Shown in pieces: positions 1-35,317 of a stretch of DNA of 35,317 nucleotides (positions within the stretch are counted from its first letter, which is position 1; each line of letters opens with the position of its first letter). Origin of the DNA: an uncultured Eubacteriales bacterium. Lineage in GTDB: Bacteria > Bacillota > Clostridia > Oscillospirales > Oscillospiraceae. The stretch lies in the NCBI GenBank assembly GCA_900319935.1, contig ONQJ01000013.1, positions 1-35,317 of the forward strand, given 5' to 3'. The notes below the pieces were generated by a model that was given only the letters and a program-made list of their open reading frames with translations, did no database searches and was not told where the DNA came from. Both the position numbers and the translations under genes were made by a program.

Positions 1-171
1 GCCCTGGTCATCACCGAGAACGCTGACGAGATGGTCGTCAAGTCCGCCCGCAACATCGAGGGCGTGACGGTCACCACCGCCACCATCATCAGCCCCTATA
101 TGATCCTTACCAACGGCAAGCTGGTCCTCGACAAGGCCGCGCTCGCCAAGATCGAGGAGGTGTTCGCCTGA
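1..171 (+). CDS. rplD: 50S ribosomal protein L4 (uL4), 3' end only
   Basis: The window opens inside this gene; the last 56 codons are present, read from base 1, ending in TGA at 169-171. The residues match the C-terminal globular part of L4 ([10 protein letters not shown]..., ending KIEEVFA). L4 is an early assembly protein that lines the peptide exit tunnel. The stop overlaps the rplW start (TGATG), so the two are translationally coupled. The 5' part lies outside the window. Confidence 0.9.
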
Positions 172-467
172 TGAAGACCGCATACGATATCATCATCCGC
201 CCGGTCATCACCGAGCAGTCCATGGAAGACCTGGACATCAAGAAGTACGCGTTCGAAGTGGACAAGCACGCCAACAAGATCGAGATCAAGAAGGCGATCG
301 AGGAGATCTTCGGCGTCACCGTCGTCAAGGTCACGACCACGAACGTCCGCGGCAAGGAAAAGCGCACCGGCGCTTATCCCAAGGGCATGACCGCCACCTG
401 GAAGAAGGCCGTCGTCAAGCTCAGCGCCGACTCCAAGAGCATCGAGCTCTTCGAGGGCATGGCGTAA
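171..467 (+). CDS. rplW: 50S ribosomal protein L23 (uL23)
   Basis: This 98-residue protein has the L23 opening ([13 protein letters not shown]) and the conserved [10 protein letters not shown] and TNVRGKEKR segments. Length is normal for bacteria. L23 sits at the tunnel exit and docks trigger factor and SRP. The gene starts within the rplD stop codon and is followed 15 nt later by rplB, as in the standard S10 operon. Confidence 0.97.
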
Positions 468-482
468 GGGAGGTAATGAAGA

Positions 483-1319
483 ATGTCTATTAAAACTTAC
501 AGACCGACCACGCCCGCCAGACGCGGCATGACCGTCTCCGGCTTCGACGGCGTCGACAAGCACGCCCGGCCCGAGAAAGGCCTGACCGAGGTCCTCAAGA
601 AGCACGCCGGCCGCAACAGCTACGGCCACATCACCGTCCGCCATCAGGGCGGCGGCAACCGCCAGAAGTACCGCGTCATCGACTTCAAGCGCGACAAGCG
701 CGACGTCGAGGCGAAGGTCCTCCGCCTGGAGTACGATCCGAACCGCAGCGCGTTCATCGCCCTGTGCGAGTATGCCGACGGCGAGCGCCGCTACATTCTC
801 GCCCCCGTGGGCCTGAACGTCGGCGACAGCGTCGTCTCCTCTCCGGCGGCCGACATCAAGCCGGGCAACGCCCTGCCGATGGCGAACATCCCCGTGGGTA
901 CCTTCATCCACAACATCGAGCTCTACCCCGGCAAGGGCGCGCAGCTTGTCCGCAGCGCCGGCGACGCGGCCCAGCTCATGGCCAAGGAAAACGGCATGGC
1001 GACCGTTCGTCTGCCCTCCGGTGAGATGCGCAAGGTCCGCATGGACTGCTACGCCTCCATCGGCCAGGTCGGCAACATCGACCACGCCAACGTCAAGCTC
1101 GGCAAGGCCGGCCGCAAACGCCACATGGGCATCCGCCCGACCGTCCGCGGCTCCGTCATGAACCCGGTCGATCACCCGCACGGCGGCGGCGAGGGCAAGA
1201 GCCCCGTCGGCCGTCCCGGCCCTGTGACCCCGTGGGGCAAGCCCGCACTCGGTTACAAGACCCGCAAGACGAAGAACCACACCGATAAGTTCATCGTCAA
1301 GCGCCGCAACGCGAAGTAA
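483..1319 (+). CDS. rplB: 50S ribosomal protein L2 (uL2)
   Basis: A 278-residue, full-length L2. The N-terminal [19 protein letters not shown], the [18 protein letters not shown] segment and the C-terminal signature [13 protein letters not shown] are all present; the latter carries the conserved His implicated in peptidyl transferase centre organisation. L2 contacts 23S rRNA and the subunit interface. It is preceded by a GGAGG-type site and sits in the canonical position between rplW and rpsS. Confidence 0.98.
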
Positions 1320-1332
1320 GGAGGGAAAGTAA

Positions 1333-1608
1333 ATGAGCAGAAGCATCAAGAAGGGCCCGTTCGCCGCGCCCGAACTGCTGAAGAGAGTCGACGAGATGAA
1401 CAAGACCGGCAACAAGCAGGTCGTCAAGACCTGGTCTCGTTCCTCCACGATCTTCCCGTCCTTTGTCGGACACACCATCGCCGTCCACGACGGCCGCCGT
1501 CACGTTCCCGTGTACGTCACCGAGGATATGGTCGGCCACAAGCTGGGCGAGTTCGCCCCCACCCGTACCTTCCGCGGCCACTCCGGCAGCAAGAACGCCG
1601 TGAAGTAA
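1333..1608 (+). CDS. rpsS: 30S ribosomal protein S19 (uS19)
   Basis: A 91-residue S19 beginning [10 protein letters not shown] and containing the conserved [23 protein letters not shown] and [14 protein letters not shown] regions (quoted in part for recognition). It binds the head of the 30S subunit with S13. The AAGGAGG site lies just upstream, and the spacing to rplV is 13 nt. Confidence 0.98.
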
Positions 1609-1621
1609 GGAGGAGAGATTC

Positions 1622-1969
1622 ATGGACGAAAAGAAAATCGCTCGTGCCGAGCACAGATATGCCCGCATCTCTCCCCGCAAGGTCGAGATAGTGTGCAACA
1701 TGATCCGCGGCAAGGACGCCAAGGTCGCGATGGCCCTGATGGAGAACACTCCCAAGGCCGGCTGCGAGCTGATGATCAAGGTGCTCAAGAGCGCCATGGC
1801 GAACGCCGAGAACAATTTTGAAATGGATCCCGAGAAGCTCTACGTCTGCGAGACCTACGCCGGCGCCGGCCCCATCCTCAAGAGAGGCATGCCCAGAGCC
1901 AAGGGAAGCATGTACCGCATCAACAAGCGCACCAGCCACATCATGATCGCCGTGGCTGAGAGAGACTAA
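1622..1969 (+). CDS. rplV: 50S ribosomal protein L22 (uL22)
   Basis: A 115-residue L22 with the AEHRYARISPRKVEIVCNMI start and the C-terminal loop region around RGMPRAKGSMYRINKRTSH, which forms the tunnel constriction with L4 and is where macrolide-resistance changes arise in other bacteria. No unusual insertions are seen in this loop. Strong GGAGG site upstream; standard position between rpsS and rpsC. Confidence 0.97.
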   Translation: MDEKKIARAEHRYARISPRKVEIVCNMIRGKDAKVAMALMENTPKAGCELMIKVLKSAMANAENNFEMDPEKLYVCETYAGAGPILKRGMPRAKGSMYRINKRTSHIMIAVAERD

Positions 1970-1987
1970 GGGAAGGAGGCAGAAAAA

Positions 1988-2854
1988 ATGGGACAGAAAG
2001 TTAATCCTCACGGCCTGCGTGTCGGCGTTATCAAAGACTGGGATTCCAGATGGTACGCAAGAGAAGAGAAGGTCGGCGATCTGATCGTCGAAGATCACAA
2101 GATCCGCCAGTACCTCAAGAAGGCCCTTTATTCCGCCGGCGTTCCCACCATCGAGATCGAGCGTGACAGCGCCAAGGTCCGCCTGTTCATCCACTGCTCC
2201 CGCCCCGGCGTCGTGATCGGCAAGGGCGGCGCGGAGATCGAGCGCCTCCAGAACGAGGTCTCCAAGATGATCGGCAAGCCGGTCGCGATCTCCATCATCG
2301 AGGTCCGCACCCCCGACACGAACGCGCAGCTCGTCGCCGAGAACATCGCTCAGCAGCTCGAGAAGCGCATCGGCTTCCGCCGTGCGATGAAGAACGCGAT
2401 GGGCCGTGCGATGCGCATGGGCGCCCGCGGCATCAAGGTCAAGTGCTCCGGCCGTCTCGGCGGCGCCGAGATCGCCCGCAGCGAGTGCTACCACGAGGGC
2501 ACCATCCCCCTGCAGACCATCCGTGCCGACATCGACTACGGCTTTGCCGAAGCGAACACCACCTACGGACGCATCGGCGTCAAGGTCTGGATCTACAAAG
2601 GCGAGGTCCTTTCCCAGACCCTGCGCACGACTCCGCGCACGATGGATCCCAACAAGCCTCTGGGCGAGCGTCGCCGCAGAGACGACCGCCGCGGCGGAGA
2701 CCGTCGTCAGGGCGGTTTCAACCGTGACAATCGCGGCCAGGGCGGCGACCGCCGTCCCGGCTACGGCAGCAGGCCCCAGGGCCAGGGAGGCTACAACCGC
2801 GACAATCGCGGTCCCCGTCCCGCCGCCCCCGCCAAGGAAGGAGGCAACAACTGA
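1988..2854 (+). CDS. rpsC: 30S ribosomal protein S3 (uS3) with Gly/Arg-rich C-terminal tail
   Basis: This 288-residue S3 has the [20 protein letters not shown] start, a KH domain with [14 protein letters not shown], and the conserved C-terminal domain ending near residue 210 ([15 protein letters not shown]). Bacterial S3 usually has about 210-235 residues. Here a tail of roughly 75 residues follows, rich in Gly, Arg, Asn, Asp and Gln, with the unit NRDNRG twice and several RRGG/GGDRR segments. S3 forms part of the mRNA entry channel helicase. The tail is in frame and has the same codon style, so it is probably genuine. The stop overlaps the rplP start (TGATG). Confidence 0.96.
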
Positions 2855-3297
2855 TGTTAATGCCTAAGAGAGTCAAATACCGCAGAGTGCAGCGCGGCCG
2901 CATGAAGGGCAAAGCCACCCGCGGCAACGTCGTCACCTACGGTGAGTTCGGCCTTCAGGCGCAGGAGCCCGGCTGGATCACCTCCAACCAGATCGAGGCG
3001 GCCCGTATCGCCATGACGCGCTACACCAAGCGCGGCGGTCAGGTCTGGATCAAGATCTTCCCCGACAAGCCCGTCACCGCGAAGCCGGCCGAGACCCGTA
3101 TGGGTTCCGGTAAAGGCGCCCCCGAGTACTGGGTCGCCGTCGTCAAGCCCGGCCGCGTGATGTTCGAGATCGCCGGCGTCCCCGAGGAGACCGCCCGCGA
3201 GGCTCTGCGTCTGGCCACGCACAAGCTGCCCATCAAGTGCAAGATCATTGCCAAGGGCACCGAGACCGAGAACGGTGGTGAAGAAGATGAAGGCTAA
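2854..3297 (+). CDS. rplP: 50S ribosomal protein L16 (uL16)
   Basis: A 147-residue L16 starting [19 protein letters not shown]; the first ATG at 2854 overlaps the rpsC stop and gives the family-typical ML.PKR start, so it is preferred over the ATG at 2860. The conserved [10 protein letters not shown] and [18 protein letters not shown] motifs are present. L16 organises the A-site tRNA elbow region. Its 3' end overlaps rpmC by 11 nt. Confidence 0.97.
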
Positions 3298-3475
3298 TGA
3301 AATCCGCTCCATGTCCGTCGCTGAGCTCGAGAGCAAGCTCGTCGAACTGAAGAAGGATCTGTTCATGCTCCGTATGCAGCACGCCACCAATCATCTTGAC
3401 AATCCCACCAAGATCTCTGCCGTGCGCCGCGACATCGCGCGTGTCAAGACCGTACTGCGCGAGAAAGAGAACTGA
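3287..3475 (+). CDS. rpmC: 50S ribosomal protein L29 (uL29)
   Basis: A 62-residue L29: [18 protein letters not shown], then a long helical hairpin ending with the family motif [18 protein letters not shown]. The ATG at 3287 lies inside the end of rplP and has a GGTGG-like site upstream. A longer upstream in-frame start would only add residues from the shadow of rplP and is rejected. Confidence 0.95.
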
Positions 3476-3489
3476 GGAGGTAAGGAACA

Positions 3490-3753
3490 ATGAGTGAAGA
3501 AAGAACTACTTCCCGTAAAGTCCGCGTAGGCAAGGTCGTTTCCGACAAGATGGACAAGACTGTGGTCGTGACCGTGTCCGACCGCGTCGCGCACAAGACC
3601 TACAAAAAGATCATCGGACGCACCTACCGTCTGAAGGCCCACGACGAGAACAACGAGTGCGGCGTCGGCGATATCGTCCGCGTGATGGAGACCCGCCCCC
3701 TGTCCCACGACAAGCGCTGGCGCGTGGTCGAGATCGTTGAAAAGGCTAAGTAA
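3490..3753 (+). CDS. rpsQ: 30S ribosomal protein S17 (uS17)
   Basis: An 87-residue OB-fold protein with the S17 hallmarks: [19 protein letters not shown] near the start, and [20 protein letters not shown] near the end. Its start is set by GAGGAGG about 10 nt upstream. S17 is a primary 16S rRNA-binding protein. It begins the usual rpsQ-rplN-rplX-rplE run. Confidence 0.97.
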
Positions 3754-3767
3754 GGAGGCGCCGAGAT

Positions 3768-4139
3768 ATGATTCAGCAGGAAACATTTCTGAAGGTCGCC
3801 GACAATACCGGCGCCAAGGAACTCAAGTGCATCCGCGTGCTCGGCGGCTCCAAGCGCAAGTACGCGAGCATCGGTGACGTTATCGTGTGCTCCGTCCGCA
3901 AAGCGGCCCCCGGCGGCAGCGTGAAGAAGGGCGACGTCGTCAAGGCGGTCGTCGTTCGCACGGTCAAGCCCGTCCGCCGCGCCGACGGCACCTACGTCCG
4001 CTTCGACGAGAACGCTGCGGTCCTCATCAACACCGGCGATAAGAACCCCCGCGGCACCCGTATCTTTGGACCCGTCGCCCGCGAGCTCCGCGACAAGGAA
4101 TACATGAAGATCCTGTCGCTCGCTCCCGAAGTGATTTAA
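3768..4139 (+). CDS. rplN: 50S ribosomal protein L14 (uL14)
   Basis: A 123-residue L14, full length, with [19 protein letters not shown] at the start and the conserved [20 protein letters not shown] segment and [18 protein letters not shown] end. L14 forms intersubunit bridges and is the docking site of RsfS-type silencing factors. AAGGAGG lies upstream. Confidence 0.98.
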
Positions 4140-4154
4140 GGGAGGATCTGAAGA

Positions 4155-4460
4155 ATGAAGATCAAGAAAGACGATAAAGTCATCGTTCTGTCCGGCAAGG
4201 ACAAGGGCAAGCAGGGCAAGGTCCTGATTGCCGACCCCAAGGGCCTGAAAGTGGTCGTTGAGGGCGTGAACGTCGCAACCAAGCACCAGAAGCCCCGCAA
4301 GCAGGGCGAGGAAGGCGGCATCATCAAGGTCGAGACCCCCATCTACGTCAGCAAGGTCCAGCTCGTCTGCCCCAAGTGCGGCAAGGGCGTGCGCGTCGGC
4401 TACAAGATGGACGGCGACAAGAAGATCCGCGTTTGCAAGAAGTGCGGCGCTGAAATCTGA
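4155..4460 (+). CDS. rplX: 50S ribosomal protein L24 (uL24), with C-terminal CxxC pairs
   Basis: A 101-residue L24 with the KOW motif ([21 protein letters not shown]) at the N-terminus. The C-terminal third contains two CxxC pairs (CPKCGKG and CKKCGAE), a likely small zinc knuckle of the sort found in many Firmicute and clostridial L24 proteins. L24 initiates 50S assembly. It is complete, unlike the next gene. Confidence 0.97.
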
Positions 4461-4480
4461 GAGAAAGGAGAAACTTAACC

Positions 4481-4907
4481 ATGACCAGAATGAAGAAAAA
4501 GTACGTCGAGGAAGTTGCTCCTGCTCTGATGGAGAAATTCCAGTACAAGTCCGTAGCACGCCGTGTCCACCGTGGCGCGCAAGTCCGTCGCCAACTTCAA
4601 GCTCCGCGAGGGCATGAAGGTCGGCGTCAAGGTCACGCTGCGTCAGGACCGCATGTGGGAGTTCCTCGACCGTCTGTTCAACGTGGCGCTGCCCCGTGTC
4701 CGCGACTTCCGCGGCATCAGCGCCGACGCCTTCGACGGCCGCGGCAACTACTCTCTCGGCCTCCGCGAGCAGATCATCTTCCCGGAGATCGAGTACGACA
4801 AGATCGAGAAGCTGCGCGGTATGAACATCGCGATCACCACGACCGCGAAGACCGACGAAGAGGCTCGCGAGCTTTTGCGGCTCATGGGCGCTCCGTTCAT
4901 GAACTAA
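4481..4907 (+). pseudogene. rplE: 50S ribosomal protein L5 (uL5), broken by internal deletion and frameshift
   Basis: The first 25 codons (to 4555) encode a good L5 N-terminus ending MEKFQYKSV. After four bases (4556-4559) the L5 sequence resumes in another frame from GCC at 4560 ([18 protein letters not shown]) and runs to the normal end at 4907 ([17 protein letters not shown]). Against the E. coli L5 layout, residues about 26-64 are missing, roughly 113 nt net. The lost part is the first beta strands and the GVGEA-type loop involved in 5S rRNA binding. The upstream frame reads on out of frame and happens to join the rpsZ frame, so translation would yield a meaningless 195-residue product. 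L5 is normally essential, so this is an assembly error, a lesion covered by another copy, or a mixed-strain artefact. Confidence 0.9.
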
Positions 4908-4921
4908 AGGAGGAGACAACA

Positions 4922-5068
4922 ATGGCTAAGAAAGCAATGATCCTCAAGCAGCAGGCTCCGGCCAAGTTCTCCACCCGCAAGTACAACCGCTGCAAGATCT
5001 GCGGCCGCCCCCACGCCTATCTGCGCAACTACGGCATCTGCCGTATCTGCTTCCGCGAACTGGCCTAG
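4922..5068 (+). CDS. rpsZ: 30S ribosomal protein S14, zinc type (uS14), truncated by a 7-nt deletion
   Basis: The 48 codons read begin [20 protein letters not shown] and include the zinc-binding CKICGRP and CRICFREL pairs. Type Z S14 normally has 61 residues ending in a segment like YKGQIPGVRKASW. Here the frame hits TAG at 5066-5068, but the next bases encode IPGVRKASF and a TGA at 5098-5100 in a different frame. The pattern is what removal of 7 nt (an expected C AAG GGC) would give. The missing 13 residues contact 16S rRNA in the 30S head. The gene follows the damaged rplE by 14 nt with a good GGAGGAG site. Confidence 0.9.
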
Positions 5069-5084
5069 AGATCCCGGGGGTCAG

Positions 5085-5220
5085 GAAAGCGAGCTTCTGA
5101 TTTTTCCTTATGCTTCGTTGGCTGCGGCTCGCAGTATAAACGATACAGCGTCGCCTTGCCGCCTCGCCTGAGAAAAAATCAGCGCGCTCGTTCGCAGTCC
5201 GCGAGGATGAAAGCGAGCGC
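5085..5220. repeat. Nested palindromic element downstream of rpsZ
   Basis: An imperfect inverted repeat: CTGATTTTT at 5097-5105 pairs with AAAAATCAG at 5174-5182, flanked by CGAGC (5090-5094) and GCTCG (5186-5190). Inside is the hairpin CTGCG-GCT-CGCAG (5122-5134). A further inverted pair, GCGCTCG (5184-5190) and CGAGCGC (5214-5220), and a direct repeat GAAAGCGAGC (5085-5094, 5209-5218) overlap it. Its left edge covers the lost C-terminus of rpsZ. No reading frame with coding character is seen. It resembles a small non-coding palindromic repeat, but I cannot show other copies from this window. Confidence 0.55.
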
Positions 5221-5230
5221 AGAAAACAAG

Positions 5231-5273
5231 TTTTTCATCGGAGGGAGAGAGCCCCTCTTCCTCCGATAAAAAA
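5231..5273. repeat. Strong stem-loop between rpsZ and rpsH
   Basis: ATCGGAGG (5237-5244) pairs with CCTCCGAT (5260-5267), extended inwards by five pairs including one G-T (5245-5249 with 5255-5259), and outwards by a T5 run (5231-5235) against an A run (5268-5273), with one bulged C. Neither strand has a T-run after the stem, so it is not a standard intrinsic terminator. It could be an RNA processing or stability element. Confidence 0.6.
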
Positions 5274-5280
5274 GAAAATA

Positions 5281-5396
5281 GCCCGCAAGGGCAACGGGCA
5301 TTGAAAGGCTGTTGTCAATCAAGCATTGAAACAGAACCTCATTGCTACGGACCGCTTAGATGAGCGGTAACTCTAAATCAGGAGGATAAATAAACC
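5281..5396 (+). promoter_or_regulatory. Structured 5' leader of rpsH
   Basis: Three hairpins lie in the 116 nt before the rpsH start. GCCC-GCAA-GGGC (5281-5292) has a GNRA tetraloop, and its 5' arm could instead pair with GGGC at 5296-5299. CTGTTGTCAAT (5309-5319) pairs with ATTGAAACAG (5325-5334), leaving one bulged G. ACCGCT (5351-5356) pairs with AGCGGT (5363-5368). The ribosome binding site AGGAGG is at 5380-5385. A role in ribosomal protein autoregulation (for example by S8) is inference; no clear promoter is seen. Confidence 0.45.
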
Positions 5397-5795
5397 ATGC
5401 AGATCACCGACCCCATTGCAGATATGCTGACCCGCATCCGCAACGCCGGCAGCGCCAAGCATGAAACCGTCGACATCCCCGCTTCCAAGATGAAGAAGTC
5501 CATCGCCGAGATCCTTCTCAACGAGGGCTACATCAAGAACTACCAGATGATCGACGACGGCACCCAGGGCGTCATCCGTATCACCCTCAAGTACCTTCCG
5601 GGCAAGGAGAAGGCCATCTCCGGCCTCCGCCGCGTCAGCAAGCCCGGCCTGCGCGTTTACGCCGGCGCCGACGAGCTGCCCCGCGTGCTCAAGGGACTGG
5701 GCATCGCCATCATCTCCACGTCCAAGGGCGTCATGACCGACAAACAGGCTCGCAAAGAGAATGTCGGCGGCGAAGTCCTTGCGTTCGTTTGGTAA
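5397..5795 (+). CDS. rpsH: 30S ribosomal protein S8 (uS8)
   Basis: A 132-residue, complete S8: [18 protein letters not shown] at the start, the [19 protein letters not shown] region, and the C-terminal [20 protein letters not shown] block that binds 16S rRNA helix 21. In E. coli S8 represses the spc operon. The gene has an unusually long and structured upstream gap for a ribosomal operon. Confidence 0.97.
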
Positions 5796-5808
5796 GGAGG
5801 AGCAGGAA

Positions 5809-6354
5809 ATGTCCAGAATCGGAAGAGAACCCATTACCGTTCCCGCCGGTGTCGAGATCACCGTCGAGGAAAACAACCGCATCACCGTCAAGGGCCCCAA
5901 GGGCGTCATCACGCAGTCCGTTCCCGCCAACATGGCGATCGAGCGCGACGACGCGGGCGTCCTGCACGTCAAGCGTCCCGATGACAGCAAGGAGAATCGC
6001 TCTCTCCACGGTCTCACCAGAAGCCTGATCCACAACATGGTCGTCGGCGTGACCCAGGGCTTTGAGAAGAAGCTCGAGATCAACGGCGTCGGCTACCGTG
6101 CCGCGAAGGAAGGCACCAACCTGGTCATGAACCTGGGCTATTCGCACCAGATCGTCATCCCCGAGACCGAGGATATCAAGATCGATGTTCCCGATGCCAA
6201 CCACATCGTCATCAAGGGCGTCGACAAGCAGAAGGTCGGCCAGTTTGCCGCAGAAGTCCGTGGTAAGAGACCTCCCGAGCCTTACAAGGGCAAGGGCATC
6301 AAGTACGACTACGAGACGATCCGCCGCAAAGAAGGCAAGACCGGTGCCAAGTAA
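5809..6354 (+). CDS. rplF: 50S ribosomal protein L6 (uL6)
   Basis: A 181-residue L6 starting MSRIGREPITVPAGVEI at the ATG following AAGGAGGAG (5794-5802). A longer upstream in-frame ATG at 5761 lies inside rpsH and is rejected. The conserved C-terminal EPYKGKGIKYDYETIRRKEG is complete. L6 supports the sarcin-ricin loop region where GTPase factors bind. Confidence 0.97.
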   Translation: MSRIGREPITVPAGVEITVEENNRITVKGPKGVITQSVPANMAIERDDAGVLHVKRPDDSKENRSLHGLTRSLIHNMVVGVTQGFEKKLEINGVGYRAAKEGTNLVMNLGYSHQIVIPETEDIKIDVPDANHIVIKGVDKQKVGQFAAEVRGKRPPEPYKGKGIKYDYETIRRKEGKTGAK

Positions 6355-6370
6355 ACGGAGGTGTGCCTAA

Positions 6371-6727
6371 ATGATTAAGAGACCCGATACCAGAGGACAG
6401 CGCATCAAGCGCCACAACCGCGTTCGCGGCAAGATCTCCGGCACCGCCGAGAGACCGCGCCTGTGCGTGTTCCGCAGCGAAAGCAACATCTACGCCCAGA
6501 TCATCGACGACGTGGCCGGCAAGACGCTCGTCTCCGCCTCCTCCGTCGAGAAGGGCTTTGAGGGCGGCGGCAACTGCGACGCTGCCAAGAAGATCGGCCA
6601 GACCGTCGCCGAGCGCGCGCTCAAGGCCGGCATCGAGGAAGTCGTGTTCGACCGCGGCGGCTATATCTACCACGGCCGTGTCAAGGCTCTCGCAGAGGGC
6701 GCCCGCGAGGGCGGCCTGAAGTTCTGA
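6371..6727 (+). CDS. rplR: 50S ribosomal protein L18 (uL18)
   Basis: A 118-residue L18 with the N-terminal basic stretch ([17 protein letters not shown]), [19 protein letters not shown] and the C-terminal [20 protein letters not shown] signature. L18 binds 5S rRNA together with L5, so the damage to rplE in this operon would directly affect its complex. Confidence 0.97.
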
Positions 6728-6747
6728 AGGAAGGGGGACAACAGATC

Positions 6748-7275
6748 ATGGCTTACAACAATGACAGAAGAGATCGTCGCAACAGAGACGAGGCTCCTTC
6801 CGAGTTCGTCGAGAAGGTCGTTTCCCTCAACCGCGTCAGCAAGACCGTCAAGGGCGGCCGCGTGGCCAAGTTCTCCGCCCTGTGCGTCGTCGGCGACGGC
6901 AAAGGCCGCGTCGGCTACGGCATGGGCAAGGCGAGCGAGGTTTCCGAGGCTATCCGCAAGGGCCTTGAGGACGCCAAGAAGAACATCACCACCGTTACCC
7001 TGCAGGGCACGACGATCCCCCACGAGGTGATCGGCGAGTTCGGCGCCGGCCGCGTTCTGCTCAAGCCCGCCCCCGAAGGCACCGGCGTTATCGCCGGCGG
7101 CGCGGTGCGTGCGGTCGTCGAGGCGGCAGGCATCAAGAACATCCGTACCAAGTGCCTGCGCACCAACAACCCCGCCAACGTCGTGGCTGCGACGATGCAG
7201 GGCCTGAAGTCTCTGCGCGACGCCTCTCAGGTCGCCGCCGTCAGAGGCAAGACTCCTGAAGAAGTTCAGGGCTAA
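6748..7275 (+). CDS. rpsE: 30S ribosomal protein S5 (uS5)
   Basis: A 175-residue S5 with a charged N-terminus ([20 protein letters not shown]), the double-stranded RNA-binding-like domain [20 protein letters not shown], and a C-terminal domain with [21 protein letters not shown]5 acts in decoding accuracy and mRNA unwinding. It is the known target of spectinomycin resistance in other species; nothing unusual stands out here. Confidence 0.97.
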
Positions 7276-7286
7276 GGAGGCGCAAC

Positions 7287-7466
7287 ATGGCTAATCTCAA
7301 GATCAAGCTCGTCAAGAGCCTCAACGGCAGACTCGACAGCCATATCGCGACTGCCTACTCCCTCGGTCTGCACAAGATCGGCAACGAGACCGTACAGCCC
7401 GACAACCCCCAGACCCGCGGCAAGATCGCCAAGATCGGCTATCTGCTGAAGGTCGAAGAAGAATAA
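7287..7466 (+). CDS. rpmD: 50S ribosomal protein L30 (uL30)
   Basis: A short 59-residue gene. The protein begins [15 protein letters not shown] and ends with [15 protein letters not shown], matching the small bacterial L30 fold ([20 protein letters not shown] in the middle). TAAGGAGG immediately precedes it, overlapping the end of rpsE. Confidence 0.96.
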
Positions 7467-7480
7467 GGAGGGCAAAGAGA

Positions 7481-7921
7481 ATGTATATCAACGATCTTTC
7501 TCCGGCTGCCGGCTCCACCCACGTCGACAAGCGCAAGGGCAGAGGCCATGCGACCGGCAACGGCAAGACTGCCGGACGCGGTCACAAGGGTCAGAAGGCC
7601 CGCAGCGGCGGCGGCACCCGTATCGGCTTCGAAGGCGGCCAGATGCCTCTGGCCCGCCGCATCCCCAAGCGCGGCTTCAACAACATCTTCGCCAAGCCGC
7701 TGGATGCGCTGAACGTCGATGTCCTCAACAAATTTGACGACGGCTCCGTCGTCGACGCGCAGGCTCTGCTTGACGCGGGCATCCTTTCCAAGTGCAAGTA
7801 CGGCGTGAAGTTCCTCGGCAACGGCGAACTCACCAAGAAAGTGACTGTCAAGGCTGCTGCTTTCTCCGAAACCGCGAAACAGAAGATAGAGGCGGCCGGC
7901 GGAAAGGCAGAGGTGATCTAA
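7481..7921 (+). CDS. rplO: 50S ribosomal protein L15 (uL15)
   Basis: A 146-residue L15 with the N-terminal basic Gly-rich extension ([21 protein letters not shown]) that threads into 23S rRNA, and the [18 protein letters not shown] motif. The stop codon abuts the GTG start of secY, so export-channel synthesis is coupled to ribosomal protein translation as in most Firmicutes. Confidence 0.97.
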
Positions 7922-9199
7922 GTGCTTCAGACTTTACGCAACGCCTGGAGGATCGAAGAGATCCGCAAAAAGATCCTCTTCACCCTTCTGATCGTTCTGC
8001 TGTATCGTATCGGCAACGCGATCCCCGTGCCCTTCGTCAACACCGAGCTGCTCCGCCAGTATTTCGCGTATCTGCAGAATACCGCGCTGGGCCTGCTCGA
8101 CGCCATGTCCGGCGGCTCCTTCTCGAACGCGACGATCTTCGCGCTGTCCATCCAGCCCTATATCAACGCGTCCATCATCATCCAGCTGCTGTGCATCGCG
8201 ATCCCCGCGCTGGAGCGCATGAGCAAGGAAGAGGGCGAGGAAGGCAGAAAGAAGATCGCCTCCATCACCCGTTATTCCACGGTGGCCATCGGCCTGCTGC
8301 AGGGCTTCGGCTACTACATGCTGATGAAGAACAACGGCATCATCGTCGCGGACGCCTCCAGCAGCGTCTGGGCCGCGATCGTCATCATCCTGACCTTCAC
8401 TTCGGGCTCCGCCCTGATCATGTGGCTGGGTGAGCAGATCACCGAGTTCGGCATCGGCAACGGCATTTCCATCATCCTCTTCGCAAGCATCATTTCCCGC
8501 TTCCCCAACAGCGTCATCACCACGATCCAGAACGTGGCGAACGGCTCGCTGTCCTGGTGGGCGGCGCTGCTTGTGTTCCTCGGCGCGCTGGCGCTGATCG
8601 TGCTCATCGTCTTCGTCAACGACGCCGAGCGCAGGATCCCCGTCCAGTACGCCAAGAGAGTCGTGGGACGCAAGATGTACGGCGGCCAGTCCACGCACCT
8701 TCCGATGAAGGTGAACATGTCCGGCGTCATGCCCATCATCTTCGCATCCTCCATCTCGTCCATCCCGGCGACCATCGCGGCCTTCACCGGCCACAGCCAG
8801 AGCGCCTGGGCCAAGACGAACACCATCCCCTATGCGATCATCTACCTCCTGCTGATCATCTTCTTCGCGTACTTCTACTCCACGATCCAGTTCAACCCGA
8901 TCGAGGTGGCGAACAACCTGAAGAAGAACGGCGGCTATATCCCCGGCTTCCGTCCGGGCAAGCCGACCAGTGAGTTCATCCAGCGTGTGCTCAACAAGAT
9001 CACGCTCTTCGGCGCGATCTATCTCGGCATCATCGCCGTGACGCCCATCCTGGTATCTCACTTCAGCAACGCGGCCGCGCTGACCGGGCTCTCGCTCGGC
9101 GGCACGTCCATCATCATCGTTGTCGGCGTTGCTCTTGAGACCGTCCGCGCCATCGAGGCGCAGATGCTCATGCGCAACTACAAGGGCTTCCTTTCCTGA
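7922..9199 (+). CDS. secY: Protein translocase subunit SecY
   Basis: A 425-residue polytopic membrane protein with the ten-helix SecY architecture. Recognisable parts are the first helix and plug region (LLYRIGNAIPVPFVNTE), ALSIQPYINASIIIQLL, GNGISIILFASI, RRIPVQYAKR, and the C-terminal loop ending QMLMRNYKGFLS. A GTG start at 7922 follows directly after the rplO stop, with AGAGGTGA upstream. SecY forms the membrane channel with SecE and SecG. Confidence 0.97.
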   Translation: MLQTLRNAWRIEEIRKKILFTLLIVLLYRIGNAIPVPFVNTELLRQYFAYLQNTALGLLDAMSGGSFSNATIFALSIQPYINASIIIQLLCIAIPALERMSKEEGEEGRKKIASITRYSTVAIGLLQGFGYYMLMKNNGIIVADASSSVWAAIVIILTFTSGSALIMWLGEQITEFGIGNGISIILFASIISRFPNSVITTIQNVANGSLSWWAALLVFLGALALIVLIVFVNDAERRIPVQYAKRVVGRKMYGGQSTHLPMKVNMSGVMPIIFASSISSIPATIAAFTGHSQSAWAKTNTIPYAIIYLLLIIFFAYFYSTIQFNPIEVANNLKKNGGYIPGFRPGKPTSEFIQRVLNKITLFGAIYLGIIAVTPILVSHFSNAAALTGLSLGGTSIIIVVGVALETVRAIEAQMLMRNYKGFLS

Positions 9200-9217
9200 G
9201 TTGAGGAGGAGCATGCT

Positions 9218-9850
9218 ATGAGGCTTATCCTTCTCGGCGCCCCCGGCGCCGGTAAAGGCACTCAGGCAGAGATACTCAGCCGCGAGCTCGGTATCCCCAC
9301 CATTTCCACCGGCAACATCCTGCGCGCCGCGATCCGCGAGGGCACGGCCGTAGGGCTCAAAGCCAAAGCGCTGATCGACGCGGGCAAGCTCGTGGACGAC
9401 GAGACCATCATGGGCATCGTCTCCGAGCGTCTGGCGAAGGACGACTGCGCGCAGGGCTACATCCTCGACGGTGTTCCCCGCACGATCCCCCAGGCCGAGG
9501 CCATGGAGGCCATGGGCATCGAGATCGACGCCGCGCTCTCCATCGAGATCGCGGACGAGACGATCGTCGAGCGCATGTCCGGCCGCAGGACCTGCAAAAA
9601 CTGCAGCCAGACCTTCCACGTCGTCTACCATCCCCCGAAGCAGGCCGGCGTGTGCGACTTCTGCGGCGGCGAGCTGACGATCCGCAAGGACGACGCTCCC
9701 GAGACCGTGAAGGCCCGCCTCGAGACCTACCACCGGGAGACCGAGCCGCTCAAGGCCTTTTACCAGGCCCGCGGCAAGCTCGTGTGCGTAGAGAATCAGC
9801 CCAGCATCGAAGAGACGACCGCGGTGATCCGCGGCGCTCTGGGGATCTGA
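9218..9850 (+). CDS. adk: Adenylate kinase, zinc-containing lid
   Basis: This 210-residue enzyme converts ATP and AMP to two ADP. The P-loop GAPGAGKGT is at residues 7-15. The lid domain carries four cysteines, C126, C129, C146 and C149 (CKNC and CDFC), giving a structural zinc site as in Gram-positive long-form Adk. The AMP-binding motif reads LDGVPRT rather than the usual GFPRT, a mild variation. The secY-adk-map order is typical of Firmicutes. Confidence 0.97.
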   Translation: MRLILLGAPGAGKGTQAEILSRELGIPTISTGNILRAAIREGTAVGLKAKALIDAGKLVDDETIMGIVSERLAKDDCAQGYILDGVPRTIPQAEAMEAMGIEIDAALSIEIADETIVERMSGRRTCKNCSQTFHVVYHPPKQAGVCDFCGGELTIRKDDAPETVKARLETYHRETEPLKAFYQARGKLVCVENQPSIEETTAVIRGALGI

Positions 9851-9851
9851 A

Positions 9852-10622
9852 ATGGCGGAGAGCATCACCATCAAATCCCCCCATGAGATCGAGATCATGC
9901 GCCGGGCCGCGCAGATAACGGCCGGCGCACGGTCCATGGGCCGCCAGGCCGTCCGAGACGGACTGACGACCAGACAGATCGACCGGGCCGTGCATGAATA
10001 TATCGTCAAAAACGGCGGCAAGCCCAGCTGCCTCGGCTACGAGGGTTTCCCGGCTGCGACCTGCGTGTCCGTCAACGACGAGGTCATCCACGGCATCCCC
10101 GGAAAGAGGATCGTTCGAAACGGAGACATCGTCTCCATCGACCTCTGCGCGGCCTACCGCGGCTTCATCGGCGACTGCGCCGGCACCTATCCCGTCGGAG
10201 AGGTCAGCGAGGAAGCAAAAAAGCTTATCGAGGTAACGAGACAGGCTTTCTTCGAGGGCATTCGCTTCGCAAAGGTGGGCTACCGCGTCCACGACATCGG
10301 CGAAGCGGTGCAGGACTATGTGGAGAGCCACGGCTTTTCCGTGGTTCGCGACTTCGTGGGCCACGGCATCGGCCGCAGCATGCACGAAGCGCCCGAGGTC
10401 CCGAACTACCGCCCCGAGGGGCACCGCCCCAATCCGCGCCTCGTCAAGGGCATGACCATCTGCGTCGAGCCGATGGTCTGCGCGGGAGACTGGCGGATCC
10501 GCATCCTGAACGACGGCTGGACCGTCGTCACCGCGGACCACTCGCTGGCGGCGCATTATGAGAACACGATCCTGATCACCGACGGTGAGCCCGAAATACT
10601 CACCATGGCGGACGACATCTGA
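9852..10622 (+). CDS. map: Methionine aminopeptidase, type I
   Basis: A 256-residue enzyme that removes the initiator Met from nascent proteins. All metal ligands are present: D97, D108, H171, E206 and E237, with H80 as the usual active-site His. The GHGIGRSMHEAP block is diagnostic. There is no N-terminal SEC-C zinc extension. It begins 1 nt after the adk stop and lacks a strong ribosome binding site of its own, suggesting coupling. Confidence 0.97.
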   Translation: MAESITIKSPHEIEIMRRAAQITAGARSMGRQAVRDGLTTRQIDRAVHEYIVKNGGKPSCLGYEGFPAATCVSVNDEVIHGIPGKRIVRNGDIVSIDLCAAYRGFIGDCAGTYPVGEVSEEAKKLIEVTRQAFFEGIRFAKVGYRVHDIGEAVQDYVESHGFSVVRDFVGHGIGRSMHEAPEVPNYRPEGHRPNPRLVKGMTICVEPMVCAGDWRIRILNDGWTVVTADHSLAAHYENTILITDGEPEILTMADDI

Positions 10623-10640
10623 GCGAAGGAGGAATTTGAT

Positions 10641-10862
10641 TTGGCAAACAAAGATGATGTAATCGAACTGGAAGGCACGGTAGTGGAATCTCTTCCCAAC
10701 ACCATGTTCAAGGTGGATATCGGAGGCGGCCACATTATTCTGGCGCACATATCCGGCAAGCTCCGGATGAACTTTATCAGGATCCTTCCCGGCGACAAGG
10801 TCACGGTGCAGATGTCTCCGTACGACGTGACCCGGGGCAGGATCACTTGGAGAAGCAAGTAG
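10641..10862 (+). CDS. infA: Translation initiation factor IF-1, TTG start
   Basis: A 73-residue S1-type OB-fold protein with the IF-1 sequence [19 protein letters not shown] and the conserved C-terminal [13 protein letters not shown]. The start is TTG at 10641, placed 8 nt after AGGAGG (10627-10632). An internal ATG at 10653 would remove the first conserved residues. IF-1 blocks the A site during initiation. Confidence 0.95.
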
Positions 10863-10873
10863 GAGGTAAATCA

Positions 10874-10987
10874 ATGAAAGTCAGACCTTCCGTCAAGCCC
10901 ATGTGCGAGAAGTGCAAGATCATCAAGCGCAAGGGCCGGGTCATGGTCATCTGCGAGAACCCGAAGCACAAGCAGCGTCAGGGCTGA
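10874..10987 (+). CDS. rpmJ: 50S ribosomal protein L36 (bL36), zinc type
   Basis: A 37-residue gene. The protein [21 protein letters not shown]..., with a Cys/Cys/Cys/His set (C11, C14, C27, H32), matches the zinc-binding L36. It lies 11 nt after infA with AGGAGG at 10861-10866, the usual infA-rpmJ pair. Confidence 0.96.
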
Positions 10988-11194
10988 TCACAGACGCACC
11001 GAAAACCTGCGGGGCCGCCGCCCCGCGAGCCGCGCGCACGGACAAAGGGCGCGGAACAAACATCGTAAGACAAGGTTTACAACGAAACCTGTCCTCATAA
11101 AAAATGCGCATTGGCCGGAGACTCCCTCCGGCGGGAACAAGTTTCCGGTTAAAGGAAATGCGCAATCCATTATTCGAAAGGATGATAGAACAAT
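10988..11194 (+). promoter_or_regulatory. Structured leader between rpmJ and rpsM
   Basis: The 207-nt gap has three structural units. Hairpin I is GCGGGGC-CGCC-GCCCCGC (11009-11026). Hairpin II pairs AGGTTT (11073-11078) with AAACCT (11085-11090), extended by GAC/GTC beyond a bulged A. Unit III is a three-way junction: TGCGCATT (11105-11112) pairs with AATGCGCA (11157-11164), enclosing GCCGGAG/CTCCGGC (11114-11132) and GGGAA/TTTCC (11133-11146). None has a T-run. The ribosome binding site follows at about 11177. This looks like an autoregulatory leader or processing region, but that role is inferred from structure alone. Confidence 0.55.
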
Positions 11195-11563
11195 ATGGCA
11201 CGTATAGCCGGCGTTGACCTGCCCAAGGACAAGAGAATCGAAATCGGTCTCACTTACGTCTACGGTATCGGCAGAACCAGCGCGAAGAAGATCCTGGAGA
11301 TGACCGGGATCAACCCCGACACCAGAGTCAAGAACCTCACCGACGAGGAAGAGAGCAAGCTGCGCGAGTGCATCGACCACAACTTTATCGTTGAGGGCGA
11401 CCTGCGCCGCCAGACCGCGCTGGACATCAAGCGCCTTACCGAGATCGGCTGCTACCGCGGCCAGCGTCATCGCCGCGGCCTGCCCGTACGCGGACAGAGA
11501 AGCAAGACCAACGCTCGTACCCGCAAGGGTCCGAAACGCACCATCGCGAATAAGAAGAAGTAA
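11195..11563 (+). CDS. rpsM: 30S ribosomal protein S13 (uS13)
   Basis: A 122-residue S13 with [20 protein letters not shown], the helix-turn region [11 protein letters not shown], and the conserved [20 protein letters not shown] tail that reaches the P-site tRNA. First gene of the alpha-type segment, preceded by the long structured leader. Confidence 0.97.
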
Positions 11564-11578
11564 GGAGGGATATAGATC

Positions 11579-11980
11579 ATGGCAGCGAACACCAAGAAGA
11601 AAGTCGTCAGAACGCGCCGTCGCGAGCGCAAGAACATTGAAAAGGGCCAGGTCCATATCAGCTCTTCCTTCAACAACACCATGGTCACCATCACCGACAC
11701 GCAGGGCAACGCCATTTCCTGGGCGTCCGCGGGCGGGCTCGGTTTCCGTGGCAGCAAGAAGTCTACCCCCTTCGCCGCGCAGACCGCGGCCGAGACTGCC
11801 GCGAAGGCAGCCATGGAGCATGGCCTGAAGACCGTCGAGGTCTTTGTCAGAGGTCCCGGATCGGGCCGTGAGGCCGCTATCCGCGCGCTGCAGACCGCCG
11901 GTCTCGAAGTCACGATGATCAAGGACGTCACCCCCATCCCGCACAACGGCTGCCGTCCTCCGAAGCGTCGTCGCGTCTAA
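11579..11980 (+). CDS. rpsK: 30S ribosomal protein S11 (uS11)
   Basis: A 133-residue S11 with the conserved [18 protein letters not shown] and [18 protein letters not shown] segments and the C-terminal [17 protein letters not shown]11 lies on the 30S platform at the mRNA exit. Basic N-terminal extension ([14 protein letters not shown]) is slightly long but normal for clostridia. Confidence 0.97.
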
Positions 11981-11997
11981 TAAGGAGGTAACTGAAA

Positions 11998-12624
11998 ATG
12001 GCTAGATATACCGATGCAGTTTGCCGTCAGTGCCGCAGAGAAGGTCAGAAGCTCTTCCTCAAGGGCGACCGCTGCTACACCGACAAGTGCGCGATGAACA
12101 ACCGCGCTTTCGCCCCCGGCCAGCACGGCCAGGGCCGCAGCAAGAACTCCGAGTACGGCCAGCAGCTTCGCGAGAAGCAGAAGGCCAAGCGCTTCTACGG
12201 CGTGCTCGAGAGCCAGTTCCGCAGCTACTTTGAGATGGCCGAGCGCCGTCAGGGCCAGACCGGTGAGAACCTGCTCTCCATCCTCGAGAGCCGTCTGGAC
12301 AACGTCGTTTACCGTCTGGGCTTCGCGATGAGCCGCGCCGAGGCGCGTCAGCTCGTCAGCCACGGCCACTTCACCGTCAACGGCCGCAAGGTCAACATCC
12401 CCAGCTACCAGGTGAAGCCGGGCATGGTCATCGCCCTCAAGGAGAGCAGCCGCGGGATCGAAAAGCTCAAGGCCAACATCGAGGCCAACGCATTCCGCCC
12501 CGCCCCCAAGTGGCTTGAGTACGATGCAAGCAATTTTGCAGGCAAGGTCGTCGCCGTCCCCACCAAGGAGGACATCGATCTGCCCATCGAGGAACACCTC
12601 ATCGTCGAGTTGTACTCCAAGTAA
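11998..12624 (+). CDS. rpsD: 30S ribosomal protein S4 (uS4), cysteine-containing form
   Basis: A 208-residue S4. The N-terminus has four cysteines ([18 protein letters not shown], then KCAMNNR), consistent with the zinc-binding S4 variant. The S4 RNA-binding domain ([20 protein letters not shown]) is present. S4 starts 16S rRNA assembly. Its place between rpsK and rpoA is typical of Clostridia, whereas in Bacillus subtilis rpsD lies elsewhere. Confidence 0.97.
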
Positions 12625-12702
12625 TCAAACACCCTCAGCCGATAACAATCACCGCAGGCCCCCGCAAGGGGCGCAATCAAAACAAGGAGGGTACTGTACT
12701 AT
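12625..12702 (+). other. rpsD-rpoA spacer with GC hairpin
   Basis: This 78-nt spacer contains GCCCC-CGCAA-GGGGC (12657-12671), a compact hairpin that can also be read as CCCC with a GCAA tetraloop and GGGG. AAGGAGGG follows at about 12685. No T-run is present, so readthrough into rpoA is expected. Confidence 0.5.
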
Positions 12703-13653
12703 ATGATCGAAATCAAGAAGCCGCGTATCGAGTGCATCGAGACTCCGACCGACAGCTCCTACGGTAAGTATGTCGTGGAGCCTCTGGAGCGCGGCTATGG
12801 CACAACGCTTGGCAACTCGCTTCGCAGAGTTCTTCTCTCCTCGCTGCCCGGCACCGCATGCACCAGCATCAAGATCGCCGGCGTGCAGCATGAGTTTTCC
12901 ACCATCCCCGGCGTGAAGGAAGACGTGACCGAGATCGTTCTGAACGTCAAGAGCATCATCGCCCGTCTCCACAGCGCCGAGCCCAAGACCGTCTATATCG
13001 AGGCCTCGGGCGAGGGCGTCGTCACCGCCGGCGACATCAAGGCGGACGCCGAGGTGGAGATCCTCAACCCGGAACAGCCCATCGCCACGCTCGGACCCGA
13101 CGGCGCTCTGAACATGGAGCTCGTCCTCGACCACGGCCGCGGCTACGTTCCCGCCGAGAAGAACAAGAATCCTCAGATGCCGATCGGCACGATCCCGGTC
13201 GACTCCATCTACACCCCGGTCCTGAAGGTCAATTACACGGTCGAGAACACCCGCGTGGGCAATCAGACCGACTTTGACAAGCTCACCATCGAGGTCTGGA
13301 CGGACAAGACCATGACCGCGCGCGACGCCGTCTCGCTCGGCGCCAAGATCCTGTGCGACCACTTCACGCTTTTCACCGACCTGTCCGATACCGCCGGCAT
13401 GAACTCCATCGTTGTCGACCGCGTCGAGACCGAGCCCGATACCATGCTCAAGATGTCCATCGAAGAGCTGGATCTCTCTGTGAGAAGCTTCAACTGCCTC
13501 AAACGCGCGAACATCAATACTGTCGAGGATCTGATCAGTAAGACTCAGGACGAGATGATCAAGGTCCGCAACCTCGGCCGCAAGTCCCTCGAAGAGGTCG
13601 AGCACAAGCTCACCATGATGGGGCTCTCGCTGGCAAGCGAGGACAACCAGTAA
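12703..13653 (+). CDS. rpoA: DNA-directed RNA polymerase subunit alpha
   Basis: A 316-residue alpha subunit. The N-terminal dimerisation domain includes [22 protein letters not shown], and the C-terminal domain (from about residue 245) has the helix-hairpin-helix [22 protein letters not shown] and [14 protein letters not shown], which bind UP elements and activators. Normal length and order between rpsD and rplQ. Confidence 0.98.
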
Positions 13654-13672
13654 GTAAGGAGGAAATGCTATT

Positions 13673-14014
13673 ATGCCCGGAACCAGAAAGCTCGGCAAGC
13701 CGACCGATCAGCGCATGGCGATGCTCCGTCAGCAGGTCACCGATTTTCTCGATAAAGGCCGTATGGAGACCACCGTCACCCGCGCCAAGGAGATCGCTCC
13801 TCTCGCCGAGAAGATGATCACCCTCGGCAAGGCTGCCGACCTTGCGTCCTACCGTCAGATGCTCAGCTTCATCACCCGTGAAGACGTGGCGAAGAAGGTC
13901 AAGGACGAGCTCGCCGGCAAGTACGCCGAGCGCAGCGGCGGTTACACCCGCATCACCCGTATCGGCGCCCGCCGCGGCGACGCCGCCGAGATGGCCGTCA
14001 TCGAGCTGGTCTGA
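13673..14014 (+). CDS. rplQ: 50S ribosomal protein L17 (bL17)
   Basis: A 113-residue L17 with the start [20 protein letters not shown], the motif [19 protein letters not shown], and the end [21 protein letters not shown]17 lies near the tunnel exit. It is the last gene of the ribosomal cluster; a palindromic element and a terminator follow. Confidence 0.97.
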
Positions 14015-14046
14015 TAAGACGCTGCCATCCGACAGGATCCATTTCG

Positions 14047-14154
14047 GCCTTTCCGGCCAAATTTGCGCCGAACTTCGTTGACTTTCTTGACCATATATAT
14101 CCATTATGTTCTGCGAAAGCCGCCTCGTTCAGCACAAATTTGCCTCGGAAATGC
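14047..14154. repeat. 108-bp inverted-repeat element between rplQ and its terminator
   Basis: CAAATTTGCGCCGAAC (14058-14073) faces GTTCAGCACAAATTTG (14127-14142), extended outwards by TTTCCG (14050-14055) and CGGAAA (14146-14151) and by GC/GC ends. The loop is 53 nt and AT-rich (CATATATATCC). The two mismatches in the 16-bp core are C-A on the plus strand but become G-U pairs in a minus-strand RNA. This favours an RNA read from the minus strand, or a mobile palindromic element. No coding frame is seen. Together with the terminator it fills most of the 350-nt gap 14015-14364. Confidence 0.6.
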
Positions 14155-14202
14155 AAGAAAGCGATCTGACGGATACCAGCGGCAGACTGCAATTTATGAA
14201 CC

Positions 14203-14236
14203 AAAAGCCCGAAGGAGAGCTCCTTCGGGCTTTTAT
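14203..14236 (+). terminator. Intrinsic terminator of the ribosomal cluster
   Basis: GCCCGAAGGAG (14207-14217) pairs perfectly with CTCCTTCGGGC (14220-14230), followed by TTTTATT; the A4 run before it lengthens the stem. It separates rplQ from the ABC transporter operon, which has its own promoter. Confidence 0.93.
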
Positions 14237-14278
14237 TCGTTTGTGAAACATTTACCCAACTGTCACCGGGGCGGAAGA

Positions 14279-14307
14279 TTGACATTCCCCCGCTCAATGG
14301 TTAAACT
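14279..14307 (+). promoter_or_regulatory. Sigma-A type promoter of the ABC importer operon
   Basis: TTGACA (14279-14284), a 17-nt spacer and TAAACT (14302-14307) lie 58 nt before the ATPase start. The -35 box is perfect; the -10 matches four of six. No obvious operator palindrome is seen around it. Confidence 0.7.
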
Positions 14308-14364
14308 GAAAACAGAAAAGGCACTCTCCCTCGCGCACGAAAAAACAAAACAGGTGGAAATGCT

Positions 14365-15477
14365 ATGAAAGTCGTATTGGAACACCTCACAAAACGATTC
14401 CCCAGCCGCAACAAAAAGGACAAGAGCGAGGTCGTCGCCGTCAACGACATGTCCTTTGAGATCCCCGACGGCAAGCTCGTCGGCCTGCTCGGCCCCTCCG
14501 GCTGCGGCAAGAGCACCGCGCTCAACCTCATCTGCGGCCTGGAGACGCCGACCGAAGGAAAGATCTTCTTCGGGGACGACGACGTGACCAAGCTCCCGCC
14601 CGAGCGGCGCGGCGTGGGCCTCGTCTTTCAGAACTACGCGCTCTACCCGCATCTGACCGTCCGGCAGAACATCCTCTTCCCGCTGCAGAACCTGCGCGGC
14701 GAGGCGAAGCTCTCCAAGGAGGTCATGGAGGAGAAGGTGCTCGAGGCGGCGAAGCTCGTTCAGATCGAACAGCTACTCGAACGCAAGCCGAGCGAGATGT
14801 CCGGCGGCCAGCAGCAGCGCGTCGCCATCGCCCGCGCGCTCGTGAAGATGCCGCGCGTGCTCCTGCTCGACGAGCCGCTGTCGAACCTGGACGCGCGCCT
14901 GAGACTGCAGACCCGCGAGGAGATCCGCCGCATCCAGCGCGAGACCGGCGTCACCACCGTCTTCGTCACCCACGACCAGGAGGAGGCCATGAGCATCTCC
15001 GACGTGATCGTCGTGATGAAGGACGGCGTGCTGCAGCAGACCGGAAAGCCCCAGGAGGTCTACAACGACCCGGGCAATCTCTTCGTGGCGAAATTCCTCG
15101 GCACGCCGCCGATCAACGTTTTCGATGGCTCGGTGAGGTCCGGCACGCTCTTCGTCGGCGAGGACGCCGTGATGAAGGTGGAGGGCGTCGCGGACGGGCC
15201 CTACACCGTCGGCATCCGGCCGGAGGCCTTCCGCGTGCGCGACGACGGCCCGCTGCGCTGCGCGCTCGAGACCGTCGAGGTCATGGGCCGCGACACCACG
15301 ATCGTCTCGACCCACCCGGCCATGCAGGGCGTGTCGATCCGCTCGGTCATCAGCGCCGAATACGCCGAGGGCGTGTCCGGCGGCGAGGTGCGCTTCTATC
15401 TCAAGACCGCGAAGGTGCACCTGTTCGACCCCGCGAGCGGCGAGCGCGTGCGCTTTGCCTCCGCTGAGGCGCTTTGA
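14365..15477 (+). CDS. Sugar-type ABC importer ATPase (MalK/UgpC/MsmK family)
   Basis: This 370-residue ATP-binding subunit energises the two permeases encoded next. Walker A GPSGCGKST is at residues 43-51, the Q-loop Q89, the signature MSGGQ at 145-149, Walker B VLLLDE at 165-170, and the switch His H203. The C-terminal 120 residues form the regulatory TOBE/OB region (VGIRPEAFRVR) typical of CUT1 importers such as maltose or glycerol-3-phosphate systems. AGGTGG at 14352-14357 sets the start. The true substrate cannot be told from sequence. Many clostridia share one such ATPase among several sugar importers, but here it is within the operon. Confidence 0.93.
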   Translation: MKVVLEHLTKRFPSRNKKDKSEVVAVNDMSFEIPDGKLVGLLGPSGCGKSTALNLICGLETPTEGKIFFGDDDVTKLPPERRGVGLVFQNYALYPHLTVRQNILFPLQNLRGEAKLSKEVMEEKVLEAAKLVQIEQLLERKPSEMSGGQQQRVAIARALVKMPRVLLLDEPLSNLDARLRLQTREEIRRIQRETGVTTVFVTHDQEEAMSISDVIVVMKDGVLQQTGKPQEVYNDPGNLFVAKFLGTPPINVFDGSVRSGTLFVGEDAVMKVEGVADGPYTVGIRPEAFRVRDDGPLRCALETVEVMGRDTTIVSTHPAMQGVSIRSVISAEYAEGVSGGEVRFYLKTAKVHLFDPASGERVRFASAEAL

Positions 15478-15490
15478 GAGGGCTGACGGG

Positions 15491-16384
15491 ATGAACAACA
15501 AAAGCTTTAAGGGATGGCTCTATCTGCTGCCGGCCATCCTCTTCCTCGGGGCCTTCATGGTCTACCCGCTGGTGGACGTCTTCGTCTACTCCTTCGAGGA
15601 GGGCTACAACTCCGCCTCGCAGAGCTATTTCGGCACGGGCGTCTACAACTACGCTTATGTGCTGCGCGACGGCTATTTCCTGCAGGCGCTGAAAAACACC
15701 TTCCTCCTGGTCATCATCACGGTGCCGCTCTCCACGGGTCTGGCGCTGCTGATCTCGCTCGCGCTCAACTCGATCAAAAAGCTGCGCGAGCTGTTCCAGA
15801 CGATCTACTTCCTGCCCTATGTCACGAACACGCTCGCCGTCGGCCTGGTGTTCATGATCCTGTTCAAGAAGACCGCCTATACCGACGGTCTGGTGAATCT
15901 CGTGATCGCCTTCTTCGGCGGCTCCTCGGTCGACTTCATCGACGGCCCCTACTGGGCGAAGATGTTCGTGCTGTGCTTCTACACGGTCTGGGTCGTGCTG
16001 CCCTTCAAGATCCTGATCCTCACGAGCGCGCTGGCCTCCGTACGGCAGGACTTCTACAACGCCGCGCGGCTCGACGCCACGCCGAAGTGGCGCGTGTTCA
16101 CGCGCATCACGCTGCCGATGATCTCGCCGCAGCTGTTTTACCTCATCATCACGGGCTTCATCGGCGCCTTCAAGGCGTACAGCGACGCGGTCGCCATCTT
16201 CGGCACCGACCTCAACGCCGCCGGCATGAACACGATCGTGGGCTACGTCTACGACATGCTCTACGGCAACAGCGGCGGCTGGCCGTCCTACGCCTCGGCC
16301 GCGGCGATCATCCTCTTTGCGATCGTGCTGACGATCACCTGCATCAACCTGCTCGTCAGCCGCAAGCACGTCTACTACGTCTGA
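15491..16384 (+). CDS. ABC importer permease, MalF/UgpA type
   Basis: A 297-residue inner membrane protein with six predicted helices (the first is WLYLLPAILFLGAFMVYPLV). The cytoplasmic EAA-type loop is NAARLDATPKWRVFTRITLP, which docks onto the ATPase. The ATG at 15491 is chosen over an upstream in-frame ATG at 15455 because the latter overlaps the ATPase gene and lacks a membrane-protein start. It follows the ATPase by 13 nt. Confidence 0.92.
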   Translation: MNNKSFKGWLYLLPAILFLGAFMVYPLVDVFVYSFEEGYNSASQSYFGTGVYNYAYVLRDGYFLQALKNTFLLVIITVPLSTGLALLISLALNSIKKLRELFQTIYFLPYVTNTLAVGLVFMILFKKTAYTDGLVNLVIAFFGGSSVDFIDGPYWAKMFVLCFYTVWVVLPFKILILTSALASVRQDFYNAARLDATPKWRVFTRITLPMISPQLFYLIITGFIGAFKAYSDAVAIFGTDLNAAGMNTIVGYVYDMLYGNSGGWPSYASAAAIILFAIVLTITCINLLVSRKHVYYV

Positions 16385-16394
16385 GAGGAGGGGC

Positions 16395-17261
16395 ATGATG
16401 GACAACGAACGCATCGAAGCCGCGGCCGCGCGCCGCGCGCGCGTCGGCAGGACGCTGACCTATCTCTTCCTCGTGATCTGGGCGCTGATCGTGCTCTTCC
16501 CCTTCTACTGGATGGTGCTCAGCTCGATCAAGAGCTACGGCGCCTACAACTCCGAATACATCCCGCAGTTTTACACGCTTTCTCCGACGCTGCGCAACTA
16601 CGTCGACGCCTTCACCACGGTGTCGCTGGGGCGGTACTTCCTCAACACGGCGATCTTCACGGTCCTCACCACGGCGCTGATGCTGATGGTGACGGTGCTC
16701 GCGGCCTTCGCCTTCTCGCGCCTGGAGTTCCGCGGCAAGGACCTCGTTTTCACGCTCTTTCTCGCGCTGATGATGATCCCGGGCGAGCTCGTGGTCATCA
16801 CGAACTTCCAGACCATCACGAACGCGGGCCTGCGCAACAGCTTTACGGGCCTCATCCTGCCCTCGGTGACCTCGGTATTCTATATCTATCTGCTAAAGGA
16901 GAACTTCGAGCAGATCCCCGACGAGCTCTACCGCGCCGCCAAGGTGGACGGCAGCACGGACTTCCGCTACCTAACGCGCGTGATGATCCCGATCTGCCGC
17001 CCGACGATCATCACCGTCACGATCCTCAAGGTGATCGAGTGCTGGAACTCCTACGTCTGGCCGCGCCTGATCACCGACGACGCGCGCTACTTCCTCGTGT
17101 CCAACGGCATCCAGGAGATCCGCGAGAACGGCTTCGGCCGCGAGAACATCCCCGCGATGATGGCGGCGGTGGTCGTGATCTCCGTGCCGCTGATCGTGCT
17201 GTTCCTGATCTTCCGCAAGAAGATCATGGCCGGCGTCTCGAGAGGGGGCACGAAGGGATGA
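16395..17261 (+). CDS. ABC importer permease, MalG/UgpE type
   Basis: A 288-residue permease with the carbohydrate ABC type architecture: an N-terminal helix (LTYLFLVIWALIVLFPFYWM), a PxxL-type periplasmic segment, and the EAA loop with YRAAKVDGSTDFRYLTRVMIP. AGGAGG (16386-16391) is only 3 nt from the first ATG, so the second ATG at 16398 may be the true start; they differ by one residue. The stop overlaps the binding protein start (ATGA at 17258). Confidence 0.92.
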   Translation: MMDNERIEAAAARRARVGRTLTYLFLVIWALIVLFPFYWMVLSSIKSYGAYNSEYIPQFYTLSPTLRNYVDAFTTVSLGRYFLNTAIFTVLTTALMLMVTVLAAFAFSRLEFRGKDLVFTLFLALMMIPGELVVITNFQTITNAGLRNSFTGLILPSVTSVFYIYLLKENFEQIPDELYRAAKVDGSTDFRYLTRVMIPICRPTIITVTILKVIECWNSYVWPRLITDDARYFLVSNGIQEIRENGFGRENIPAMMAAVVVISVPLIVLFLIFRKKIMAGVSRGGTKG

Positions 17262-18853
17262 AAAACGCAAAACGCCTGCTGGCCGCGCTGCTCTGCGCGC
17301 TGTGCCTGCTGCCGCTCGCGGGCTGCCACGGCTCGCGCGGGAACGACCCCTTCGTGATGCCCGGGAGCTTCGATACCTCCCGCGACTACGAGATCAGCTT
17401 CTGGGCCAAGAACGACACCAACAAGACCCAGACCGAGATCTACCAGAAGGCGATCGACGATTTTGAGGCGCTCTATCCGAACGTGCACGTCACGGTGCGC
17501 TTCTATACCGACTACGGCAAGATCTACAACGACGTCATCACCAACATCCCCACCGGCACCACGCCCAACGTCTGCATCACCTATCCCGACCATATCGCCA
17601 CCTATCTCACCGCGCCGAACTGCGTCGTGCCGCTCGACGAGGCGATGGACGACGCGCGCTACGGTCTCGGCGGGGAAGAGCTGCGCTTTGACTCGCCTTC
17701 GCGGCAGGAGATCGTGCCGCAGTTCCTCTCGGAGTGCGCGATCGGCGGCACGACCTACGCGCTGCCTTTCATGCGCTCGACCGAGGCCTGCTACGTCAAC
17801 AAAACGATGCTTGAAAAGCTCGGCTACGAGCTGCCGGAGGTCCTGACCTGGGACTTCGTCTGGGAGGCCTCCGAGGCCGCCATGGCCAAAGACGCGGACG
17901 GAAACTACCTCGCGAACGGACAGAAGGTGCTCATCCCCTTCATCTACAAGTCCACGGACAACATGATGATCCAGATGCTGCGCCAGCTGGACGCGCCCTA
18001 CTCGAACGACGCGGGCGACATCCTGATCTTCAACGACTCCACGCGCGCGATCCTGCGCACGGTGGCCGAGCACGCGAAGACGAGGGCCTTTTCGACCTTC
18101 AAGATCTCCAGCTACCCGGCCAACTTCCTTAACGCCGGACAGTGCCTCTTCGCGATCGACTCCACCGCCGGCGCGACCTGGATCGGCAGCGAGGCCCCGC
18201 TGCTGGACATCAGCGCGGACAAGGTCGTGTCCTTTGAAACGGCCGTGCGCGCGGTCCCGCAGTTCGACCCGGCGCATCCGCGGATGATCTCCCAGGGCCC
18301 CTCGGTCTGCGTCTTCAACAAGAGCGACCCGCAGGAGGTGCTGGCCGCCTGGCTCTTCACGCAGTATCTGCTGACGAACGAGGTGCAGATTGCCTACGCC
18401 GGGACGGAGGGCTATCTCCCCGTCACGACCAAGGCGCACGGGAGCGCGGAATATCAGGACTATCTTGCCCGCGCGGGCGAGGACAAGGCGCACTACGCCG
18501 TCAAGATCGAGGCCTCGAAGCTGCTGCTGGAGAACACCGCGAACACCTTCACCACGCCGGTGTTCAACGGCTCGACCTCGCTGCGCAACGCGGCGGGCCA
18601 GCTCATCGAGGAGACCGCCAAGACCGTCCGCCGCGGCGAGACGGCCGACGAGGCCTACTTCACCAGGCTCTTCGACAGCGTCAATTCGCTCTACCGCCTC
18701 GACCAGCGCAGCATCGTCTCCTCCGAGCGGAGCGAGCTCGGCCCGCTGCCCGGCGAGGCGCGGGCGCTGCTCGTGACGCTGGGACTCGTCTGGCTCGGCA
18801 TCGCCGTTTACGTCGGGCGCGACCTGTTAAAAGAAAAACGAAAAAAGCGCTGA
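17258..18853 (+). CDS. ABC importer solute-binding lipoprotein (family 1) with C-terminal membrane helix
   Basis: A 531-residue extracellular binding protein. The signal peptide ends in a lipobox (LLPLAGC), so it is lipid-anchored. The mature part has the family 1 features: YEISFWAKNDTNKTQTEIY, then DFEALYPNVHVTV, and VCITYPDHIATYL. Near the end, after the usual C-terminal lobe, it carries a hydrophobic segment (ALLVTLGLVWLGIAVYV, about residues 507-524) followed by KEKRKKR, a second membrane anchor not expected in a standard binding protein. Start overlaps the permease stop. The ligand is unknown; sugar, sugar alcohol or glycerophosphate are options. Confidence 0.9.
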   Translation: MKNAKRLLAALLCALCLLPLAGCHGSRGNDPFVMPGSFDTSRDYEISFWAKNDTNKTQTEIYQKAIDDFEALYPNVHVTVRFYTDYGKIYNDVITNIPTGTTPNVCITYPDHIATYLTAPNCVVPLDEAMDDARYGLGGEELRFDSPSRQEIVPQFLSECAIGGTTYALPFMRSTEACYVNKTMLEKLGYELPEVLTWDFVWEASEAAMAKDADGNYLANGQKVLIPFIYKSTDNMMIQMLRQLDAPYSNDAGDILIFNDSTRAILRTVAEHAKTRAFSTFKISSYPANFLNAGQCLFAIDSTAGATWIGSEAPLLDISADKVVSFETAVRAVPQFDPAHPRMISQGPSVCVFNKSDPQEVLAAWLFTQYLLTNEVQIAYAGTEGYLPVTTKAHGSAEYQDYLARAGEDKAHYAVKIEASKLLLENTANTFTTPVFNGSTSLRNAAGQLIEETAKTVRRGETADEAYFTRLFDSVNSLYRLDQRSIVSSERSELGPLPGEARALLVTLGLVWLGIAVYVGRDLLKEKRKKR

Positions 18854-18882
18854 TTTGCGCGTCTTCGCGCCGCTCCGCTTCC

Positions 18883-18910
18883 TTGACTTTTTCAGGGGCG
18901 ATGCTATAAT
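18883..18910 (+). promoter_or_regulatory. Promoter of the OB-fold lipoprotein gene
   Basis: TTGACT (18883-18888), 16-nt spacer, TATAAT (18905-18910). A small hairpin GCCC-GCAA-GGGC (18926-18937) falls in the resulting leader, and the start codon is at 18969 after an AGAGGAG site. Confidence 0.85.
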
Positions 18911-18968
18911 TATCCTGTAAGCGAAGCCCGCAAGGGCAGCGACAAAATGATTAAAAGAGGAGAATGAC

Positions 18969-19694
18969 ATGAAAAAGTTTCTTGCACTGCTTCTCGCCGT
19001 TGTGATGGTGCTCAGCCTCGCCGCCTGCGGCAAGGCCGCCCAGAAGGACATCTTCGCCAAGGGCGAGGGCGTCATGACCCACGAGCAGTTCCTCGCCGCG
19101 GAGGAAGGCAGCCGCGTCACGGTCGAGGCCTTCGTCCAGGGCAACCAGAGCTGGTGGGACGGCAAGATCACCGTCTACGCGCAGGACAAGGACGGCGGCT
19201 ATTTCTTCTATGACATGGCCTGCTCTGAGGCCGACGCCGCCAAGCTCGTCCCCGGCACGAAGATCAAGGTCACCGGCGACAAGGCCGTCTGGGCCGGCCA
19301 GATCGAGATCATGGACGCGACCTTCGAGTTCGAGGAAGGCAGCTGGGTCGCCGAGCCTCTCGATATCGGCAAGCTCCTCGGCACGCCCGAGCTGGAGAAG
19401 CACATGACCGAGGTCATTTCCGTCTCCGGCGCGACGGTCGCCGACAAGGGCAACGGCGCCGCGTTCTTCTACAACTGGGACGGCTCCGGAGCCGACGGCG
19501 ACGATCTCTACTTCGATATCGAGATCAACGGCGGCACCTACACCTTCGTCGTCCGCCGCTACCTCACCGCCCCCGGCAGCGAGGTCTACGAGGCGGTCAA
19601 GAACCTGCAGGTCGGCCAGACCGTCGACATCACGGGCTTCCTCTACTGGTACGAGGGACCGCAGCCCCACATCAGCTCCATCACCGTCAAGTAA
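18969..19694 (+). CDS. Lipoprotein with two OB-like domains
   Basis: This 241-residue protein has a signal peptide with lipobox (VLSLAAC). The mature part has two segments of similar style: residues about 45-120 (GSRVTVEAFVQGNQSWWDG... LVPGTKIKVTGDKAVWAGQ) and about 140-241 (EVISVSGATVADKGNG... LQVGQTVDITGFLYWYEGP). Both end with the V.G..(I/V).(V/I)TG.......... pattern of OB-fold (nucleic acid or ligand-binding barrel) strands. The function is unknown; it is probably a surface-exposed binding protein. It is flanked by its own promoter and a strong terminator, so it is monocistronic. Confidence 0.8.
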   Translation: MKKFLALLLAVVMVLSLAACGKAAQKDIFAKGEGVMTHEQFLAAEEGSRVTVEAFVQGNQSWWDGKITVYAQDKDGGYFFYDMACSEADAAKLVPGTKIKVTGDKAVWAGQIEIMDATFEFEEGSWVAEPLDIGKLLGTPELEKHMTEVISVSGATVADKGNGAAFFYNWDGSGADGDDLYFDIEINGGTYTFVVRRYLTAPGSEVYEAVKNLQVGQTVDITGFLYWYEGPQPHISSITVK

Positions 19695-19706
19695 GAAAAC
19701 CGGACT

Positions 19707-19743
19707 TATACGCCGCAGGCTTTTGCCTGCGGCGTATATTTTT
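19707..19743 (+). terminator. Intrinsic terminator after the OB lipoprotein
   Basis: TATACGCCGCAGGC (19707-19720), loop TTTT, and the perfect complement GCCTGCGGCGTATA (19725-19738) followed by TTTTT. A textbook strong terminator that isolates mazF from the upstream gene. Confidence 0.95.
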
Positions 19744-19821
19744 CCTCCGCGGCGGAGAGAATAGGTCTTGTCCGGTACATACATTAGAGTGGGCGAACTA
19801 TTTTCCCCGGAGTGAAACAGC

Positions 19822-20169
19822 ATGAGCATCGTCAAACGCGGAGAGATCTATTACGCCGATCTCAGCCCGGTGGTCGGCAGCGAGCAGGGCGGCATGCGCC
19901 CGGTGCTGATCGTGCAGAACGACACCGGCAACCGCCACAGCCCCACGGTCATCGCCGCGGCCATCACCAGCCGCCTCGACAAGGCGAAGCTCCCGACGCA
20001 CATCGCGCTCGCGGAAGGCAGCGCCGGTCTCAACCGGGACAGCATCATCCTGCTCGAGCAGATCCGCACCCTGGATAAGACCCGCCTGCGCGAGCGCATG
20101 GGCCGCGTCGACGAGTCCACGATGAACGCCGTCGACGCCGCCCTCGCCGTCAGCTTCGGCCTGAACTGA
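19822..20169 (+). CDS. MazF/EndoA (NdoA)-type mRNA interferase toxin
   Basis: A 115-residue protein very close in pattern to Bacillus Endo[22 protein letters not shown], then [19 protein letters not shown] and [16 protein letters not shown]. The catalytic Arg (R26) and Thr (T49) equivalents are present, so it is likely an active sequence-specific RNase. No antitoxin gene of MazE/NdoAI type lies upstream; the previous gene ends in a terminator and the gap of 78 nt has no reading frame. The next gene encodes a larger, basic unknown protein. GGAG at 19809-19812 sets the start. Confidence 0.93.
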
Positions 20170-20184
20170 ATGAACGAATAAAAG

Positions 20185-20222
20185 AACGCCTCTCTCCATA
20201 CGATGGGGGGAGGTGTTATTTT
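20185..20222 (+). terminator. Hairpin after mazF containing the next gene's ribosome binding site
   Basis: AACGCCTCTCTCC (20185-20197) pairs along its whole length with GGGGGGAGGTGTT (20205-20217), using three G-T pairs, with a 7-nt loop; ATTTTA follows. It looks like a terminator for mazF, but the 3' arm is also the GGAGG site (20209-20213) of the gene starting at 20223. It may thus be a terminator, or a translational switch. Confidence 0.65.
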
Positions 20223-20663
20223 ATGCAGTACCCGATCATCCACGACGGCAGGCGCATCGGCGTGCTCGAGACGCGTCGCGAGGGGGCCTATACGCGCTTC
20301 GAGGCGCGCTGCGCTTTTCTCCCCGGCGTCCGTCGGCTTTTCCTTTACGGCGGCGGGCGGAGCGCGCCCCTGGGGATACCGCAGCCGGAGGGCGGCGCGC
20401 TCGTGCTGCGCCGCCGTTTCTCCCGCGCGGCGATGCGCGCCTTCCCCGCGCCGATCGAGTACGCCGGCTTCGAGGAAAAAACGCAGACCGCGGCGCCGCC
20501 GGAGGCCCTGCGCGCGGAGAAAAAGACGGCGGACGCAGAGCCCTTTTATCTCACCGAAGAGGGCGTGCGCTATCTCGCGCTGCCCTGCGCGCTGCGCCGC
20601 GCCGCGCCCGGCGCGCGCGTGCGCGAGCTCGACGGCAGGCGCTGGCTGCTATTTCGCTGTTGA
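20223..20663 (+). CDS. Unknown 146-residue basic protein
   Basis: I do not recognise this family. The protein is soluble-looking, with no signal peptide or membrane segment, and rich in Arg and Ala. It begins MQYPIIHDGRRIGVLETRRE, has a central VRRLFLYGGGRSAPLGIP, and ends LDGRRWLLFRC. The predicted pattern is mostly beta strand, with a charged linker around residues 90-115. Strong GGAGG 9 nt upstream supports translation, though it sits in a hairpin. GC content is very high, so several alternative frames are open here; this one is preferred for its start site and amino acid make-up. Confidence 0.65.
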   Translation: MQYPIIHDGRRIGVLETRREGAYTRFEARCAFLPGVRRLFLYGGGRSAPLGIPQPEGGALVLRRRFSRAAMRAFPAPIEYAGFEEKTQTAAPPEALRAEKKTADAEPFYLTEEGVRYLALPCALRRAAPGARVRELDGRRWLLFRC

Positions 20664-20688
20664 GAAACGCGGCGGCCTGCGTTATAAT
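20660..20688 (+). promoter_or_regulatory. Promoter of the pyrimidine-nucleoside phosphorylase gene
   Basis: TTGAGA (20660-20665), 17-nt spacer, TATAAT (20683-20688). The -35 box overlaps the stop codon of the preceding gene. The start codon lies 32 nt after the -10 box. Confidence 0.8.
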
Positions 20689-20720
20689 GATCCTATCATA
20701 CAAAGAAACGGGGCGATGAT

Positions 20721-22028
20721 ATGCGCATGACCGACCTGATCGCGAAAAAGCGCGACGGCGAGCGTCTGACGACGGAGGAGATCTCGGAGATGATCCGCCT
20801 CTACACGGCGGGCGAGATCCCCGACTATCAGATGAGCGCGATGTGCATGGCGATCCTCTTCCGCGGCATGGACGACGAAGAGATCCTCGATCTGACGATG
20901 AGCATGATGCGCTCGGGCGAGACGCTCGACCTCTCGCCGATCCGCGGCGTCAAGGCGGACAAGCACTCCACCGGCGGCGTCGGCGACAAGACCAGTCTCG
21001 TGCTCTGCCCGATGGTGGCCTCCTGCGGCGTGAAGATCGCCAAGATGTCCGGCCGCGGCCTGGGGCACACCGGCGGCACGATCGACAAGCTCGAGAGCTT
21101 CCCGGGCTTCGTCACGGGCATTTCCGAGCAGCGCTTCTTCGACAACGTCAACCGCATCGGCATCGCGCTCGCCGGCCAGACGGCGGAGGTCTGCCCCGCG
21201 GACAAGAAGCTCTACGCCCTGCGCGACGTCACCGGCACCGTGCCGAGCATCCCGCTGATCGTCAGCTCCATCATGTCCAAAAAGCTGGCCGCCGGCGCGG
21301 ACGTCATCGTGCTCGACGTCAAGTGCGGCTCCGGCGCCTTTATGAAAACGCCCGAGCAGGCGCGCGAGCTGGCCGAGGGTCTCACGCGCGTGGGCAATCT
21401 CGCGGGACGCAGATGCGCCGCCGTCATCACCGACATGGACGAGCCGCTCGGCTTCGCCGTCGGCAACGCGCTCGAGGTCAAGGAGGCCGTCGACGTGCTC
21501 GCGGGCCGCACCGAGGCGGGCGAGCTCAAGGAGCTCTGCCTCACGCTCGGCGCGAACATCCTGACGCTCGCGGGCCTGGCCGAAGACGAGGCCGACGCGC
21601 GCGCAAAGCTCGAAAAGACCATCGAGGACGGCAGCGCCTTAAAGAAACTCGCAGAGATGGTCGAGGCGCAGTACGGCGATCCGCGGGCGGTCTACGACCT
21701 CTCGCTGCTGCCGGACGCGCCCGTCAAGCGGGAGGTCCCCTCCCCGCGCGCGGGCTATGTGGCGCACATCGAGGCCGAGGACGTGGGTCTCGTCTCGATG
21801 CACCTCGGCGGCGGGCGCGCCACCAAGGAGAGCGCGATCGACCTCTCGGTCGGCGTCGTGCTGCACAAGAAGGTCGGCGACCGCGTGGAGAAAGGCGAGA
21901 GCCTGGCCACGATCCACGCCCCGGACGAGGCAAAGGCCGCCGAGGCCGCGGAGCTGCTGCGAAAGTGCTATACCTTCTCCGACGAGCCCGTGGAGAAAGC
22001 GCCCTTCATCAAAGGCGTCGTCCATTGA
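20721..22028 (+). CDS. pdp: Pyrimidine-nucleoside phosphorylase
   Basis: A 435-residue enzyme of the thymidine/pyrimidine-nucleoside phosphorylase family, which splits uridine and thymidine with phosphate into base plus (deoxy)ribose-1-phosphate. Family motifs include MRMTDLIAKKRDGERLTTEE at the start, KADKHSTGGVGDKTSL (phosphate site) and MSGRGLGHTGGTIDKLESF (signature). The C-terminal domain is a barrel-sandwich domain (SVGVVLHKKVGDRVEKGESL). The ribosome binding site is weak. Flanked by its own promoter and a bidirectional terminator, so it is transcribed alone. Confidence 0.95.
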   Translation: MRMTDLIAKKRDGERLTTEEISEMIRLYTAGEIPDYQMSAMCMAILFRGMDDEEILDLTMSMMRSGETLDLSPIRGVKADKHSTGGVGDKTSLVLCPMVASCGVKIAKMSGRGLGHTGGTIDKLESFPGFVTGISEQRFFDNVNRIGIALAGQTAEVCPADKKLYALRDVTGTVPSIPLIVSSIMSKKLAAGADVIVLDVKCGSGAFMKTPEQARELAEGLTRVGNLAGRRCAAVITDMDEPLGFAVGNALEVKEAVDVLAGRTEAGELKELCLTLGANILTLAGLAEDEADARAKLEKTIEDGSALKKLAEMVEAQYGDPRAVYDLSLLPDAPVKREVPSPRAGYVAHIEAEDVGLVSMHLGGGRATKESAIDLSVGVVLHKKVGDRVEKGESLATIHAPDEAKAAEAAELLRKCYTFSDEPVEKAPFIKGVVH

Positions 22029-22040
22029 TCCCGAAACAGA

Positions 22041-22082
22041 AGAACAGCCCCCGACCGCAGGGTCGGGGGCTGTTCTGCTTTT
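22041..22082. terminator. Terminator between convergent pdp and pullulanase genes
   Basis: AGAACAGCCCCCGACC (22041-22056), loop GCAG, perfect complement to 22076, then GCTTTTG. The 16-bp stem lies between two genes that end facing each other and could serve both; the T-run is better on the plus strand. Confidence 0.9.
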
Positions 22083-22085
22083 GTC

Positions 22086-24737
22086 TTAGGATCGCTTTGC
22101 GATCAGCGCGCTGCGGCCCTCCACGGCCGTCTCGCCGCTGAGCTCGCCCCGCGCGCCGAGCAGCGCCGTCCAGCTCCCGTCGGGAAGCGTGACGGACGCG
22201 GACTCCGCGTTCGGATTGAGGAAGGCGCAGGCGACGAGCTCTCCGTCCTGCGTCCAACGCACCGCGATCACGTTGTCCGCAATCGCCTCGGCCTCGACCT
22301 CCGCCTCCGTGAAAAAGGCGTTGGAGCGCCGCAGGGCGATCAGCTCGCGGTAGAAGCGGCTCATGTCGTACGCCGCGCCGCCGGGGACGAGGGAATCCCA
22401 GTCAAGGTTGTTCACCGCGTCGGAGGCGTTGTAGCTGTTGCCGTTGCCGCCCTTCGTGCGCAGCATCTCTTCGCCCGCGAGGAAGAAAGGCGTGCCGCGC
22501 GAGAGCATCACGACCGACGCGCCGAGACGATGCATCGCCAGCAGCTCCTCCTCCGAGGCGTCGGGGCAGCTCGCCCGCAGCTTGTCCCACAGCGTGAGAT
22601 TGTCGTGGCAGGACATGTAGTTTACCGCCATCGCGTCGTCGACCCACCAGTTCACGGCGCTTTGCTTCTGCGCGCCGCAGACGCCGAAGATCACCCTGGC
22701 CGCGGTCGTCTTGCCGGCCTTGCCGTTGATCCAGCCCGCGTCCTTCGGATCGAACACGCTGCCCTTGAGCCCGTCGCGGATCACGTCGTTGAACACGGCG
22801 ACAGCGCCGATCCCGCCGTTCGTTGCCCCGATCGCGCGGATGTTGGCCTGATCGGCGCGCAGATTGTCGCGCAGCGGGCTCTCGCCGCCCGTCCAGCCCT
22901 CGCCGTAGATCAGGATCTGCGGGTCGATCGCGTGCAGGGCCGATTCGATCTGCCGCATGGTCTCGAGATCGTGCAGGGCCATGAGGTCGAAGCGGAAGCC
23001 GTCGAGCTGGTATTCCTTCGCCCAGTAGCAGACCGAGTCGACCATGTACTTGCGGAACATCGCGCGCTCCGAGGCCGTCTCGTTGCCGCAGCCGCTGCCG
23101 TTCGAGGGGCTGCCGTCGTATGTGAAGCGGTAGTAATAATAGGGGACGATGCGGTTGAGATTGGAATCGAGACTGTAGGTGTGGTTGTACACCACGTCCA
23201 TCACCACGCCGATCCCGGCCTCGTGCAGGCTCTGCACCATCTGCTTGAACTCGTTCACGCGCACCGCGCCGTCATAGGGGTCGGTGGCGTAGCTGCCCTC
23301 GGGGACGTTGTAGTTCTTCGGGTCGTAGCCCCAGTTGAACTGCGGCGCGTCCGAGCTCTCGTCCACGGTGGCGTAGTCGTAGACCGGCTGGAGGTGGACG
23401 TGCGTGATCCCGAGATCCTTCAGGTAGTCCAGGCCGACCGGCTCGCCCGCGGCGTTCGTAAGGCCCGTCTCGGTGAAGGCGAGGTACTTGCCGGGATAGC
23501 GCGCGCCGGCGATCGTGTTGGAGAAGTCGCGCACGTGCACCTCCCAGATCACGGCGTCGGAGTAGGAGCGCAGTTCGCCCTTGAGCTTCGCGGCGCGGAA
23601 GCCCTTCGGATCGGTCGCGCCGAGGTCGATCACCATGCCGCGCTCGCCGTTCACGCCGGCCGAACGGGCGTAGGGATCCACGGCCTCCCGCGTGCCGAGG
23701 CAGGTCGTGACGGCGTAGGTGTAATAGGTCCCGTGCCCGCAGGGATAAACGGCGGACCACACGCCCTTTTCGCCCTTTTCCATCGCGAGCTCGGCAAAGG
23801 GCTCGCCGCCCTCGCCCGCTTCGAACAGCCGCAGCGCGACCGCGCTCGCCGTCGGGGCCCAGAGCTTGAATTCCGTCTCGCCGCCGCGGATCGTCGCGCC
23901 GAGGTCGTCGCCGTCATAGACGTACTGCGCGATGAATTCCTCGCTGTCGAAAACGTCCGTCGGCACGGCGGGGACGCTGCCGTAGCCCGCGATCTCCACG
24001 GTATAGCTGCGGGCGAGGTCGAGCGGCTCGGCGAGCGTGATCGTCCCGAGCACGACCTCGTTGCCGAGGCTGCTCAGGCCCTCAAGCGGGAGAGCCCGGT
24101 CGCCGTCAAGCACGCGGATCTCGTCGAGAGAGGAGATGCGCGCCGCGGGGGATATGATATAGCGGATCTCCGTCGGGGAGAGGATGCCCGCCATTTTGAA
24201 CACGCGGATGGGATCCAAAGTCAAGCCACCGTCCTTGCTGGTATACTGCATCTGCTCGCCGCTGACGAGATAGATCTCGGTGCTCTCGCCCGTGAGAGCG
24301 GCGAGGCGGTCTCCGTCGAAGTCCTTCGTCGCGCTGCCCCAGGAGCTCCCGCCGGGCTCGGAGCAGTCGCGCCGGACGATGAAGCCGACCTCCTCGATCT
24401 CCTCCGGCACGTTCAGGACCACCTTGCCGCCGTAGGCGCAGGGGTGGAAGAGCTCGCCGTGGCCCTCCTTTCCGGGGTACCAGACCCAGACGTCGCAGTT
24501 TTCATAGCTCTCGTCCGGACTCTTCCAGTAGAGCGTCAGCTGACGGCAGCCGGCCTCGGGCGGGAGCGTGTATTCCTCCTCCGCCGCGGCGGGACTCCCG
24601 CGCGTTTCCGCTTCGGCGGCCGTCTCCGCGGCCGGAGCCCCCTCCGCCGCGGGAGCGGCCGGGGCGCCGCAGCCCGCGAGCAGCGCGAGCAGCAGCAGCG
24701 CCGCGAGCATGAGGGCGAGTATCCTGTTCGCTTTCAT
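22086..24737 (-). CDS. Type I pullulanase, cell-surface lipoprotein (GH13)
   Basis: An 883-residue debranching enzyme that hydrolyses alpha-1,6 links in pullulan and starch or glycogen limit dextrins. The signal peptide ends in a lipobox (LLALLAGC, C23), followed by an Ala/Glu-rich linker. Residues about 60-165 resemble the pullulanase-associated starch-binding domain (CBM41), and about 270-350 a CBM48 domain. The pullulanase type I motif is FNWGYDP (467-473). Catalytic residues fit: nucleophile D584 (FRFDLM), acid/base E613 (YGEGW), and transition-state D712 (SCHDN). Being membrane-anchored, it would act outside the cell. AGAGGTGATC precedes the start. Confidence 0.95.
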   Translation of the reverse strand: MKANRILALMLAALLLLALLAGCGAPAAPAAEGAPAAETAAEAETRGSPAAAEEEYTLPPEAGCRQLTLYWKSPDESYENCDVWVWYPGKEGHGELFHPCAYGGKVVLNVPEEIEEVGFIVRRDCSEPGGSSWGSATKDFDGDRLAALTGESTEIYLVSGEQMQYTSKDGGLTLDPIRVFKMAGILSPTEIRYIISPAARISSLDEIRVLDGDRALPLEGLSSLGNEVVLGTITLAEPLDLARSYTVEIAGYGSVPAVPTDVFDSEEFIAQYVYDGDDLGATIRGGETEFKLWAPTASAVALRLFEAGEGGEPFAELAMEKGEKGVWSAVYPCGHGTYYTYAVTTCLGTREAVDPYARSAGVNGERGMVIDLGATDPKGFRAAKLKGELRSYSDAVIWEVHVRDFSNTIAGARYPGKYLAFTETGLTNAAGEPVGLDYLKDLGITHVHLQPVYDYATVDESSDAPQFNWGYDPKNYNVPEGSYATDPYDGAVRVNEFKQMVQSLHEAGIGVVMDVVYNHTYSLDSNLNRIVPYYYYRFTYDGSPSNGSGCGNETASERAMFRKYMVDSVCYWAKEYQLDGFRFDLMALHDLETMRQIESALHAIDPQILIYGEGWTGGESPLRDNLRADQANIRAIGATNGGIGAVAVFNDVIRDGLKGSVFDPKDAGWINGKAGKTTAARVIFGVCGAQKQSAVNWWVDDAMAVNYMSCHDNLTLWDKLRASCPDASEEELLAMHRLGASVVMLSRGTPFFLAGEEMLRTKGGNGNSYNASDAVNNLDWDSLVPGGAAYDMSRFYRELIALRRSNAFFTEAEVEAEAIADNVIAVRWTQDGELVACAFLNPNAESASVTLPDGSWTALLGARGELSGETAVEGRSALIAKRS

Positions 24738-24760
24738 GGCAGATCACCTCTTTTATAAAT

Positions 24761-24787
24761 TCATCCGCCGGTTTTGCCGGCGGATGA
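24761..24787 (-). terminator. Hairpin between the aminotransferase and pullulanase genes
   Basis: TCATCCGCCGG (24761-24771) pairs perfectly with CCGGCGGATGA (24777-24787), loop TTTTG. On the minus strand it is followed by an AT-rich stretch (ATTTATAAAAG) rather than a clean T-run, so it may be a weak terminator or an mRNA stability hairpin in a two-gene transcript. Confidence 0.6.
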
Positions 24788-24806
24788 GGGGGAAAAAGCG
24801 GAGCGT

Positions 24807-26045
24807 TCAGTCGGCCAGCAGCTTGTTCAGCGCGGCGAGACGCATGCTCAGGCAGTAGATCTCCATCGCCTGCTCCAGCTGCTCGATGGGCGGGAGCGAG
24901 GGCGCGACGCGCATGTTGCTGTCCTTCGGGTCCTTGCCGTAGGGGAAGGTCGCGCCGGCGCCGGTCATCGTCAGGCCGGCCTCCTTGCACAGCTGCCAGA
25001 AATAGCCGCCGTTGGGCTTCTCCCAGCAGGCGATGCCGCGCGGAGCGATCTCGCGGTCGAGCCAGTCGAGCACGCAGCGGAACTTCGGCCCGAGGATCGC
25101 GGCGTGGCGCTTCATCAGCGCGAGCACGCCGTCCTTGTCGCGGAGATACCGCACATGGCGCAGCTGGTTGACCTTGTCGTAGGAGATCAGCTGGACGGTC
25201 AGCAGCTTCTTCATGTATTCCATGTTGCGCTCGCTGCACGCGAAGACCGAAACGCCCGCGCCCGGGAAGGTGATCTTCGAGGTCGAGGCGAACTCGAAGA
25301 CCATGTCGCCGTTGCCGTATTTTTCGCACTCGCCCAGGATGTCCGGGAAGGGGACGTAATCGCCGAAGAACTCGTGCACGCAGTAGGCGTTGTCCCACAT
25401 CAGAAGGAAGTCCTTCGCCGCGGGCTTCATCGAGGCGATGCGGCGGATGGTCTCGGCGCTGTAAATGATGCCGTCGGGGTTGGAGTACTTCGGCACGCAC
25501 CACATGCCGCGCACGTCGCCGTCGCGGATGAGCTCTTCCACCAGATCCATGTCCGGGCCCTCGGCGGTCATGGGGATCGTGATCATCTCCATGCCGAAGC
25601 TCTGCGAGATCGCGAAGTGGCGGTCATAGCCCGGCGCGGGGCAGAGCCACTTGACCTTGTCGAGCTTCGCCCAGGGCTTGTCGCTCATCAGACGGCCGTG
25701 GGTGTAGGCCTTGGCGATCGTGTCGTACATCAGCGTCAGCGAGGCGCTGCCGCCGCAGAAGATGTTCTCCTCCTTCACGCCCAGCAGCTCGGCGAAGAGC
25801 CTGCGGCAGGAGGGCAGGCCCTCGAGATTGCCGTAATTGCGCACGTCGATGCCGTCGCACATGTAGTCGCTGTCGGAGCGCAGGATGTCCATCATCTCCG
25901 CGGTCATGTCCAGCTGCTCCTTGCCCGGCTTGCCGCGCGCCATGTTCAGCGACAGGCCCCTGGCCTTGATCGCGTCGTACTGCGCCTGCACCTCGGCCAT
26001 TTCGCGCATGAGCTCGTCTCTGGTCATCTCGGCGTACTTTTTCAT
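24807..26045 (-). CDS. Aspartate aminotransferase, class I subgroup like Corynebacterium AspT
   Basis: A 412-residue PLP enzyme expected to interconvert aspartate plus 2-oxoglutarate with oxaloacetate plus glutamate. The N-terminal LSLNMARGKPGKEQLDM is typical of the distinct AspT subgroup (Pfam Asp_aminotransf family), which differs from E. coli AspC. PLP contacts visible are N189 (YSNP), D218 (MWDNA), Y221 and the Schiff-base Lys K257 (STSKITFPGAG). A GAAAGGA site precedes the ATG. Its exact amino acid specificity is inferred from family resemblance. Confidence 0.9.
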   Translation of the reverse strand: MKKYAEMTRDELMREMAEVQAQYDAIKARGLSLNMARGKPGKEQLDMTAEMMDILRSDSDYMCDGIDVRNYGNLEGLPSCRRLFAELLGVKEENIFCGGSASLTLMYDTIAKAYTHGRLMSDKPWAKLDKVKWLCPAPGYDRHFAISQSFGMEMITIPMTAEGPDMDLVEELIRDGDVRGMWCVPKYSNPDGIIYSAETIRRIASMKPAAKDFLLMWDNAYCVHEFFGDYVPFPDILGECEKYGNGDMVFEFASTSKITFPGAGVSVFACSERNMEYMKKLLTVQLISYDKVNQLRHVRYLRDKDGVLALMKRHAAILGPKFRCVLDWLDREIAPRGIACWEKPNGGYFWQLCKEAGLTMTGAGATFPYGKDPKDSNMRVAPSLPPIEQLEQAMEIYCLSMRLAALNKLLAD

Positions 26046-26109
26046 AGAATTGTTCCTTTCTGAACCCGCGGCGTTTCGCCGTCGTATTTGTTGGCTGCGC
26101 TTTTAGTCA

Positions 26110-26138
26110 ATCATACCATAAACAAACGCTTTCATCAA
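26110..26138 (-). promoter_or_regulatory. Promoter of the aminotransferase gene
   Basis: Read on the minus strand: TTGATG (26138-26133), 17-nt spacer, TATGAT (26115-26110). The leader then contains a small hairpin CGGCG-AAA-CGCCG (26081-26069) before the start at 26045. Confidence 0.7.
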
Positions 26139-26262
26139 GCGAGTATTCGTCGAAATATCATAAAAGAAGACTTTTCGCTTCGGGAGCGGAACTGCCTCTT
26201 CCCCTTTGGGCCGGAGCGTGTTACAATGCCTTTTGACAAGCAGCGGGAAGGAGGAGAGAAAA

Positions 26263-27042
26263 ATGCGCGCGATGCTCATGCCGATGGCTCTGACGCCGAA
26301 GATGGTCCTGATCGTCGTGATCGGCGTGTTTCTCGCCTCCTTTACCGACGGCGTGGCCGGCGGCGGCGGCATCATCTCGGTGCCGACCTATTTCCTCGCG
26401 GGCCTGCCGGCGCATCTGGCGCTGGGCACGAACAAGCTCTCGTCCTCGATCGGCACGGCGGTGTCCGCCGCGCGCTTCATCCGCGGCGGCTACGTCGACT
26501 GGAAGCTCGCCCTGCCCTCCGTGGCGCTGGCGCTCTACGGCGCGCATCTGGGCACGCGGGCGCAGCTCGCGCTCGACGAGACCTATCTCAAATGGCTGCT
26601 GCTGATCGTGCTGCCGATCGTTGCTTTTGTCGTGCTGCGGCAGAAGAAGCTGCCCGAGGTGCCGGGCGATATCCCGCCGCGGCGACGCGCGGCGATCGTG
26701 TGGGCCGCCTCCTTTATCGTCGGCGCCTACGACGGCTTCTACGGCCCCGGGACGGGGACCTTTCTGATCCTGATCTACTGCAATCTCGCCAAAATGGACC
26801 TGCGCACCGCCTCGGGCAACGTCAAGCTGGTGAACCTGGCGAGCAATATCGGCGCGCTTTTCACCTCGCTGACGCACGGCAAGGTCTTTCTCGTCCTCGG
26901 CCTGATCGGCGCGGTCGCGTCCGTCGCGGGGCACTACATCGGCTCGGGCATGGCGATCAAGAACGGCTCGAAGGTCGTGCGGCCGGTCATCCTGGTCGTT
27001 CTGGTCCTGCTCGCGATCAAAGTGATAACGGAGTTGGTATGA
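26263..27042 (+). CDS. TSUP-family (TauE/SafE) membrane transporter
   Basis: A 259-residue membrane protein with about eight helices. The N-terminal repeat has the family motif DGVAGGGGIISVPTYF followed by LALGTNKLSSSIGT; the second repeat has GAYDGFYGPGTGTFL and TASGNVKLVNLASNIGAL. TSUP proteins move sulfite, sulfonates or other small organic anions; the substrate here is unknown. The ATG at 26263, just after AAGGAGGAGA, is preferred over an in-frame ATG at 26206 that has no ribosome binding site and would add 19 non-membrane residues. Its stop overlaps the racemase start. Confidence 0.92.
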   Translation: MRAMLMPMALTPKMVLIVVIGVFLASFTDGVAGGGGIISVPTYFLAGLPAHLALGTNKLSSSIGTAVSAARFIRGGYVDWKLALPSVALALYGAHLGTRAQLALDETYLKWLLLIVLPIVAFVVLRQKKLPEVPGDIPPRRRAAIVWAASFIVGAYDGFYGPGTGTFLILIYCNLAKMDLRTASGNVKLVNLASNIGALFTSLTHGKVFLVLGLIGAVASVAGHYIGSGMAIKNGSKVVRPVILVVLVLLAIKVITELV

Positions 27043-27743
27043 TGAAAAAAACGATCGGTATCCTCGGCGGCATGGGGCCGCTCGCCACTGTGGACCTCTA
27101 TAAAAAGATCGTCCTCTCGACCGCGGCCGACGGCGACAACGACCATATCCGCGTCTATATCGACGGGAACTCCGCCATCCCCGACCGCACGGCGGCGATC
27201 CTCTCCGGCGGGCCCGACCCGGTCCCGGAGATGCTCAGCGCGCTGCGCAGCCTTGAAAAATGCGGGGCGGACTGCGTGATCATGCCCTGCAACACCGCGC
27301 ACCACTTCCTCCCGCGCCTGCAGGCGGAGACGGCTCTGCCCTTCATCGACATGACGGCCGTCACGGCCGCGGTCTGCGCGGAGCGCTATCCGGGAAAGCG
27401 CGCCTGCCTGCTCGGCACGAAGGGCACGATCGCGGCGCGGATATACGACGGCGCGCTGGAGGCGGCGGGAGTCGACTTCCTCGTCCCGAACGGGGACGAG
27501 CAGACGGAGCTGATGCGCCTGATCTACGACGTGGTCAAGGCCTCGAAGCCCCTGGAGCCGGAGACGGAGGCTTGGCATGAGCTGCTCACGGAGCTCATCG
27601 GGCGCGGCGCGGAGTATTTCATCCTCGCCTGCACGGAGCTGCCGATCCTCGCGGACCATCTCGGCCATCCAGGCCCCTTCGTCGACCCCACGCTGGAGCT
27701 GGCGAAGGCGGCGATCCGCTTCTGCGGGTACAGGGTAAAATAA
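27039..27743 (+). CDS. Aspartate/glutamate racemase family protein
   Basis: A 234-residue cofactor-independent racemase. The start KKTIGILGGMGPLATVDLYKK and the two catalytic Cys motifs CNTAHHF (C84) and ACTELPIL (C198) are intact, so amino acid racemisation by the two-base cysteine mechanism is plausible. The resemblance is closer to the aspartate racemase (RacD/YgeA-like) branch than to MurI, so D-aspartate may be the product. The start ATG overlaps the TSUP stop (ATGATG), implying coupled translation. Confidence 0.92.
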   Translation: MMKKTIGILGGMGPLATVDLYKKIVLSTAADGDNDHIRVYIDGNSAIPDRTAAILSGGPDPVPEMLSALRSLEKCGADCVIMPCNTAHHFLPRLQAETALPFIDMTAVTAAVCAERYPGKRACLLGTKGTIAARIYDGALEAAGVDFLVPNGDEQTELMRLIYDVVKASKPLEPETEAWHELLTELIGRGAEYFILACTELPILADHLGHPGPFVDPTLELAKAAIRFCGYRVK

Positions 27744-27755
27744 AGTCTCCCGGAG

Positions 27756-27796
27756 ATATGAACGGCGGGCCTTGGGCTCGCCGTTCATATTTTCTT
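27756..27796 (+). terminator. Terminator after the TSUP-racemase pair
   Basis: ATATGAACGGCGGGCC (27756-27771) pairs with GGCTCGCCGTTCATAT (27775-27790) with one G-T, then TTTCTTC. The stem is 16 bp with a 3-nt loop. Confidence 0.9.
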
Positions 27797-27816
27797 CACA
27801 AAAAGGACAAAAAGCA

Positions 27817-27883
27817 CTTCCCAAAAAGGAAAAAATCTGTATAATAAGAATTAACCGGATTGGCCGCCGTGTTCCCGGCGGCC
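27817..27883 (+). promoter_or_regulatory. Promoter region and leader hairpin of the acidic amino acid symporter
   Basis: A perfect TATAAT is at 27840-27845. No good -35 box lies 17 nt upstream (CTTCCC), and the intervening bases are A-rich, so the promoter may be activator- or UP-dependent. The leader contains GGCCGCCG (27862-27869) facing CGGCGGCC (27876-27883), an 8-bp hairpin with loop TGTTCC. Confidence 0.6.
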
Positions 27884-27920
27884 GGAAAACAGGTAAAAAA
27901 AACAATACAGGAGGGCTATC

Positions 27921-29234
27921 ATGGAACAAAACGCACCCAAGAAGAAGGGTATCCTTCAGGCATACCTGAACTTCAACGTGCTGTACAAGATCCTGATCGG
28001 TCTTGTCATCGGCGCGATCGCCGGCGTGATACTTGCCGCCAACGGCGTCACGGCGATCCCCGCGTGGATCAGCATGTTCGGCACCATCTTCACCAGACTG
28101 CTGAAAATGATCATCATCCCGATGATCGTCGGTTCTCTGGTCGTAGGCGCATCCTCTGTCTCCCCCGCCAACGTCGGTAAGGTCGGCATCCGCGTCGTCG
28201 TCATCTACCTGATCACCTCGGCCTTCGGCGTCATCATCGGCCTGCTGATGGGCAACATCTTCCAGCCGCATGCCGAGCTGGCAAAGGTCACCGAGCTGGC
28301 CGCCGACGCCGCCGGCAAGACCGCCGACGTCAGCGTCTGGAAGACCATCTCCGATATCATCCCCACCAGCGTGCTGTCCTCTCTGGTCAACGAGACCGTG
28401 CTGCAGGTCATCTTCTTCGCGCTGATCTTCGGCCTGTGCCTGTCCTACATGAAGAACTCCGAGGACGAGCGCATCCGCAGGATCTCCAACACGATGTTCG
28501 ACATCTTCGACTGCCTGACCGAGATCATGATGAAGGTCGTCTCCGGCATCATGCAGTACGCGCCCATCGGCGTCGCGGTCCTGATCTGCGAAGTCTTCGC
28601 CAAGAACGGCGCCAAGGTCGCCGGCGCGCTCGTTACGGTCACGGTGGCCTGCTTCCTGGGCTACGCGATCCACGTCGTGCTGATCTACGGCGGCCTGCTG
28701 AAGATCTTCCGCATCAAGATCGGCTCCTTCTTCAAGGAAGCCCGCACGCCGTTCATCACCGCCTTCGTCACCCGTTCGTCCAACGCCACGCTGCCCACCA
28801 CGATGACCGCGGCCGAGAACCTCGGCGTGGACAAGGAGGTCTATGCCTTCTCGCTCCCGCTCGGCGCGACGATCAACATGGACGGCACCGCCATCTACCA
28901 GGGCGTCTGCGCGTTCTTCCTGGTCATGTCCTGCTTCGGCCGCGGCCTGACCATGGGTGAGATGGGCATGATCGTTCTGCTGGCCACCCTGGCCTCGATC
29001 GGCACGGCGGGCGTTCCCGGCGCCGGCGCCATCATGCTGGCCATGGTCATGCAGGGCATCAACCTGCCGATCGCAGAGGGCACGGTCCTGGCCGGCGCCT
29101 ACGCGATGATCCTCGGCATCGACGCCATCCTCGACATGGGCCGTACCGCGCTCAACGTCGTCGGCGACCTGACCTGCACCTGCTGCATCGCCAAGTCGAC
29201 GAAATTCGTGAAAGAGGATTCCGCTCTCCTGTAA
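27921..29234 (+). CDS. Dicarboxylate/acidic amino acid:cation symporter (GltP/DAACS family)
   Basis: A 437-residue transporter of the archaeal GltPh / bacterial GltP fold. The HP1 serine-rich motif RSSNATLPTT (285-294), NMDGT (319-323), HP2 GVPGAG (364-369) and TM8 residues D401, D405, R408, T409, N412 and D416 are all conserved. The Arg in DMGRT is the residue that binds the side-chain carboxylate in aspartate/glutamate carriers, so an acidic substrate (Asp or Glu) is likely, rather than neutral amino acids. AGGAGG at 27909-27914 sets the start. Confidence 0.94.
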   Translation: MEQNAPKKKGILQAYLNFNVLYKILIGLVIGAIAGVILAANGVTAIPAWISMFGTIFTRLLKMIIIPMIVGSLVVGASSVSPANVGKVGIRVVVIYLITSAFGVIIGLLMGNIFQPHAELAKVTELAADAAGKTADVSVWKTISDIIPTSVLSSLVNETVLQVIFFALIFGLCLSYMKNSEDERIRRISNTMFDIFDCLTEIMMKVVSGIMQYAPIGVAVLICEVFAKNGAKVAGALVTVTVACFLGYAIHVVLIYGGLLKIFRIKIGSFFKEARTPFITAFVTRSSNATLPTTMTAAENLGVDKEVYAFSLPLGATINMDGTAIYQGVCAFFLVMSCFGRGLTMGEMGMIVLLATLASIGTAGVPGAGAIMLAMVMQGINLPIAEGTVLAGAYAMILGIDAILDMGRTALNVVGDLTCTCCIAKSTKFVKEDSALL

Positions 29235-29237
29235 GCG

Positions 29238-29630
29238 ATGAACCGAACTGCGCTTGACAAGCGGATGCGGGAGCTGTCGATCTACAGCGACTTCTATTAC
29301 CGCAAGGAGCTGGGTGCGCTCGCCCAGGTCATCCAGGACGGCGAACAGCTCAACTGCATCCTCACCGGCGTGCACGAGGGGAACCGCAAAATGCTGGCGA
29401 TCACCGACCAGCGCGTCATCATCCTCTTTGCCGGCGCGCTCGCCGCGAAAAACGTGACGGTCATGCGCCGCAGCGCGATCAGCGAGTATCGCTTCGAGAA
29501 AAAGCTGCCGTTCTCCAACGTGAGCCTCCGCACCGACAGCGGGACCGAGTTCGTGTTCACCAACACGCAGCGCTCGCTCAAGGAGCTTTTCGAGTGGGCG
29601 ATGCAGCGGCCCCTGCCCGACGCGGGCTGA
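29238..29630 (+). CDS. Small PH-like domain protein (YokE-type)
   Basis: A 130-residue soluble protein. The core GEQLNCILTGVHEGNRKMLAI-TDQRVIILF and the later AISEYRFEKKLPFSNVSLRT pattern match the bacterial PH-like (bPH_3/YokE) fold, in which strands end in the TDQR(V/L)I turn. It starts 3 nt after the symporter stop and has no ribosome binding site of its own, so it is probably made by translational coupling. It may bind membranes or partner proteins near the symporter; that is inference. Confidence 0.82.
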   Translation: MNRTALDKRMRELSIYSDFYYRKELGALAQVIQDGEQLNCILTGVHEGNRKMLAITDQRVIILFAGALAAKNVTVMRRSAISEYRFEKKLPFSNVSLRTDSGTEFVFTNTQRSLKELFEWAMQRPLPDAG

Positions 29631-29649
29631 GCGCCTGCAAACAAACAAA

Positions 29650-29690
29650 AAGAGCCCGATCCGGGTTTCCCGGATCGGGCTCTTCTTTTT
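29650..29690. terminator. Bidirectional terminator between convergent genes
   Basis: AAGAGCCCGATCCGGG (29650-29665), loop TTT, perfect complement to 29684, then CTTTTT. The minus strand also ends in TTTTTG, so it can stop transcription from both sides. Confidence 0.95.
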
Positions 29691-29711
29691 CCGCCGCGGA
29701 CAGGAGCTGCT

Positions 29712-30809
29712 TTACATCAGCCCCAGGCCCTTGGCGACGATGCAGATGAAATCCTGCACGTTCGTCACGATCGTCGTAGCCGAGAGCGAGCCGCGGTCGA
29801 TGAGCTTGTTGACCACGAACTCGTCGGCGTCCACGCAGTAAAAATACACGGGACGCACGCTCCCGTCCTCGCGCACGCGGAAGGAGGGCGTCATGTTGCC
29901 GGTCGCGATCGTGTGCAGCATCGTGGCCAGGCAGATCACGGTCGAGGCCTTCTCGACCAGCGCGCGCATGGCGCTCTGCGCCTCGTAGGCGCTGCCGATG
30001 ACCTCGGGCAGCGGGCCGTCGTCGCGGATCGAGCCGGCCAGCACGAAGGGTACGTTCTTTTTCACCACGCTGTACATGATGCCGTTCTCGATCCGGTAGT
30101 CCTCGAGGAACTGCGGGATCGAGCCGCTGCGGCGCACGAGGTTGATCACGTCGAGGTGGTTGTAGTGGCCGTTCGGCATGGACTGCTGGGTGTAGATGTC
30201 CTGGCCCAGCGCCGTGTGCAGCAGCGCGCCCTCGAGATCGTGGGTCGCCAGCGCGTTGCCCGCCATCAGACCGTGGGCGTAGCCGTTTTCGATCAGCTGG
30301 GACATCGCGTAGCGCGCGTCGCGGTCAAAGGCGAAGGCCGGGCCCATCACCCAGAGGATGTTGCCCTCCTCGCGCTCGGCCCTGAGCAGCTCGATCAGCC
30401 GGTCATAGTCGCGGGCGTAGGAGGTCTCGCGGCTGCGGCCCTGGCGGAAGACGAACTGGTCGCCGCCCGCGGCCGCGCCCTCGTCGAAGCCGTGGGCGTG
30501 AAGAAAGATGCCCTCCTCCCCTCGCTCCGTGCGGCCGAGGATCACACGGTCGCCGCGGCGCAGGTTGCGGTTTTCCACCACCGCGAGCGTGCCGTCGTCC
30601 CGGAGCACGACGCTCGAATCCATGCGGCTGCGCTCGGCCAGCCGCCACTGTCCGTCGATCTTGAAATATTCGGGATACATCGAGGTGCTGTGGAAGCCCT
30701 CCGGCGCGACGCCGTCCCGCTCGACGGACGCCCAGGCGGCGTCGGGCGCGTTTTTCAGCTGGGGAGAAGAAAAGTCCGGCGCGTGATAGGCCGGGAACAC
30801 GAAAGCCAT
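29712..30809 (-). CDS. LOR/SDH-family protein (ornithine cyclodeaminase-like, AgrE C-terminal type)
   Basis: A 365-residue protein whose C-terminal two thirds match the LOR/SDH conserved region (TIGR00300 type): MAGNALATHD (182-191), PNGHYNHLDVIN (212-223), VPFVLAGSIRDDGPLPEV (253-270) and LATMLHTIATGN (294-305). Related domains include the archaeal ornithine cyclodeaminase of methanogens and the C-terminal half of cyanobacterial AgrE, which turn ornithine into proline and ammonia. No arginine dihydrolase domain is fused here. The N-terminal 120 residues are of the variable type with PEYFKIDGQWRL and MDSSVVL. Activity is inferred, not proven. CCTCC (30818-30822) is the ribosome binding site on the minus strand. 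Confidence 0.82.
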   Translation of the reverse strand: MAFVFPAYHAPDFSSPQLKNAPDAAWASVERDGVAPEGFHSTSMYPEYFKIDGQWRLAERSRMDSSVVLRDDGTLAVVENRNLRRGDRVILGRTERGEEGIFLHAHGFDEGAAAGGDQFVFRQGRSRETSYARDYDRLIELLRAEREEGNILWVMGPAFAFDRDARYAMSQLIENGYAHGLMAGNALATHDLEGALLHTALGQDIYTQQSMPNGHYNHLDVINLVRRSGSIPQFLEDYRIENGIMYSVVKKNVPFVLAGSIRDDGPLPEVIGSAYEAQSAMRALVEKASTVICLATMLHTIATGNMTPSFRVREDGSVRPVYFYCVDADEFVVNKLIDRGSLSATTIVTNVQDFICIVAKGLGLM

Positions 30810-30843
30810 GGCAAAAACCTCCGGAGACGTTTTTCTTTTCTCT

Positions 30844-30873
30844 ATTTTACACCGCCGGGCGGGCGAAATACAA
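30844..30873 (-). promoter_or_regulatory. Promoter of the LOR/SDH gene
   Basis: On the minus strand: TTGTAT (30873-30868), 18-nt spacer, TAAAAT (30849-30844) preceded by TG. The spacer is GC-rich. Start codon at 30809 follows a GGAGG site. Confidence 0.6.
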
Positions 30874-30885
30874 GCATGACTTCCG

Positions 30886-30923
30886 AAAGGAAAGCCCCGT
30901 CCTGCGGACGGGGCTTTCCTTTT
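30886..30923 (-). terminator. Terminator of the membrane protein gene
   Basis: AAAGGAAAGCCCCGTCC (30886-30902) pairs with GGACGGGGCTTTCCTTT (30906-30922) with a 3-nt loop; on the minus strand the stem ends in CTTTCCTTTCGG. It lies just after the gene ending at 30937. Confidence 0.88.
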
Positions 30924-30936
30924 GAAGCTGCGGCGC

Positions 30937-31845
30937 TCAGATCCAGTATTTCTCCAGATTGAGGACCTCGCTGTTTTCCATATACTCCTTGAGATAGATC
31001 TCGCAGCATTCCTCCAGCGTGGCGTCGCTCTTGCTGTGCTCGAGCATGATGGAAATGATCCGGCTGGGGATCACGATGTCAAGGATCCTGGCCGAGCTGT
31101 GGCTGCGCGCCATGGCCGCGACGATCCTGCGCACGTCGGCGTCGGCAAAGAGCTGGGTGAAGAAGGCGCTCTCGTCCGCCTTGCGCTTGTCATAGGAGCG
31201 GTTGTGCAGCACGCGGATGCCCGTGGCGATCAGAAAGGTCAGCGGCATGATGGCCGTCAGCGGGATCCAGTGGGGCAGACGGGAAAGGAAGCCGTAAAAG
31301 TCGTTCCAGCCGCCCTTTTCCTCGCCCAGGACCGCGACCATGACGTAGTAGACGATCGCGTAGATCAGCACGGGGATCAGCGCCAGCAGCGAGTCGCGGA
31401 TGGTCAGGCGCTTTTCGCTCATGAAAAAGCAGAAGGCCACGATCGCGAGGATCGGGCAGACCCCGTGCAGGAAAAAGCGCGAGCCCGTGAAGATCAGCAC
31501 GAAGCCCTTGGCCGGCGAGAGGATGAACAGCGAGACCAGAAAGGTCAGCGCCACGGCGGTCACGCCCATGTAGACCAGATCCACGATCCAGCGCGGCATG
31601 TGATAATTGTGCGTGCGCAGCCCGTCGAGCGTATAGGGGATGACCATCGCCATCGCGGCCGCGCAGAGGATGTTGGAGTTGACCGTGAACATGCAGAAGG
31701 TCCGCAGGCCCATGTGGTCGAAGTTCTCGTCCGCGATGGTCGTGAGATTCATCGTCACGCCGACGCACACGCAGATCACGACGACGGCCGCGCTGAAAAA
31801 GGCCAGCTGGCACTGCCGCTTGGTGATCTTCATCGCTCTGTCCAT
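30937..31845 (-). CDS. Polytopic membrane protein, Pr6Pr/FAR-17a-like
   Basis: A 302-residue protein with six or seven helices over residues 10-220 and a soluble C-terminal tail of about 80 residues (SAFFTQLFADADVRRIVAAMARS...). The segment TFCMFTVNSNILCAAAMAMVIPY and the later GVCPILAIVAFCFF recall the TxxSN and HxxxPxL motifs of Pr6Pr/FAR-17a-like proteins, with the equivalent His at FFLHGVCPI. Biochemical function in bacteria is unknown to me. AAAGGAG precedes the start on the minus strand. Confidence 0.75.
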   Translation of the reverse strand: MDRAMKITKRQCQLAFFSAAVVVICVCVGVTMNLTTIADENFDHMGLRTFCMFTVNSNILCAAAMAMVIPYTLDGLRTHNYHMPRWIVDLVYMGVTAVALTFLVSLFILSPAKGFVLIFTGSRFFLHGVCPILAIVAFCFFMSEKRLTIRDSLLALIPVLIYAIVYYVMVAVLGEEKGGWNDFYGFLSRLPHWIPLTAIMPLTFLIATGIRVLHNRSYDKRKADESAFFTQLFADADVRRIVAAMARSHSSARILDIVIPSRIISIMLEHSKSDATLEECCEIYLKEYMENSEVLNLEKYWI

Positions 31846-31965
31846 AACAAGAAAACTCCTTTCGAAGCGTCCTTAACGCCGCGCGGGCGGAGGCGTCCTT
31901 TTACGACCTTATTCTACCACAGCGCGCCGCTGCCGCGCAAGAGCGCGCAATGCTTTGCGACGCAT

Positions 31966-33405
31966 TCAGTATCCGACGACGACGCCGAGCACGATGAAGC
32001 CCAGCACCAGCAGGAAATTGACGAGGAACAGCGGCGCGCTTTTGCGGATCCAGGTGAAGTACTCGACCTCGATCATCGACAGCGAGATCAGCAGCACCGG
32101 CGAGGTGGGGAAGATCACGTTCGTGTAGCCGTCGCCGAAGGTGTAGAGCAGCACCAGCATCTGCTTCGACAGCCCCGTGTTCACCATGGCCAGCAGCCCC
32201 ATCACCAGGATGGCCTTCGCCGTCGAGGAGGAGATGAAGAACTCCAACAGCAGCACGATGAGATAGATGATCAGCGCCACGAGGACCGGGCTGCGCCCGG
32301 CGATGAGCGTGTTGATGGAATTGACGATCGTCGGCAGGACGGCGCCGCGGTCAAAGACATATTTGATCGAGGCCGCCAGCGCGATGAACACGATCGTCGG
32401 CGCCGCGCCGCCGAAGCCACGCAGGAAGCTTTTGAGAACAAAGCGGAAATCCCCGCAGGCGATCGCCCCGGCCAGCAGACCGAAGATCAGGAAGTAGGCG
32501 ATCAGGACCGGGACGGTATAGCCGCGCAGCGCCGCCGAGAGCGAACAGACGACGATCAGCGTCAGCGAGACGAGCAGAAAGACCGCATAACAGAGCTTCA
32601 GCCGCCTTGCATGCTCCGGCGCCGCTTCCCCGGGGCGCAGCGTCTCCGCCGCGGAGGCGCGCAGGGCCTCGTCGCGGCGCAGCGTCAGGCTCGAGAGCGG
32701 GTCCTTTTTCAGCCGCCGGAGATAGAAGAACAGAAAGGCCAGCAGCAGACCGAACATCACGAAAAAGATCAGGATGCGGAACCAGATGTGCTCCATCGGG
32801 TTCGCGCCGATGATCTCCGAGGCCAGCAGCACCGTGAAGGGGTTGGTGATCGCGCCCGCGAAGCCGAAGCCGCAGGCGAGGATGCAGCAGATGAAGCCCG
32901 TGAAGGAGTCGAAGCCGACGAGCACGCACAGCGCGCACACGATCGGCAGCATCGTGAGCATCTCCTCGAACAGACCGAGGAAGGAGCCGAAGCAGTAGAA
33001 CAAAAAGGCGATCAGCACCAGCAGCAGGCCGCGGCGGTCGCGGAAGCGCTCGGATACCGCGCCGACCAGCGCGCGGATGCCGCCGACGTCGTTCATCACC
33101 TGGAAGGCCGCGGAGATCACGAACAGGAACAGCGAGAGCATGATCAGCGCGAGACCGTCCGAAGAAGCGAAGACCAGCACCGGAGCGAGCAGGCCCTGCC
33201 AGAGCGGGATGCCGCCGAGATCGTCGCGCCGCACATAGTCGAGATAGTTCGGCGTCCCGTCCGGCAGCAGGCCGAACTCGCCCTTCGGCAGGATATAGGT
33301 CAGCGCGATCGAGACGACGAGCAGTCCCAGCAGCAGCAGCGTGACCTGGATGAAGGACTTGCGGGAGATGTTGATGAGCGTCGGCTTGTCTTTACGCTTT
33401 TCCAT
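31966..33405 (-). CDS. YfcC-family transporter
   Basis: A 479-residue integral membrane protein with about 12 helices. The start VTLLLLGLLVVSIALTYILPKGEF, then LALIMLSLFLFVISAAFQVM and FGFAGAITNPFTVLLASEIIG, fits the YfcC/ArcD-like branch of the DcuC superfamily. Members are proposed to move amino acids or dicarboxylates, but none is well characterised. A cytoplasmic loop around residues 228-265 is charged. It starts 3 nt downstream of the DedA-PlsC fusion gene (TAA-ACG-ATG), whose 3' end holds its GGAG site, so both are in one operon. Confidence 0.88.
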   Translation of the reverse strand: MEKRKDKPTLINISRKSFIQVTLLLLGLLVVSIALTYILPKGEFGLLPDGTPNYLDYVRRDDLGGIPLWQGLLAPVLVFASSDGLALIMLSLFLFVISAAFQVMNDVGGIRALVGAVSERFRDRRGLLLVLIAFLFYCFGSFLGLFEEMLTMLPIVCALCVLVGFDSFTGFICCILACGFGFAGAITNPFTVLLASEIIGANPMEHIWFRILIFFVMFGLLLAFLFFYLRRLKKDPLSSLTLRRDEALRASAAETLRPGEAAPEHARRLKLCYAVFLLVSLTLIVVCSLSAALRGYTVPVLIAYFLIFGLLAGAIACGDFRFVLKSFLRGFGGAAPTIVFIALAASIKYVFDRGAVLPTIVNSINTLIAGRSPVLVALIIYLIVLLLEFFISSSTAKAILVMGLLAMVNTGLSKQMLVLLYTFGDGYTNVIFPTSPVLLISLSMIEVEYFTWIRKSAPLFLVNFLLVLGFIVLGVVVGY

Positions 33406-33408
33406 CGT

Positions 33409-35274
33409 TTATCTCTCCTTCTTTTTTCTTCTCTCCGCCATCAGGTCGACCGCGAGCGCCCAGCGGGCGACCTGCCGCGGCTCGGCGAGCGGATAGAAGT
33501 AGTGCAGTTCGTTTTCGTGATAGAGCTCGAATTCCTCTGAGCAGGAGAAGGCCAGCGCGGGCAGCTTTTCGACCGGGATCGCGAAATCCTCCGCCTCGGA
33601 GCGGTAGCGGAATTCCTTCGTGTCCAGCGTGCATACGCCCTTTTCCCAACGGACGGGGCCGCCGTCCGCGCCGAAGATCTTCGTTTTGACCTCCGCGCGC
33701 AGGCAGAGCGCGTCGAGCTCCTCTTCCTCCATGCGGCGGATCGCGTCGCAGTAGCCGGGGATCGTGCCGATCTCGTCGGTGAAGCGGTAGCTCTCGTCGA
33801 GACGGTGGACCGCCCCGCAGGCGCGGCAGCGCAGCTCGCAGCCCACGCCCTCAGTCCGGTACAGCGCGCCGCAGTCGGCGCAGCGGTACAGCAGGCCTTC
33901 GAGCCCCGCGGCCTTGTCCTTCTGCGGGTAGCGTCCGGTCCCGTGCGCGGAGGCGTCGTTGTAAAGCTCTGCGCGGATCAGCTCGTCAAGCTGCGCGTCC
34001 GACATGGAGGAGAGCTCCTCCGGCCGCAGCACGCGGCGCACGCTCAGCCGGATATCCGAGCGGAAGCGTTTTTTGCGCCACTTCGGGTGCGCCCAGTAGG
34101 CCCCGTCGATCCGCAGCAGCACCAGCGGCGTTTTCAGCCGCCGGTACAGCGCGGCGCCGCTTTCGACGATGGGGTTCGAGCGCCCGTCCGGCGAGAGGCG
34201 GCCCTCCGGGAAGATGACCACGGGGTAGCCCCTGCGGATCGTCCGCAGGATGCCGAGCGGCGCGGCCAGATCGGGAGTAAAGAGCTTCTTCGACAGAATG
34301 CCGCCCCGCCTGGCCAGAGTCTTGAGGAGCGGGCGCGTGCAGTAGTATTCGTTGACGAGATAGCTGGGATTGCGCGGATGCGCCATCTGCGAGATGTAAT
34401 AGAAATCCTCAAAGGACTCGTGGTTGGACAGCAGGATGTACGGCGGCTCGAGCTCGCGCAGGAGGGCGTCGTCGATCTCGACGCGCTGCCGCCTGCCCAG
34501 CCAGATCCGGACCAGGAGGAAGATGAAGGCGTAGGCCATCGAGTCCGGCGTCCCCTCCCGGCCGCGGAAGCAGAAGCGGCGGATAAAAAAGAGGATCAGG
34601 CCGAAGAGCAGCGCGGCCAGCAGGACGATCAGGAGGATCAGCTGCCACAGCGGCAGCTCGTTGACGAGGAAGGCCGTCCCCGCCGCGCCCATCAGATTGG
34701 ACACGAGCACCGAGGGCAGCACGCCCGTCGCGACCGTCAGGATATAGCGGCGGTAGGGCAGCTTCGCGCTGCCGTAATAGCAGATCGCGCCGAAGGGGAT
34801 CAGCGGCATGAAAAACAGCAGATAGAGCAGCAGCACGGTGTTGCGCTCGTGCAGCTCGGCCGACAGGCGCTCGATCTTCCCGCGCCGCTTTTCAAAAGCG
34901 GTGTTGATCAGCCCGAAGCGGCGCAGGAGCAGAAAGATGACGCTCGCGCCCAGGCAGACGCCCAGGTCGCACAGCGGCACGGACACCCAGATCGGATAGC
35001 TCAGCGCGCTGGAGATCTGGATGAACTCCGCGGGGATGAACACGACCAGCATCTGCAGCGCCTCGATCAGCACGACGCTGACGGCGCCGAGCGGGCCCTC
35101 CTCCTGCAGCAGGCGCTGCGCCCCGGTCAGATCGTGCCGCAGCTGCAGCCGGATCAGCGGGAGCATGACGTTGCTGAAAAATATGAAAAATAAAAAGACG
35201 ATCGCCGCCACGATCGCGCAGACGGCGATCCGTTCTCCCGTGCGGGAGCTCCGCGGCGTTTCCCTGTTGTCCAT
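33409..35274 (-). CDS. Fusion protein: DedA/VTT membrane domain, PlsC acyltransferase and zinc ribbon
   Basis: A 621-residue multidomain protein. Residues about 15-235 hold six or so helices of the VTT/SNARE-associated (DedA/TVP38) domain, including VVLIEALQMLVVFIPAEFIQ and ICYYGSAKLPYRRYILTV. From about 250 to 420 is a PlsC-type acyltransferase: the HX4D motif is NHESFED (H285, D290), and FPEGRLS (355-361) is the third block. After 460 comes a CxxC...CxxC ribbon (C465, C468, C483, C486) and a C-terminal beta-rich domain. It would acylate lysophosphatidic-type lipids and may link this with lipid flipping; that combination is inference. The start has GAGG 9 nt upstream near the window edge. 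Confidence 0.88.
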   Translation of the reverse strand: MDNRETPRSSRTGERIAVCAIVAAIVFLFFIFFSNVMLPLIRLQLRHDLTGAQRLLQEEGPLGAVSVVLIEALQMLVVFIPAEFIQISSALSYPIWVSVPLCDLGVCLGASVIFLLLRRFGLINTAFEKRRGKIERLSAELHERNTVLLLYLLFFMPLIPFGAICYYGSAKLPYRRYILTVATGVLPSVLVSNLMGAAGTAFLVNELPLWQLILLIVLLAALLFGLILFFIRRFCFRGREGTPDSMAYAFIFLLVRIWLGRRQRVEIDDALLRELEPPYILLSNHESFEDFYYISQMAHPRNPSYLVNEYYCTRPLLKTLARRGGILSKKLFTPDLAAPLGILRTIRRGYPVVIFPEGRLSPDGRSNPIVESGAALYRRLKTPLVLLRIDGAYWAHPKWRKKRFRSDIRLSVRRVLRPEELSSMSDAQLDELIRAELYNDASAHGTGRYPQKDKAAGLEGLLYRCADCGALYRTEGVGCELRCRACGAVHRLDESYRFTDEIGTIPGYCDAIRRMEEEELDALCLRAEVKTKIFGADGGPVRWEKGVCTLDTKEFRYRSEAEDFAIPVEKLPALAFSCSEEFELYHENELHYFYPLAEPRQVARWALAVDLMAERRKKKER

Positions 35275-35317
35275 GGCTCTGTCCTCGCGAGCGGGATCGG
35301 GCGGCCTGCCTGCGCGG

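Follow-up and report, generated by a model that had tools for sequence, protein, structure and literature searches.

Deletions in rplE and rpsZ of a draft genome are probably local assembly errors

The window, which is the whole stretch of DNA analysed here (35,317 nucleotides), starts with the S10-spc-alpha ribosomal cluster, followed by other genes, as judged from the gene names read from the translations. In this cluster, the rplE gene, coding for L5, is frameshifted, and when aligned with relatives, exactly 113 nt are found to be gone (Table 1). In the numbering of the intact L5 of record L032 (179 residues), the missing piece comprises residues 26 to 62, together with parts of codons 25 and 63. 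In a tblastn comparison with this L5 as the query, residues 1 to 25, encoded by the 5' remnant, are 92% identical to those of L032, and residues 64 to 178, encoded by the 3' remnant, match at 95.7%. The Pfam analysis finds the C-terminal domain of L5 (PF00673) to be complete, covering 94 of the 94 positions (E 2.9e-42), in a frame other than that of the ATG at 4481, and recognizes only 13 of the 57 positions of the N-terminal domain (PF00281, E 0.11), neither of which is as expected for a functional uL5.

The gene after rplE is rpsZ, coding for S14 and normally indispensable. It is without 7 nt when aligned with relatives, 513 nt away from the deletion in its neighbour, and this second lesion generates a TAG (5066-5068), at which the 195-residue frame starting at 4481 ends. 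The preliminary description had reported that rplE is short by about 113 nt and frameshifted, that N-terminal residues of approximately 26 to 64 are lost and that the shifted frame stays open into rpsZ over 195 residues. All of this is borne out, with the length being exactly 113 nt when considering both L032 and the contigs of the genus, and with the spurious frame present in the list of open reading frames; the rpsZ lesion escaped the earlier reader.

Table 1. Features of the damaged rplE-rpsZ region, in window coordinates
Feature	Position	Strand	Basis and remarks
rplE (L5), frameshifted	4481..4907	+	alignment with relatives
5' rplE remnant	4481..4554	+	begins with the ATG at 4481; 24 whole codons and two bases of the 25th; alignment
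rplE junction, 113 nt absent	4554..4555	+	alignment; spacing in genus contigs
3' rplE remnant	4555..4907	+	from the final two bases of codon 63 through the stop codon; frame differs from that of the start codon
Spurious 195-residue frame, product of both lesions	4481..5068	+	list of open reading frames
Truncated rpsZ (S14)	4922..5068	+	48 of 61 residues; PF00253, E 1.7e-17; stop at residue 49 in the census
rpsZ junction, 7 nt absent	5067..5068	+	alignment
Remaining rpsZ coding sequence	5068..5100	+	out of frame, to its own TGA at 5098-5100; sequence and alignment

The sequences beyond the two lesions are still conserved in the manner of coding sequence. When compared with the loci of the genus, excluding L003 (G004) from the tally, the 3' part of rplE, read in its own frame, differs by 7.5% at the first, 4.3% at the second and 29.5% at the third codon position, and the corresponding values for rpsZ beyond its lesion, calculated over 33 nt only, are 15.4, 8.6 and 49.7%. 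This coding-type conservation of the out-of-frame remnants agrees with an error or with an event of very recent date, and not with an old pseudogene. Both junctions appear to be blunt, having almost no shared bases. A repeat-mediated deletion in rplE, involving the 12-nt near-copies CAAGTCCGTAGC and CAAGTCCGTCGC at 4546 and 4580, was considered and rejected, as recombination between these would remove a different stretch.

To compare the same site in relatives, 102 genomes of the genus were searched with a query of 120 bases that has the rplE junction in its middle. This query is matched in 49 of these genomes, and it is matched in one piece only in the window's own genome, such that chance is not an issue. 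Both halves are matched in 37 other genomes (38 contigs), and in 11 genomes only one half is found. The sequence between the two halves is exactly 113 nt long in 37 of the 38 contigs; in the remaining one (G093) it is 41 nt, this contig having its own in-frame deletion of 72 nt. The 7 nt of rpsZ are likewise present in the aligned relatives. The sequence missing from each of the two genes in the window is therefore found at the same place in relatives, as it would be if the deletions were assembly errors.

Lesions of this kind were counted across the genus by comparing 26 genes of the cluster with the proteins of G051, in 53 of the 102 genomes, chosen by a match to rplE or to the junction query. 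Copies cut by a contig end to less than 60% were dropped, and rpsD, of which 12 of 44 copies are flagged, was omitted from the statistics on the assumption that this is natural length variation. Flags are found on 29 of 1144 gene copies, in 15 of the 53 genomes including the window's own, where it should be considered that some of the flags for shortness (rplO and rplF in G091, rpsC in G063) may reflect ends that vary naturally and that the flag definition missed some odd copies, such as rpsZ of G053. The rplE gene is the most affected (7 of 51 copies), and its seven lesions begin near seven different residues (22, 25, 75, 88, 99, 136 and 140); that of G063 is not a plain deletion, having 128 nt where 63 are expected. 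The other flags concern rplP, rplB, rpsC and rpsZ (three each), rpsH (two) and rpsS, rplN, rpsK, rpsM, rplO, rplF, rplR and rpoA (one each), and none of the 131 copies of secY, map and adk is flagged. In G048, rplP, rplE and rpoA are all broken, the latter with a missing and a repeated stretch. The rate of flags rises with the share of 31-mers of a gene that recurs in another of the sampled genomes (Spearman 0.50, p 0.010, 25 genes), this being a moderate correlation across genes, sought after the lesions had been seen and drawn from genomes that are not mutually independent; rpsQ and rpmC share much sequence yet carry no lesion. That other drafts carry similar lesions, differently placed and more frequent in the genes that share sequence, points to assembly errors.

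When considering the window itself, the comparison with G051 places flags on rplE and rpsZ only, and it is because of this comparison that the rest of the cluster is regarded as whole; in one other comparison, the 24 cluster queries came from the window itself, and their matches to the window are uninformative. Gaps of four residues in map, rpsC and secY of the window are also present in other genomes. As a control outside the genus, 79 loci in which the C-terminal part of L5 is well matched were selected, excluding L032, which is a member of the genus. With a narrower flag definition, none of the 79 loci has an rplE lesion, and 9 of 1093 gene copies are flagged, being rpsZ in L033, rplP in L054 and seven copies of rpsC, for six of which the sole cause is stops in the C-terminal tail, which is variable. 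Frame breaks are thus not confined to the genus.

The positions of contig ends are also in agreement with difficulties of assembly at rplE. Among 61 genomes of the genus that were searched, 35 have a match to the L5 C-terminal domain, and in 8 of these 35 (G014, G023, G031, G032, G039, G045, G052 and G057) a contig ends within rplE. Four pairs of such contigs were compared. The two contigs of G023, and likewise those of G032, have exactly 99 identical bases in common at their ends, as would remain from a de Bruijn graph built with k = 99, and in the pairs of G031 and G057 an exact overlap is absent. In G031, two contigs cover the same stretch of rplE with a few differences, one of them being without 24 nt and the other retaining these. 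Such signs of a broken graph at rplE are seen in other genomes of the genus and not in the window's own contig, and a sliding comparison along the operon gives no clean sign of a chimera, the nearest relative changing from segment to segment. A separate observation is that the L5 C-terminal match is absent in 26 of the 61 genomes, including G042 and G054, two of the 23 genomes with a completeness of 90% or more; the cluster therefore seems to be often lost from bins.

The best explanation of the rplE and rpsZ deletions is local misassembly of a draft genome in a conserved region, where assembly is difficult, and the probability of this reading, as judged from sequence comparisons, is about 0.94. 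The genome (1.94 Mb in 150 contigs, 94.77% complete) is very probably a metagenome bin, in view of its fragmentation and of the best-matching named record, L032, being an Oscillospiraceae MAG. The ribosomal protein genes may be so alike between related species or strains that the assembly graph tangles, and the flanks would then be joined wrongly, by which 113 nt would be dropped in rplE and 7 nt in rpsZ; a mixture of strains or species would be the cause, and the junctions would be expected to be without read support. PMC7111523 reports that local assembly errors in metagenome-assembled genomes yield incomplete or incorrect protein-coding genes, and graph-type assemblers, of which IDBA-UD is an example, are described there as being susceptible to local errors. 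The lesions of the window would resemble these errors in being wrong joins inside otherwise good contigs; the difference is that the errors in that paper are recognized by lacking read support, whereas here they are deduced from the relatives and are clustered in conserved ribosomal genes. It is most likely that the living organism has ordinary, full-length rplE and rpsZ genes at this site, and equally that a shortened or split L5 is not what the sequence means, such that there would be no biological novelty.

It also has to be considered that the deletion is true in the sampled organism and that intact rplE, and rpsZ as well, lies elsewhere in its genome. The preliminary description had pointed out that either there is another copy or the sequence is wrong, and had proposed a search of the rest of the genome for a second rplE. 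This search finds none in the 94.77%-complete bin: PF00673 has one match in this bin, which is the 3' remnant at the site, PF00281 has no match above its cut-off in the own genome (the best reaching 16.1 bits versus a cut-off of 34.9), and a stretch of 143 bases of L032, covering most of the missing part, retrieves from the own genome only the 5' remnant and short pieces (E of at least 0.13). The remaining 5% or so of the genome could hold a copy, but neither half of the Pfam search nor the missing DNA detects one, two neighbouring genes would both require replacement copies, and a single L5 C-terminal match is the rule in the intact genomes of the genus, the two matches seen in G023, G031, G032 and G048 being split or overlapping pieces. 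A true deletion with a copy elsewhere is thus very improbable, and compensation of the gene loss by a second rplE is rejected, as an intact copy is not found in the 94.77%-complete bin. Between the two options of the preliminary description, a wrong sequence is favoured by the second lesion, the scattered lesions in the genus and the contig ends in rplE.

A true loss, of very recent date and affecting part of the population, as in a dying or heteroplasmic-like sub-strain, which the assembler would have chosen as the consensus, is less probable still. The 3' remnants are still coding-like, as they would be after a very recent event, but uL5 is reported to be essential in E. coli (PMC10531944), and the same class of lesion is seen in many genomes and genes, where many independent lethal losses are unlikely. 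In the same paper, E. coli with uL5 lacking the residues 73 to 80 of the P-site loop is described as viable, with an approximately 2.5 times slower growth. The window's rplE resembles this variant in that an internal piece of L5 is missing; the difference is that the E. coli deletion comprises 8 residues and is in frame, whereas here 37 N-terminal residues are lost and the frame is broken. Since uL5 is essential and the deletion of 8 residues already slows E. coli, an organism having only this rplE is not expected to be viable. Just as improbable as the recent loss is the possibility that short blunt deletions are frequent in the ribosomal cluster of this genus in living populations, with intact copies outside the bins sustaining L5 and other essential proteins.

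Least probable of all is a bypassed, recoded or split L5, the latter having its C-terminal domain made as a protein of its own from the GTG at 4563: a frame of 114 codons is open from this GTG and the frame from 4481 is open into rpsZ, but the coding information for residues 26 to 62 is absent and not found elsewhere in the bin, such that no change of frame or hop supplies it, no evident ribosome-binding site is seen upstream of the GTG when reading the sequence, and, of the 102 genomes of the genus, none but the window's own matches the junction as one piece. A programmed bypass or frameshift requires all coding information to be in the gene, and it is rejected because residues 26 to 62 are absent.

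If, as is by far the most probable, the deletions are local assembly errors, the value of the observation is practical only. Ribosomal proteins serve as markers in phylogeny and in completeness checks. The flagged genes of the cluster, found in 15 of the 53 drafts of the genus, can feed truncated proteins into databases and can lead to essential genes being wrongly reported as missing or split. Were the deletion true, life without most of the N-terminal domain of L5 would contradict what is known of 50S assembly.

Several further observations concern the layout of the operon. The rplF gene (5809-6351), which lies outside the lesions, is 92.3% identical to that of G031 and at most 82.1% identical to those of the other loci of the genus, unlike its neighbours; judging from these identities, it is possible that this closeness comes from recombination. 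Divergent types of rpsD (11998-12624 in the window) seem to exist in the genus, as the identity to G051 is 54 to 71% in many genomes, with gaps of 5 to 9 residues. The spacer between rpsZ and rpsH (5101-5396 in the window) varies from 105 to 13,287 nt across 49 contigs of the genus, in contrast to 15-18 nt between rpsH and rplF and 3-4 nt between rplO and secY, and it has the appearance of a site of insertions within the spc operon. The suggestion that the intergenic element after rpsZ is a dispersed repeat is unsupported, with one match in the own genome (E 0.001). In G044, this spacer is about 5.3 kb long, and its insert (L132:5198-9909) has an MT-A70 methyltransferase beside a BglII-type restriction endonuclease, together with an HD-domain protein and a Sel1-repeat protein; in G057 (L143 and L192), rpsZ and rpsH are on one contig at a distance of about 13.3 kb. 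In G026 (contig C12, L137), rpsH lies at 106,817 and rplE at 125,881 on the same strand, and the operon's second half apparently precedes its first.
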